This document shows positions 1 through 64,000 of a stretch of 64,000 nucleotides of DNA, one piece after another. Numbering within the stretch: position 1 is the first letter of the stretch; each line of letters opens with the position of its first letter. This stretch comes from Patagioenas fasciata (taxonomy: Eukaryota > Chordata > Aves > Columbiformes > Columbidae), in assembly GCF_037038585.1 (NCBI RefSeq), contig NC_092520.1, positions 62,888,001 through 62,952,000 on the forward strand, given 5' to 3'. The position numbers and the translations under genes are program-made. The notes under the pieces are model-generated. The model saw only the letters and a list, made by a program, of their open reading frames with translations. It made no database searches and was not told the origin of the DNA.

Positions 1-103
1 ATACCAGGACGTATAGAAGAGAAACTTTTCAATAAACAAGTTAATACATGACAGTGAACTTGTCAGGCATCCAAGTTCCTGCTCCAGTACCTGGGTTATA
101 GTT

Positions 104-1180
104 CACAGAATCACAGAATGTTAGGGAGTGGAAGGGACCTCAAAAGATCATCTAGTCCAATCCCCTTGCCAGAGCAGGAACGCCTAGATGAGGTTACACA
201 GGAATGTGTCCAGGTGGGTTTTCAATGTCTCCAGAGAAGGAGACTCCACAACCTCCCTGGGCAGCCTGTCCCAGTGCTCTGTCATCCTCACCATGAAGAA
301 GTTTCTTCTCATATTTAAATGGAACGTCCTGTGTTCCAGTTTGAAACCCATTGCCCCTTGTCCTATCATCGGTTGTCACTGAGAAGAGCCTGGCTCCATC
401 CTCGCCCTTCACATATTTATACACATTAATGAGGTCACCCCTCAGTCTCCTCTTCTCCAAACTAAAGAGACCCAGCTCCCTCAGCCTTTCCTCATAAGGG
501 AGATGCTCCACTACCTTAATCATCTTTGTGGCTCTGCACTGGACTCTCTCCAGCAGTTCCCTGTCCTTCTTGAACTGAGGGGCCCAGAACTGGACACAAT
601 ATTCCAGGTGTGGTCTCACCAGGGCAGAGTAGAGGGGGAGGAGAACCCCTCTCAACCTACTAACCACCCCCCTTCTAATACACCCCAGGATGCCATTGGC
701 CTTCCTGGCCACAAGGGCACAGTGCTGGCTCATGGTCATCCTGCTGTCCACCAGGACCCCCAGGTCCCTTTCCCCTACACTGCTCTCTAATAGGTCATTC
801 CCCAACTTATACTGGAACCTGGGGTTGTTCCTGCCCAGATGCAAGACTCTACAATTTCCCTTGTTATATTTCATTAAATTTTCCCTGCCCAACTCTCCAG
901 CCTGTCCAGGTCTCTCTGGATGGCAGCACAGCCTTCTGGCATGTCAGCTACTCCTCCCAGCTTGGTGTCATCAGCAAACTTGCTGGTATTACACTCTGTT
1001 CCCTCATCCAAGTCACTGATGAATACATTGAATAGTACTGGTCCCAGTACTGACCCTTGAGGCACTCCACTAGATACAGACCTCCAACTGGACTCTGCCC
1101 CATTGACCCCAACTCTCTGGCTTCTTTCCTTCAGCCAGTTCACAGTCCACCTCACTACCTGATCATCCAGACCACACTTT
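104..1180 (-). mobile_element. CR1 LINE, 5'-truncated, antisense
   Basis: On the minus strand the segment encodes the later part of the CR1 ORF2 reverse transcriptase: [10 protein letters not shown] near 1068-1039 and the catalytic FADDTKL at about 978-958, then the downstream domain ([35 protein letters not shown]). The frame shifts near 880-890 and again near 310, so no working protein is made. The element ends with TTCTGTGATTCTGTGAA, the usual CR1 3' tail. It is the longest repeat copy in the window. Confidence 0.93.
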
Positions 1181-1889
1181 CTCAGTTTAGCAGCAGGTCC
1201 AGTCTGGGTTCCTAAAAGCTCGGGTTGTCTGTCTGGTAGTTCACAGACAGCGTGGCTGTTCTAAGTGATGCTTCTGAAGGTGAAGTGCTTCAAATCTCTC
1301 CTGCTTGGGTTTGGTCGAGGTAAAACCAGCAGGTCTGTTTGATTACAGCTGACATGTAACACAAAACAGTAAAGGAAAATGTTGTCTGTCTTTACCTCTT
1401 CAAAATATTAACAGATTGAAAGATTCATATTTTACTGCTGTAGTTAGGCCAGAAGGTTTTATGAGTTAATAATTATGCTCTTGCTTGAAATACCCAGAAG
1501 TCTAGAGCAGAAATTACAGCTGTTTTGAGCTTTAATGTTTCAGATTTCTCATGCATATAATCACTTTAGTTTCTCTTGGGCGATGCTGTATTTTGATTTA
1601 TTGTCTCAATTAAGTAGGTGCCGTAGGACCAGAGGTGAACATCAGCTGGTATTCCTACCGCCTCTGGTGTGCTTTAGAGTAAAAGAAAATATCACAAGAA
1701 TACTGCTCTAAAACAACGCATCTGAGTTAGAAATAGCAGCTTAGAAATGACTCACACTCATAAATCGGTGGTTTGCTCAGAAACCCCTGGTGAAGAAGGT
1801 GTGGGATGTGAAGAGCTTTTAAATGCTGGGAACGATAAATGGCAATTCCGACGAGTTTTTAATTGCAGCAAATTAAAAGGGCCGGGAAG
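1181..1889. other. Sequence between CR1 and CpG island, nothing recognised
   Basis: The stretch is AT-rich, with no convincing exon, repeat or conserved motif. It is the distal 5' flank of NAXD. Confidence 0.5.
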
Positions 1890-2141
1890 GCAGCCGAAAA
1901 GCGCCGTTATGGCCAGGCCGGACACTCCCGCCTCTACCTCGCCCCTCCCGGGCCCGGCTCTGTCGCACAACCGCACACCTTGCGCGCTCGCCCCCGCTCC
2001 CCGAGACCCAGCGGCGGGGGCGGCGGGAGGCCCGCGGGCGCCAGGCCCGAAGCCGCCGGGGAAGGCCGCAGCGGCCCTGTCCGCCTCCGCGGGCGGCCGG
2101 CAGCCGCCGCCGTTACCTCAGCGCGGCCCGCCCGCGCCGCC

Positions 2142-2146
2142 ATTGG
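2142..2146 (-). promoter_or_regulatory. Inverted CCAAT box in NAXD promoter
   Basis: ATTGG, a reverse-strand CCAAT, sits in the context GCCGCCATTGGCTG about 140 bases before the 2287 start codon, a usual distance for an NF-Y site in a TATA-less promoter. Function is inferred. Confidence 0.45.
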
Positions 2147-2286
2147 CTGCCGCCGGGGGGGTGTGGGGAGGCGGCAGGCGGCGGCGCGCCGCGGGGAGGC
2201 GCGGAGTGGTGCCGGGCCGGCGCGCCCGCGTAGGCCCTGCCCTGCCCGGCCCTGCCCGGCCCGGCGCGGAGCCGGAAGCCGCGCCG

Positions 2287-2353
2287 ATGAGCTGTGTGTG
2301 CCGCTTGCCTGCGCGCTTGGCGGCGGGTGTCGGGAGCCCCGCGCTGCGGCGAG
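2287..2353 (+). CDS. NAXD: NAXD alternative first exon, probable mitochondrial targeting form
   Basis: An ATG at 2287 opens 22 codons plus one base, followed by the donor GTAAGA at 2354. The peptide is short, has five arginines and no acidic residue, which suits a mitochondrial presequence. Its phase-1 end joins in frame to exon 2 at 9547, restoring a valine codon. Mammalian NAXD is known to use alternative first exons giving mitochondrial or secretory N-termini, and this fits that arrangement. The start context is weak (C at -3), so part of the product may start at internal Met44 (341-aa numbering) in exon 2, giving a cytosolic form; that is inference. Confidence 0.72.
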
Positions 2354-5300
2354 GTAAGAGGACAGCGCGGAGCGGCGCGCTGCGGGGCCGGCCCGGCCGC
2401 AGCCCCTTGCCTGCTCCCCCGGCCCGGAAGGATGTGGGGACGGGGCGCTGTCACCGCCGGCGCCTTGTCTGTGCTGGCCTTGGCTGCGGCCCTCTGGCTG
2501 CGGTGTGACGAAGGTATAAACATCTCCGCACCGGAGCTTGGCAGGGGGCGGGGTTTGCCTCTGAGGGGAGGCGGGGTGGGCGCCGAGCGGCGGCTGGCTT
2601 GCCCGCTGCTGAGGGGGCCACGGGAGCCTGTGGGCAGGCGGCCGGCCGGGTGGGTCGGTCGGTGGGTGGGTGTTCGCCACGCGAGGAAAGGCCGCAGGGT
2701 GGGGGCCTCGGTCGGGCTCCGCTACGGGGGCTCGGCCGGGGTGTGAAGGAGGCGGCGGCCCCCGTGACGGGGAGGTGGGCTTGGCGCTCCCGCCGGAGAA
2801 CGGTTTCTGAACAAAACCAAAGCGAAAAGGCCGGAGCGGCGTGGGGGCGGCAGCGGGGCCCGGGGGCGGCCCGACACAATGAGACCCACCCCCGCCTGTA
2901 GCGGGGAGCTGCAGGGCCGCTCACCTGCCTTAGAAAGCGGTGGCCGGGGCGGGGGGGAAGCGTACGCAGACCCGGCCACCGGCACCTTCGCAGGCGCCGT
3001 CTCTACCAGCTACAGCGGGGGCTTTTGTGGCGGCCCCTGCGGCTTCCCCGCGCCGCAGGTAGCGCTCGGTGCCGGTGTGCGCTAATGCGGGCGTGCGGGA
3101 GCCCGGCTGCTCGCCCCGGGGCTGGGTGACACGGCGGCCCTGGGTAGGGGGCAGGGGTGTTGTTGCCCGTGCTGGCGCGGCACGGCGCGGCGGTGTGCCG
3201 GGGTGAGGTAGGGCAGTGAGCGGGGCCGCGGGTTTTCGGCTGCCGTGCGCCGAACTGCAGCGCCCTGTGTGTGCGTGGGACCGCGCTCCACTGCGGCGGG
3301 GAGGGAGGGCGGGAGCAGGGAAGGGGGGAGGTGCGCTGTGATGAGCAGGGCCTCCAAGTCCAGTCAGCGCCGTCGTCTTGCCGCTCCCGGAGGAGCCCGA
3401 GGCGGGGGAGCGGCCGCCGCGGCCGCGCACGAATCATTGCCGGAGCTGGGTAGCGGGGTGGCGGCGTGTCCTGCCCCGGGGGAGGGAGCCGCGGTTCCGC
3501 GCGGGCATCCCCGTTGTTTATTTTTTATTTATCATCCTTTTTCTGAGGAGGTCGAGCCGTTGGGGCGAGGTGTTTTGTTATTTTTTTTTCCTAGTGTTTT
3601 GTTTTTTTTTTTTTTTTGCACTCCCCTCCTTTTTGCAGGTGCTCGCAGAACAAGGCGGCGCCTGGAAAGTTTTGTGTGCGTGCGAGTGGCGGCGGCCCGG
3701 GCTGGGATGCGGGGCCCGGGGCCAGGCTGCCCTCCGCTTCCCGCCGCACCGCGGCTGCCGCGGCCACGGCTGGCGTAGGCGCCCCCTGGGAGAGCCAAGT
3801 GCGGGCATTAAACCCCCCTCCCTCCTCCCCGCGCCCTCCTCCGCCCCCCTCCGTCCCTCCCTCCCTCGCTCTCCCCCTCCCTCTCTCTCCCTCCCCGGTG
3901 CGCGGCCATTGCAGTGACCCCGGCCGGCCAAGGATGATCACGAACACGCGGGGCTTCCTGTGGTCGGACCTGGAGACGCGGGCGCTGCTGGAGATCTGGG
4001 GTGAGGCGGACGTGCAGTCGGCGCTGGACGGCAACTTTCGGAACAGCCATGTGTACCGGGACGTGGCCTGCCGCCTGGCCGAGCTGGGCTTCGAGCGCAC
4101 CCCGGAGCAGTGCCGCATCCGCATCAAGGGCCTCAAGCGCCAATACTACCAGGCCCGGGACGGGCTGAAGAAGAACGGGCACGCCCGCAAGATATGCAAG
4201 TACTACGACGAGATGGACCGGATCCTCAGCTGCCGGGGGGGGCCCGACGGCGCCCCCGAGCCGCTGGCCCCGCCACTCGACGGCGCGCAGCCGGCGGGGC
4301 CGCTGGCCGGGCCGCCCACGCCGGGCACGCCGCACAACAGCCGGGAGGTGGACGCCGAGCTGGACGAGGACGCCGAGCTGGAGTCCCCCCGCGACAACTT
4401 CACCGAGGACTCCGGGGAGTGCTCCTCCTACGCCGACCACCCCATCAAGGTGGAGTGCCCCTCCTTCGCCATCCCCGTGCCGCCGGGCGACGGTGAGTAG
4501 CCTGCGGGTTCCCGGTGCCTCGTGTCCTCCCCTCGCCCCGCGGGCAGCGCGGCGACCCCGGGCTCTCGTAGCCCAGCTGCCGGTGCTTCTTTCGAGCTAG
4601 CGTGCTTCTAGTGGCTTCTGTCTTACCCTGCTCTCTCCCACCTCGTCCTCTGGGCTCCGAAATCCGCCCCTGCCCGCCCCCCCCTCTTGCACCTTGCTCG
4701 TCCCTGAGAGCTTTTACTCTCCGCTACCGCTAACGCCGCCTGGAAGGGCAGCGGGCTGCTCGGAGGTGGGAAATGCTGTAAACCGGGTAGGAGGAGATGC
4801 TGGGGGACGGAGACCATAGTGAGTTTTACCGGTGTCTATCAATGGGAAGCCAAGGGGAAAAAGCACAGAGACAAAGTGTCAGGTAGCGCCATATAAGAAA
4901 ACAGGCGTCCTTGTCGCTGGAGGATTTTCCTGTTCCCTACAGACTGTGCAGTTTTGTTAATCGGTATTAAAATGATGATGATGATAATACCTGAAAAATC
5001 TGCTTATTGTTGCAGATGGGTCAGAGTACTGGGGGAGGTGTTTTACATAATTAATTTCTGGAGGTGTTTCAGGAACACTGCTGCTAACTTTAGTGGGCTT
5101 GCAAACAGAAACAGCACCTTGATAAAGCCTGTCCTTTCCTTGCTCGTTCTTTACACTCAGCTCTGTGTTGTGGAGGTTTGGGCTGGGGGGGGAGGGCGGC
5201 AGTGTTATTTGTTTGTTTTAAATCTAGATTAGTGCCGTGGTTTTAATACAAACATGAACCTGTCTTCAGAAGTTGACATCACTGAGGAATCAGCCAATTG

Positions 5301-8300
5301 GTTGACGTTTAACCAGCCTTCTTTTTACACATAAACCTCATCAAAGAGTTGTTTACACTAATGTTCTTTTGAAATGCAAATCCAGAATGCCAACAGACTG
5401 CAACTCAATTTAGATTAATGTAATTACCTGCAATACACAAATGAGGCTATACTATTTAATAGCCTTCACTTAAACCTTTTAAAAGAACAAAAAGACTTCT
5501 GTTGTTGAAGTTTAGTACTACAACAATTAAAAGATGCCTCTATATGTTTCTCCTGTTACCTTTATACCTTTGTAGAAGCTTGTGCTGTTGCTTTGGTACT
5601 CTGAGATAAAAATACCTGAAAAAATTACAGTTCACGCTGAAAAAGTGTAACAGCTTTGTGATGCATTAGGTGCACACCTCATAGGGAGATTTTTTACAGC
5701 TTTCTTCTTAGAAAATTATTTTTCTTCAGAAAAATAATTGTCTGTCTTCTTCTTTTTAGGCTTTAAAGAAATCAATGCTCCAACTATTACCCCACCTCTC
5801 AATCAGCCCAAAAGATCAAAAAAACGCCACGCAAATTTAACATTGGATAAAATGATGGAAAAATTCCTGCAGCAGAGTGTGGATACAGAAGAAAAATTTT
5901 ACAGATATGAAGAGCAGAGGCTCAAAATTGAGGACAAGCGTCGGGAAGCTGAGCATGCTCGAGAGCTCCAGATGTTACAGATGTTGGGACAGATGTTGGC
6001 AGGAATTTCTTCTACCGTGTCACAAAGGTCACAATCTATACCAGCAAGTCCACCTCAGAGGGCGAACCATCGTTCATATGGGGATAACTTTAATTATAAT
6101 GCTATGACAGCAGCACTTTCTCCACCGATAGGTACTTCCTTATATAGCATAAATAAAAGCTAGCTTTTTTAAACTTCTGTGTGAAAGCACTGGTAGTAAG
6201 TAGCTTTTGAAAATAAAAGCTAATTGGAATTATTTAATATTGTGGTGAAGGTGTTTGTTTGATGTAAAATGAAGTTAAAATGTCATTCGTACCATTGCAC
6301 CTGCTTATTTAATACAGATGCATTACTTACAGGAAATTTTAATGAGCGAAATCACACCTTTTGGACCACATAAACATTGGGGACGACTTTGCACATTCAC
6401 GTCTCTGTAAAGTGGAGTTAGGACAAGTTTTATATGTAAAAAGCAAGTAGCACATTTGCTGAAAGCCATCTGGAAACATTAGGTACCTTGTAGCGGAAAT
6501 TCTGCTGCTGTTGAAGTTAACAGGCCTAACCCTGTATATGAAGTTAAGGCTGTGCGTGTGTTTTTCCAGGGTTGGGAAAAGAGTGGAGTTTTGCCTGCAC
6601 TGAAGTAAGTCAAAATCCAGCTTCTTTAAAATAAATTTATTTAAATCGAAATTGTGAATCTTTTAAATACCATATTGTACTAGGTGTAATAGGAGATGAA
6701 AATATTGGCATGTATTTTTCTTCCACATCAGTTCCTTTATAAATTATTTGGTTGTCTGAATTTATTTTAAAGAAAAAGGCAAAGCAATAACGCTAGAATG
6801 GGTGTTTATTGACAGACTTTTCTTTCTGTACCTTATTTGTGGGCCAGAAGCTGATAATCGGATATTAGCATTCATTAACAGACTTCTCGGGATCTGTGGC
6901 TCCGTGTCATTTATCTTTATCATGGTCTCTTTGTATGTGGAGGTAGAGTGTGTGGGCAGGAGGAAAACAGGGATACTCTGTCAGTGCTGAAACTGGAGTC
7001 AGCTTGGGGCTCGGTGGTTGTAGTCTGTGGCATGGAAACGAAACAAGTCTTGTTCTGGTTTAATTCCAGATTTTGTACTGCTTGGAAGAAAAAAAAACAT
7101 GGTTTGAAAAAAAAAAAACACAAACCAAAACACCAAAACCCACACCAAAAAAACCCACCCAGCCTCAGTGATGAATAGCACTCCAGCATGCCAGATCCTA
7201 AAGGGCATTCTGTGATTCCTGAAAGGATCCTGGAGCCTTTTCAGTTCTGCGTTGCGTTTTCCTGTACAATGCACAGGGGACGGGATGGTCAGGCCCGTTG
7301 AGGGTTTAGGCTGGCTGACTTGGTTCTGTTTCTTCTTGACTGGATAGTTGATCTGTAGCATTCCTTGATGACAGCAGACTTTTGTAGATAAATTAAGGCA
7401 TGCATATGGATTCTGTGTTTTAAATGTTGTTTTTACTTTAAAAGGAAACCTGAAGTGCTTTAGAAAATCCCTTAGGAAATCATTTGAGGTTCTAGGCTCG
7501 GGTGATGATACCTACAAGGCTTTACTATTACTTCTGAAAGGTTTTTCCTGGAAAGAGTTCCGTTATCTTTAGAGACTTGAAACCAGAGTTCAGTTTGTAT
7601 TGCTGGACTTCATCATATAGGTGTATAATGATACTAGACTGCGCAGAAATGCTTTATGTATTTAACTGTAGCCAGAGCAACTTACGATTCCAATCTTTTA
7701 ATTGGTGAAGGTGTAACAAAGCATATATAAAAGTGAAAGTAACGCTTCAGGCAGCACATCTTTTAAGGAATTAAGATTTCAGTTGTTTATGGCTAAATAT
7801 ACCCCAGTGTTTCTGTAGGTGAGTGGGGCTCTAGTAAGAATTGCTTTTTGCATAATTCTCTGTTTTCTCTCCATGTGTTATGCAGTCACTTTATATTTAC
7901 GTACAAACAAAAACCAGCAACTAAGAAACAGAGGACCTTCTTAATAACATAGCAGTTTGAGGGTTACAAGCTGCATGATAAATATATTTCTTGTGTAGCT
8001 GAAAACCAGTGAGTGTATGAAGTGTGATTTAAAGAAAATAATCTGCCCTATTTCCAGAGGAGATGACTGTGTTGTTCTCCTCTGGGTCACTGCAGTGCTA
8101 TTTTGGCCATAATCCAAAGCAGGGTATTTTTTTTCTTTTACTTTTTTTGTTTGTTTTTGTATCTCAGTAGGAATGGGATGCCTGTATTATAGAAGGATTT
8201 TAAAGGCAAAAGGCCAGGAGTATTTATCATTATTGGACACTAAAGTATTTTATTATTGGAGATTAGTGTCTGGTTTAGCTTTAGGTTCTGTGGGAGACAA

Positions 8301-11300
8301 AGATGCTTTCTGCTGATAACGCAGACATGGGGAATTTTTAAAATTTTTTTTGTTTTATTAAATTTGTTTCCCCCATTATGTCCAAAATTTTTTGAACAGT
8401 TTTTCCTTTTTTTTTCTTTTTCCTTCCCTGTTCTCTTTTAGATTTTGAAATTGGGGGGTGAGATTTCTAAGTTTTATACAGCTGAAAATAAAGAGTATTG
8501 TGGGAGTTATTTTTTACTTAATTATGTGTTACTATATAGCAGTTCCTCGAAAGCTGTTTAGAAGATCTGTGAAAAAGAAAGTAAGCATAGCTACGGTCTA
8601 GGAGACTAATACTCATGTTCATATAAGCCACCTTTCTGAACAGAATTGAACAGTTAATAAGGAGTGTTCTTGAAAAATAAGAACTTGGTCTTTTAGTGCA
8701 TTTACTACAATTTATAGTTAACACTTTGTTGATAGGAATACTGATCTTCAAAATTTGTCCCTTGTTAGGTAAATGGTATAATTCTCTTCAGTCGTACTTG
8801 CTGAAATACTTCTTTTTTTCTAAATTTTTATGGTCTTGTAACAGTAATTTGAATATGTAGCCTTCTGAGTGCGAAGTTTTAATATGTACTTTGGCATGTA
8901 GCTTTGCAACAGAGATCTTTAATTGTATTATAGCTAAAAATTATCTTTGTGTGATATTTGTAATGTTTGCATCTGGTGTTTTGGAGTATAGTTTTGCAGA
9001 AAGACTTTCATTATGCTTTGTAACGACTTGCCAAAATAAAAAAGCAGAGAGATAGGCCGTGATTCGGCTGAGAGGTGGGAGTCTTTAAAGGGAAGCAAAA
9101 AATAAGGTAGGGGATACGCTTAAAATGTGGTTTTAGTTGCTCCATGCTTGCTCTGTGTCTGCATGTGTTTATTCCTTACTAAGTCTACCTGTTTCAGTTG
9201 AGCTTAGTTATGGAAGTGATTTCAGGCTGAACTAAGAAGATATTTCTAGTTACAAAATGTTCATGTAACTATTCTGGGCTGTTTCTTTCTGTACCTGAGC
9301 CCTAAATTAGGACTGTGAGCAGTCAGTGGGAATATTCTCTGCATCAGACCCGACATTCAGTTTTAAAAAGATCACCTTCCCTAGTTACTCCCTGTTTTAA
9401 AGGCCTCAAAGTGACGAAGCATTTGTTTTTTGGGAGTATGTCACTTTGTATATCTTTGAGTGATTCTCTTAGTATGAGTGCTTAAAAGAAATGCTCATGG
9501 TAATTTAAGAAAGAACATACTTTAATACTTATTTTCTTCTTTTCAGTTATAGAGAGATCGTTTTCACTGCACAGAACACACTCTCTAAAGGATATGGAGA
9601 ATATTTTTCAACTGGTGCGCAATGTTATCCCTCCTCTAACAGGAAAGAAGCATAAAGGTCAAGACGGACGTATAGGCATTGTTGGAGGATGTCAAGAGTA
9701 AGTTAAACAGAAATTTGATTTTTGTTTCTGAGAGAGTTTGAGAATGTCATAAGTACTTGTAGAAGCCATTCAAACTCACATTTAAAACATGAGTATTTTT
9801 CAGAGGGCTTTACTAGGCCATCATCGTGACCGTGCACGCTTAGGAAAGAAAATGCTTCCCTGCAGTTGTGTTGCAAAATTTTGGTAGTGAATGTGGTTGA
9901 AACTTAGAACACTGTGTTTACCATCTCTGTCTTTTTTGACCACAAAACTCACTCTGATTTCAGCATTATTCTTTTCCCATTGCATGATGAAGTTATAGAA
10001 TAAGTAGAACAGAGTAAGACAGTGGCACATCTGATTTTTTTTTTTTTTTTTTTTTAATATATTTTGGTGTCTTGGGACCTGGGTCTCTTAAATCAGGAAT
10101 AGAATTTTTTCTTACTGCACACTTTTTTTTTGATAAATGATAGTGTCTACTAGATTCTGTCAATACCTGGTGTTATTTTCTGGAGTAACAGAAATAACAT
10201 GTTTCAGGGTAAGAAGAGATACAGTGTAAATCAGTTAAATGCTTTACTGGCCTAGAAATTAAACGGGCTCTGTTCTTTCTTGGCTACATTCAGTAATCTG
10301 CACAATACCTTGAATGGGCCACTCCACCTTTCTGTTTTTCATTTTTCCCTTTTGAAATAGAAGTGGCATCTTTCTCCTGTGAAAGAGATCTGCCATTAAC
10401 AAACATTCTGTAAAGGGCAAAAAGGTGCTGTCTTACAGAGGGGCTGAGTAGTCAGGAGTTAGTTTTCCTGTTGAGCTTAGGTTCTGGCTTCTTCACAGAA
10501 GTAGGCACCTCCGAAGGGTGATTCTGGCCATCTCTCTCTCTCTAGTCATCGTAAAGAGAGTTTAGGGCAACTGGAACTGCAGTTTAGGCACTTCAGTTGA
10601 GCATCTAAAACCAGATGCGGTTGGTCCTGGTCACAGATTCCAGATTTGGCTCACAGGCAGTGCTTGACTCTTTGTTTTGTCTCTGAACTTTAAAGTTGGT
10701 TGTCTGAGAAGAGTTTACTTTTTTATGGTAGGATTTTTATAATTACTATGAAAGAATCAGATGGCTCAGGTGAAATCCTGTGTCTCTGAAATCAAAGCAA
10801 GAGTTAAGATTGGCTTTGATCTGGCAAGATTTTATCTGTCTTTTAGGGCAAACAGAAGAGAAAGCTTTTATTTTTTAAATTTGCTTTTGAATTTGGTATT
10901 TCATTATGGCAGTCTGATTTCCAGATTATCTGCTCTCATGACTGTGTTTCCTAACCTAAATTGTATTTCATTCTAGATACACTGGAGCACCATATTTTGC
11001 TGCAATTACAGCTCTCAAAGTGGTATGTGTTCTTCTTTATCAATCCAAAATGAACGTTTCATCATTTATATTGGCCAAGTGCCATTTTTTAAAAGCATTT
11101 TTTCTGTGCTGCACATTAAATTAGAGTTCTAAAAGGTCTTATATTTAACAGAGAAAACCCTTAGTCCTGGATTTGTGTAAATACTTTGTAATTATGTGTC
11201 ATTTGCTATGTTTTCTGTGAATATTTTCTCTATATAAGGGAATGTTAGATATGTCAAAAAATTGAAAATTTCAGGGAGAGAACAATTTTATCAGAGAGTA

Positions 11301-14300
11301 AGATAGGAATTTTCAAAACTTTATGGAATATTTACTGCAAAAGTGAACAATAAAAGAACTTCAGATTAGTGTTTACCTTTATGCTTTCAGTGCTGCAGTC
11401 ATACTTACATAATATATATCTACTTTTCAGTACTCTCTATATGGTGTGTTAGTACTTTCAGTTCATCATGTATGTTTTTGGTTTGGTTTTTTTGTTTTTT
11501 TTTTTTTTTTTAAGATTTGTTTCAATAAGTAGGTAACCAACCCAGGTGTTCCAGCCACCCCTGCAGGATGCAGTCCTTTAAGGATTTAAAACTGAAATAG
11601 ATTATTTAGTGATCTTATATAAGATGCTAAGGCCACTCAGCTTTCTGTTCACTGTGTGCAAATACAGTAGCATACTAGGAGGTCTTCTGTTGAAGTAACT
11701 TGGTCTCAGATCATTACATCTGCACGTAAAGAGTCATAGGATCAAATCTCTGCATTGCTTAGTAGATTGAAATGTTAAATGTATAGTAGGAAAGCAGAGG
11801 AGACACTTTCTTAACCTTGGGAAATTTCAGTTTGCATCAAGGCAGATACAAGATCAGGCTTTCTGGTTGCTGCTTACATAATTTTTATATGTGTGCCTGA
11901 TTTTTTGAGTTGATACCAGAAGCTTGAGGCTAAACTCAGCTTTAATCTTTATTTAACTTAAGGGGTGTTGCTGAAATTGTGTCAGCTTTTATCTGATACG
12001 GATTTGGACCATTGAGTGAAAATGGTAGGATTGGAAATGACTAGATTGCCATAGCCACGTTTTACAAGTATATTACGGTGTTATTTTTCCTCTCTAATGT
12101 AGCTTGTCTCTTGTTCAGCTGTGTTCTTTTGCCTTCCTTATTTTACGTGTGACATTTTAGTCTTTGTTCATCTGCAAAAGAGAAACATTTTTCAAGTGAA
12201 TAAAGATTCAGGATCTGTGTTTTCAGACATCCTATTGGTGAGAAAGAGGAAAAAAATATATAGGAAATTAGAGACAAAAAAAAATTCTCCAAAACATTGC
12301 GTGGTAGTCTAAACCAAAATGCAAAAAGTAATAAAGTTTGCTTTGGCTACTGAGAAGTAAGAATTCAGGTGAATTATTCACTGAGTAAACTTTGGAGTAA
12401 AAATCTAATAATTCTGTTTGCAAATTTTCTTTTTTAGGGTGCAGATTTATCCCATGTGTTTTGTACCAAAGATGCAGCAACAGTAATCAAATCATATAGT
12501 CCAGAGCTGATTGTTCATCCAGTTCTGTAAGTGATTTTATCTTTTGTTTAAATGAGCAAGTTAGGATTACTAGTTTGAACATTTCAGTCTGACAGTTGAT
12601 CAGTTTGTGTTATTTCTTTTCTGAGTTACAGGGTGGGTGAGCTGGAGATTACAAAAACCCATGGGTTTATCCTTTCGTTACAAACAGTTAGATGTTTAAT
12701 ATAGAAAAGTTTTTTAAAAAATGGAGATCTTGCTTTCCACTACTTGCTGACATGTGTTCTGTGATTGTAATGCATTTAACTGTGAACAGCAAAATCCAGA
12801 ACTAAGAATCACTACAAGTCAGCATTTTTGAATCTGCATTTGAAAGGCAAATAGAGTATGTTCTTTTGCTTCTTTAGTCCTGATAGTATTTTACAGTAGT
12901 GTGGGTTTTTTCTCTCACTACTGTGTATATAGTAATTTACACTAAAATGCTGGGGAAGAGAGATGCTGATTCTCATTTTTCTTCATGAATATGTTGCATT
13001 AGGTACACACCTACTCCTGGGAATAAATGGATGTTCTAAAATGATCTAAAATACAGGGGTTTTTAACAAGAACATGAAAAGTTTAATGAGCAGCTGTCCT
13101 AATTGAGGAAATAAGTGTGTGCTTTCCTGAATTAGTGTTCTGAAATATGTTTTTGATTGATCAGCTTTTATAGGATAAATTGTTTCAGTTAGGTGTTATT
13201 ACGGTTTACAATTAGCACTGCAAGTGGGGATTAAGATGTGTGCCTTAGGTATGTGTCCCTGAGTTTGGCTTGCACCAGTGCCTGTCAAAGTCTGTTGGTG
13301 TGCATAGCAAAACTGTGATAATGCTGGAAGAAGCATAATTTAAAGTGGTGTTTGTCAGATATTGCCGTCAGGATGGATTTACGACAGTAGAAATATTTCT
13401 GTGTCTGAGAAGAAGAATATGATCTCCCTTATCGGGATGCCTGTGGTTGGAAGCTGTACGTTTGTTACATTCTAAAGGTGGGTTTCATTGCTGTTGGTGC
13501 AGAGAGAGGTGCTTAGAAAGAAATCAGTTAAACAGACAGATATCAAGGATTGTGTTTTGTTGTTTTATTTTTGGTTTGGTGTTTTTTGTTTACTTTTTCC
13601 TCTTTTTTTTTTTTTTTCCCCCCCTCAAAGATAGAAACCTATGAGTTTGTGGATTTTAGGCAGAGTAAAAAAGGTATTTGAAAGTAAGGGGAGGATACAA
13701 GGGTAGGGTTTTTACCAGTCCAATTGCATTAGCCTCCAAAATCCAGAAGGGACATCTTCACTTGATGATCTGTCTGACATTGTATGATGACAAACTAGAT
13801 GGAGAATCTTAATGGCAGTATGAGCTTGTAACTTACGTTGTCTTGATGGATGACACTCGGAATACAGTATATGGGTGTCTTGTGTGGGAAGGAGTTGACC
13901 TTGCCTTAGGAGAAGCATTTTTTCATATGCTCGGCATTCTTGATGTCTGTGGTAATAGAAGAGGTTAATAGGAGAAACAGAAGCAGCACAGAGAAAAGGG
14001 ACAGAGAAAAGGGAGGTGAGGATGTGTAAACAGTGACATTTCTGTTTGTGGAGGTCCAGATTGTGCCTACTAAATAAGGGTATTTTTTTATACACAGATT
14101 CTCAGTGTCTTCTGTGGAATTCAGATTTTAATGAAAACTCTGATCTTTCTATTTGCAAAGAGAACTTTTGATTTTAAGCTTCAGCTCTATCTATAAATTC
14201 CTCCAGATGTACAAAGTACAGTGAATCTAGGAATTTTCATATCCATATAGCTTTAAGTCTGAAATGTAATGTTTAATACTTTTATTACAACTCTGATTAA

Positions 14301-17300
14301 TTTCACCCAGACAGCTGGCTAATTGCATAGAGGGATGGATCTGTAAATATTGTTTATGTGACATTCAAAATGAAAAAATGCAAATATCAGAATGTTCAGA
14401 TTTTGTTTGTTAAATTTTCTCATACATATTTTTATCTCTTCTGCTTCATTTGAGGAAAAGAGAAAAGAGTTTTTTCTGGTTAGAAAGGAAAAAATCTTGA
14501 CTGACTCTATTGAGCCCAGGTTTTATTCAAATTTACACAAACAGCCTATTTTTCTCATAAGGTCCTTTGTCTTCAGTGTCACACTTTTCGTATGATCTTT
14601 TATATGTTGTGGAGCCGTTTGAGTTCTGCAGGCACGGCCAGCCGCTCTTGATTCAGAGCCTGATCTCTTAAACAGTCTTTGTACTTTTCTCCCGGGCTGC
14701 ACTTCACGCATGGAAGAACCTCCGGGTAAAACCCACCGAGCAGCTACATCATTGTTTTCTTTTGTGTCTCTCCTTAAAACTTTGCTTTGTTATGATTTCT
14801 CCATGACCCTTCGGAGTAACTAGGTAGCCGTTGTACCACTCTCTTCTTATGCTAATCATAATTATGGGCCCGTATTACTCCTGAATTCGCTGTTTGAACG
14901 GCTTGGCATTTTGCCAGGGTTCAGCTGCCATTTTGTACTGCCAGGAGTCTGACATTTTATCATCTCTGCAACTTGGCTGCCACCACCTTTCCCTATGGCC
15001 TTCACCTCGCAGGGGATCACCTCCAGGGATGAACATGCTCTTTTTTTTGGCTGCTGCCCCCTGAATGCGAGGGCTCTTCTGGCTCGTTAGAGCTGCTGTC
15101 GCGGCTCTTTGACGGCACGACTAGTGAAGGTATGTGAGGGCTTGAAGTTGCACTGTTGCATTTCAGGTCCTCAGCAAATGTCTGTCACTTCAAGGATGCA
15201 AGGTATGTTATGTGAGAAAGATTGAGTAGGATTGTGGAAGGAGGGTTATGAAGAGGAGCATCCATCTTGCAGCATGGCCAGGGCAATTCCGTGTGCTCCC
15301 AGCTGCAGGCCATCCTGGGATTCCTTTTGGTGCGACAGCCTGTGCTGGCGACACCCGTAATGCAAGTTTCTCTCTGTTTTTTGGTTTGTGACTTAATTCC
15401 CTGTTACTGGGGGTGAAGGTGAAAGAGCTGGGACTGCCTGGGATCTGGAAAGATGAAGTTCAATACCTGACTCTGTGTGTCCTCGCCACCTGAGCTGACC
15501 ATCAATAGCTGGGGGTCTAGGGGCCATGAGTAGTCAATATGACCAGTAGTAGCTTTTCCTTTTTATTTAGGGGTTCTGTCAAATGCATTATGGTCCCTTC
15601 CGTGATAACTTGGTATTAATGAAAGCATTAATTAAAAACTGAGCAACTAACCAGTTCAGTATTTTTACTCTCTGACTTTTTGCTGTCCCGTGGAGAAGTG
15701 AAGAGTGTGTATTGCGGAAGTCGGCATCTTTTGAATAGCGGAGTATACTGAGTCTTGGTCAAAGCTGCTTTGCCCTTGTCACCATTACCCCTGGTTTGCA
15801 TTGCATTTTTCTTTTTTCTCAGCTAATGTGCTCCTGCTGTAAACTGCACAAATACAGACAGGATAAAACTTAACTTTTGCATTTTGTTAAGTTTTATTGC
15901 AGGCATTTTCTGTTTGGATATCTGCTGTAAATGTGTAAGTACTTTCTTGCATTAGTGTTGGGAACTTTCTAGAGAATAGTTTCCAGGGGCTTTTTTGTAT
16001 TACCTGTGTCAATTCACAGGCTCAGATCAGGTTGAACAGACTCCCTGGATATCTATGTTGGGTTAACTTATCCTGTCTTGATAGGCAAGTGATCACAGAG
16101 TTAAATGAGCTATATGAACCCAGCTGGTTATGTTTTAAAAGAAGAGAGAATAGATCTATTGTGTTAGATTTTCTTCCTGCAAGGACTTTTTCATAATGTT
16201 ACAGAGTTTCTCTGTAGGATTGAGATACTACTGAGTAGCCCACTTGTAACCTGGTTGTCAGACAATTTGTGGTCAACAGTCGATAATACACTTTGATCTC
16301 CAGAGTTTCATCAGAGAAGTAGAATGAGATGTCATGTCATTAATTTATTGTGGTCCTGAAGAAGTCCGGTAATTTTTCCATGATCTCCAGAAACATCACC
16401 CTTGAACTGTTAATAGATGTGGATTTAGAATTATTAATACCTTCGTCTGAGCTGGTTTTATCTATGGATCTGTATGGACTAGGAAAGACTTCCAGAATTA
16501 CCAAGAATTTTAGAGTTAATTGCGGAGTTCTAGTTTTGGTTTGGATTTGTAAAAGGATTATTTTTTCTAGTTTGAAATAAAAATAACTGGGGAGAAAACT
16601 GATGAATCTGGCCTGTATGTTGGAGGCCAGTTACCATCAATGAAGAAGCTTAGCTTAGATCAGGGTTACTGGAACATATTTTACCTACTTTTATTGGGTT
16701 TTGTTTATGTTTTGATGATTTGAAAAAATCATTAGAGTGAATCATGGATAGCGAGCTCTTGATAAGTTACTTGAGCACTTCTAACCAAGTCTCTTAAAAA
16801 AACACAGAACAGTTAAGATTTTTGGCCCTTTAATTCATTACATGGAGACGAGATTCAAAACCATCGGTCCTTTGTGGGAGGAAGCTCATACCTTATAGTT
16901 GTGTTAGCTAAGGACACTTCTTAAAAGCTTCTTCTGTGTAATGTGGGCCTAACCTCTCTTTTGAATGAGAGAAGTTAAGGAGAAAGCACAGATTGCTCCG
17001 ATTACCAAAAAGATGGCTCCCGAGTGACTTGACTGCTGGATCCCTATGAGACCTGCAGAAAAGCTGAAGGCATAAACTTTGTGGTTTTTTTCCTCCCCAA
17101 CCTAATTTAGACAGCAGACTAGATAGGAATCACATGAGAAAGTTCTTGTTGGCCTTTTGTTTGGTTGGTGTTTTTTCTGTTTGTTTGGGGGTTTTTGTTT
17201 GTTTTTGTTTTGTTTGGTTGGTTTGTTTTTCGTCATTTTCCTAAGTACTTACGGGGAGATAAAGGTCAGTTTGTATGTGCTGACTCAGAAGTATACTTAA

Positions 17301-20300
17301 CCTGTTTCTAATCCTGTTGTGCAGTGCCATGGACAAAACTTGTTCATCGACCTGTTTCCTGTGTCAGCAAAAAGCTGCTGCTGCTTTGCTGTATGCTGCA
17401 GAGTGAATAAAAGACGAGAGGTGTATTCATCTCATACTCCCTTCCTCTCTTTTGTTGCAAAGGCCTTTATCCCAGGTGGTGCTGACAGAGGTTTTGCCAC
17501 CTCCTCAAAGTGTGTGAAGCAGCCAGAGATTTTTAGCATCAGTGAGGGGAGTGCTGCTGTTTTTGCTGCTTTCTGATACGTGAGAGATATACATACATGT
17601 ATAGGAGCATTGTACTCTGGTCAGATCCTGGCCAAATTCATCTTTCTGAACACTTGCCATACTGTTGTGATTCGACACCAGGATTAGGTTTCTTTGGTGC
17701 TTAACCTTTCTTGAGTTTGAGTGAAGACAGGCGTGCCTGGGATTTGCTTTTGCATTTTTTTTTAATTATTTTTTGAAGGTTTTAGGGTCTCATGCTTGTT
17801 TTTTTTTTTTTCCAACTGATAATCAGCAAAGCAGATATTTAGACTGAGACTTGTTCTCTCTTCTCATGTGTCCACAGATGATTTGAAGTACTCTAGTGTG
17901 CTGAGTATTGATTCAGCTATCATCTGTGCCTTCGGAGTTGAATGTAAACTAGAGGGGGATACTGATGTGATGAAAGCTTGTCACTTTATTTATTGGTTTT
18001 CACATTTAAAAAAAAAGTGCATTAGTTTTTCTAGGGATATTTTAAGTCTCTTTCATTCTGAAGGAAATTACATTGTCAGCTTCATCCTGTCACTTTTAAA
18101 GTCGCAGGTTTTGCTTGACTGCAGTCCATTTGGAAGAATATTTGACAGATTCTACTAATCAAGTCAGTATTAATAGGTCATGACCTTTGAAAACAGAGGT
18201 CAAGACATTTGGTTATCATTATGCTTGGGGGCGACGACTCTCATATCACACATTGGTAATGCGATTGAGATTAAAACATACAACTGCTTCAAGTATTTGA
18301 AAATATCTAAATGCAGGTTGTAAAACTATTGCGTTGATACCTGTGGTACCTTTACAAGGCTAGGTAAGGTTGACCTTGAGTGGTGTTGTCATGTCTGTGT
18401 GAGAAATCTCCGAAAACAGTCAAGCAATAGCTTCTCCTTTGGGGCTCTTTGTCACAGGGTGTGAGAGGCTCTGCTCTGTGTAAGAGAAATGACCCTGTTT
18501 GTATAATGCATATTAAAGAGGGTTTTGTTTGCTCTGATGTCTATAGCATGTTGACAATCCCATTCCTAAAGAAAAAGAAGATCTGATATCTCAATGCGAG
18601 TCTGGTGTCCAGGTAGCAGCTGCGGAAAACATTTTGGGTTTTTGTCATTGTTATAATGATATAAAAACCGCAACATGGTAAATACGGCATTTTTTTCTAA
18701 ATGTGTACTTTAAAGGTCATTCACAGTCTGGATGCCTTGAAGGTAGAATATGGAGCAAGTAAAGACTGTGATATCTGTGTATGAAGAGCAACCTCGTGCT
18801 GTGAACTTGTGACACCAGCGCTTCTCCTGGATGATGGGCTGCTGTTCTTACTGCTGTGTTGTTAATATTCAGATGAGGCCTAGCAGGTTCACTTCTGGTG
18901 TCTAAGTTAACTTATTCAATAGCTGAAAAGGACCTTTTGATTTGCATAGTATTCAATCCCTCTCTCATTAGGGTCTTTGTTGTTCTTTCATTTTCTTCCC
19001 TGTAATTTAGTCAGATTGTAGCAGGCAAATAGGCATTGTCTACCCAGCATTTGCAGATAAAACACTACTGAAATATCTTTCAACAGCCTGGTAGGAGAAA
19101 ATGACCATTTTGTCTTCAAAACTATTTTGTGGGCATTTTAATATACTAATCTGAATTTACTAAGTGTATCTCTTTGTGGTCTCTAATTGCATCCAGCCAA
19201 GTTCATGCCACTGTGTTGTCACTGATATTTGCTCTACCTGATTGAGGTGCTTGGTGAGACCCGTGGGTTGATAATGGGATCACTGATCTTTTCTAGAATA
19301 AGTTATTTCCAGTTCTGTTCATGAGGCCGAAAGAGGCTGCCTCAGGCTTCTGGAAATTTGGAATTAATTTACAAGAATGATGACTTAAACATTAACAAAT
19401 ACAGCTACTCTTTATAGTTTTAATTTTATGCTCAAATATTTTTTGAACTTCTTTGTTTTGCCTTTAATTCTTTTGACCTAACCTTTCCAGAATAATCTCT
19501 TTCCCTATCCTATTTACCCAGTTTCCAATAATGGCCTCACCTGAGGTTTGCCACAATAGTTAATAATTAGCTTTCTGAGATAACTACTTAAATTCTAGAG
19601 CTACACATTATGTCCCGTCTTTTGCTCTTTTGATGTACTGTATAACATGACAGGATCTAAATGTCAGCAGGTCTAACATTTGATTCACATTAACATAATT
19701 ACCTGCAGTGCTTGGACAAACAAAACTGAAACTCTTTCATCCTTAGATCAGAGACTTTTTTCCCATCTTTGAAGATAAGACTCTGGGTTGGCTTTGGAAA
19801 CTGCCCGCTTAAAGTGGCTTTGCCTGAGTTTACGTAACAAGACTTTTGCAATGGTGCATTTCAGTGCATTTGGAGTTGCTTCAGTCACATCAAGCGTGCA
19901 CCGATAATGAGCAGAATTTGAAAAATACGCTCTCCAGCAAGGAGCTGTACAGTTCATCAGGTGACAGCACCTTTTGCTTGTGTCCCATGTCCTCCTCTAT
20001 CAGGAGGTCCCATTGATTGGCGTTTTGTGATGTCCAAACCACATCTCTGATCACTAAGGTGGCTCCAGCTCTGCCTAAAAGACATGTGAAAAGCTGCGGT
20101 CCTGCTGCCTCCTGTCTGCACTGTCACGCATGCTTATCTACTATTTCTGTAGCTCCTGGTTACACCTATACTGACTTCACGTTTTCTTGTTTCTATGTAA
20201 AATTTGACAAGGCTGCACCTTATCATCGTTTTTCCTTTCCCTCCTCTAGAAAGCAGAGACAGTAACTGTCATTCATCCTGCATGAGGAAAGCTGCTGTGT

Positions 20301-23300
20301 TTAGAAGTTTCTGTAATAATGTAAAACTATTGCTTTGGTGGATTTTGATCATTTGGTGAAAGCCAGTCTTTGAACAAAATGCAGTGTACAGCAAAATCTG
20401 CTTTTTTTGGAGGGCTGGGCATGCGAGTTGTGTTCCAGGTCCCAGCTGTCAAGTGTCCTCCCACTCAGGGCAGTGACCAGCCTAGAGCTGGCTTTCAGGC
20501 AGATGGCATCTGTCAAATACCTGTTACAAAGTGCTCTGAAAGATGTTTAGAAACTGTGGGTGATATTAGGGCAGTAGCCACGATTTTTTTTCAGGCTCTT
20601 TATTGCTTTTGGATAGGTTATTACATTCAAGCTTTCACCAAGATCGAAGATCTACAGGACTTTGTCTTATGTCAATTTGTATTGTGTGATAGTGAAATAG
20701 AGGAGAGTCCTGGAGAGCAAAAAGTTTTGACTTACAGTTTTTATTTTCTAAATTAGCTTTTTAAAAGTTATTGTAAGAGACACCGAATTGGTGCATTAAA
20801 AGGCAACAGTGAGACTACACAGTGCTGAATCCAGCAGTTACTGCCAGGAGCACTATAACCAAAGCAGTGCTGCTACTGTGTGCAAAAATAATTGAGGTGG
20901 CAAGACAAGAGGAATTTTTTCAGGGCATATTGATTTTGATTTAGCAGAAAATATCTAAGGCTACCAGTAATTCACAATTTTGTCCTCACTATTTCAGAGA
21001 CTTGTTGCTGCTTAATTTGAAGAATCTTTACAGATATTGCCATGGAAATTACTTTTATCAATATGTTCCGGAGGCAGAGAAAAGAGCAAAAAGATAAATG
21101 TGCAAGGTGCTGAGCACCGTACCTTGGCCCTGTCTACACAGGAGCTTCAAGGAAGTCAGATGACAAGGCTGTTTTGTCTGTCTTTCCAAAAAATCAGAGT
21201 CTTGTCAGCCTCTGTGGAGCAAAGCTTTGTGTCTCTGTCCCCTAGCTCTCACTAATAGCCGAGGAAGGCTGATCAGGTAAACATCTGTGGGGTCCTTTTT
21301 CATAGTGTGCCTCCCTGTGAGACTCTCTGCCCTTGCTTATTTGTACAGATTTGCTTTGACTAATGGACAATGCGTAAAGTTGATCGATTGTTGACCTTAG
21401 CTTTACACTCTTTCTTACCTAGTAAACTTAACACATATGAAACAAGTTACAGAAGCTCATTCAGTTTTCCTTATTAATGATTCTGTTGTCTTGGCAGTTG
21501 CTGTTGACATGTTTGCCCGGTGATAGTTCTTTCCTGTCTGCAGTCAGAGCTTTGTCGTTTGCTTTCCAATCTTTGAGGAAGCTTTTGGCGCTTGGAGGGA
21601 TGTTGGTTGGTTGCTCAACTGAGCAACAATGAGCTGTCGTAGGCTAGATTTTCATCAGAATGGCATTTGATAACATGTCACATAACACGTAGTGGTTAAC
21701 TGGAAATGAAGTAACTGTTTGATCTGTTCATTCCCTGCAGATCTACAGCTGTGGTCTGTCACCAAAATCTTTAATTTCGCACATCTGCACAATGATACTG
21801 TAGCTCACTTTCCATGTTTACAGGTTTTACTGCTTGGATTCAGCTTCCAAAAGTATTCCTGTTGTGTGTGTTTATGGTGCAGAGTTCGTATTTTCAAATT
21901 ATGGGAAAACCAGGCTGTGTCCCAGACTCTTGCCCCATCACCTTCCAAAAAAGCTTGCCTTATTTTGGGAAATCCCTGATGTTCATTTAATCAAAGGCTC
22001 TCTCAGAGGTTGTTACCCTCTTCTCAGAAATTCAAATGCTGTTTTCTCTTGGCCTTGCGAAAGATTTTCTGACTCCTCTTAATATAAGCTTTGTGCTTTA
22101 ACATAGGGGTATTGCCTTGTGATTCCTGTTTTGGAAAAAAGCCAAGTCATGTATTGTAAGGCTCTAAACCTCTGAAGGCAACACTGATTCTTGCTTACGT
22201 GGTCCTTTTCTGTCAAAGCCTGAAGATTGTGTCTTGTTCTTCATACCTCATGCTTTTCTAGATATATTTTTTTTTTTTTAATACAGTGCTAATTTCAATT
22301 GTGCATGCGTGTCTTGGGCAGCGGAGGTGATAATTAAATGGAGAGGTTTGAAATCAGGTTAGTAATCAGGCAGAGAAATTGGTGTGAAGGGACGAAGGAA
22401 GTTAACAACATTATTTGTGTGAGCGTAGTACACAGCAAACAGCTGAGGACCTGACTTCTGCACTGGTGCCTCCAAAGTATTTTTTTTCTCCTGGTTTGGA
22501 TTGACAGACAAAGAAGAACACACATGGGGTTTTCTAGAAAAGTAGACACTGCCAAGGAATATTTATTCCCAGGTACTCAAACGTGATGATCTGTACTGGC
22601 AAATGATCCAAATGGTCCTTGGCAAGGTTTTTGGCCCATGCCAACCAGCCTTTCCCAACAACTTCTTCCCCTGGAGAGGAACTGCTGTGGTCCAGGGGTT
22701 CTGCCTGAGGGTGTAGAGCGCAGCTGGCCTCGGTGTCAGAGAACTCTTCTGGGCAGGTTTAAATGTTGTGTGTAGGCTGTAGCTGTTAAGAGCTGGAAGA
22801 GTCTGTTTCTGTCTTTGTGCTGAATCCCATAGTCAGGAACATTCAAGGTGATCGCCCTTCCTGAAGAAAGTTACGTGTTGAACGTTTGTACCCTGTCAGC
22901 TTTAAAATGCTGCTGCTTTGGTGTCTGCGTGTGGGAATAAACTGTAAGATGACACAGTAGCCCTTCCATGTTCAGTGAAGCTGTAGATAAAGGATATTTC
23001 TAAGGTGTCCTTAGCTGCGTAACTACAGCTCTTGTGAACATCCAGTGTCTTAAAGGGAGGTTGGCATGATGCTTCTCTGAGGCAGTACTTGTTCTGCTTT
23101 CTTTATGAAAGTACTTGTACTTGTTCTGCTTTCTTTTCTTTTTACAGCTGATTTTGCAATGTAATAGTCATTATCACCATTTTAAATCTCTTGGCCCTTC
23201 ATATGCCTTGGGTTACGTCTTGATGTGAAGTTACAAAGGAGTTATGTGAGCGAAATGTTTGTAAAATGCTTTGAAGATAAAAAGCTCTACAGTAGGTTTT

Positions 23301-26300
23301 TATTATTACCAGAGGCAAAGTGAGTGGGAGTGGCTTAATGTTGGACTCTTCATTTCTCGAGAGATGTCTTTGTTTAGAAGAGTGCACATTATCAATTTGA
23401 TTTGAGACAAAATGATCTTATTTCAATCCTGAATACCAATAAATTGGCAAACTTTCTACCTTGAGATTATTTGCATGAGATATTTCTAAAAGACCAGAGC
23501 AATTATGGTACTGTGTATGGGTCTGTCCTTAGCTTATATTGAATGGAACATTTATTTAAGGTATTTGCTTCTACTGTCCAAAGGTATTTTGAATCTGATC
23601 CATTCAAACATGCTTATATACAGCTGTATTCTTATATCTGTATGATATATAGATATATGTGAGATACTTATTTGAGAAATATATATTTGAGATATGTATT
23701 GCTCTTCTAGAGATAAAATCCATTTCAGTGTGTAAATAGAAAAGCGATCTGCATTCAGAAATGGTGATGTTTTATTGGCTTAGTTTGCAGACAGTTTTTC
23801 ACACGGTCAACATACCACATATAAAAGAACTGGGGTTTTTTTAAACAGTGCTTTAAATATTTCTTTGATCATTTTTATTTCCAGCCTGTATCTACATCAT
23901 AAACTGATAGCTGGCAAAAAAAAACCCCGGTGAGCTGTTCGGCCGTTCTCAATCTCTGACCATTTCCTTGTGAGCAGGAGAAGAGAGGGAGCTGCATGAT
24001 TCAAATGGAAATTCAGCTTCGGCTTGCTGAGCGGGCGACCACTTCAGGGACACTGATCATGTCCTCACGTGGTTCCTCGTCTCCCTTGCCCTTGCAGCAG
24101 GGTCATTGCTCCCACCCCACAGCCTTGTTTTGGCAGAGCCATTGTGTGTTGTCAGCAGCGGGCGCCTTTGGGGATTTCTGGAGCAGCTCCTGCGGGCGGA
24201 GGGGCAGACGGGAGGCACGGCGTCCCTTGACGCGCTCCAGCCTCGCTTGGTCCAGCTGCAAAAGCTTCGGGCTCCCGCCTGGCACTCGCAGAAATTGTGG
24301 TGGAATTTGCTGATGCTGCCAGACGTGAGCTAAGCACTCGTTCCCAAGCGGTGTGTCCCGTCCGGACAGCTGTTGGTTGTGAAAAACACACACAGGCTTT
24401 CATCCGTAATAATAGAGCTTTGTTGAAGTATTGCAAGCTCAAAATATTCTGTGTGATACTACCAAATAGTACCCCCTTGCTTAGCCTGTAGGGAGCTTTA
24501 TTCCCTGTGTTTCAGGTAAAATGTTCATTTATTGTCATCATTTATGACAGAGGTGGGGAGGGAGGGAGGATAAATTTTCCCTCTGAACTGTCAGTAAGGA
24601 TTAACTGACATTGTTGGGCAGCACTTTCAAAATATTCTGACCTATTTACACAACAAAACTGATCAGAACAAAATAAATAGTTCTGGTCAGTGGCTGAATG
24701 CTGTATTGTGTCAGCTATATTTGGCAGTGGATTTGCTCATAATTTTTCCAATGTAGACAAAACCCGAATGTTACAGAAATCTTAAGCATTGCGAGCAGAT
24801 AATACCCTCGCTGAATAGCTTGATTCTCCTGTTGCCTTTTGGGGAAAGGGGACAGTTTGGCCATAATTCAGTTGGAACAAATGCTTATGAAGCAACTGCC
24901 AAAAAAGCATATGAGTAGATTTTATCATTTTGCCATGCAGCATAATAAATAATTGCATCATTTCCAGCAAGCTGCAGTGTATACCTGCAAGATGATAGAT
25001 CTCTCTCCGAGGTATAATCTCTGCAAAGAAGCGTTAAGTAGAGAATTATGACAGAATGTAAGAATTCTTGGTTTCCTGCTTTTTTAAAATGATTTTTATT
25101 ATTTTGTAACAACTGTAGTGGAACTTGCAATTATCTTCCTCATTTTAATTTGGTATCCCCTGAGAAAGAAATTGAGATAAATGTTTCATTTTTGCTATTT
25201 GGACAACCATTCCTTATTTCTTGGGTCACAGATTTTTGGTAGTGTGAAGGATAAAGTTGCCTGACACTCAAGATAGGAAATATCTCTTTCTATCTTGCAT
25301 CTTCTACTCAGATTCTGAGCATACTAAAATGAAGCCTTTTTAAACTTGTCTTTTGTTCCCAATTCCATTTAGTGATAGTCCCAATGCTGTCCATGAGGTG
25401 GAAAAGTGGTTACCCCGACTGCACTCAGTTGTCATAGGACCTGGCTTAGGTAGAGATGAAGTTCTACTTGAGAACGCTAAGGTAATGTGCATATTGATGT
25501 TTTATTCTGTGTCTTTATGTTGAATTTTATTAACCAATTTCCTGTCCTTTACATTATTACACAAGTGGTTTTGATAGAGTTACTAAATAACAAATTTAAT
25601 AAAATATTGTTGACTGAAAATTACAGCTGTTAGTCATGGTCTTCATTATTAAACTGCAAGTATCACTTAGAATTTTAGGCACCCATATGTTGTTTTGATT
25701 TGCTTTTGTTTTGATTGTGAAAGTTGCTAATTAAGAAATAGATTTTGACATCTCTAGAAAAAGGGCTCTGCATTTTCATTGATGCAGAGCACCTGTACTG
25801 TAAGAATATAAATGTGGATTTGAGCTCCGAATTTTCAGAACAGCATTTGACAATTTGTATCAAGAGGTACCAAAGAACAGGGTCTGTGTCCCCTTGCCAT
25901 AAGAAGTGATACTCTTAATTATAAAATGCTGCAGATTTCTACTCTGGATAAAGAGGTAATCTTGTTTTTTGTCAAACCTTAGTGGAGACCTGAAAACAGG
26001 AGCTTAGATAGTTCTGTACTCTAAGTAGTATGTACTTACATCATCTTCCAGATGATGGGTTGTATTATTGTCAACACATCTTTGTACATTCAAAGTATAT
26101 CTTTTAGTCCAATATCAATCTGATTTTGTACACTTTTTTGTTTCCTGAGAAGCGTTACGGAATTAATCAATGGTACTAACAAGTGGAATTAATATAATTT
26201 ACACAAAAGTTGACAGTTGCACAAGGGAATTGCAAAACAGGGGAGGCAAGAGACTGGAGACCACACTATCCAAGCAGTTTAGAATATCCTGAGAGCTATG

Positions 26301-29300
26301 GAGGCTTGTTTTGTTAGGCTTTTGTTAGAGAAAGTTGCTGCTGGCACTTTTTGCTGCTTTAATTTTCCTTTTGTTTCCAAAAAAGTTTGGTTTATGATAT
26401 AGAGGTGCAAAACTAATACAGAGCGTGAATTCAGAAAGAAATAAAAGATACATTTATTACAGCTGATCAAGAAATTGAATTCTATTCTGAATGAAAAATT
26501 TCAACAGAATTTATTCTTTTTTTAAAAGTTTTTTTCACAGTTTTTTTTTACAGAAAAAAATTTGGGGCAATGATTTTTTTCTTGGTTTTTAAACAATTTT
26601 TTATTTTCTAAATGAAAACAATTTTAAACAAAAGAAAATAAGAATTCATTTAGAATATCTAAGACATCTAACATAAGCTTCTTTTATATCAGAATTCCAT
26701 CTGGGTTTTATAAATACCTGTCAATGTGTTTATTACGGAAGTATCTGGAAGATTCCTTGATGGTATCTATTTTTTCATCATTGCTAAAAACAATTTTGAT
26801 TTTTTTAGTGAATTACAAGCATGCTTTTACTTCAGCCTGGCTGTTCTGTGTGAGCTAGCTAAAAGAAACTGAGTAGGCAACAAAGACAAGGCGTTTGGAA
26901 GTTCCTTCATGCTAGAATCTCAGGCCGTGTTCACATGAGCCATGGATCTGAGCTTATTAACTTCAAGTCACATTAAAGTTCAAGTTCTTTGTCTTCACTG
27001 TAATTATGTAAGTGTTCATTAGTTACCCAGTGGTGATTTTTTAATAGGTAATTTGGGACAAGTGAATGCTGGTTGCCTACTTGAGGAAGACTGGTGCTCC
27101 TCTGTGCTGGGGAAAGGCTGAGTCTTCCTCTTTCTTCAGCAGTGAATTTTAATCTTTGTATCACTCTTCACCTTCAAGAAAAAAAAGCCAGTATTGATAG
27201 CATTGGTATTTTAAACTTTTATAGGAGGCTGGCTTGGTATATAATTTTCTGTTTTCCCTTGAAGCTAAGCTCAGCATGCTGTCATATGAATAGAAGGCTG
27301 AGATGTTAGATCAGTGTCTAATTTCTGGTCAGCATTTTGTATTGGAGTGGCAGGGGCGATGGGAGAGAGCTCCCCCTCCTCTTCCTCCTGCTGCCCCATT
27401 AAAGTGCTGAGGCGTAGTGGTCCGTCACCTCTCTGATGCTGGTCTAATGTCAGTTCTTGTCAGTGTTGTGCCTGCACATTGCCAATGAGTGTGCTTGTCC
27501 AAACGGTCATGTGTTTGCGCTGCTTCACTCTTCTGAACGTTGAGAAATTCAGATAGTAATGCAGTAAACTGAAATTTCTGGTATACAGCCTGTGGACAGT
27601 GTTTTATGGTGGAACAGCCTGAGGACTTGTTGACCAGATAGTGTGTCTTCTCTCTCGGGAACAAAGAATGCTTTACTTCCTCAGCATCTTTACTGTGTCA
27701 CCTGTCTCCCTCATGCTGAATGTCTGCGGTGTGTGCACTGTGGCATTTCAGCTCCTTTCAACAGCCTGTTGGAAAAGCAGCACCTTATAGTCAGTTTCCT
27801 TTTATTTTTTTTCTTGAGAGCATAGTGATACTCTTTGAACATGTACTTACTGGCTTCCTGTGATTGTCTCATGTGGCTGTAATTCCACTTACAAGTACTG
27901 TTACAAGAAGCCACAAGTTACATCCTCTTCTCATATGGCACTTGTGTGAGTCTGTGTCAAAACCCTCACATACTGTTCCTCAGTTGCCTGGGTGAGGGCT
28001 GGTGCTCTGTCACAGCTTTCTAGCCATGTGTTTGCAGGACCAGGGGGTACAGTTTCAGAAAAATGGCCTAGGGAAAGCATTTATTGTGTGCTAATACCTG
28101 CGCAACTGGATCCTATGTAGATGTGATGATTCTAGTCTTGGCCTGGTTAGACTCTCCAACTCTGGAGCAAATAAGCCATCCAGGCTATTTCTCTTCAAAA
28201 GAAAGGAACAAACCCATGTTTCTTCTCCACTACTCAGCTCTGGAGTTTGCAGATTGAAGCATCTCTGCTCCCCATTCTGCTTCAGATTTCCAAAATGCTG
28301 TTAGCACGTCTGGTGTGGAACTTGGCCACCACAGCCAGCTGCCTTGCAGGCCACATCAGGCCAGTTTTTCCCTTTCAGTGTCCACGATGGATTCTGGCCA
28401 GAGATGACAGTACCATTACCTCCCTGAGTTCACCTCAGCTGATATGCTGCTGGTGGTGATTTAGACTCTCTTCAGAAAAAGTTTAGCTGCCACATGGAAG
28501 CAAGACCAAGGTCTCTACGACTGTCCTCTGCCAGCACTTAGAAGCAGCGTATTTCCAAAGCTATTGGATGTTCTCCTCTTGTTCACACAGCAGCAATTCT
28601 GTGTCCCTATCTTATCCATCCACCACAGCATTTTTCATTCAGCCATTTCAGGGATGTTTGCACTTCTGGTCTTATTCTGACCTGATTTTTCTTACAGCCT
28701 GAGGCTTGGAAGTAGGGGAATTCCTGCCTGTACCTTCAAGAGCTGTTCCTCAGGTTTGTGAGAGAACCAAGTTCCTTTGCTGCAGGGTGATGAGTGCAGC
28801 TCATGAGAGGAGTTTGGAAAGAATATTGAATTCCTTGCATACCCCTCTGGGAGAGGAGACGATGCTGCCTAATCCTCCGGGATGTTCTGCATCCTGCTGC
28901 CACCTAGCAGTTACAGGCTTAGCTCTGGCCTTTATCCAGACTCTTGTCATGTCCTTTCCCTTTCTGGCATGAATATGGTGTTCCCGTCAAATGTTCTGCT
29001 TCTGAGTTAGGTGAATCTTTAATGGATACATTAACTGGCTTTGTGGTCAAATGGACTGATGCAGAATTGTTGGTGGAATGGTAGTTACTGTTGGGATTGG
29101 GTAAAGAAAAGCATTGATCCTTGCAAAGAGCCCTGTCCTTAACTGAAGTAAGACTTTGACGTTGGAATCATTTTTGTTTGTCGCTGGGCTCCTTGCCTCA
29201 CTCCCTGAAGTGGTAGCACCAAATTCTGGACCCTGCCACTCCATTCTTGCTGTGTTTCATTTTGCAGCAGCAGGGTTAGATTGCTGTTCTCAGCAGAGCA

Positions 29301-32300
29301 TGCTTGCTTCCTTTCTGGAAGAGAGGTAATGATTAATAGCAAGAATGGCACTGTGTAACTCAGATTACGTGGTAAAATCAACCGGGTCCTCAAACCACAC
29401 ACTTGTTCCTCTTGCTCAATTCTCAGTCTTTGTTTTAGCTCCAAGAAAACATCCTCAGTACTAGCCTGGGTTGTTCTTTTGGCTCAGGCCCTGCCTAGCT
29501 GCCATTTATGCCTGTTGCTGTTTCTCTTTCCCCAACCTCCTTGCATTGCAGTGCTACCCTCAGCCAGTCATTTGCCCTTAAAGATCCCTGCTATCTGTTG
29601 GGATATAAATTTCAGAAGTCTCATTTTCCACCCATAGTGTTGTCATCTCAAGGTTGTGTGGAAACGTCTTGGCTGTAGTTAAACGTCTCGCAAAGGCTGG
29701 GAGAGGTTTGGGTCCTTGTTATGGATTACCTGCATCAAGTGTGCCCACAGAGAGCCCGTTTGAAATTTTCTCTTTCAAATGGGTTCTTGGTTCAGTTTCA
29801 ACTGAGGTATCAGCCTTTCTGTGTTTGCTTTTGGTTAGTTGGATTACTTGCCCCCTGTGAAGCCTCCTGCTTTGAGGATTTAGGCAACACTTTCACAGCC
29901 TTAATAAATGGTGAGAACGGGACCAGGTGCTTCAGTACATTATCTGCACTAGCTTTTGCAAGATCAAGAGGACTACCTTTTGTGGTCGTAGCAATCTGTT
30001 AAAGCCAAATCTGCTGCAGTGGACCTTGAGAAGTATTTTCCTCTTGATATTTCAACAACCTCCAGGTTCAGTGTGTACCAAGTGTAAGACACTTGAGAAG
30101 CATAGCAGGCTAATGCTGCAGTTGGTAGATAATTGTCTGTGGTACCTACTACCATACACGAATATGAACAACAGGGTGATGAGGCACTGGAGCAGGTTGT
30201 GCAGAGAAGTTGTGGATGTTACATCCCAGGAAGTGTTCAAGGCCAGGCTGGATGGGGCTTTGAGCAACCTGGTTTGGTGGAAGGTGTCCCTGCCTGTGCT
30301 GGGTGACTTGAACTAGATGATCTTCAAGGGCCATTCCAACCCAAACCATTTTATGATTCTGTGTGTTACTCTTTGGAATCACTGCTCGTGTCAACTCAAG
30401 ATAGCAGAAAAATTATTTACAAGAAGCTTAATTCTTCAGCGTGGATCAGGTGCATTTGCTTCCTGCCCTGCTTGTACCCTCTGGAAAGTACTCTGCAGGT
30501 TCTTGCTGGGGGGATTCAGCAGTTCATTGGTAACTGAAGTAGCAGTGAGGACACACCACTTGCTGCTCTCAGCGCTCAGCTAGGAGGAGGTGAGGTGGAT
30601 GGGGTCTTGTGCCTGTGATACTGCAGAGGCAAAAAACAGAGGGTGTGTACATGCACCCACTGTTGAGAATGTGTGTGTAAACTGTAGAATCATAGAATCA
30701 TCTTGTTTGGAAGAGACCCTCAGGATCACTGAGTCCAACCATAACCTAACTCTAGCACTAAACCATGTCCTTAAGATCCTCGTCTAAATGCCTTTTAAAC
30801 CCCTCCAGGGCTGGTGACTTCACCACTTCCCTGAGCAGCCTGTTCCAGTGCTTCACAACCCTCTTAATGAAGAACTTTTTCCTAATATCCAATCTAAACC
30901 TCCCCTGGTGCAACTTGAGGCCATTTCTTCTCGTCCTATCACTTGCTACTTGGGAGAAGAGACCAGCCCCCTCCATGCTACAACCTCCTTTCAGGTGATT
31001 GCAGAGAGCGATAAGGTCTCCCCTCAGCCTCCTTTTCTCCAGGCTAAACAGCCCCAGTTCCCTCAGCCGCTCCTCATCAGACTTGTGCTCCAGACCCCTC
31101 ACCAGCTTCATCGCCCTCCTCTGCACTCTAGTGCTTCTCTCAGCCTCTACCCAATCTCCAGGATTGATGTCTGTACCATAAGTAGTACCCAGTGAAAAAG
31201 TGCTCTATTACTGAGCAAGCCACCTTGCTTTCAAACAGCCTGATGAGAGTCAGAATTTGTGTACATCTTCACTGAAGATGAGGCAGCTGCTGGGACAAGA
31301 TGCAGTTCTTTCTCTGTGATGTTGGTACTTGGTGCAGATGAAGCTTGGGAATGCCAACTCGAGGCAGAGAGATCTTCTTGGTTGTACTAAGAACTATTGC
31401 TGCTTGTGCTAAGAACTATTAGTATTCTGTGGCTTCCTCACAAGTATCTTGATTAGAAAAACAGTGTTTGAAAATATGCGAACAGGACCTTAAAGACAGG
31501 TTTATGCAGCTTGCAAGCAAAATTTATTTTTTAATATATGTAATGGATCTTGATGAAAGTCATTCACAGTGAAGTGGGATGTTTATTTGCTTTCTGTGTG
31601 TAGGCGTATAGTGTTGTTTAATTTGATTTTGATACTTAAAAGCATTTGTAAACAAAACACTGGAACTGGATACTTTTTCAACTCTTTGTGAGCATCATTC
31701 AGCCAGAAACCCTAAAAAGAAATTGGCAGTGATAAATTCCAGAGTTCACTTAAAGTTTATGTTTATTTGTTTTATTTTAAGACAAAATGCCAACAGCTGA
31801 CCATGAGTATCTTAAGCCAAATGTAACATTAACATAATCAACCATAAATTGGAAACCTTGTAGGTTTTGGTTTGTGAGTGCAAACGTTCAGTGGATGAGA
31901 CGATATAAGAAGGTGCCTTTAATTATTCTGATTTAGATCTTTCACTTTGGAGTAAACAGGATTATTGCTTAAGATGGATTTGAATGTATTTAGGGATAGA
32001 AGTATATAACTGTAGCTTCTCAAGTGCTGTCTGGTTGATCATAAACGGGGGGGGCGGGGAATAACTGAGGAGGAATGGTCTGGTTTTTTGCATAAGTAAG
32101 ACAGCATTTCAGAGGATTTTACTTTGTTTTCTTGTATTCTTTATATTCAGGCATTACTTTCAATTATGCCACTTCTTTAAGAATTTAGCATATGATCGAG
32201 GCAGATATTAAATTGTTAGGTGCAGTTTTCCTCAGAGTTTGACAGCAAGTGATCTACTTTGAACTCAAAAGGGGAATCTACAAATGGATCATTCTCCCCC

Positions 32301-35300
32301 TTTTTTTAAACATTAGCAGTCTTCTACAGCATCTTCAGCTCTGTTGGTTGTAACACCAGCTTTTAACATTTCCCAAAGCATTAAATGGGTTTGATGATGT
32401 AGTGGTGTACTCTTTAAAGTCATTCTCACCCTCTGCCTGACTTAAACGAAGTATTTTTGTGTGCACCTGAAAATCTGTTTTGGAAAACAGGGCCTAGCAT
32501 GTGGCATGACAGTTAAGAGAGAAAAGACCCAGTTAAATTGAATGGAGCATAAACCATGAAATAAAGAAGCTATTTGTTTCAAAGAAAGGATATTCCTCTC
32601 TGTTATGTGACTCTTTATTCAAGTAATAAGAGTGGTGGTAATTTCGTATGTGATTTTGATTGACGTTGCTGGGTTTTGAAAGGAGGATGAGTTCTTGTAT
32701 TGGTTTGTGGAAGGTAATGAAAGCAAGTTTCAGAGTTGACTGTGTGTTTCCACCAGTGGGTAAATAAAAAAAACCAAACCAACCACTGAAAATATGGCTC
32801 TAATGTGAAGAATCTCAAATAGTGGAACTCCAGTTTTAACATTTTTCAAAACTTGCTGTATCAAACATTTTCTATTCAGGGAAGCTTCTCCCCCCTGCCA
32901 GCCCTGACTGCAGCCTTGAGCACAGCCTGAGCTTGGGATATTTGCCCACCTCTAGCTGTGCAAGATTACAAACTTACGCTTGCCAAGCCCATTTTCCAAG
33001 CATCTCCACCACCGAGCTGCAGCCTGACCTCTGTGCAGCTGAGTCCCTGCTAACTCTGCATTTATCCACGCTCAAAGCGAGGAATGCAGAAATGCTTCCT
33101 AGGGTTTTCAGTGCCTATTTGTAGGAATTGGTTTGCATTGTGTTGAGATCGAACTTGTTGGTTCCTCCCGGGCACCTTGAGGAGGAGGGTGCGCAGAAGC
33201 GCTTCCAGCTGCAGCATTTACAGGGAAATTTCTGACTATTTTTTGCCTTTTATATCTCTGTCCCAGGCAAAACTATAGATTCAGGGTTATTGGAGGAGAG
33301 CAGTGTCCATGTGGAAAATACAAGCAGTTAAAAGGGGCATTTCAACAGCAGTTTCTGATCCTAGCTTTCAAGAGAGGGTTCGTTTTAAAAGGGGCTGCTA
33401 CTCCTTTTTGATTATTTAAGGTTGTGTGAGACGTAACCAATGCCAAGTTATGCACATTTGCACATCTCTGCCAAATGAGAAGCTTGTCACTCTTGCTGCC
33501 TTGAGTCTGGCAGCTCCAGCTTAGGCAGCCGGGAGCCCAGATCAATCCAGTGTTGTCACATCAGAAGCTCGGGCTGGAGCAGTGGGGCTGAGCTGTGCTG
33601 TCAGTCACCAGTATGTAACCAGCATTCCAGAAGGTAGGGTTTGAGGTTTTAGAGAACTCTTGTTTAAAGGACTTGACCTGCTTAGCAGCTCTCCTAAAAT
33701 ATTTCAGCTTTACTTTGGAACATGTAGCAGAAGATTCAATTACATACTTGGCATTCACAGGTTACAGTAGAATGCACTTTTGGTGGGCTGAAGGCAAGGT
33801 TATGCCGCTTCCTAAAATATTTGGATGTCATCGTGGTCTATGCTGTCCATTAATGTGGCATGCTGAAGCTTGAATTTCTTTTTGAGCGCTTGAGTAAGGA
33901 ATTTTGCCAAGAGCAGACCAAGACATGACTCTTGAAGGGACCTAGGAAATGCACTGTTCATTACTGGTGTCAATAAAGGCAACTGCCTGCAGTGTCTTTC
34001 CTTTGCAAGCATAGAAAGATGACAATTTAATGCATCCTCAGTTAAAATTATTTACTATTGTGCGATATATGTCACTTTTTATACAATGCTATTGCATTTT
34101 TTGTTTATTTCATGAAAATTAAATATTTTATTAGAAGCACTGTCTAATTTCCCAGTTCTTCCCTTTGCAAACACTAAATGCCATAGTTATTGTATAGATA
34201 AACCAGTTCATCAGGAAGAACACAAGTAGTGATAGAACTAATAAAGGATGTGTAAATAGGGTTGCTCGCTCATGGGCTTGGTGGAGAAGTCCAGGCTGTG
34301 GGTGCTCACCGTGGGTGCACCACCTGCTCTCTACTCCTGCGGCCTCAGGGCAGCTACTCTATGCCATGGCTAATGAGATATCCTTTGGCTGTACCTAGAA
34401 GATCCATAACAATTTATTCCTCCCTCATGTGTTTCCCCCATTCCCCTCTTAGGTGTTTGGTTTTTTTGCAGTCATTGTCTCGACTGGCTCATCTGGACCC
34501 GTTCTCTTTTTCCGCAATAATTGTGGAAGTGTGCAAGAGTCCTGGATGTCCGTGTGAGTGCAGGTGACTCTTGTGTCTCTCAGCACAGCCACAGGCTAGC
34601 AAACGGATAAATCATGTCACACTTTTCTGCATTTCTGTGCTCACTTTCAGCAGTAGCCTGTCCATTTGTTCTTCCAGGCTTCTTCCTCCTGCAGTCCTTT
34701 CCAGCCTGAATGATTCAGATTTTGTGTGTGTTGTTCCGGTTTCAGTGTGTTGGGCATTTGGAGTTTTTGTTGGTTGGCTCGTTTCTTTTTGTTTGGTTGG
34801 TTGGTTTGGTTTGTGTGTGCTGGTTTGTTTTTTGTTTGTGTTTGGTTTTTTGTTTGTTTGGGGTGTTTTTGTTGTTGTTTTGTGTTTCAAAACAAATATT
34901 GGAATTTGGTTTGGGGAATCTATTTTAAAATTCCCATGTGAAAACTGGGACAGAGAACACAGATTTCTACTAAAATGAATGCATTTCATTTGAATGAATA
35001 GCTTCCACCGTAATAAAAGAATTCATTAAAACACATAAATTCTTTGCCTTTACTTTGTAAATTTTTCCAGTTACAGTACAGTGTTACCTTTAACCAGATC
35101 CACATGGAACACTGGTTTCTAGTGTGACACAACTTCTTTTTCAGTTCTTACTGAGTAGGTTGCTTGCATACATGTCTGGGATGGATACCCAGTCACAGAA
35201 CAAAGATTTTTCAGGAAATGTTGTATTTCAAGAGCAGAGTGGGCATAGAGTCAGGTTAATTTCATCCCGTCTGCCTCTTCTCCCCTCAGCCACCTCCACC

Positions 35301-38300
35301 AAAAATTGCAATCACTGATATATTATTTTGGGCATTCCTAAATGCCAATTGTTTGATGCCACTAACAAATTATAACTGTGTGGGTGGTTGTCCCATACAG
35401 CACCTTCATGGGATGTCTGAATCCCAGGTCATTTCCCCTTTGACTTAATTAGGGTAGAAACTCAAACTTTGGCCTCAAATTGTTAGGAGAGAAAGCTCTT
35501 GTTAACAGATTTGTTCTAGTGTGAGTCCTGCAGTTTTGCAGTTCATTATTGCTGATTTTGATCACAGAGGGCTGGATCTTGTTTCCCTCTTCTCATTCAG
35601 ATGCCGTGAGCTAACTCATACAAAACAGAATATCTCTAGCAAGAGACTGCCTGAACGCCTGTTATTGGAGCTCTTGACATGAAAGTCAAGAAGAATGAAA
35701 TTTGGGCCTGGCTGTGAATGCCACAGAGGAAGGATTCAGTCTTTGATATCTCAGCCAATCAGTGTGGTTGTAGGTCAAGAGGCTGGATGACAGCAATGTG
35801 TCACTCTCTCCTCCTTGTTTTCTCTGCTTCACCACAAGTGCCAATGTTACCCAATGAGACCAGTCCTTCGTTTCTGATTGACCTCGAGTGATTAGGAATC
35901 AAGGGAAGGAAGCGCTCCTACCTTGGTCTGAACCAAACTGAACCACACCTCTGTTGTAGTATCATATATTCTGTGCACAGAAGGATAGTCCATTGGGGTA
36001 TCTTGGAGCTAGAATGTCCAAAATCTTAATATTCAAAATGCCATTGGCAGAGAAAGGGTGATGTCTTGGGTTTATCATTGATAGCTGTATGTGTTGCTGT
36101 TCACTTGTGTGATTAATGTTTGGATTTCAGGTCTTGTCTTAGTAACTTTTCTTACTATTTTTGATTGGCATTGTTCTCTTCTAAATCCTTTCTCATATAA
36201 ATATTTGTTACATGGGTCAAAACTGAACAGATGGTCCCTGCTGATACATAGAGTCCTATCAGAAACAGTTAAAATAGGTTTTGGTGTAAAAGTAGAGTTA
36301 GTCTGAGCTGTGTTCATTGTGCAATTAATAGTGAAGGTTCTTTTCTATGCTGCAAGTATTAAACCAAGAAAGTCCATGCCAACTGTGGAGATACAGATTC
36401 AGCTGAAAATTCATTTTTGCCTCCAGGAACAAAATATCCCACACAGAGGACATGTCCATTATTGCTGTAAACACCTCTTATGCCTTTTTTTTTTTTTTTT
36501 AGGGAGTATCTGCAGTAACACTATTTGAAAGTGGGCTTAATCTCACCTAATCCTTTGTGTCTAAAAATAAACCAGTGAGGTGTCTCTGCTCCCTCTGTGA
36601 TAGCTGAGGAGAGACCTTATGGCTGGTGGTGGTTCATCCCACCCTAAACGCGGTGTCTAAGCAAGGCAGGATGAATTGCTCACTAGTGGTGACCTTTAAA
36701 TGGCAGCAGGTGGGATGGGCCCTGCCCACAATCAAAAGGAAACAGAGGTTCTCCAGTGAGTGTTGTGTCCTTCAAATGGGTGGTTGTATTAAAGGGGTTC
36801 TATTATCTCTGTTACTGCTTTATTACAGTTACCAGATTACCCCCTCCCTCCCCAGAACTTTTCCAAGGTCCCTTGTGTGTCTCCAAGTGGTTTCTCTCTG
36901 CGTTTAAGGAAGGTAGAGGAACGGAAAACAATTAGGGTAGCGGGTCTGATTGGTTTGTGTGTGTGGTAGTGTGTGTTTGTTGGGTTTTTTGTTTGTTTTG
37001 GTTTTTCCCTATCAAAAATGAGCTTTCCAGATAAGACAAAGGACACGGTATACCCCGATTATTTGTTTTATAAGGAGATAAAGAAAAGGCAAAGATCACT
37101 CTGTTAGAATAGAAACTGATACCTCAGAGACTCGGTACAACAATAAAAGTAGCTTGGCTGGTAGATTTTACTTAGCTAGATGAGATGTCGCTTCAGAGCA
37201 GAGGTCAAACGTCTCGGGATTGTGGAGGATGTGCTGGAGAGGTAGGAACTTACAATGTTATTAGAACAAAACATCTTCTTTCTCTGGAGTGTACCAGTGA
37301 CGCAGCCTTCCAGAAGCCGTTTACCTGTATGTATACTATCATGCTTTTTAACTTCCACCCTTTTTTTTTTTCCTTACACTCAAATTCTTTTGGTGCACAG
37401 TGGATCTTCAGGATTCTAGATTTAGCCTGTTGTTAAGATGCCTATATAGACAAAAGCAGAAATTCTAACCAGTAATCCAGATGACAGTTATGAGACAACA
37501 TGAAAAGGAGCCAAACAATAACAGCAGCAGCCAAACCTTAACTGTTTCAGGAACAGAACTTTGTCAAAATTAGTTACATGGATTGCTCATAATGAATTCA
37601 TGTGAATAGCTGGGAAGGTTAAGGACCTTGAGATCTGGTATCTTCCTTCAGTCTTCCTTATGGAATCCATTGGGGAAATCTTTTTTGGTTTTAAAGAATG
37701 AAGTGTTATGAAAGACTGGCTTACTAAAGTTGGCATACTAGAATGAAATGATGATTCATATTAGTGGGAAGTGGAGCAGTAATAATTTTAAGTGTACTGA
37801 AGGAGTTTGATGAAGCTGCCAAAGTACAAAAACATTCTAATTTATACCCGTTAGAAAATGGGGTTGCAGTAAATGGTGTTTGTATCTTCAAAAATTTGGG
37901 GAGGATGATCTGAATGCTGTCTTACATAATACCTCGCTAACCTCTGGGGTGCTCAGTGCTGCATGGTGTCTAATCAGAACAGCATAGTATGGTTCAAAAA
38001 TCATTGGACCTTTGGATGTATAACATTTATTTTATATGGTGGGGGAGAAAAAAACCACCAAACATGAACTTGGTTGCTAGATCCACAGCCTTGTTTTCTT
38101 ATAACCAAGTGAGTCAAATTAAGCATAATTGTTAATGAACTTACACAGCAGGGACAGAGCACTACAGCTTCTGTGAAGGAAAACAGAGCTTTGCACATCT
38201 GTGCAGATTAGCATAAATGAATAAAGAAATTACTCTGTCTCATAAATTTCTTAAAAGCTTTACAAGTAAGGCTCTCTGGTTTTCAGTGTGTCACAACTAC

Positions 38301-41300
38301 TTCTAGGTATATTTTGAGATTCTGTTCTTGCACAGCTGTTAAACATACTTATTCATAAATTTGAATAATTTATTAGTAGCTGAATGGTGTGTGAGTTGTG
38401 TAAAACTTGCAAGTGGTTCAAAATTATTTAAGCTGAATATAAGAGAAGACTTGTGGTGTTCCCTTGTGATCAAGACAAGGATGGGTACTCAGCAGCCTGT
38501 GGCACAGCCCAAGCCAAGACCTGTGTAAGCAAATGTAAGTCACAGAAAGGTTTTTATTCTGTGATGGCTTCTGATGTCACTGCAGGTGTGTGTAGAGACA
38601 AGTCCTCAGGCTTGGGGCAGTGTGGGTGGTGTTTCAGTCTCACACTTGCAACACGCAAATGGTGCCCAAACAAACAAAAGTCCTGTTGGCTTGAAGCATG
38701 CTGCTAAATTCTGATTATCCATTTAAAAATAGAAGGGAAAGATTTCTACTGGTATTGGAAAAAAAATCAGAATCAGGCAGGAATGAGTTAGTGAGGGTAT
38801 GTATGTGCCATAATTAATTTACAGGAAGCAAGGTGGGTGGTATTTATTTTGACCACAATAAAAGAACACAGGTATGTTCAATACCCTGAACATGAATTAA
38901 AAACTGCTTCCTTATTCCTTACATAATGTCTTGCTAACCTGTGGAACTCGGTGCCATATAATAGCTAATCTGAAGAGTTTAGTAACATTCAAAGAATAAC
39001 TAGACTTCTGGATGAATACCATCCTCTCTGTTATCTTATACAGGAGAAAGATAAACTCTCTGGCTTCAAAGACAGGTTGGTAATGACCAACATTCAAAAA
39101 ACTTAGGACTGTCAGACATTGCTCATTTAAAAAAGCTTCAGTATCAGTTGTTGCCACTGCTCAGTTAGGAGAGAGAACAAGTGCAGATGCGCTGCTGGGA
39201 GTTGCTGCTTGCTGGAAAACACTTTTGAAATGGTCTGTTGTCTGAGCTGACTTGATTTTCCTTAGAAAGTATAAAACCTCCAGCACCACGAGTGAAATGA
39301 CATGTTTTATGTACAGCTTGTCTCAGAATGTTTGTTTGTACATAAATTCAAATACCACAATGGGGCTATCATCAGAAAAGCAACTGAAATTAGTGTCATA
39401 GTTACTGGTAGATTTTTATAATGACAATACGGATTTGGATTTTTTTTTTTTTAATTGGAGATGTATGTTTGCTATGTACAATTTACACTGGCATTGCATG
39501 CCTCCTGCAACAGAGAGAGTGAGATTGCTTGCTTGTTTTCGTAGCAACACTGAAGCATCATTATGGAAACCCTGTTGACACTGCTTATACTTGAACCAGG
39601 GGGAAAACAATGTAGCTGTAAAACTACCAGTTGATATGAAAATGTCTTGTATTAGTTTGCAGAATATAGCAGATGAGCAGATTTTTTTCTATCTTATTTT
39701 GTAAAAACAACTTATATGACTGGATTTATTGTATGAATTTGTTTTGGATCTTAACGAGATTTAAATTAGCAAACACCTTAAAGTTATCTGCATTTTTTGC
39801 AGGGTATTATAGAAAAATCAAAAGTGAAAGGAATTCCTATCATTATCGATGCTGTAAGTATTTTCTTGATTCAGTCAGTGGTTTGACATTGAAGAATTTA
39901 TTCAGTAAATGTTGTTCTTACTGGTTTTTGCAGGATGGACTGTGGCTCATTTCCCAGCAGCCTTCTCTTATTCAAGGCTACCAGCGAGCTATTCTCACTC
40001 CAAACTATATGGAGTTTAGTAGACTATATGAAGCCATGGTGAGCTGTTTTCTTTCTTGCTATTTAAGTTTGTGCAAGTTTAGTCTTTTAATCTTTAAAAA
40101 TGAACAGCTTATTACTGGGTCGAACATTATTTGCTGTCTCTTATGTGCAAAAGAAGCATTCCATGGGATAATTGCCACAACAATGCATATTCTGAAATGG
40201 AATTACTTTGTAAAGACGACCCTTTCCTTTACATTTTTTGGCACGGCAATGGGAATAGAAAAAAATACCTGAAAAGACTGATGATGCTGCTTTCCCCCCA
40301 CCCCCATATCCTGAAGTAGCATGTATTAGAATATGTTGTTCTAGCAGTAAAATATGTACTGTGTATGGCATTCTTGTGTTGTAGCTTAGAGACCCCGTAG
40401 ACAGTAGTGATCACCATGGATGTGTATTAAGACTCAGCCAAGCCATGGGGAATTTGACAATTGTTCAAAAGGGAGAAAGAGATCTGATTTCAGATGGAGA
40501 GAAAGGTAAGTGAAGCCTTTTGCTTTCAGCAGCGTGTTTTGTTTGTTTGTTTGCTTTCAGTCGTAGTCCAGTGGTTGGACTATGTAGTGAATGGTTGACT
40601 GTATTTCCCCAAAGACTGAAGGGGGGGGATGACTCTCTTTGCAGATCGCCTTTAGAGGATTATGGAAGTTGATATTTTAAGAGTGCAACTTAATTTATTT
40701 GCTGAAAATGTTACTGATTTTTTCATTTAAATGGCTGTAACCTACATTTTACGTTACGCAGGTATTGAGAAATTATTATTTTAATCTTTATGATCTGTTT
40801 TTAAATCATTAGTTGATATAGCCTGTATGAGGGTATATAGCCTGTGTAAGGATAGATATTGCTAAATTAATGCAGAATAATGGTGTTGTTTCACCATATA
40901 TTGGTGTGTCTGAAAAATGAAGACTTTTTAAGGTTCATGAGCTGCTCAGTTCCTCGATACCATCCACCGTGGGGCTGTAGATTAGCATGTACGTATATGA
41001 CTTGTACATTAGCACTGGCAATTTAAAAAACAAACAGAAAATTAACTGCAGGTTGTCATTACAACTTTTTAAAACAGTCACTTACTAATATGGTTAAAGT
41101 ATACTTAATGAAATTAGCAGCCTATCTGATGGATTTTGTGCTGATCCTTTACTGTGATCAGTATAAAATTAATTCATGAGTGCCTTCATTGCATTTTGAC
41201 TGGTCTTATTTCACATACATAACAAGCAGCAGCTCTGCCTCTAATTACTTGAAATGCTAATCTCTGATAAATGTTTATGTTTCTTCAGAACCATTTTGTA

Positions 41301-44300
41301 TATACAGTCAATTTTTCATTATTGGGAGCCATGGGAGTCTTTTATAACAGAAAACCAGATGTAATATGGCAGCTGGCTCGTGCAGAGACACTTTCCATGT
41401 CCCTCCGTTTGTACAGATGCTACAGCAGACCGTCAAGCAAGCTGGGATGTGGAAGCAATGTAGTTATGCAGATGTGCTGACGGACTTTGGCGGGTCACAA
41501 AGCACCCAGGTTGCCCTGTGTGAAGTCTCCTTTCATATTTGCACCTGTAGCAGACCTGATTTGTAACCTGGGACGGTCAGGCCAGGTGTCAGGGACAACG
41601 AACTCAGAGGATAAAATAGCCTGGCTCCAGTTTATACCATGTGGAGAGCTTTAGAGCACTGCAGTATGTCTTCTTTCTCTGTTTTTATGTCAACAGTGTT
41701 CTTTTTATGCAAGATTGTTGCTTTTTTTTTTTAAATGAACGTTGAGAAAACTGACTGAGGGCTTTCAATTGGGCACCTTACCTGGGATATCTCTCTTCTC
41801 CTCTTGAGCTGTTATTCTTGAGATAAGCATACCCCCACCGTTGCTGGAGAGAGTGGACACTCAGTTCATGTCGTCACTTTTAAATCAGGATTCAGAAAAT
41901 CAGGAAATAACTGAAACTCTTTCCAGTTTCAATTTCGAATGTTCAGGTGCAGCACAAGTTTTGTGAATGTCTTGTGTGCTTTTGGACCTTTTTGTTGTTG
42001 TTGTTTATTTTTTTTTTTCCCCTTGTTCTTTGTGCTCTGATGCTTTCGTTTTTATTTTTGTTTTTCTTTTAGTTAAGTGGCTTTTTGATTTGAAATAAGA
42101 CCAATCCTGTGCCTTTTTAGCAGTTGTTTGCTGGCCAGCTGTAGGCGCCTTTCTTGTTCTTACCTTGGTTCTATCACTGATGCTTTCGCTCTCCTGGATT
42201 ACGGACACTACAGGCAGCATTGCTCAGCCTTAAAAAGTGGTTGTCAGGTTTAATACAGGTTATGATGTCTGTTACAAACACTGTTTTTAGGATTTGTGTT
42301 GCTTGCAATAAGGTTCTTGACAATTTTGCAGAAACTATAGGCCTCAGCTTCCTTTTAACAAAAATGTTCTTTGGGTCTGGGAATTACTGTTGTTCAATTT
42401 TTTAAAAGCTTCTCAAATGTGAAATTACACTGAGAAAGGAGATTTTACTGTCTGCTCTGTGCCGCAACACAGAACATGTTGTCACGTCACTGACTTTGAA
42501 CTCTCCACCAGGTTTTTCGCTCTTAACTTCTGCTTTTTTCATGTGTCTGTACTTTTGGTCTGATGTAATTTTCTTTCAGCTGAGACAGCATACATCACGA
42601 TGCCAGTGTGAGGGAAATCCACATCCTTGGTTCAGGCCAATATCCTCTGAGCACAATCAAATATTATGAAAAGATCTGCATACTCCTCATCCTCTTGCCT
42701 ATTTTTCATGTCATCTGTTTGTAGTGTTTAAACCATACCTGTTGTCAGGCATTTTCTACTTGAGCTCATGTGCTTAGCACACTGATACTGTAGTTTCCGC
42801 TTCTAAACTTTCTCATTTGGGATTATACTGCATACGTGCTTTCTGGAAAAAAAAGTAGTCTCAGTGCTCTCCAGAAAAACTAGAAATTGCAAACTTCATG
42901 TGGCTTTTAGTGTCCTATGCTTGGCTGTTGTGGAAGAGAGGGTTGCTGAGGATGCAGGATTTTGCAGCAGGGAAGGCTGGCTTGCTGAATACTCCATAGG
43001 TTATAGTGATTGTGGTGGTTATTTTCACAGTACTCTATTTCGTGAGTCTGTAGGAAATTCAGTATCCAATTTACTTCTGTTAGTTGAAGATGAAAAAGGT
43101 TAGTGGTTGATTTGATAGTGAACTGGAAGCACAGGTGTGGTGAAGGATTACTGTCAGCAGATAGCTCTGTATTCTGTGCAGACAGGCACAATAAGTTCTG
43201 GTTGGAAGCTGAAGCTTAATAAATTCAGATTAAAAACAAGGCGGATTTTTATTAAGAAAAAAATTAGCTATAGCAATAATGTACCTGGAATTTTGATGGA
43301 TTCCCAAACTGTGGAATATCTGGATGGCTCTGATGTTTGTTTTTACAGATCAGATTAGATGATGCAGGTGGTTTCTTCTGGCCTTAAAATCAGTACTGAA
43401 TCGTGTACAAGGCCTCGGTGAAACTAGTGCCAGTCCTCCATTATAAAGGAGGTTTTTCTAAAATTTGTCTCTCTTTCAGTTATGAGCTGCCAACTTCCCT
43501 GTAAACGTAATCACCAAGATTTTAAATTAAGCTTTATATACTCTTTTTGTCTTTCCTTTTGCAATTTCACGTTATAGCTTGGTCTACAGTTGTTGATTCC
43601 CTGCTCTGCAAACGTGGGCTTCACCATGCTCTTGGTAGGTGATATCAGTGCCATCACTGACCAGGGTAGGAATGAGTACTCAGCCTGTGGGTAAAAGGTA
43701 AGTCAGCTTTTATTCACTAGGGCACAGCTCTCTAAGGTTTTATTTTTATTATTCTTTGGAGAACTGGTCAGTAATAAAGTGTGGTTATACCAGTCATAGT
43801 TCCTAACATGTTTAAAATTTGGTTAGGTCCTTGAAGTAGGGGATTTGGATTTTTTTTAAAGTTGATTTTAATGTCAATGTCATAATGAGTTTATCTGTAT
43901 TTTCCCCAATACCTCCCTTCCAAAAGGCAGACTTTATGGGTAACCAGCCCACTTCTGCCTGTGACTGCTTTTACTTAGAGCCAACAGCCAAACATAGTTT
44001 CCCTGCTGTTGCCCAGCTCTGCTCAAGAGAAGCAAAGAAGCATGTGAGAGGGATTGTTGAGCACTGAATATGGGGTAAAAAGCCAGTGCTTGCCAGAAAT
44101 CCCCGTGCAGTACTTCTAATTTCTGCCATTCATTCCCTGTACAGCTGGAAAGGAAGCCATTCAGGGCTTTTCAGCCCCTGGCTCGCTCAGCTAAAAGCTC
44201 CTTCTGCGTCCAGCTGCCCAGCAGATTCTGCCTGGATTTTAACTTGAGAGGCAGCACCTTTGTCTCTGCTCCTGCCTCTGCAGAGGGAGCAAACCAGGGA

Positions 44301-47300
44301 GGTCGCGGTTCCCGTCCCCTCAGCTGCTGTGCTCCCCATTGCACACACAGCCCAGCCACCGTCTGCCTGGCATTGCTCATCTGCCATCACAGCATCCCCT
44401 GGCTGCTGCACCTGTTCTAGAAACACCGTGTAAAATTTGGATTATTTTCTTTTAACCTAAATCGCCTGATCTCTCACACTCAAGGACCTATCTAAGTTTT
44501 AAAAATGTGTTTAGGGAATATAAAAGTATAAGCACCCTTTATATAAAAGCCAGCTTACACTTTCCACATGGAGTGATTTCTCCAGCACAAGTCATTAATC
44601 TTGGTTTCCCTGTCTGTATGTACCCTGGGACATACCTCTGGGAGTCCACAATCTCCAGCTATGTAGTTTTGTGAATTAACTTGCAAAAGGAAAAAGATAA
44701 ATTTCTTACTAGCATAAACATCTGCCAGGTCAGAGATGTATATTGGTAGAAGATTTTACTCAAATCTAGTATTGGTCTAAACCTGAGTCTTGCTTTTGGT
44801 GGAGCACAGTGGTCCTTTGACAGCTACGTTGTTTTGCATAGTAAAGGGAAATCTTAAACCTTTAATTAAATGAGAGTATTTGTTGTTCTGTGGGTAGCTG
44901 ATATTAGCTGATCTAATACAGTTGGATTATATCAGAAGGCAGAATGATCGTACCTTCCATGTACGGATCCTTGTGCACATTAGGATCCTAAAGTGTAGCA
45001 CTCCTGCTCTGTAAAAGCAAAACAAGTGCAGGCAACTTGTTCAGGACGTCCGAGATTCAAGAATTAAATTTTAATCTCCAGGCTGCCTTCTGGACTGCAG
45101 TCTCAGTAAGTGTGCTGTTTCACGCAGGTTCTTCAACCTTTATCATCATCGGTAGTAAGTGTTTAGCCTTAACTAGCTATCCTATATTTCACATTTTGTG
45201 TTCTAAATAGAAACACACTACTGTGTGGACATTGTGAATCAAGAACATGCGGGCATATATGTTACTTTTTATACTACGTGGGCCTTTGCTTTTCTAACTA
45301 ATGTGCTGAGGAGCCAGTGTTGTAAGTAGGGCTGCCTGTGTACAGCCAGAGCAAAATTTGTGCTTCCACATTAACTCTGTGCTTGATCTCACCAAAACTA
45401 CTAAATTCCTTTTTTTTTTTTTCTTTCATAGAGAGGGCAACTATTTTCAGTTACCTAACAGGCTTTTTTGGTTGGTTTTTTTTTTTTTCCTTCTAATTAA
45501 GCATACAATACTCCTAAATGGGTCATTCTGGGCTTTTGATCTGCCAGCACAGTTTGAGCTGGAAGTTCCATCAGCTTAAAACTTGCTGGCAACGGCATAG
45601 TTAAGCATGATACCATGGTCCAAATGCTTCTCCAAATGCTAATGTTTATTTTATCTTCAAGGCCTGCTGAAAAGGGAGGGATGATAACTTATTTTATGGC
45701 CTAAAATATATTAAGCATAGAGCTACTAAATGACTTGCCCGTAGGTACCCAGGAAGTCTGGTATAGAATTTTTAATTATTCAGAACTTAAAACTCTTGAA
45801 TTTCTACTTTCCAATATTCTGTCAGTATGACAGCCTTTTTCTTCTATTTATTTTTTTTTTCTGTTGCACTCTTACTTTAGTACAAACTGTTCTGATGGAC
45901 TTAGGTAAGCAAGAAATCCGGGTGACAGTATGTGAGGGACATTTGCTGCATACGGTTCTGGCTGTTTAATCACTGAGATTATGTTGAAACTATTGAATAG
46001 GGCTGTGGTGGTTCTGACTCAAGCAGATCTCCTTGCCATACTTCATTCAACGATTTCTTCAACAACAATGTTTTTATTTCATTTAGCCTTTTATTATGAT
46101 AGTGTGTGTACGCTCCATGGGTAAGTGCTAGGAAGTTGGGTCTTTTCAGGATGTTACTTGATACAAATCAGTTTTCATTAAAAGACTGTCTATTAATTAC
46201 AATGAAAGTTTGGCGTGGCTTGCTGTTGTTGGTTATGGTGGGGTTTTTTTGTTTGCTGGTTTGCTTTTGTTTGCTTCTTTGGGTTTTTTGGTTTTTTGTT
46301 TGTTTTGATTCATCACTCTGCGAAATGATGACATGAGATCTGGTAGCCCAGACCTATTAACAACCGAAACAAGACATCCTGCCCCAGCAGCTACTGTGAC
46401 CAGCACTGGCTGTATGTTTCTGTCTCTTAAGGTCTGTCAGTTGAACCACAGATGAACCTCTCTGTTATTTTGGTTGGGACTGGTGTCAGGCTCATTGACT
46501 TTAAGTGGCCCCATTGTTGCCTTTCAACACTGGCACATTGTGGTGATTTCAGTCTTTGCATTTTCCTTGTTCAGCATCCAGTTGTCTTGGTCTCCTCAGC
46601 TATTCCGCAAACCACGTTTTCTAAGTTTTCTGATGCATGTGTTCATCCCTAGTTGAACGTGGTGTAGCCTCACCGAGCAATGAACCGAAAAATACTTCAT
46701 CCTCATGTAAATACATGTTCTGCATCTCTCCAGGGAACAGAACTACCCGCCTTCTCAGCATCGCCGCTATTTGGTCATGACCATCTAATCGAGGTCTTGT
46801 AACACTGCCGCTGGTTGTCACGGCTCAGCGCAGCACACAGGGACGTCACCCCCGTGGTCCTCAAAGATCTGCTTGAGCTGCCTTCACAGCAGGTCACAGG
46901 TGTTCGGTGGGGGATGTTGGACGGCACTTTGATTTGTATTGTTCTAGGAGCAGGCTGGGAAAAGCATCAGGCAGACTTTGTCCTTTGCAGATTTGGTGGC
47001 GTGCCACTTTGTCTAGATGGTAGTGTGGGATTCCTTCTTTTATTTTAAAAGCTCTTAACAGCGGCTACACTTCAGAGGAGGTTTTGATTCCTTTTCCCGT
47101 TGCCTGTTGTCGTGTTCATCTCCCTTTTATTTTGAGATGTTCTTTGAGGAACTGAGCCCCTGCGCGAGAATTGCCAGAGCGTTATACCTTTCCCTCCTCA
47201 TTGAAGTAAATTTCCTGCAGTTGTGCTTCTTTGAAGCTGTTGCGTGGATTTGTTTTCCAGCATCTCTGTGCAGAGTACAAAGGTCTGCTTTTGTTGTTGC

Positions 47301-50300
47301 CTGTGAGGTAGTTGCACATATTTGAGACTTACTTTTCCAAAAGAAAAAAAACCACAACACACAAACAAAAGACCACTTTTTTTTTTTTTTTTTATAGGAA
47401 GGTATTATAATTGGCCTAGTTTGAGGAGGTCTTGCTTTCCTGCACAGCTCAAAACAGCCTGGAAGGTTGTGGGGCTAGAGAATAGTGGCAGATGGTGACA
47501 TACAGCTAATAAGCAAGGGCTTGTGCTCAGCTGTCAGTCAGAAGGCCCAAAGCTTTTGAACAGAGGATTTCCATCCTGCCTCCTGCCAGGAGTTCAAGCC
47601 CTCAAAGTGAAAATCCTGTGAGATACCATCTTCAAAGTAGCAGAATTAGAGGTAATTTCTCCAAAGCACTGTATATATATATATATATATTTTTTTTTTT
47701 TTAATAAGCCATGCCACCTGAAAGGGCCTACCTTTTCCAAACAGCTAACTCGGAAGAGCATCACGCTTGTGAAACATGACATTAACTACTCACTGAGAAA
47801 CACATCCAGAATCTTAATTTGGGAGGGATGGGGGAGGGGAGAGAAGAGTGGGAAAATTAACTGCTGGCAACACTGCAGCGCTGTCTGCTCTGTTCATGGT
47901 GACTAATGAATCTTTGCCCTCTCAGTGGCAGCAAAAATGCACAACTGCCTGGCCTCCAGCGATTACTGCTGGAATAGTTGGTAGGGAATGGAAGTGAAGC
48001 GCAATTCCTTGCTGCACTGAGTAACGAAAAGCAGAAACGAACTATGCTAATGGACTGGAAAGGGTTTACTTGTGCTAAGTAGTCGTTTGCCTCTTGCTAT
48101 TTAAGAAGGTTTACCTGCAAGTCCTGCAATTTTGTGCAGATTTTTTTCCCATTGTTTTGTAAGAAAAAAAAAATCCTTTTAAAATATGGGTAGTACTCCC
48201 TGTAAAACACCTGGGCTGCTCTGTTCATACACCTGAGAGGTCACTTGAGGAAAATTAAGGTAAGAGCTCATTGTCCAAGTAACATCTTGCTTTGTACTCT
48301 GCTTGTGTGCTTGGCATGCTCGGGATCTCACAAATGGTTGTGTGCACAGTCCTGGACCCGAGCAGCTCCCCAGTAGCTGACTGGAGATGCGAAGGATCGC
48401 TACTTGGCCCCCAGTGATTCTGCCAGCTCTTCCATTCTTCTAGGAGTGTTTTTTCAGAGCCTAGCAAGAAGGAAAGCTGAGGGTAGATACATACCCACAA
48501 GAGGGTTTAGAGAAAGGCAACAGAATTGGTGTGCTTTTCTTTTGCTGTGTCTTATGTGTCCTTCAGGCTTCCTGCTTGGGCTTGTTGAGAGTGGAGAACA
48601 AAGGAGTCTGATTTAGTGAAACCATTTGCTTGTTCTTAGTTAAAGCTCCACGAAGAGATGAGTTTGAGCAAGGTCCTTTGTATATTTAAAATAGAAATGT
48701 AACATCTGATATTCTGACAGAGCTTACCTACCGCGTCACTGCTGACAGAAGCTTATGTGGGTACTCAGGACACTGTTGATGAGCAGAAGAAGAGATCTCT
48801 CTTTGCATATGGTTTTTACAAAGCCTAAGGGAAAGGTGGGTTTCAGTAAAATACCTTTCTGATGGGCATGGCAGAAGATCTGAGATTTTGATTCCATTTT
48901 GCATTTGCTCTTTGTGAAACACCTTGGTTTACATTTGTAAACTCCAAAGGTCAGAGGCTCTGAGGGCTGTGTTTGTACAATGGCTTTGTGGAGGGACCTG
49001 CTTCATTTTGTGGTGGTTGCTCATCGTGGCAGCATCAGTGAATCAGTAAACTCATTAGCGACTGAATCTTCTGTGCAGGCTGAGTGGAGAAAATGTGCAG
49101 TTGTACAGTGTCACTTGTAAAGGATTGAAAAGCAATTAGAAAAGTATATTTTAAATGTTAATGCAATAATTTTCTTGCAAGAATAGTGTATTTCAGCATA
49201 TGCTGCTGCCTGTGATTAACCTGTCCCCTGTTAATCGCTGTGTGCCTCAGAGGTTAAAACCCTCACAGCTACAGTGATACCATTGTAAAGAGAAGAAAAA
49301 ATGCACATGACTTTGTTTTTTGGTTTTTGTTTGTAGTACTTGTGTGCAGTCACGAAGGAAGCAGCCGGAGATGTGGTGGACAGGGAGACCTCCTGTCTGG
49401 TTCTCTTGGAGTCTTAGCGCACTGGGCATTCCTTGCTGGAGCAGAAAAAACAAATGGGTATGAACATTAACTAGTCACTTCTTAATTCTCGTGAGTCTGT
49501 GTTCTCCTGTCACAACTGTTGTCGACCTGCTATAGCAATTTCCAAATGAAATTGGAGTCGTTGGGATTAAGGTAGCCATGTGCTTTTAAAGAATGGCAGG
49601 ATGTTCTACAGCAGTCTACATAGTAGTTAGAATTTTAATAAGATAGGCTTTACAGTAATCTAACATCTCCCAAGTTTGACGTAGAAAAGTGTGAACCTGG
49701 ATCAGTTCCTAAGGACATACATATATATATATATATATCTGCAGATACATATAGATAGATACAGATATATATATATATGGAGCATGTGTTTTCAAAGGAA
49801 TTGAATGCAAGCAGAAAGTATGAAGAATAAATAAGCAGCAGTCACTGGCAGTAACATCTCTGTAATTCAGAAAACGTGTCATTTAGATTTATTTTTGTAA
49901 TTTGGTAAATCCTCTTGCATTGCACCCAAGTAATTCAGTGGGGCAGGTAAGTTGAAACTTGCAAATAAAATATAGTTTCAAAGAGGGCAACCATTTTAAG
50001 GCCAAATGGCAGTTCAGTTTGGTTGTACATAGAGCAGTCATGCAGCTGCAGTGGGCTGTTTACTCTTTTGTTAAATTATGTCAGTTCCTGTCCAACTACT
50101 TGGTCCATCTAGTCACGTCGTATTTCTGTGACAGTCGCTGCTGTAAATAAAGATGAAAGGAACCTTGACACAAGCTGTTCGGGAATAAGAGTCCCTCTTG
50201 CCGATAAGTAATGAGGAATTGAAGCTTGAGGAGTGGAGAGGTTTTGTAGTCTTGGATGCTACATGCAGATGCACACAGATCACAGAATCATAGAATAGTT

Positions 50301-53300
50301 TGGGTTGGAAGAGACATTGAAAGGCCTTCTGGTCCAACCCCCTGCAATAAGCAGGGACATCTTCAACTAGATCAGGTTGCTCAGAGCCCCATCCAGCCTG
50401 GCCTGGAATGTCTCCAGGGATGGGGCATCTACCACCTCTCTGGGCAACCTGGACCAGTGTTTCACCACCCTCACTGTAAAAAATTTCTTCCTCGAGACTA
50501 GCCTGAATCTCCTTCTTCTAGTTCAAAACCATTACCCCTTGTCCTGTTGCAACAGGCCCTGCTAAAAAGTCTGTCCCCATCTTTTTTATAGGCCCCTTTT
50601 AAGTAACTGAAAGATGTCCATGGGAGTTAACTAGTCCGTGCTTGTCTTACTGTGAGAGCACTGCAGTGGGTGCCCCAGGAAGAATGAGGGATCAGTTGAA
50701 CCAGATCTGAAATCCAACATACCCAGAATGAAAAATGAAACCAAGATTGTTTATCTAAAGTTGCAGCTGCCAGTACAGGAGAAACTTTGTTTTACTTCAT
50801 TAAAAGTGTGACTTCATTTTTGCATAGTGTACAACAGATCAGTATTAAATTGTTGGAGAGATTAACAAATGCAGCACCTGTTCTCCAACCTCTCCTTACT
50901 TGGGCTTCTCTGCCTCTTCTGAACAGCTGGCTCAGAAACTCCTTTATTTTATAGATGAAGGAAAAGTGGGAGAGTATAATTGGCATCAGCAATACATAGT
51001 TTCTGCTGTGGTGGTGTGAAGGTGACCCTTCGGAAACACCTGCTCTCCCAGTCCTGTGGATCTCAGGCATTTGTTACAGGAAAGGAGGAGCTTTTTGGGT
51101 TCCTTGAATGGGGGCATCACCTTGGTGGCTGGACTGCCTGCAGTCCTTCCATGCTTAGGCCTGGCTCTGTTTCAGAACAGGTATACGCAGAGCAGGATTT
51201 TCGAAACAAAGATTGCACTGGCTTTCAGGGGTGCTAGTGGTGTAGTAGGTAGGATTCTCCTGTTAAGTAGAGAGGATGCTGAGGCAATACCTTTGGAGTG
51301 TGGTCTGTGTCAGACTGGTTGTGCAGTAGCCTTAGAACTACGTGCTTCACATGTCTTCAGCCCAGAAGCTTGTGCATAGCTTTTGTTTCAGAGCAGTATT
51401 TGGGCATCCAAGGTTGATTCTCAAGGTGTCTTAAATAATCACTCCTGCACCTTGACGAGTGTAAGAAGTTGATGTTTTTGAGGAAAAAATACTCAAAGCT
51501 GCCCTGGTAACACCTAAGGGCAAGTGAACATGAGCCAGCAGTGTGCCCTGGCAGCCAAGAGGGCCACCCGTGTCCTGGGTGCATCAAGCACAGCATTGCC
51601 AGCTGGGCCAGGGAGGTGATTGTCCCGCTCTGCTCTGCACTGATGCGGCCTCACCTGGAGTACTGTGTGCAGTTCTGGGTGACAAAAGATAAAAAGGAGA
51701 TAAAGCTACTAGAGAGTGTCCAGAAGAGGGACACAAAGTTGGTGAAGGGTTTGGTGGGGAAGCCGTATGAGGAACAGCTAAAGTCACTTGGTTTGTTCAG
51801 CCTGGAGAAGAGGAGACTGAGAGGAGACCTCATGGGGCTACAGCTTCCTCACAAGGGGAGGAGGAAGGGCAGGTGCTGATCTCTTCTCTCTGGTGACCAG
51901 TGACAGAACCCAAGGGAATGGCAAGAAGATGTGCCAGGGGAGGTTTAGGTTGGACATTAGAAAAGGTTCTTCCCCCAGAGGGTGGTGGAGCACTGGAACA
52001 GGCTCCCCAGGGAGGTGTCAACGGCCCCAAGCCTGACAGTGTTCAAGAAGAGACTGGACAACATCCTCAGACACATGGTGTGAACTGTGGGGTTGTCCTG
52101 TGCAGGGACAGGAGTTGGACTCAATGGTCCTTGTGAGTCCCTTCCAGCCCAGGACATTCTGTGATTCTATAGTTGTAAACTCACTTTCTGTTTTGCCTGT
52201 GCTTTATATTGTGATCCTTCACAAAGCTCTTCCTTGGCACATGAGTCAGCAGGTCCTTAGTGACTTAGTGGGACAGCTGTGTCCCAGCCAGGGCTGAGCT
52301 CTCTTAGCTTTTTGGCCAGCAGCAACTGGAGCCCAGGGCTGGCTGCAGAATTATTCCACAGTTGTTTTCCTCTGCTCTGGAGCTGCGAGGCAGCAGCTCC
52401 TGTGGCCCAGCCTGTGAGAAGGGGCTCTGGAGGCAGCAGGGCTGCCCTGCCTGCCCAGGGGAGGCTCAGAACTAGGGGACGTGGGGCTGGGGACACTCTT
52501 AGGCAGTTTGTAAGCATGTAGGAGGCACTAAGAGAATGTGCCTTAGTGTCTGTTGTGTTGTACTACTGTCCATTTTAAGCTGATCTAATGAAGGCCCTGG
52601 AGCAGCGACTCGGGCCCTGTTAAAAAATCATCTCCTGTCCGCATGCCCACGTCCTTCCCCCACCCCCTGCAATACAAAATGGAGTTAGCCAGCGAGTGGG
52701 GAGGAAAAGGAGTGAAAAGGCAGCCAGGTGAGACATCAGTCTTCCTCTGAATGAAAGGACTGGAGTTTCACATTGCTAAAACTTGACATGGAAAACCTTC
52801 TTACCTGCTTTCAAGCACGTCTTCCTTTTGCATCCTTCAGCCCTAGTGATGCTGCTCAGTCAGTCACATGCTGTGCCAGGGGAAGTATTTGTTAAAAAAT
52901 CAACCAAAGATGCTCTGCAGTGCAGAGTCTGACAAAATACAGATGTTTGCTTAAGAGGCCTTTCCAGCAATGCTGACAAAAATTTATGGGTACAAAGATT
53001 ATGTCCGCCACCTTATCAATTACACAAGAGCGTTCAGATTTTGTTTTTAACATTGCATTTTCTGTTTGTTGTTTTGTTGTTTGTTTTCTTGTAGTCAAAA
53101 TCCCTTTCTAGTGGCTGCATTTGGCGCTTGCTCTCTTACGAGGCAGTCTAACCACCAGGCCTTTCAAAAATTTGGACGTTCAATGACTGCCTCTGACATG
53201 GTTTCAGAAGTTGGAACAGCTTTCAACAAACTTTTTGAAACCTGAAGCCAAAGCAGCAGAGAAGATGACAAGGAAGAGTGATGACTGCAAGAGTAATTAC

Positions 53301-53567
53301 ATTTACCGTAGAATTTACATAAGTAATGCACCCTTTCAAGTGCTGTAGCAGCATTGGTATGCTAGGTAGATTTTTTTATTTTTAAGAATAGAAAAATATG
53401 ATTAATGTAGATATTTTTTAAGAGTTTGGAATACAAAAATGTTTTGGCTGAGATAAGCTGTAGTTGCAGATCTGTTATAATATAATAAAACTAAACTGAA
53501 AGTATTCCTCTGTTCTTTTTGATAGTTATTGAGCAATAACTAAAGTGTGAACAGCAAAAAAAATAAA
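2287..53567 (+). CDS. NAXD: NAXD: ATP-dependent (S)-NAD(P)H-hydrate dehydratase, whole gene (joined exons)
   Basis: The enzyme dehydrates damaged (S)-NADHX and NADPHX back to NADH and NADPH using ATP, working with the epimerase NAXE. Ten coding exons join in frame: alternative first exons 2287-2353 or 2432-2513, then 9547-9697, 10977-11022, 12438-12526, 25373-25481, 39803-39853, 39934-40038, 40385-40505, 49337-49457 and 53095-53245. All introns are GT-AG. The product is 341 aa (signal-peptide form) or 336 aa (mitochondrial form), close to the mammalian size. In the 341-aa numbering the ribokinase-like (YjeF C-terminal/CARKD) domain shows GRIGIVGG at 68-75, GPGLGRD at 145-151, IIIDADGLW at 172-180, [10 protein letters not shown] at 198-207, VQKGERD at 238-244 and the catalytic GGQGD at 265-269. 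Every expected motif is present and no frame is broken. The end is set to the second polyadenylation signal. Identification is by family knowledge; no database search was run. Confidence 0.96.
2432..2513 (+). CDS. NAXD: NAXD alternative first exon, signal-peptide form
   Basis: The ATG at 2432 has A at -3. It encodes 27 residues with a basic start (MWGRG) and an Ala/Leu-rich hydrophobic core up to LWLRCDE, then one base and a GTATAA donor at 2514. Spliced to 9547 it gives the expected NAXD sequence [10 protein letters not shown]. The hydrophobic stretch fits the ER-targeted form described for mammalian NAXD. Confidence 0.85.
3298..3331 (+). promoter_or_regulatory. Potential G-quadruplex tract
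   Basis: Five or more G-runs of three or more bases occur within 34 bases, separated by loops of one to four bases. The pattern meets the usual G4 rule. It lies between the NAXD first exons and the nested gene. Confidence 0.5.
3813..3896 (+). repeat. Polypyrimidine tract in 5' UTR of nested gene
   Basis: About 84 bases are almost entirely C and T with only a few G interruptions, ending 38 bases before the ATG at 3934. Such tracts can form triplex DNA or act as promoter initiator and pyrimidine-rich leader elements; which applies here is unknown. Confidence 0.7.
3934..4492 (+). CDS. Nested gene exon 1 (SANT-like domain)
   Basis: The exon holds 186 codons plus one base, followed by the consensus donor GTGAGT at 4493. 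Reading through the donor meets TAG at once, which supports splicing here. Codons are strongly GC-biased at third positions, in keeping with the CpG island. Confidence 0.85.
3934..6163 (+). CDS. Nested Myb/SANT-like (trihelix) DNA-binding domain protein, two exons
   Basis: Exons 3934-4492 and 5760-6163 join in phase 1 to give 320 residues. Residues 8-98 look like a Myb/SANT-like trihelix domain (Myb_DNA-bind_4 type, as in ZSCAN20, ZSCAN29 and MSANTD proteins): [15 protein letters not shown], then [35 protein letters not shown] and [10 protein letters not shown], with the three spaced tryptophan or aromatic positions and the basic third helix. Residues 103-135 are Pro/Gly/Ala-rich, 138-164 are acidic, 171-174 is IKVE (SUMO-type), 203-210 is PKRSKKRH (probable nuclear signal) and about 217-268 is a charged coiled coil rich in Met and Gln. 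The likely role is a nuclear DNA-binding or transcription factor. The ATG at 3934 has A at -3; the open frame upstream has no cleaner start. The gene lies wholly in NAXD intron 1 on the same strand. I do not recognise a specific gene name. Confidence 0.85.
4493..5759 (+). other. Intron of the nested gene
   Basis: GTGAGT to TTTTTAG, 1,267 bases. The first 130 bases are still CpG-rich; the remainder is AT-rich with no feature I can support. Confidence 0.75.
5760..6163 (+). CDS. Nested gene exon 2 (coiled coil, stop)
   Basis: A pyrimidine tract and TTTTTAG precede 5760. The exon encodes residues 187-320, starting [16 protein letters not shown] and ending SLYSINKS with TAG at 6161-6163. Unlike exon 1 its codons are AT-rich. 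The frame stays open for 134 codons and has ordinary protein composition. Confidence 0.83.
6152..6217 (+). terminator. Polyadenylation signals of the nested gene
   Basis: AATAAA occurs at 6152-6157, just before the stop codon, and again at 6212-6217, 49 bases after it. The second would give a compact 3' UTR of about 65-80 bases. Confidence 0.55.
6218..9546 (+). other. Remainder of NAXD intron 1
   Basis: AT-rich intron after the nested gene. Apart from the A/C tract at 7087 and T-runs near 8130 and 8410 I see no repeat or exon. Confidence 0.7.
7087..7162 (+). repeat. A/C-rich simple-sequence tract
   Basis: A-runs of nine to twelve alternate with AAACC, AAACAC and CCCACC words. It is the opposite-strand counterpart of the T/G-rich tracts elsewhere. 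Confidence 0.7.
9547..9697 (+). CDS. NAXD: NAXD exon 2
   Basis: The acceptor TTTTCAG precedes 9547 and the donor GTAAGT follows 9697. It enters in phase 1 and leaves in phase 2. It encodes the start of the mature enzyme: the helix with [14 protein letters not shown], then [22 protein letters not shown], which begins the CARKD domain. The internal Met of SLKDMEN could start a cytosolic form. Confidence 0.96.
10035..10055 (+). repeat. Poly(T) tract
   Basis: A run of 21 T in NAXD intron 2, with similar runs at about 11495-11511, 36485-36500 and 47377-47393. Confidence 0.9.
10977..11022 (+). CDS. NAXD: NAXD exon 3
   Basis: This 46-base exon lies between TTCTAG and GTATGT. It encodes [15 protein letters not shown], the conserved segment after the GIVGG strand of the YjeF C-terminal family. 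Confidence 0.95.
12438..12526 (+). CDS. NAXD: NAXD exon 4
   Basis: The exon is bounded by TTTTTAG and GTAAGT and runs from phase 0 to phase 2. It encodes [20 protein letters not shown] and then [10 protein letters not shown], strongly conserved in NAXD. Confidence 0.95.
12527..25372 (+). other. NAXD intron 4 (12.8 kb)
   Basis: No exon could be supported. It holds T/G-rich tracts (13556-13625, 17150-17232), an AT-rich imperfect repeat near 23630-23700, the 32-base duplication at 23085, and two patches of higher GC and CpG (about 14600-15130 and 24090-24380) of unknown nature. All open frames are short and lack protein-like composition. Confidence 0.7.
23085..23140 (+). repeat. Short tandem duplication, 32-base period
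   Basis: GTACTTGTTCTGCTTTCTTT occurs at 23085 and again at 23117 in NAXD intron 4. It is a small local duplication with no evident function. Confidence 0.8.
25373..25481 (+). CDS. NAXD: NAXD exon 5
   Basis: The exon follows a 12.8-kb intron. The acceptor CCATTTAG and donor GTAATG bound 109 bases. It encodes [17 protein letters not shown] followed by [10 protein letters not shown], the glycine-rich loop of the ribokinase-like fold. Confidence 0.95.
30160..30364 (+). mobile_element. CR1 LINE 3' fragment
   Basis: The sequence from GTGATGAGGCACTGGAGCAG through GGCCATTCCAACCCAAACC to TTATGATTCTGTG is the CR1 3' terminal coding and UTR region in sense orientation. Confidence 0.88.
30686..31165 (-). 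mobile_element. CR1 LINE fragment, antisense
   Basis: It starts with AGAATCATAGAATCAT, the reversed CR1 tail. On the minus strand an open frame at 31126-30758 reads [20 protein letters not shown], then [20 protein letters not shown] and [13 protein letters not shown], typical of the CR1 ORF2 C-terminus. It is fairly intact and probably a younger copy. Confidence 0.93.
34745..34885 (+). repeat. T/G-rich simple-sequence tract
   Basis: About 140 bases consist of TTGGTTGG, TTTGTTTG and GTTTTTTG words with almost no A. Similar tracts on the same strand occur at 17150-17232, 36950-37010 and 46230-46305. Long open frames here are by-products of composition, not genes. Confidence 0.75.
37915..38035 (+). 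repeat. Second copy of the 38885 relic family
   Basis: TGCTGTCTTACATAATACCTCGCTAACC, TGGTGTCTAATCAGAACAGC and ATTGGACCTTTGGATG parallel the words at 38915-39020 in the same order and orientation. This supports a shared ancient repeat. Confidence 0.4.
38885..39060 (+). mobile_element. Probable old CR1-like relic
   Basis: CTTGCTAACCTGTGGAACTC, GAGTTTAGTAACATTCAAAG and ACTTCTGGATGAATACC follow the order seen near the 3' end of ancient CR1 elements (valid-amplicon words CTGTGGAACTC and ATTCAAA-GGA-TTGGA). The similarity is weak. Confidence 0.45.
39803..39853 (+). CDS. NAXD: NAXD exon 6
   Basis: This 51-base exon, between TTTTTTGCAG and GTAAGT, encodes [17 protein letters not shown]. It is preceded by a 14.3-kb intron and separated from exon 7 by only 80 bases. 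Confidence 0.95.
39934..40038 (+). CDS. NAXD: NAXD exon 7
   Basis: Acceptor TTTTTGCAG and donor GTGAGC bound 35 codons. The exon completes IDADGLW and carries [17 protein letters not shown], in which the TPNxxEF motif of the family contributes to the nucleotide and metal site. The following intron is 346 bases. Confidence 0.95.
40385..40505 (+). CDS. NAXD: NAXD exon 8
   Basis: Acceptor GTTGTAG and donor GTAAGT bound the exon, which runs from phase 0 to phase 1. It encodes [12 protein letters not shown] and then [20 protein letters not shown]. The VxxKGxxD strand is a family hallmark. Confidence 0.95.
43185..43405 (+). mobile_element. Old CR1-like relic
   Basis: GGTTGGAAGCTGAAGCTTAA, TAAATTCAGATTAAAAACAAGG and TTCTGGCCTTAAAATC resemble the 3' region of ancient CR1 families shared with turtles and crocodilians. 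It is highly diverged. Identification is from memory of the consensus pattern. Confidence 0.6.
47672..47702. repeat. (TA)n followed by poly(T)
   Basis: Nine to ten TA units are followed directly by twelve T. It is a simple repeat in NAXD intron 8. Confidence 0.85.
49337..49457 (+). CDS. NAXD: NAXD exon 9 (catalytic GGQGD)
   Basis: Acceptor TTTGTAG and donor GTATGA bound the exon. It encodes [20 protein letters not shown] and the following [17 protein letters not shown]. The Asp of GGQGD is the expected catalytic base of this fold. Confidence 0.95.
49719..49778. repeat. AT/ATAG microsatellite
   Basis: An (AT)n tract at 49719-49739 is followed by ATAGATAGATACAG and a second AT tract at 49766-49778. 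It is a compound simple repeat in NAXD intron 9, 260 bases after exon 9. Confidence 0.85.
50281..50615 (-). mobile_element. CR1 LINE fragment, antisense
   Basis: It begins CACAGAATCATAGAATAGTT and continues GGGTTGGAAGAGAC, ACCTCTCTGGGCAACCTG and CCTTGTCCTGTTGCAACAGG. This is the CR1 3' UTR and terminal ORF2 region on the minus strand. Confidence 0.92.
51520..52172 (+). mobile_element. CR1 LINE fragment, sense
   Basis: It runs from ATGAGCCAGCAGTGTGCCCT to ACATTCTGTGATTCTATAG. A frame at 51541-51879 encodes [12 protein letters not shown] and [15 protein letters not shown], broken by a stop at about 51877; the rest is shifted. It lies 0.9 kb after the antisense copy at 50281 inside NAXD intron 9. 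Confidence 0.92.
53095..53245 (+). CDS. NAXD: NAXD exon 10, C-terminus and stop
   Basis: Acceptor CTTGTAG precedes 53095. The exon encodes [20 protein letters not shown] and ends [13 protein letters not shown] with TGA at 53243-53245. The LFET end is the usual NAXD C-terminus. The 3' UTR follows directly. Confidence 0.95.
53484..53567 (+). terminator. NAXD: NAXD polyadenylation signals
   Basis: Two AATAAA hexamers lie 239 and 317 bases after the stop, at 53484-53489 and 53562-53567. Cleavage would fall about 10-30 bases after either one, giving a 3' UTR of roughly 270 or 350 bases. Confidence 0.7.
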
Positions 53568-53589
53568 ATGCACTTGATACTCTAGATAA

Positions 53590-56465
53590 AATTCTTCCAC
53601 CAGCTCAACTGAATTTCTTGGATTGCACCAAGGTTGTCATGTTCTTAGACCCTCTGTCTAGAATTAGCTATTGCACTTCATTTTTTGCCATGCTCATATA
53701 TTAAGAAGCAAGAAGTCAGCCTCTTTGGAAAGGGAACGCATGAGAGTTGCTGTAGATTTTGAATGTAATTAGTTGCCTTTTCCCATTCCCAGTCCCAGAG
53801 GCAGCATCTGTTCCAAGAATATACCCCTTCCTGCAATGTCTTGGGTATTTTTGGAAAAAGTTCCCCCATGGTAGAATAAGGATATACTGTAGGTGTCTTA
53901 GCATTAAGCAGTAATTACGCTTACCTGGAAAGAATATTTTCTGTTCCTTTAGCTGGCCTTGAATCTTCTAGAACTTGCTATGATGAACTTGGTGAAATTA
54001 TCACTTGGACAGGTAGGAGGTAGGGTAAGAAACTTACTGATTCCTCACTGAACTAACCGGTCACACTCTCAGTGATCGCAGAAGCGTGAAGTGCTTTCAA
54101 ACCTCGCGTTGCCCGCTGCGTTACAGCTCTGAGGCGACGGCTGTACAGCTGCAGAGGTGGCTCTTCATTAACCAGCGGGAATAGGAATTGAATCAGGAAC
54201 AAAAGGCAGACAGCAGCACATACATAACCCTGCACTCAGTGCTGCGCAGGCAGCCGGACGCTGCACGTCAAAGGCAGGAATAGGAAAACAATGGTTGGTG
54301 TTCGAGCTCTGAGTGCAGCACCGGGCGTTAGGGGCTTTTTACTCGGTCTTTAGCAGGACAGGAATGGCCTTAACAGCAGAAGTCCTGGCTGGCTGAGTAG
54401 ATGAGTGTTTGTTATAAAGGGGAAGTTGTGTGGGATTTTGCACAGTATCATTTCTTAGATTTTTGGAAATTCAGTCAAAGCTTGCAGGGATTGAACCAAT
54501 ATGGAGAGAGGGGCAGGTTCACACAACTTCATTTACACAACTTCCTGTAAGGTCTGGAAGTGGGTTCTGGCCTTAAACCTGCAATCTAGCTCCAAGTGTA
54601 TATACTCTTTATTAAAGAAGTGCAGAAACAAGCATATCCTGTGTCTGGTTATTGCAACAGGTGTTATATACTCACTGCAGCCCCTCTTTTCCACTGATCC
54701 AGCTCTAGATGAGCGCACGATGTCGTGCATACGTGAGATGGCATTTGGTACCTTGCAATAGCTGCCCACAGAAAGCACTTGCAATTAGAAAGGCTGCTCC
54801 AAGTGTTTCCTTTCAGCCCTTATAGTTGATATTTCTGGATGCACTGTGACTACTACCTCACCCTGATGCATTTTTTTTGTTTGTTTTTCTTTTTAAACCA
54901 ATTACCTATTTTAAAAAAATAGGTTTTTAAATGTTTGCTCATTTTGGTCTATGAGGGTTCACAGACTTTTTAGATTAGAGCAATGTCGACTCATAAGAGA
55001 TGGGTTTTGGTGTTTAATTTAAGCAGTTTTGTAAACTGTCTACATCTTTGGGGAAACTTAGCTACTGTTGTTTTTCCCCCTAAAACTACTGGAGAAGCCT
55101 GACTCCTTTTAAATAAAATCAGAAGTTAAAACTGATTTTAAAACAGCTACTGGATTTCCTTTAAAATGAGCTCTCTTTTTTTGTGTATTTAGAACATCAG
55201 TGGTATTATAATCTAAATGGCATTTGTAGGCGAAGTCAGTCAATTAACAGAGCTCAGTACAGATTTCCACCTGCTGTGTTGGCTTTAAATCTACACAGAA
55301 GTTGTAACTCTTGTTATTCACTAATGTATACAAATTGTTACAATTTTTAAACATTCTGGAAATGTAGCAGTTTCTTTTGGTAGGAAATAAAAATAATAGC
55401 AAATTAATTGTGTGTACTTTGTTTGGTGTGTTCCGGTCACATTTCCCACAGAAGCTGAGCTGATGGTTCCCCATTCCTTCTAGCTGAGTAGAGCAATACA
55501 GGCACTCAGATTTAAAACATCAACAGCATCAAATAAGCCTCTGTGAAAGTGCTGACAGAGACCTTCCCCCATCTTCTCTAGGGGTACCAATACCCAGAAA
55601 GGGAGCAGAAAAACAGCTGCACCTTTTATTCTCAACCAATAAAAGCCTTTATCCTGTTGAGTGGATTTGTGAGAGCTGTATTTTCAAATTCCGTGTAGAT
55701 GGACTCGTGTTCTTATTTTTGTTCTCTCTTTATAAATGGATTTTAAGAAAGTGCACCCATAGGTAAAGTACAAGTCCCATATAAACTCAGCTGTTAGAAC
55801 AGAGGTCGCCTCACGTGCAAGGCAGGGCTCTGCGCCTGCTGACAGCTGCACCATCCAGCGGACTTTTTAAGACAAACATGGCAAAAGGAAAAAGGTAACT
55901 GAACAGGTAATAACTACACATACTAATGATGTCTTTCCAGTTCTGGTGGAGAGATCCTGAGCTTGCTGCCCTCCCAGCGCTAGGGAAATTTCAGTGTATT
56001 CTGTGCCAAAGCAAGCTGAGGAGATAGATAGATACCAAACCTTACAGATAACTGGACACCAGCATATCCTGGTTAAAGATTTCACAGGACCAAAACAGCC
56101 ACACTGCAATAATGAAACACTTCAAGGCTAAAAGCATCACCTCCTTCCCTGCCTGAGGGGAACACAATTGTTCAAACCACTAGGCATGAAACTGTTTCTT
56201 CACTCAAAGACAGGCCTGAGTTCTTGCCTCTGTCTTCACTCCATCTTCACGACATTTCAATTCTCAGCACCAGCTCAGCCCAGTGGGGGAGAGAGCAGAG
56301 CACGTAGGAGTGGGGCTGAGGCACTCCCTGTGTGGGCAGCACAAGCTGCTCCCCTGTATTCCCAATGCTTCTTCCACCACCTGCACACCTGCTGCCAGGC
56401 CCATAGGTATTCACCTCGTGGTAGTGTCAACAGGTTTGCTCAGATTATAGTAGATCTTTGTTGGC
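53590..56465. other. Intergenic space between convergent NAXD and CARS2
   Basis: About 2.9 kb of unremarkable sequence with no open frame that looks like protein. Both genes end toward it, so only termination signals are expected. Confidence 0.7.
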
Positions 56466-56486
56466 CATTGTGTTCCAAAGACTTTT

Positions 56487-56492
56487 TTTATT
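56487..56492 (-). terminator. CARS2: CARS2 polyadenylation signal
   Basis: TTTATT on the plus strand is AATAAA on the minus strand, 81 bases past the CARS2 stop. Cleavage would fall near 56460-56475. Confidence 0.6.
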
Positions 56493-56572
56493 TAGAAAGT
56501 TACTATTTACAAGTGTTGCCAAAGTAGCTGAAACAAACAAAAAACAAACAAAACAAGTTCAAGGATGAAGGA

Positions 56573-56647
56573 TCAGCTTTTCTTCTCAGTCTGAGGCTCT
56601 GCTTGCCCTCCTTCTACGATTTCCCAGGTTGAAACAGCAGCTCTGTC
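56573..56647 (-). CDS. CARS2: CARS2 last exon
   Basis: On the minus strand an acceptor TCTTACAG precedes 56647. The exon encodes [19 protein letters not shown] and then TEKKS with TGA. The STWE motif matches the CARS2 C-terminus. It was too short to stand out as an open frame and was found by looking for the continuation of the previous exon. Confidence 0.9.
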   Translation of the reverse strand, partial: DRAAVSTWEIVEGGQAEPQTEKKS

Positions 56648-59600
56648 CTGTAAGAAGAAGTTTGCAGGTCAATCCCAGCACTCTGGAGCCACCGGTATCA
56701 CACATGTGTAGGTATCTGGAGACACAGGGTTTTAACCAGGCTTCATTCAGCAAAGCTATTAATGCAGTTCAGTAAAACAGGCGGCCATACCATCCCACCC
56801 AAGTGCCATTGATACTAATAACTCTCGATAAAACAAACCCAGACAATTCTTCCTTGTTAAGAAGGAAAAAACCCACAGTAGAAATGTCACCTCTTCAGCG
56901 TAGGATGCTGCAGCGGTGTGTGGTCTCTTACCTCAGTATTTTCTGTTAAACTCAGGCAATCAGATTTTCGTATTGAAATGGCTCATGGCCACGGAAAACA
57001 GCTCTTCTTATGGCTAATGCATGACAACATACTGCTTAGCATTTGATCTCCTGAATTTTAGGATAGCAGCCTGTTGCTGTAAATCTCTGTAATGCACTAC
57101 TGTCATATTTGTGAAAGAGAGCATTTCAGTCAAACTGAGCATTGCTGACTGTTAAGATCCAGCCGCTTGACTAAAATTGTTGAAAATAAAACAAAAGTTG
57201 ATCTGAATATTGAAAGCTGACAATGTCGCATGAGTTCTGACTCATGAGAGGCTGGAATACAATGTAGAATTTTATTTGCATTGAAGTGAAAACTGGTTTT
57301 GATGCATAAATACCCAATTACTACATTTTATTTAGTAGCACAGATTAGATTGCATTTCAAGCACACTGTCACCAAATGGTTGGGGTTGGAAGGGAGCTCT
57401 GGAGATCATCCAGTCCAACCCACTTGCTGAAGCAGGTTCACCCAGAGCAGATCACACAGGAAGGTGTCCAGGCGGGTCCTGAATGTCTCCAGAGAAGGAG
57501 ACTCCACAACCTCTCTGGACATGACATGGCAGACCAGGGCATAGTTTCATCAGGTTATTCCAAGTTCCGTAACTTCAAATAACAGAACATTCTCTGCATT
57601 GAGCAGCATGAGAGAAGAAGCCAGTGTACAGAGATCACGAACTCACGAGCTGAAGGAGAAAAGCCGAAGGAGAAACTACCCTTCCTGCAAAGCTAATTTT
57701 TAAAGGAATTCAGTTACTAGCATTTTCTAAGTCACTACTCGCACCCTAGAGCGGACAAGCCCTCCCTGCCCAGCCCCAAACTGGGGGTTCCTAGTCTATT
57801 CTGCGTGGAGATGAGGCTCGTTTGCTCCATTTGTTCTGCTGCTTTTCCTTCTGCACGTGGACTTGAGAAGTTGCTGCTGACTTCAGCCGCACATGACAGA
57901 CGGAAAGAACATTGACATGACTGCCTGCATGTCATGGGGCTCATGGGAGCTTCACAGAAATCAGAGGCTGCATAGAAAAAATAAAATCTAATTCCTTCCT
58001 CAAGTTCTTATTAACAAGCAGGACCGCAGGGGTTTTGGCAATAGCCAACCCACCCAGCCAAGCAGACTCATGCTGAGCCCGAGGGTGGAGAGAGACCTCC
58101 TTTGAGTAGGGACACATCCTGTGGCACACGTGCTCCAGTGAGCCTGTGCGAGGAACTGCATCGCTTGGTGTGCAGGACTCTTCTGGGATTTGCAAAGGCA
58201 GGATCTGGGCAGCCTTCTCAGCACACCTCCAGGTACTTCCACAGTATCAGCAAAAAAAGGAGTTTGGCTTTGGGCACGTGCCGTGTGTGCTCATACGTGC
58301 ACTTGTGCTTTGTCTTCAGCAGCAAACCCCTCTGGGACAGGTAGGAGACAGACTATGCCAAGCTTCTGGTTATTGAAAAAATGTTGAAGTTAATGCAATG
58401 GGCTGAATCCTGACTAAGGCAAATCTCTAGGATATTAAATGTCCATAAATCCCTTTAAAAAGAAAGCAAAACAAATCTTCAAAAGGGTGGGGGTGGGACT
58501 GCAGCCCTTTTGCCAGAAAGATCAAAGGGGAGTCATCTTCTCCAAGACTTTGTCTCAGTGCAGTTGTTTGGATTTGCAAACTTTCTTGACAGATGAGTAG
58601 AGCGAGGACTCAGCTACATACAAACAAGTGAAGGAAGCAGATGTTTCACCTTCCCACAGCCTTCCTTCGCTTTCACAGCTGCAGCTCAGCTCCGCTGCAC
58701 TTTGGCCCTCACCGCAGTCTGTATCAGCGCGCTTGCTTTCATCTGAGATTGCAGGACAGCTGACCACACTTCACGTTTGGTTTTCTTAGGTACACTGGCA
58801 AATGACAGCTCTCACATTCAGCAATTAGAGAGGATATATGCTGTCACTCCCTAATGTCATCGTGCTTTACATCCTCCCGTTGACAAATTCAAGGCTCAAG
58901 TGAGGGGAAAAAAAGGAGCAGCATGAACTGGACAGAGGAAGAAACACTGGAGAAAAAGGGGAGGATTATTCCACATGCGAGAAACAACGCTGACCCTAGA
59001 AGGGCTGGAGCAGAGGTGAGAAGGGCTGTGAATTAAGAGGAACTGGGAGAGGCAGCAACCATTGACGTAACATAGCACCTGGGGACCAGGAGGAGACAGT
59101 AAGGCAGTGAAGGGATTTCTCTTGAGCAGGAGACACCGTTGGGGTAAAGGAAAAGCACAGTGGCATTAGGTATAGGATGAAAGCAGAAAGCAAGGTTGAG
59201 AGAGGAGTGGTACAGGAATCTGGCAAAGTACTTAGGGCTCAGGAACAGCTGGGAATGGAGCTGCTGGAGATAGAAGGGGCTTTCTCATGAGGACTGAGCA
59301 TTTTGGGTGGGGGAATGCAGGGACGGTAGAGGGAAAGCATTATTTTCATAAGTCATCCCAGTTTACTTTCCAGTTCCTCTACGATCTTTTCAAAGACTGC
59401 ACACAGTATCACTCCTTTCCGTCTGGATTGAACTTGGGCAACCTAGGGCTTTCTGAACCTTACAGGATTTTCAGCGGGTAAATGGTGCACCCTTGGGAAC
59501 TGCAGAAGTATAATAGCTACAGCCTGCATGGAGACACGAGGCTGCAGGGGAGCAGAGGAGAAGACTCACAGCACCACCAACCAAGGGCTTAACTTCCACC

Positions 59601-62600
59601 TCTCCAGCCACTGCAGTCGTGCAGGGAGCAGAGCACAACACTGAAAGCTGTTGAAAAGGCTCAAAGGGCAAAAATAAACGTTTTCTTAAAAAAATAACTA
59701 GTGGTCTCACAAAGAAGATTACTGCCGGTTACCTTGATGTGGATTCCAAAGGCAGCAAGGTCTCCACGCAGGCTGTCACAGGCCTCCAGGAGGGGTTTTC
59801 TCTCCTGCAGTAACTGCTGTCTCTTTGCCTTCTGTTCCTGTTGTGCTCCCTTGGTTCCCACGGCACCCTCCATCGGCACGGCTTCTGCCGCTGCGTCTGG
59901 CAGAGCCAGCGCGTAGTGACGGACCTTCGCACGGAACCTGACCAGCTCCTCAATGACGCTGGAGAGCAGAGCCGAGTCGCCTCCTGCCAGAGCCACCTAG
60001 AAATCAAACAGGTTGCTTTACAAACACCAGAGAGCAATTTGAAGAAAATCCATCCCAACTCAGTAGCACACACTGAGGCCTCGTCACCTCTCAATTGTGC
60101 ATTTTCTGTTGTACTGGTATGATTCAAGTGTTACAATCTCACTAATGTTGGACAAAAAGCTCCAGTGGAGTTATATTTGGTGGTAGTTCAGAGTATTCCT
60201 ATACAGGTGTCTATCTTGGAGCAGAGGGCTCTCACGTGAACGTAACATGCTGCATAACCCAACTGCGGAACTCATCACCACAGGAAACCTCCAAGATGCC
60301 AGAAGCGTGCATATATTAAAAGCAGATTAGACAAATGGAAGAAAAGCCTCGTAACAACCACCTGACAGCAAGGGAAGCCCCATCACCAGCTCAGACAGCC
60401 CCTTGGCTTCAAACGTCGGCAGCTCCAGAGAACGCTCCAGCCTCCTCCTCGGCCTTTGAGCTGCAGACCCTCTTCACGAAACACAAACCAGGAAAAGTGT
60501 CTCGGCTTCAAGTCTCTAGACTACCCTTTCTCCTTGCATCTACAGAAAACCTCCACAAATCCACAGAACTTTTATCTGATCCACCTTATCCAAAGGTTCA
60601 GCTGCCCAACAAGACCTGACAGGGCAGCAACCACCGCACACAGTGGGTCTTCTCTGGCCACTGCCTGGCCCCCTCCTCCCCTCACCCAGCTCTGAGCTCC
60701 CTCAGCTCCCTCTGGCTTGGCCAAAGTCTTGCTGGTCGACATCACAGGGACAGGATGGCCATGCTCTTCTGATGGCTGCTGGGGCGGGAGCTGGGGGGCC
60801 AGCAGAAGAGGAAGGCAACTCCTTGGAGAAGGAGATGATGGCAGAGATGGCCAAGATACCATCCCCGTTTCTCATTAGAAGCAAACTCCTAATGGGGAGG
60901 GAAAGGACAAACCTCCAATCAAGAAGAAAAGGCCATCGCGGTATTTTACCACTAAGATACGAGAGGGGGAGCAGACAAGGGAGCAATGAAATGTAAAGCA
61001 CAGCAAGGTCAGGGGGTAAAGTTGCTGGCAGCGACGCTCGAGTGGGAGCAGAGGAGCAGCTGAGTAATTAAAGCCAGAGGGGACCGTATTTAGTCACCAA
61101 ACAGCAGGATGGAAATGAAAGGGAGTAGTTTCAGAGGTCACTGACCGAAGCAAACAAAGAGGAGGAGAAGGAGGCGAGGGGGAAGCTGTCAGAGACAGAG
61201 CGTGAGATGCTCAATGCTCTCCACAATCATGAAAGGCAGCAAATTCCTCAAACTTTCAAAACACATGAACATACTAAAGAAGAAGTTTATGAGATTGAAG
61301 AAGGTAATAAATCTAAGTGCCAGAAATGCTCCATTGTAAGCTGGGGCAGGTAAAAGAGCAGGATAAATGCTTGAATACAGAAGGGAATGGGAAGACAAAT
61401 GATGAACAGAGCAAGAAACATTCCTCTACAAACACCACTGCCAAAGTTCAAACCAGGCACCTACTCATGACACAAGGCAAGATCCTCCAAGAGGATGGGC
61501 AGCTTTAGGAGATGAAACGATCCAATTTCTGCATAACACACTGTGTAGCCTCTCAGGGCTGATCTGTAATTTCTTCTCCTGCAACACAGATCAATCCAAA
61601 GAGCTCACAAGACGTTTTATATGGCAATTTGGCCCTTGCCTACCCCACAGATGATCACCTGCCTGCACCTGCAGCACAGCACTCCTTGGCAGAGAAAGAG
61701 CCCTCAGCTTTGCTCCCCAGCTCTAAAACAGGCATGATGGTTTCCACCCATCATCTCTTCAGATGCCACGTGCCCGGGGCCACCTGGCTAAGGAACAAGA
61801 AAGTTCGGATGCTGAGCTGTTGTGGCTGGTCTTGAGGTCAGAGAACAATCCCTGCACCGTTTAGCTTGCAGCAGCCCGCAAACCTTCCTGATGAAGATTT
61901 TGATTAATTTACTAGAAGCTGAAAGAGGAGAGGGGCAGAGAAGAGTCTGACATGCTGCTCCTTCCTTCCTGCCTTACCTCGCACCAGCATCTTCTGCTGA
62001 CCCTGCTGCCTGAGAGAAACTCGCACAGCATACAAAAAAGAAAAGCATTCAGACAATTGTTTCAGCAAAATTATAGGTGCAGCAGGCACCTGCATGCAGA
62101 CATCCCAGAATCTGGAGGAATGATTTTGTCACCCAACTTACAGACAAATACAAGTGTTTAGTGTGCCACCAAAAACCAACACGACAAACCACGGCTTAAG
62201 AGGAGTAACACACAGCCAAATCACACCCAACCACTGTTTTGAAAGAAATTTTGTGGAAAAATCCACAAAGAGGTAAAGTAAATACATAAATTTATCACTA
62301 TACTGTCTGACTTCCAAAGGATGAATAAGGTTATTTATATTTTATCTTCTTCTCCCTCTCCCAAATTTTTGCAGAACAGTTTCTCTAAAGAAAGTTTTCA
62401 ACTTCTTTGGTATTCAGCTCCAGATTTGAACAGAAGGGGAGGACAGAACAGCCTGCCAGCCCCCAACAGGGTATTTTGCTTTGAGCTTATCTCTCCCTTT
62501 CTTTTCCCCCCTCCCTATTCCTACCTGTCCAAGCACCAGAGGATATGTAAGGTACTTCCAGTGATGGGCCCCCCATCTCTCTGCAGGGAGATCACAATCA

Positions 62601-64000
62601 AAAATATCTGTACAGCTATGAAAGTCAGCCTGAGTGCAACCATCAGGAAGAAGAGGAAGAGGCAGGGAAAGCTAGACACATCAGAGGACCAACTTAAAGG
62701 CCTCCAATGCTAACTTTTTCTTGTTTCATTAATTCCTCCCTCAGACTTTCATCTCCTCAGCACAATTGCTCCAGAAGTCGCATGGGAGCACCTCTGAGAA
62801 GAAAAAAGCGCACACTTTGTTCTACCTGCTCACATGCTCTCCTAAGACACCACAGGAGAAATTGCAAGCGGGGCAGAAAGGGTTACTAAAACCATAAATA
62901 ATTTTGTTACATCAGATGCTTTTGGAAAGTGTTCTGTAAAACGTAACGCTGGCACTGCTACCATGTGCTAGTACACATAGAAGTGATGTTTCATACCTGT
63001 TTTTCTCCAAAGGACATCCCAAGGGCATTAAAAAAGCCTTCTATATAGGAAATAATGCTTCCATACACAACAGAGCTTCTAGGAGATCCAGCATCCTGTT
63101 TAAAAAACACTCAAAAGAGATTGTCCAGTCAATACATATTACAGAACTCAGCATCTCTCTGCAGCCCAGTCCACAAGGGAAAACTATGACTAAATCTACA
63201 GATCTATCTCCATCAGTAACACCTGCCCAGACAGGAACTTTTACAGAGATACAAAAGCATCTCACAACACAAAGGAAAAAGATTTACGTAAATGGGAGAG
63301 GGGAAGAGCTTATTACCAGCATGCACAGCGAGGAGAAGAGATGCATGAAGCTGCCCTGCGTTACATGTGTACAGTAAATTAGACTTAAAAATAACACTTC
63401 TGGGCATGAAAGGGCTGTGTGTATGAAAACAAAATAAAAGAATAAAATCCCAGCTCAAAGGCTACCTATAAAATCAATTGTTTAAAAAAGAAAAATCAAA
63501 TCCTGTTTTGAGTCTCATGGATTTAAACAACGTGAAGACTGCTTTGAGATAGTTTATGGTGTTTTGTCATACCCTGGTAGCATCAGCAACCACCAGGAAC
63601 AGCGATAGAATAGCAATTTTAAGAACACATGTATTTCTTTCTTTCCTCCATATTTATTTCACACACACACAAAAAAATCAAGATTAAATGATAAACTCAG
63701 AAGCAATTTAGGGGACTAACCTTGCCTAAAAAAAAAAAAGAGTGATGACATAGACAACCAAACTAGCAGCTGGCACTGGATTTTATCCAACATATCCATT
63801 AAGGCCTGAGATAAGCCATAACCTAAAATTTGCAAGAGATCTGAACTGGAAGGGGGTGAAGCAGGGCGCTGAGGGAACAAACAAGAATGTGCCAACTAAG
63901 GTAAGAATAGCAAGAAAGTTAAAGAAAGGGATGAGCAGTTATGCTTCTGCGAATTTACTCAGTTCTTAAGGCCAAAAACTACATGCACAGCCAGTAAGGG
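56573..64000 (-). CDS. CARS2: CARS2: mitochondrial cysteinyl-tRNA synthetase, 3' part (three exons, partial)
   Basis: Three minus-strand exons join in phase 0: 63095-62997, 59996-59733 and 56647-56573, giving 145 C-terminal residues and a stop. The enzyme charges mitochondrial tRNA-Cys. Visible landmarks are [56 protein letters not shown] and STWEIVE, all typical of the C-terminal tRNA-binding region of vertebrate CARS2. The catalytic Rossmann domain and its HIGH/KMSKS motifs lie beyond the right edge. The gene is convergent with NAXD, as in human 13q34. No further exon was found between 63096 and 64000. Confidence 0.93.
56648..59732 (-). other. CARS2: CARS2 last intron
   Basis: GT-AG on the minus strand, 3.1 kb. 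It contains the short CR1 piece at 57372 and nothing else I can support. Confidence 0.75.
57372..57522 (-). mobile_element. CR1 LINE short 3' fragment, antisense
   Basis: GGTTGGGGTTGGAAGGGAGC, CATCCAGTCCAACCC and GAGAAGGAGACTCCACAACC match the CR1 3' end. It closely resembles the corresponding part of the copy at 104-1180. It lies in the last CARS2 intron. Confidence 0.88.
59733..59996 (-). CDS. CARS2: CARS2 penultimate exon
   Basis: Acceptor TTTCTAG and donor GTAACC on the minus strand bound 88 codons. It holds [20 protein letters not shown] and [19 protein letters not shown]. Between them an Ala/Glu/Gln-rich stretch (from [11 protein letters not shown] to [10 protein letters not shown]) seems longer than I recall for mammals. 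Confidence 0.93.
59997..62996 (-). other. CARS2: CARS2 intron
   Basis: GT-AG on the minus strand, 3.0 kb. A purine-rich, moderately GC-rich stretch lies at 60600-61180; its open frames on both strands look like composition artefacts. Confidence 0.7.
62997..63095 (-). CDS. CARS2: CARS2 internal exon
   Basis: Acceptor TTTAAACAG and donor GTATGA on the minus strand bound 33 codons reading [20 protein letters not shown] and [13 protein letters not shown], phase 0 on both sides. It joins directly to the next exon's VALAGGDS. Confidence 0.9.
63096..64000 (-). other. CARS2: CARS2 intron, runs off the window
   Basis: No further CARS2 exon is visible. The sequence is A-rich with poly(A) at 63729-63740. 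Confidence 0.6.

Follow-up and report, generated by a model that had tools for sequence, protein, structure and literature searches.

A two-exon reading frame lies in the first intron of an enzyme gene, probably NAXD, in a 64,000-nucleotide stretch of Patagioenas fasciata DNA (the window), which raises the question of whether it represents a gene in its own right, alternative NAXD exons, a transposon-derived sequence or a copy of another gene. We consider it likely to be an intact gene with two coding exons, placed wholly within NAXD intron 1 on the same strand and encoding a nuclear regulator. A complete nested gene combining a Myb/SANT domain with a coiled coil had been proposed by the first-pass annotation, and the proposal is supported by the frame, the domain, the predicted helix and the nesting.

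Coding evidence and protein features

The frame comprises 320 codons on the (+) strand, from an ATG at 3934 to a stop codon at 6161-6163.

3934..4492, (+): coding exon 1 of the nested gene, 186 codons plus one base (frame, codon structure, periodicity)
4493..5759, (+): phase-1 intron of the nested gene (splice sites)
5760..6163, (+): coding exon 2 of the nested gene, including the stop codon (translation)

The earlier description of a 320-codon two-exon frame with consensus splice sites was exact in its coordinates. The donor at 4492 (ACG/GTGAGT, where the slash marks the splice junction) and the acceptor at 5760 (TTCTTTTTAG/GC) rank second of 447 GT and second of 497 AG dinucleotides, respectively, in the ~7.9 kb scored with splice-site matrices rather than a trained model. 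Frame length taken alone is weak evidence for the nested gene: the 301-residue stop-to-stop frame of the GC-rich exon 1 was reached by 7 of 300 dinucleotide shuffles, and the 141-residue frame of exon 2 by one of 300. The Myb/SANT domain match together with the codon structure provides strong evidence. GC contents at codon positions 1, 2 and 3 are 0.61, 0.42 and 0.95 inside the domain and are flat (0.72, 0.78 and 0.76) directly 5' of the ATG at 3934. Exon 1 shows clear three-base periodicity, matched by none of 500 shuffles; in exon 2 it is weak, with 32 of 500 shuffles as strong. A start upstream of 3934 was considered and rejected; the stop-to-stop frame opens at 3595, yet codon structure is found only from 3934.

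The predicted protein carries the following features.

3961..4224, (+): Myb/SANT-like (trihelix) DNA-binding domain, residues 10-97 (PF13837, solved GT-1 domain)
4345..4428, (+), approximate bounds: acidic linker (read from the translation)
4444..4455, (+): IKVE, a putative SUMO-acceptor site fitting the acceptor pattern psi-K-x-E (translation)
5807..5830, (+): basic motif PKRSKKRH, nuclear-localisation-like (read from the translation)
5843..6025, (+): long helix or coiled coil (AF2 helix 28-88 of the exon 2 product; similar coil exon on C5)

A trihelix-like domain had been claimed, and a Pfam search of the protein returned Myb_DNA-bind_4 (PF13837) with an E value of 1.3e-21 and 77.3 bits, above the curated cut-off of 27. 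A MADF match was weak and below its cut-off (E 0.079), and Myb_DNA-bind_5 (PF13873), the family to which NAIF1, MSANTD3 and MSANTD4 are assigned, was not listed at E<=10 in a Pfam search whose filters drop most matches above ~0.1. Among solved structures, the sole convincing match is the GT-1 trihelix domain, with E values of 3.3e-5 for the single sequence and 9.5e-11 for a seven-sequence profile. Two residues, W10 and W22, are invariant in all seven aligned domains, the eighth domain, on C48, being left out of this alignment. A single-sequence AF2 model of the exon 1 product places helices at 12-22, 24-33, 38-50, 57-79 and 88-99 with low confidence (pLDDT 47). For the exon 2 product, AF2 predicts one helix at residues 28-88, with block-mean pLDDT values of 90-98 across 31-80, which bears out the coiled coil proposed earlier; the acidic segment and the nuclear localisation motif are both plain in the translation, as had been reported. 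With this arrangement, the N-terminal trihelix domain would bind DNA, the basic motif would drive nuclear import, and the C-terminal helix could pair two or more copies; the product may act in the nucleus as a sequence-specific regulator of transcription or chromatin.

The NAXD host and the transcript ends

A Pfam scan of the unspliced segment 9401-19401 gave no NAXD match, as expected because the NAXD exons are short, and the exon pieces were therefore joined. The joined pieces match PF01256 with an E value of 1.7e-39, in support of the NAXD assignment.

2287..2353, (+): NAXD candidate coding exon 1a, ATG 2287, donor GAG/GTAAGA at 2353, phase 1 (donor rank 3 of 447; in frame with exon 2; use putative)
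2432..2513, (+): NAXD candidate coding exon 1b, ATG 2432, weak donor at 2513 (score 0.1), phase 1 (in frame with exon 2; use putative)
9547..9697, (+): NAXD exon 2, acceptor 9547 and donor 9697 (PF01256 in the joined pieces)
3639..3933, (+): probable 5' UTR part of the first coding exon of the nested gene (acceptor 3639; 3640-3933 without coding-type codon structure)
6212..6217, (+): AATAAA followed by a GT-rich element, the probable site of poly(A) signalling for the nested gene (downstream GT score)

The N-terminus of candidate exon 1a is one that we take to be mitochondrial-presequence-like, and that of exon 1b is signal-peptide-like. The nested gene is situated wholly between the candidate NAXD donors (2353 and 2513) and exon 2 at 9547, on the same strand; NAXD exons thus flank it, and the same-strand nesting in NAXD intron 1 that had been described stands. 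Further along the window, the segment 59664-59996 on the (-) strand is presumably CARS2, for which no match was obtained in Pfam or the PDB.

Transcription would most likely begin in the CpG-rich stretch shared with NAXD, either at a start of its own or through splicing of NAXD exon 1 to the acceptor at 3639. This acceptor (CTCCTTTTTGCAG/G) ranks first of the 497 AG dinucleotides and is thus the strongest in the ~7.9 kb scored, and the nested gene perhaps shares the NAXD promoter by means of it. Were exon 1a or 1b joined to 3639, the NAXD ATG would open an upstream frame of 68 or 73 codons that ends at 3778, which would lower translation from 3934. At the other end, the transcript would terminate within the intron, at the 6212 poly(A) signal, which a home-made downstream GT score places second among the 44 AATAAA hexamers of the window. 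The output of NAXD relative to that of the Myb protein would then be set by splicing versus intronic polyadenylation.

The splice phases also bear on a different reading, in which Myb exon 1, or exons 1 and 2, are alternative NAXD exons that splice to NAXD exon 2 and give a Myb-NAXD fusion protein, as a relative on C5 may do with ACCS. The donor at 4492 and the acceptor at 9547 are both of phase 1, and therefore Myb exon 1 would join NAXD exon 2 in frame; a further phase-1 donor is present within exon 2 at 6131, and the reading frame of the C5 relative continues, still open, into an ACCS-like exon. However, phase agreement by chance is expected in one case of three, the donor at 6131 is weak (-0.4), and exon 2 has its own stop codon and a good poly(A) signal. 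Such a fusion appears unlikely, and a separate nested gene is the preferred interpretation.

Relatives in the genome and possible origin

The main interest of the nested gene resides in its relatives in the same genome, which lie in or against other enzyme genes. A genome search with the exon 1 protein gave seven matches at E<=1 among the best candidates scored, namely the query itself and six others at 31-49% identity. For neither exon product did the genome searches find a near-identical second copy (for exon 1, among the best candidates scored). A pseudogene or processed copy is highly improbable in view of a frame intact over two exons and an intron, strong splice sites and a poly(A) signal, and no parent copy was found in the genome; a retrocopy was rejected for the same failure to find a parent, together with the intron and the poly(A) context.

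The nearest relative in layout is a gene on C5 (C5:26648017-26650391). The two genes have in common a trihelix domain (40% identical), an acidic linker with IKxE (IKCE on C5, IKVE in the NAXD-intron gene), a phase-1 Gly^Phe junction, and a basic stretch ahead of a similar coiled coil; intron phase was compared with this gene only. The coil exon at C5:26649925-26650140 is the sole other genome match of the exon 2 product (E 0.44), and their alignment score was reached by none of 2000 shuffles. The C5 gene differs in that its coil exon is open in frame into the ACCS-like exon, whereas the NAXD-intron gene has its own stop codon and poly(A) signal. On domain score alone, the C5 gene ties with exons in PPAT intron 1: in the genome search with the exon 1 product its 63.7 bits compare with 63.2 and 61.5 for two of these, and it came third in a separate domain scoring (75.5 against 76.3 and 75.9). 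A tree of eight domains, with no well-supported branch and two very long ones, did not group the NAXD-intron and C5 genes, and no conclusion here draws on it.

Three Myb/SANT exons are found in PPAT intron 1 (C4:30.307-30.326 Mb). Like the nested gene, they lie within the first intron of an enzyme gene, and their domains are 35-37% identical to its own, but they are antisense to their host, whereas the nested gene is on the NAXD strand. No coil exon was found near them in the 40 kb scanned, where exon 2 had no match. Two other genes, on C31 and at C4:10.8 Mb, carry the same Pfam domain at separate loci, and we take them to be MSANTD2-like and MSANTD1-like, respectively. The C31 gene is 49% identical to the nested gene across residues 5-65 and carries an insert; its domain match ends at domain position 60 of 89, and the domain is therefore probably split by an intron.

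The first-pass annotation had linked the gene to PIF/Harbinger transposons. The resemblance in layout stood, whereas no transposase domain, flanking repeats or second copy was found. The second proteins (ORF2) of these transposons, DNA-binding partners of the transposase, are described in two papers as having about 300-400 residues, carrying a Myb/SANT/trihelix domain and aiding nuclear import (PMC9710019, PMC9179366). The nested gene is similar to ORF2 and NAIF1 in size and in its Myb-like domain combined with putative nuclear import, and differs from them in that no transposase, repeats or copies were found and Myb_DNA-bind_5 was absent from its listed Pfam matches. In all six frames of window positions 1-9500, a Pfam scan returned only Myb_DNA-bind_4 (+) and an RVT_1 piece (-). 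A search for inverted exact 11-mers between 2500-3933 and 6164-9500 detected poly-T, a single isolated match and nothing else; it could miss repeats that are imperfect or decayed. DDE_Tnp_4 (PF13359) is present in the genome with six matches, none of them on C1. Reading the locus as a transposon was rejected on these grounds and on the lack of further close copies in the searches. Descent from a domesticated Harbinger ORF2, which would be compatible with a present-day nested gene, is possible but on balance doubtful: old domestication would have erased terminal inverted repeats, but the phase-1 junction of the nested gene, found in the C5 gene as well, suggests that the two form an older pair within the host. 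The nested gene is most likely a host gene. In viral contigs scanned with exon 1, six stretches fitted a pattern, and none was a relative.

Implications and known systems

If the gene is transcribed as predicted, the NAXD locus would yield both a nuclear DNA-binding protein and an enzyme that mends damaged NAD(P)H, and any knock-out, promoter study or variant call made in intron 1 of NAXD in this lineage would affect two genes. The Myb/SANT exons in PPAT intron 1 and toward ACCS make a searchable pattern for the spread and expression of the family. We tentatively suggest, as a rather speculative generalisation, that vertebrate trihelix genes have repeatedly come to occupy the 5' ends of genes with metabolic and housekeeping roles (here NAXD, PPAT and ACCS; in human, HSPA14) and borrow the CpG-island promoter of the host. 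The NAXD promoter could then yield one or the other of two products, the NAD(P)HX-repair enzyme and a nuclear regulator, through alternative splicing (from 2353 or 2513 either to 9547 or to 3639) and intronic polyadenylation, and at ACCS both would be fused in one protein.

The nested Myb/SANT gene is a real find and not an exotic one. There is an appreciable though less than even probability that it corresponds to an ordinary vertebrate gene which has already been annotated and whose mammalian orthologs may lie at another locus. There is a human precedent, MSANTD7 being given as an alias of HSPA14 (GeneID 51182) in PMC12328898, but no paper pairing an MSANTD name with NAXD or CARKD was found among those listed from open-licence PMC, and further literature searches brought up nothing on this gene. 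The terms NAXD, HSPA14, Myb and SANT do not appear in the main text of Mudge et al. 2019 (PMC6886504), and PMC3933685, which deals with genes nested on the opposite strand, makes no mention of CARKD. The plant GT-1 trihelix (2ebi, 2jmw) belongs to the same domain family by the sequence profile and, as a plant protein, has nothing beyond the domain in common with the nested gene. Although its host is another gene (HSPA14, not NAXD) and the comparison covers name and placement, human MSANTD7 (A0A1W2PQ72) represents a named Myb/SANT gene within the entry of a housekeeping gene (PMC12328898, PMC11242833, PMC12632626).

Gene model and predicted product of the NAXD-intron gene

The two-exon, 320-codon frame claimed in the first-pass annotation was borne out by the following model:

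3934-4492, forward strand: coding exon 1 of the nested gene, with its ATG at 3934
5760-6163, forward strand: coding exon 2, which gives 320 aa when joined to exon 1

When splice sites were scored at about 1800-9700 with splice-site matrices rather than a trained model, donor 4492 ranked 2 of 447 and acceptor 5760 ranked 2 of 497. Open-frame length proves little about coding in this GC-rich stretch because 7 of 300 shuffles match the 301-codon frame of exon 1 and 1 of 300 the 141-codon frame of exon 2. A coding gene is supported instead by a Pfam match and by codon structure that starts at the ATG. The protein matches PF13837 (Myb_DNA-bind_4) at E 1.3e-21 (77.3 bits, cut-off 27), which confirms the trihelix-like domain noticed earlier. 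GC content by codon position is 0.72/0.78/0.76 upstream of the ATG (3640-3933), 0.61/0.42/0.95 within the Myb/SANT domain and 0.77/0.56/0.99 within the linker, placing the beginning of codon structure at 3934. Periodicity is weak in the AT-rich exon 2, where 32 of 500 shuffles are equally strong, and the coiled coil proposed for this exon corresponds to a predicted 61-residue helix with block-mean pLDDT of 90-98 across residues 31-80. From family knowledge, the protein most likely enters the nucleus via its basic motif, pairs via the coil and binds DNA via the trihelix domain, and a role in recruiting or switching partners would fall to the acidic, SUMO-type linker.

The NAXD host and expression signals

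When the downstream exon pieces are joined, they hit PF01256 (NAD(P)H-hydrate dehydratase) with E 1.7e-39; the first of them, joined over 139 residues, also align to a NAD(P)H-hydrate dehydratase of solved structure (1.8e-33). The host is therefore NAXD. Two apparent alternative coding first exons were observed, both joining exon 2 at 9547 in phase 1:

2287-2353, forward strand: candidate first exon (ATG 2287, donor 2353), N-terminus presequence-like
2432-2513, forward strand: candidate first exon (ATG 2432, donor 2513), N-terminus signal-peptide-like

The nested gene lies between these exons and exon 2 on the same strand, as had been claimed for NAXD intron 1. A CpG-rich stretch at 2000-3933 (74% GC, CpG observed/expected 0.90) covers NAXD exon 1 and extends into Myb exon 1 (71% GC, 0.97); its shared use would be the simplest explanation for expression of the nested gene. 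The best acceptor of the region scored, 3639 (rank 1 of 497), lies 295 bases upstream of the ATG, suggesting a 5' UTR intron. By a home-made score, the AATAAA at 6212, which is accompanied by a GT-rich element, comes second among the 44 in the window, and this intronic poly(A) signal would separate the nested gene from NAXD. If used, the NAXD exon 1 ATG opens an upstream frame of 68 or 73 codons ending at 3778, before the Myb ATG, and Myb translation would therefore need re-initiation, leaky scanning or a downstream start site.

Possible transposon origin

Six-frame domain scanning of 1-9500 revealed the Myb domain and, on the opposite strand, a reverse-transcriptase piece, and no transposase domain. 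An exact 11-mer search for flanking inverted repeats, which detects exact matches only, gave just poly-T and one lone match. In the 1.45-Gb genome, the exon 1 protein has seven matches at E<=1 including itself, the other six at 31-49% identity, and DDE_Tnp_4 (the PIF/Harbinger-type transposase domain) has six matches, none on contig C1. With no transposase domain in 1-9500, no close copy among the exon 1 protein matches and no DDE_Tnp_4 on C1, the nested gene does not read as a transposon. The PIF/Harbinger layout noted earlier holds as a resemblance: PMC9710019 and PMC9179366 describe PIF/Harbinger second proteins of the same size and layout, and derivation from an old domestication event is thus possible.

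Separately, a CR1 LINE reverse transcriptase-like fragment matching RVT_1 lies at 194-1260 (reverse strand), and fragments that by appearance resemble CR1 reverse transcriptase or its 3' end lie at 30758-31204 (reverse) and 51511-51879 (forward). Together with the size of the genome, such CR1-like elements suggest a bird.

Relatives and their enzyme-gene neighbours

PF13837 has eight genome matches at E<=0.001, the nested gene among them. Three relatives nearly tie by domain score: C5:26648044-26648328 (63.7 bits) and two PPAT-intron exons (63.2 and 61.5). In local tblastn the C5 gene is third (75.5 vs 76.3 and 75.9), and no branch of the PF13837 domain tree is well supported. The C5 gene is nearest in layout, not by domain score; it shares the domain, linker (IKCE in C5), basic motif, coil and a phase-1 junction lying within a glycine codon, with phenylalanine as the next residue, the junction being compared with this relative alone. 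The exon 2 protein matches only itself and the C5 coil exon genome-wide, the latter at E 0.44. Their alignment reaches a score of 89, and the highest in 2000 shuffles of the coil part is 71; this is support rather than proof because the shuffles preserve composition and lose heptad order.

From the C5 coil exon the reading frame continues uninterrupted into an exon, presumably of ACCS, with donor GTGAGT (416 aa over two exons). This ACCS-like stretch has no PDB or Pfam match; about 11 kb beyond, one piece in the same orientation hits Aminotran_1_2 (2.4e-6) as well as ACC synthases of plants (3.4e-5). C5:26648017-26650391 could be a transcription-factor/enzyme fusion or an overlapping gene pair. 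About 2.1 Mb away on the same contig, two DDE_Tnp_4 matches (C5:28772921-28773965) are possibly HARBI1.

On contig C4, three antisense Myb/SANT exons were observed near PPAT exon 1 and PAICS (C4:30304819-30338391), PPAT being assigned from its motifs:

C4:30307119, 30314817 and 30325530, forward strand: three Myb/SANT exons
C4:30304819, reverse strand: PPAT exon 2
C4 about 30338300-30338400, reverse strand: PPAT exon 1

Flanked in this way, the Myb/SANT exons are antisense in PPAT intron 1; they resemble one another and probably represent either tandem duplicates or the exons of a single gene. The remaining three PF13837 matches are on C31 (which we take to be MSANTD2-like), at C4:10.8 Mb (presumably MSANTD1-like) and on C48, where a divergent Myb/SANT exon (C48:75002870-75003178, reverse) gives weak MADF and Myb_DNA-bind_5 matches below cut-off.

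Five of the eight PF13837 matches, at three loci, are in or run into enzyme genes by raw count. In PMC12328898 and PMC11242833, human MSANTD7 is given as an alias of HSPA14 (GeneID 51182), which would make a fourth Myb/SANT-host pairing if the alias reflects a common locus.
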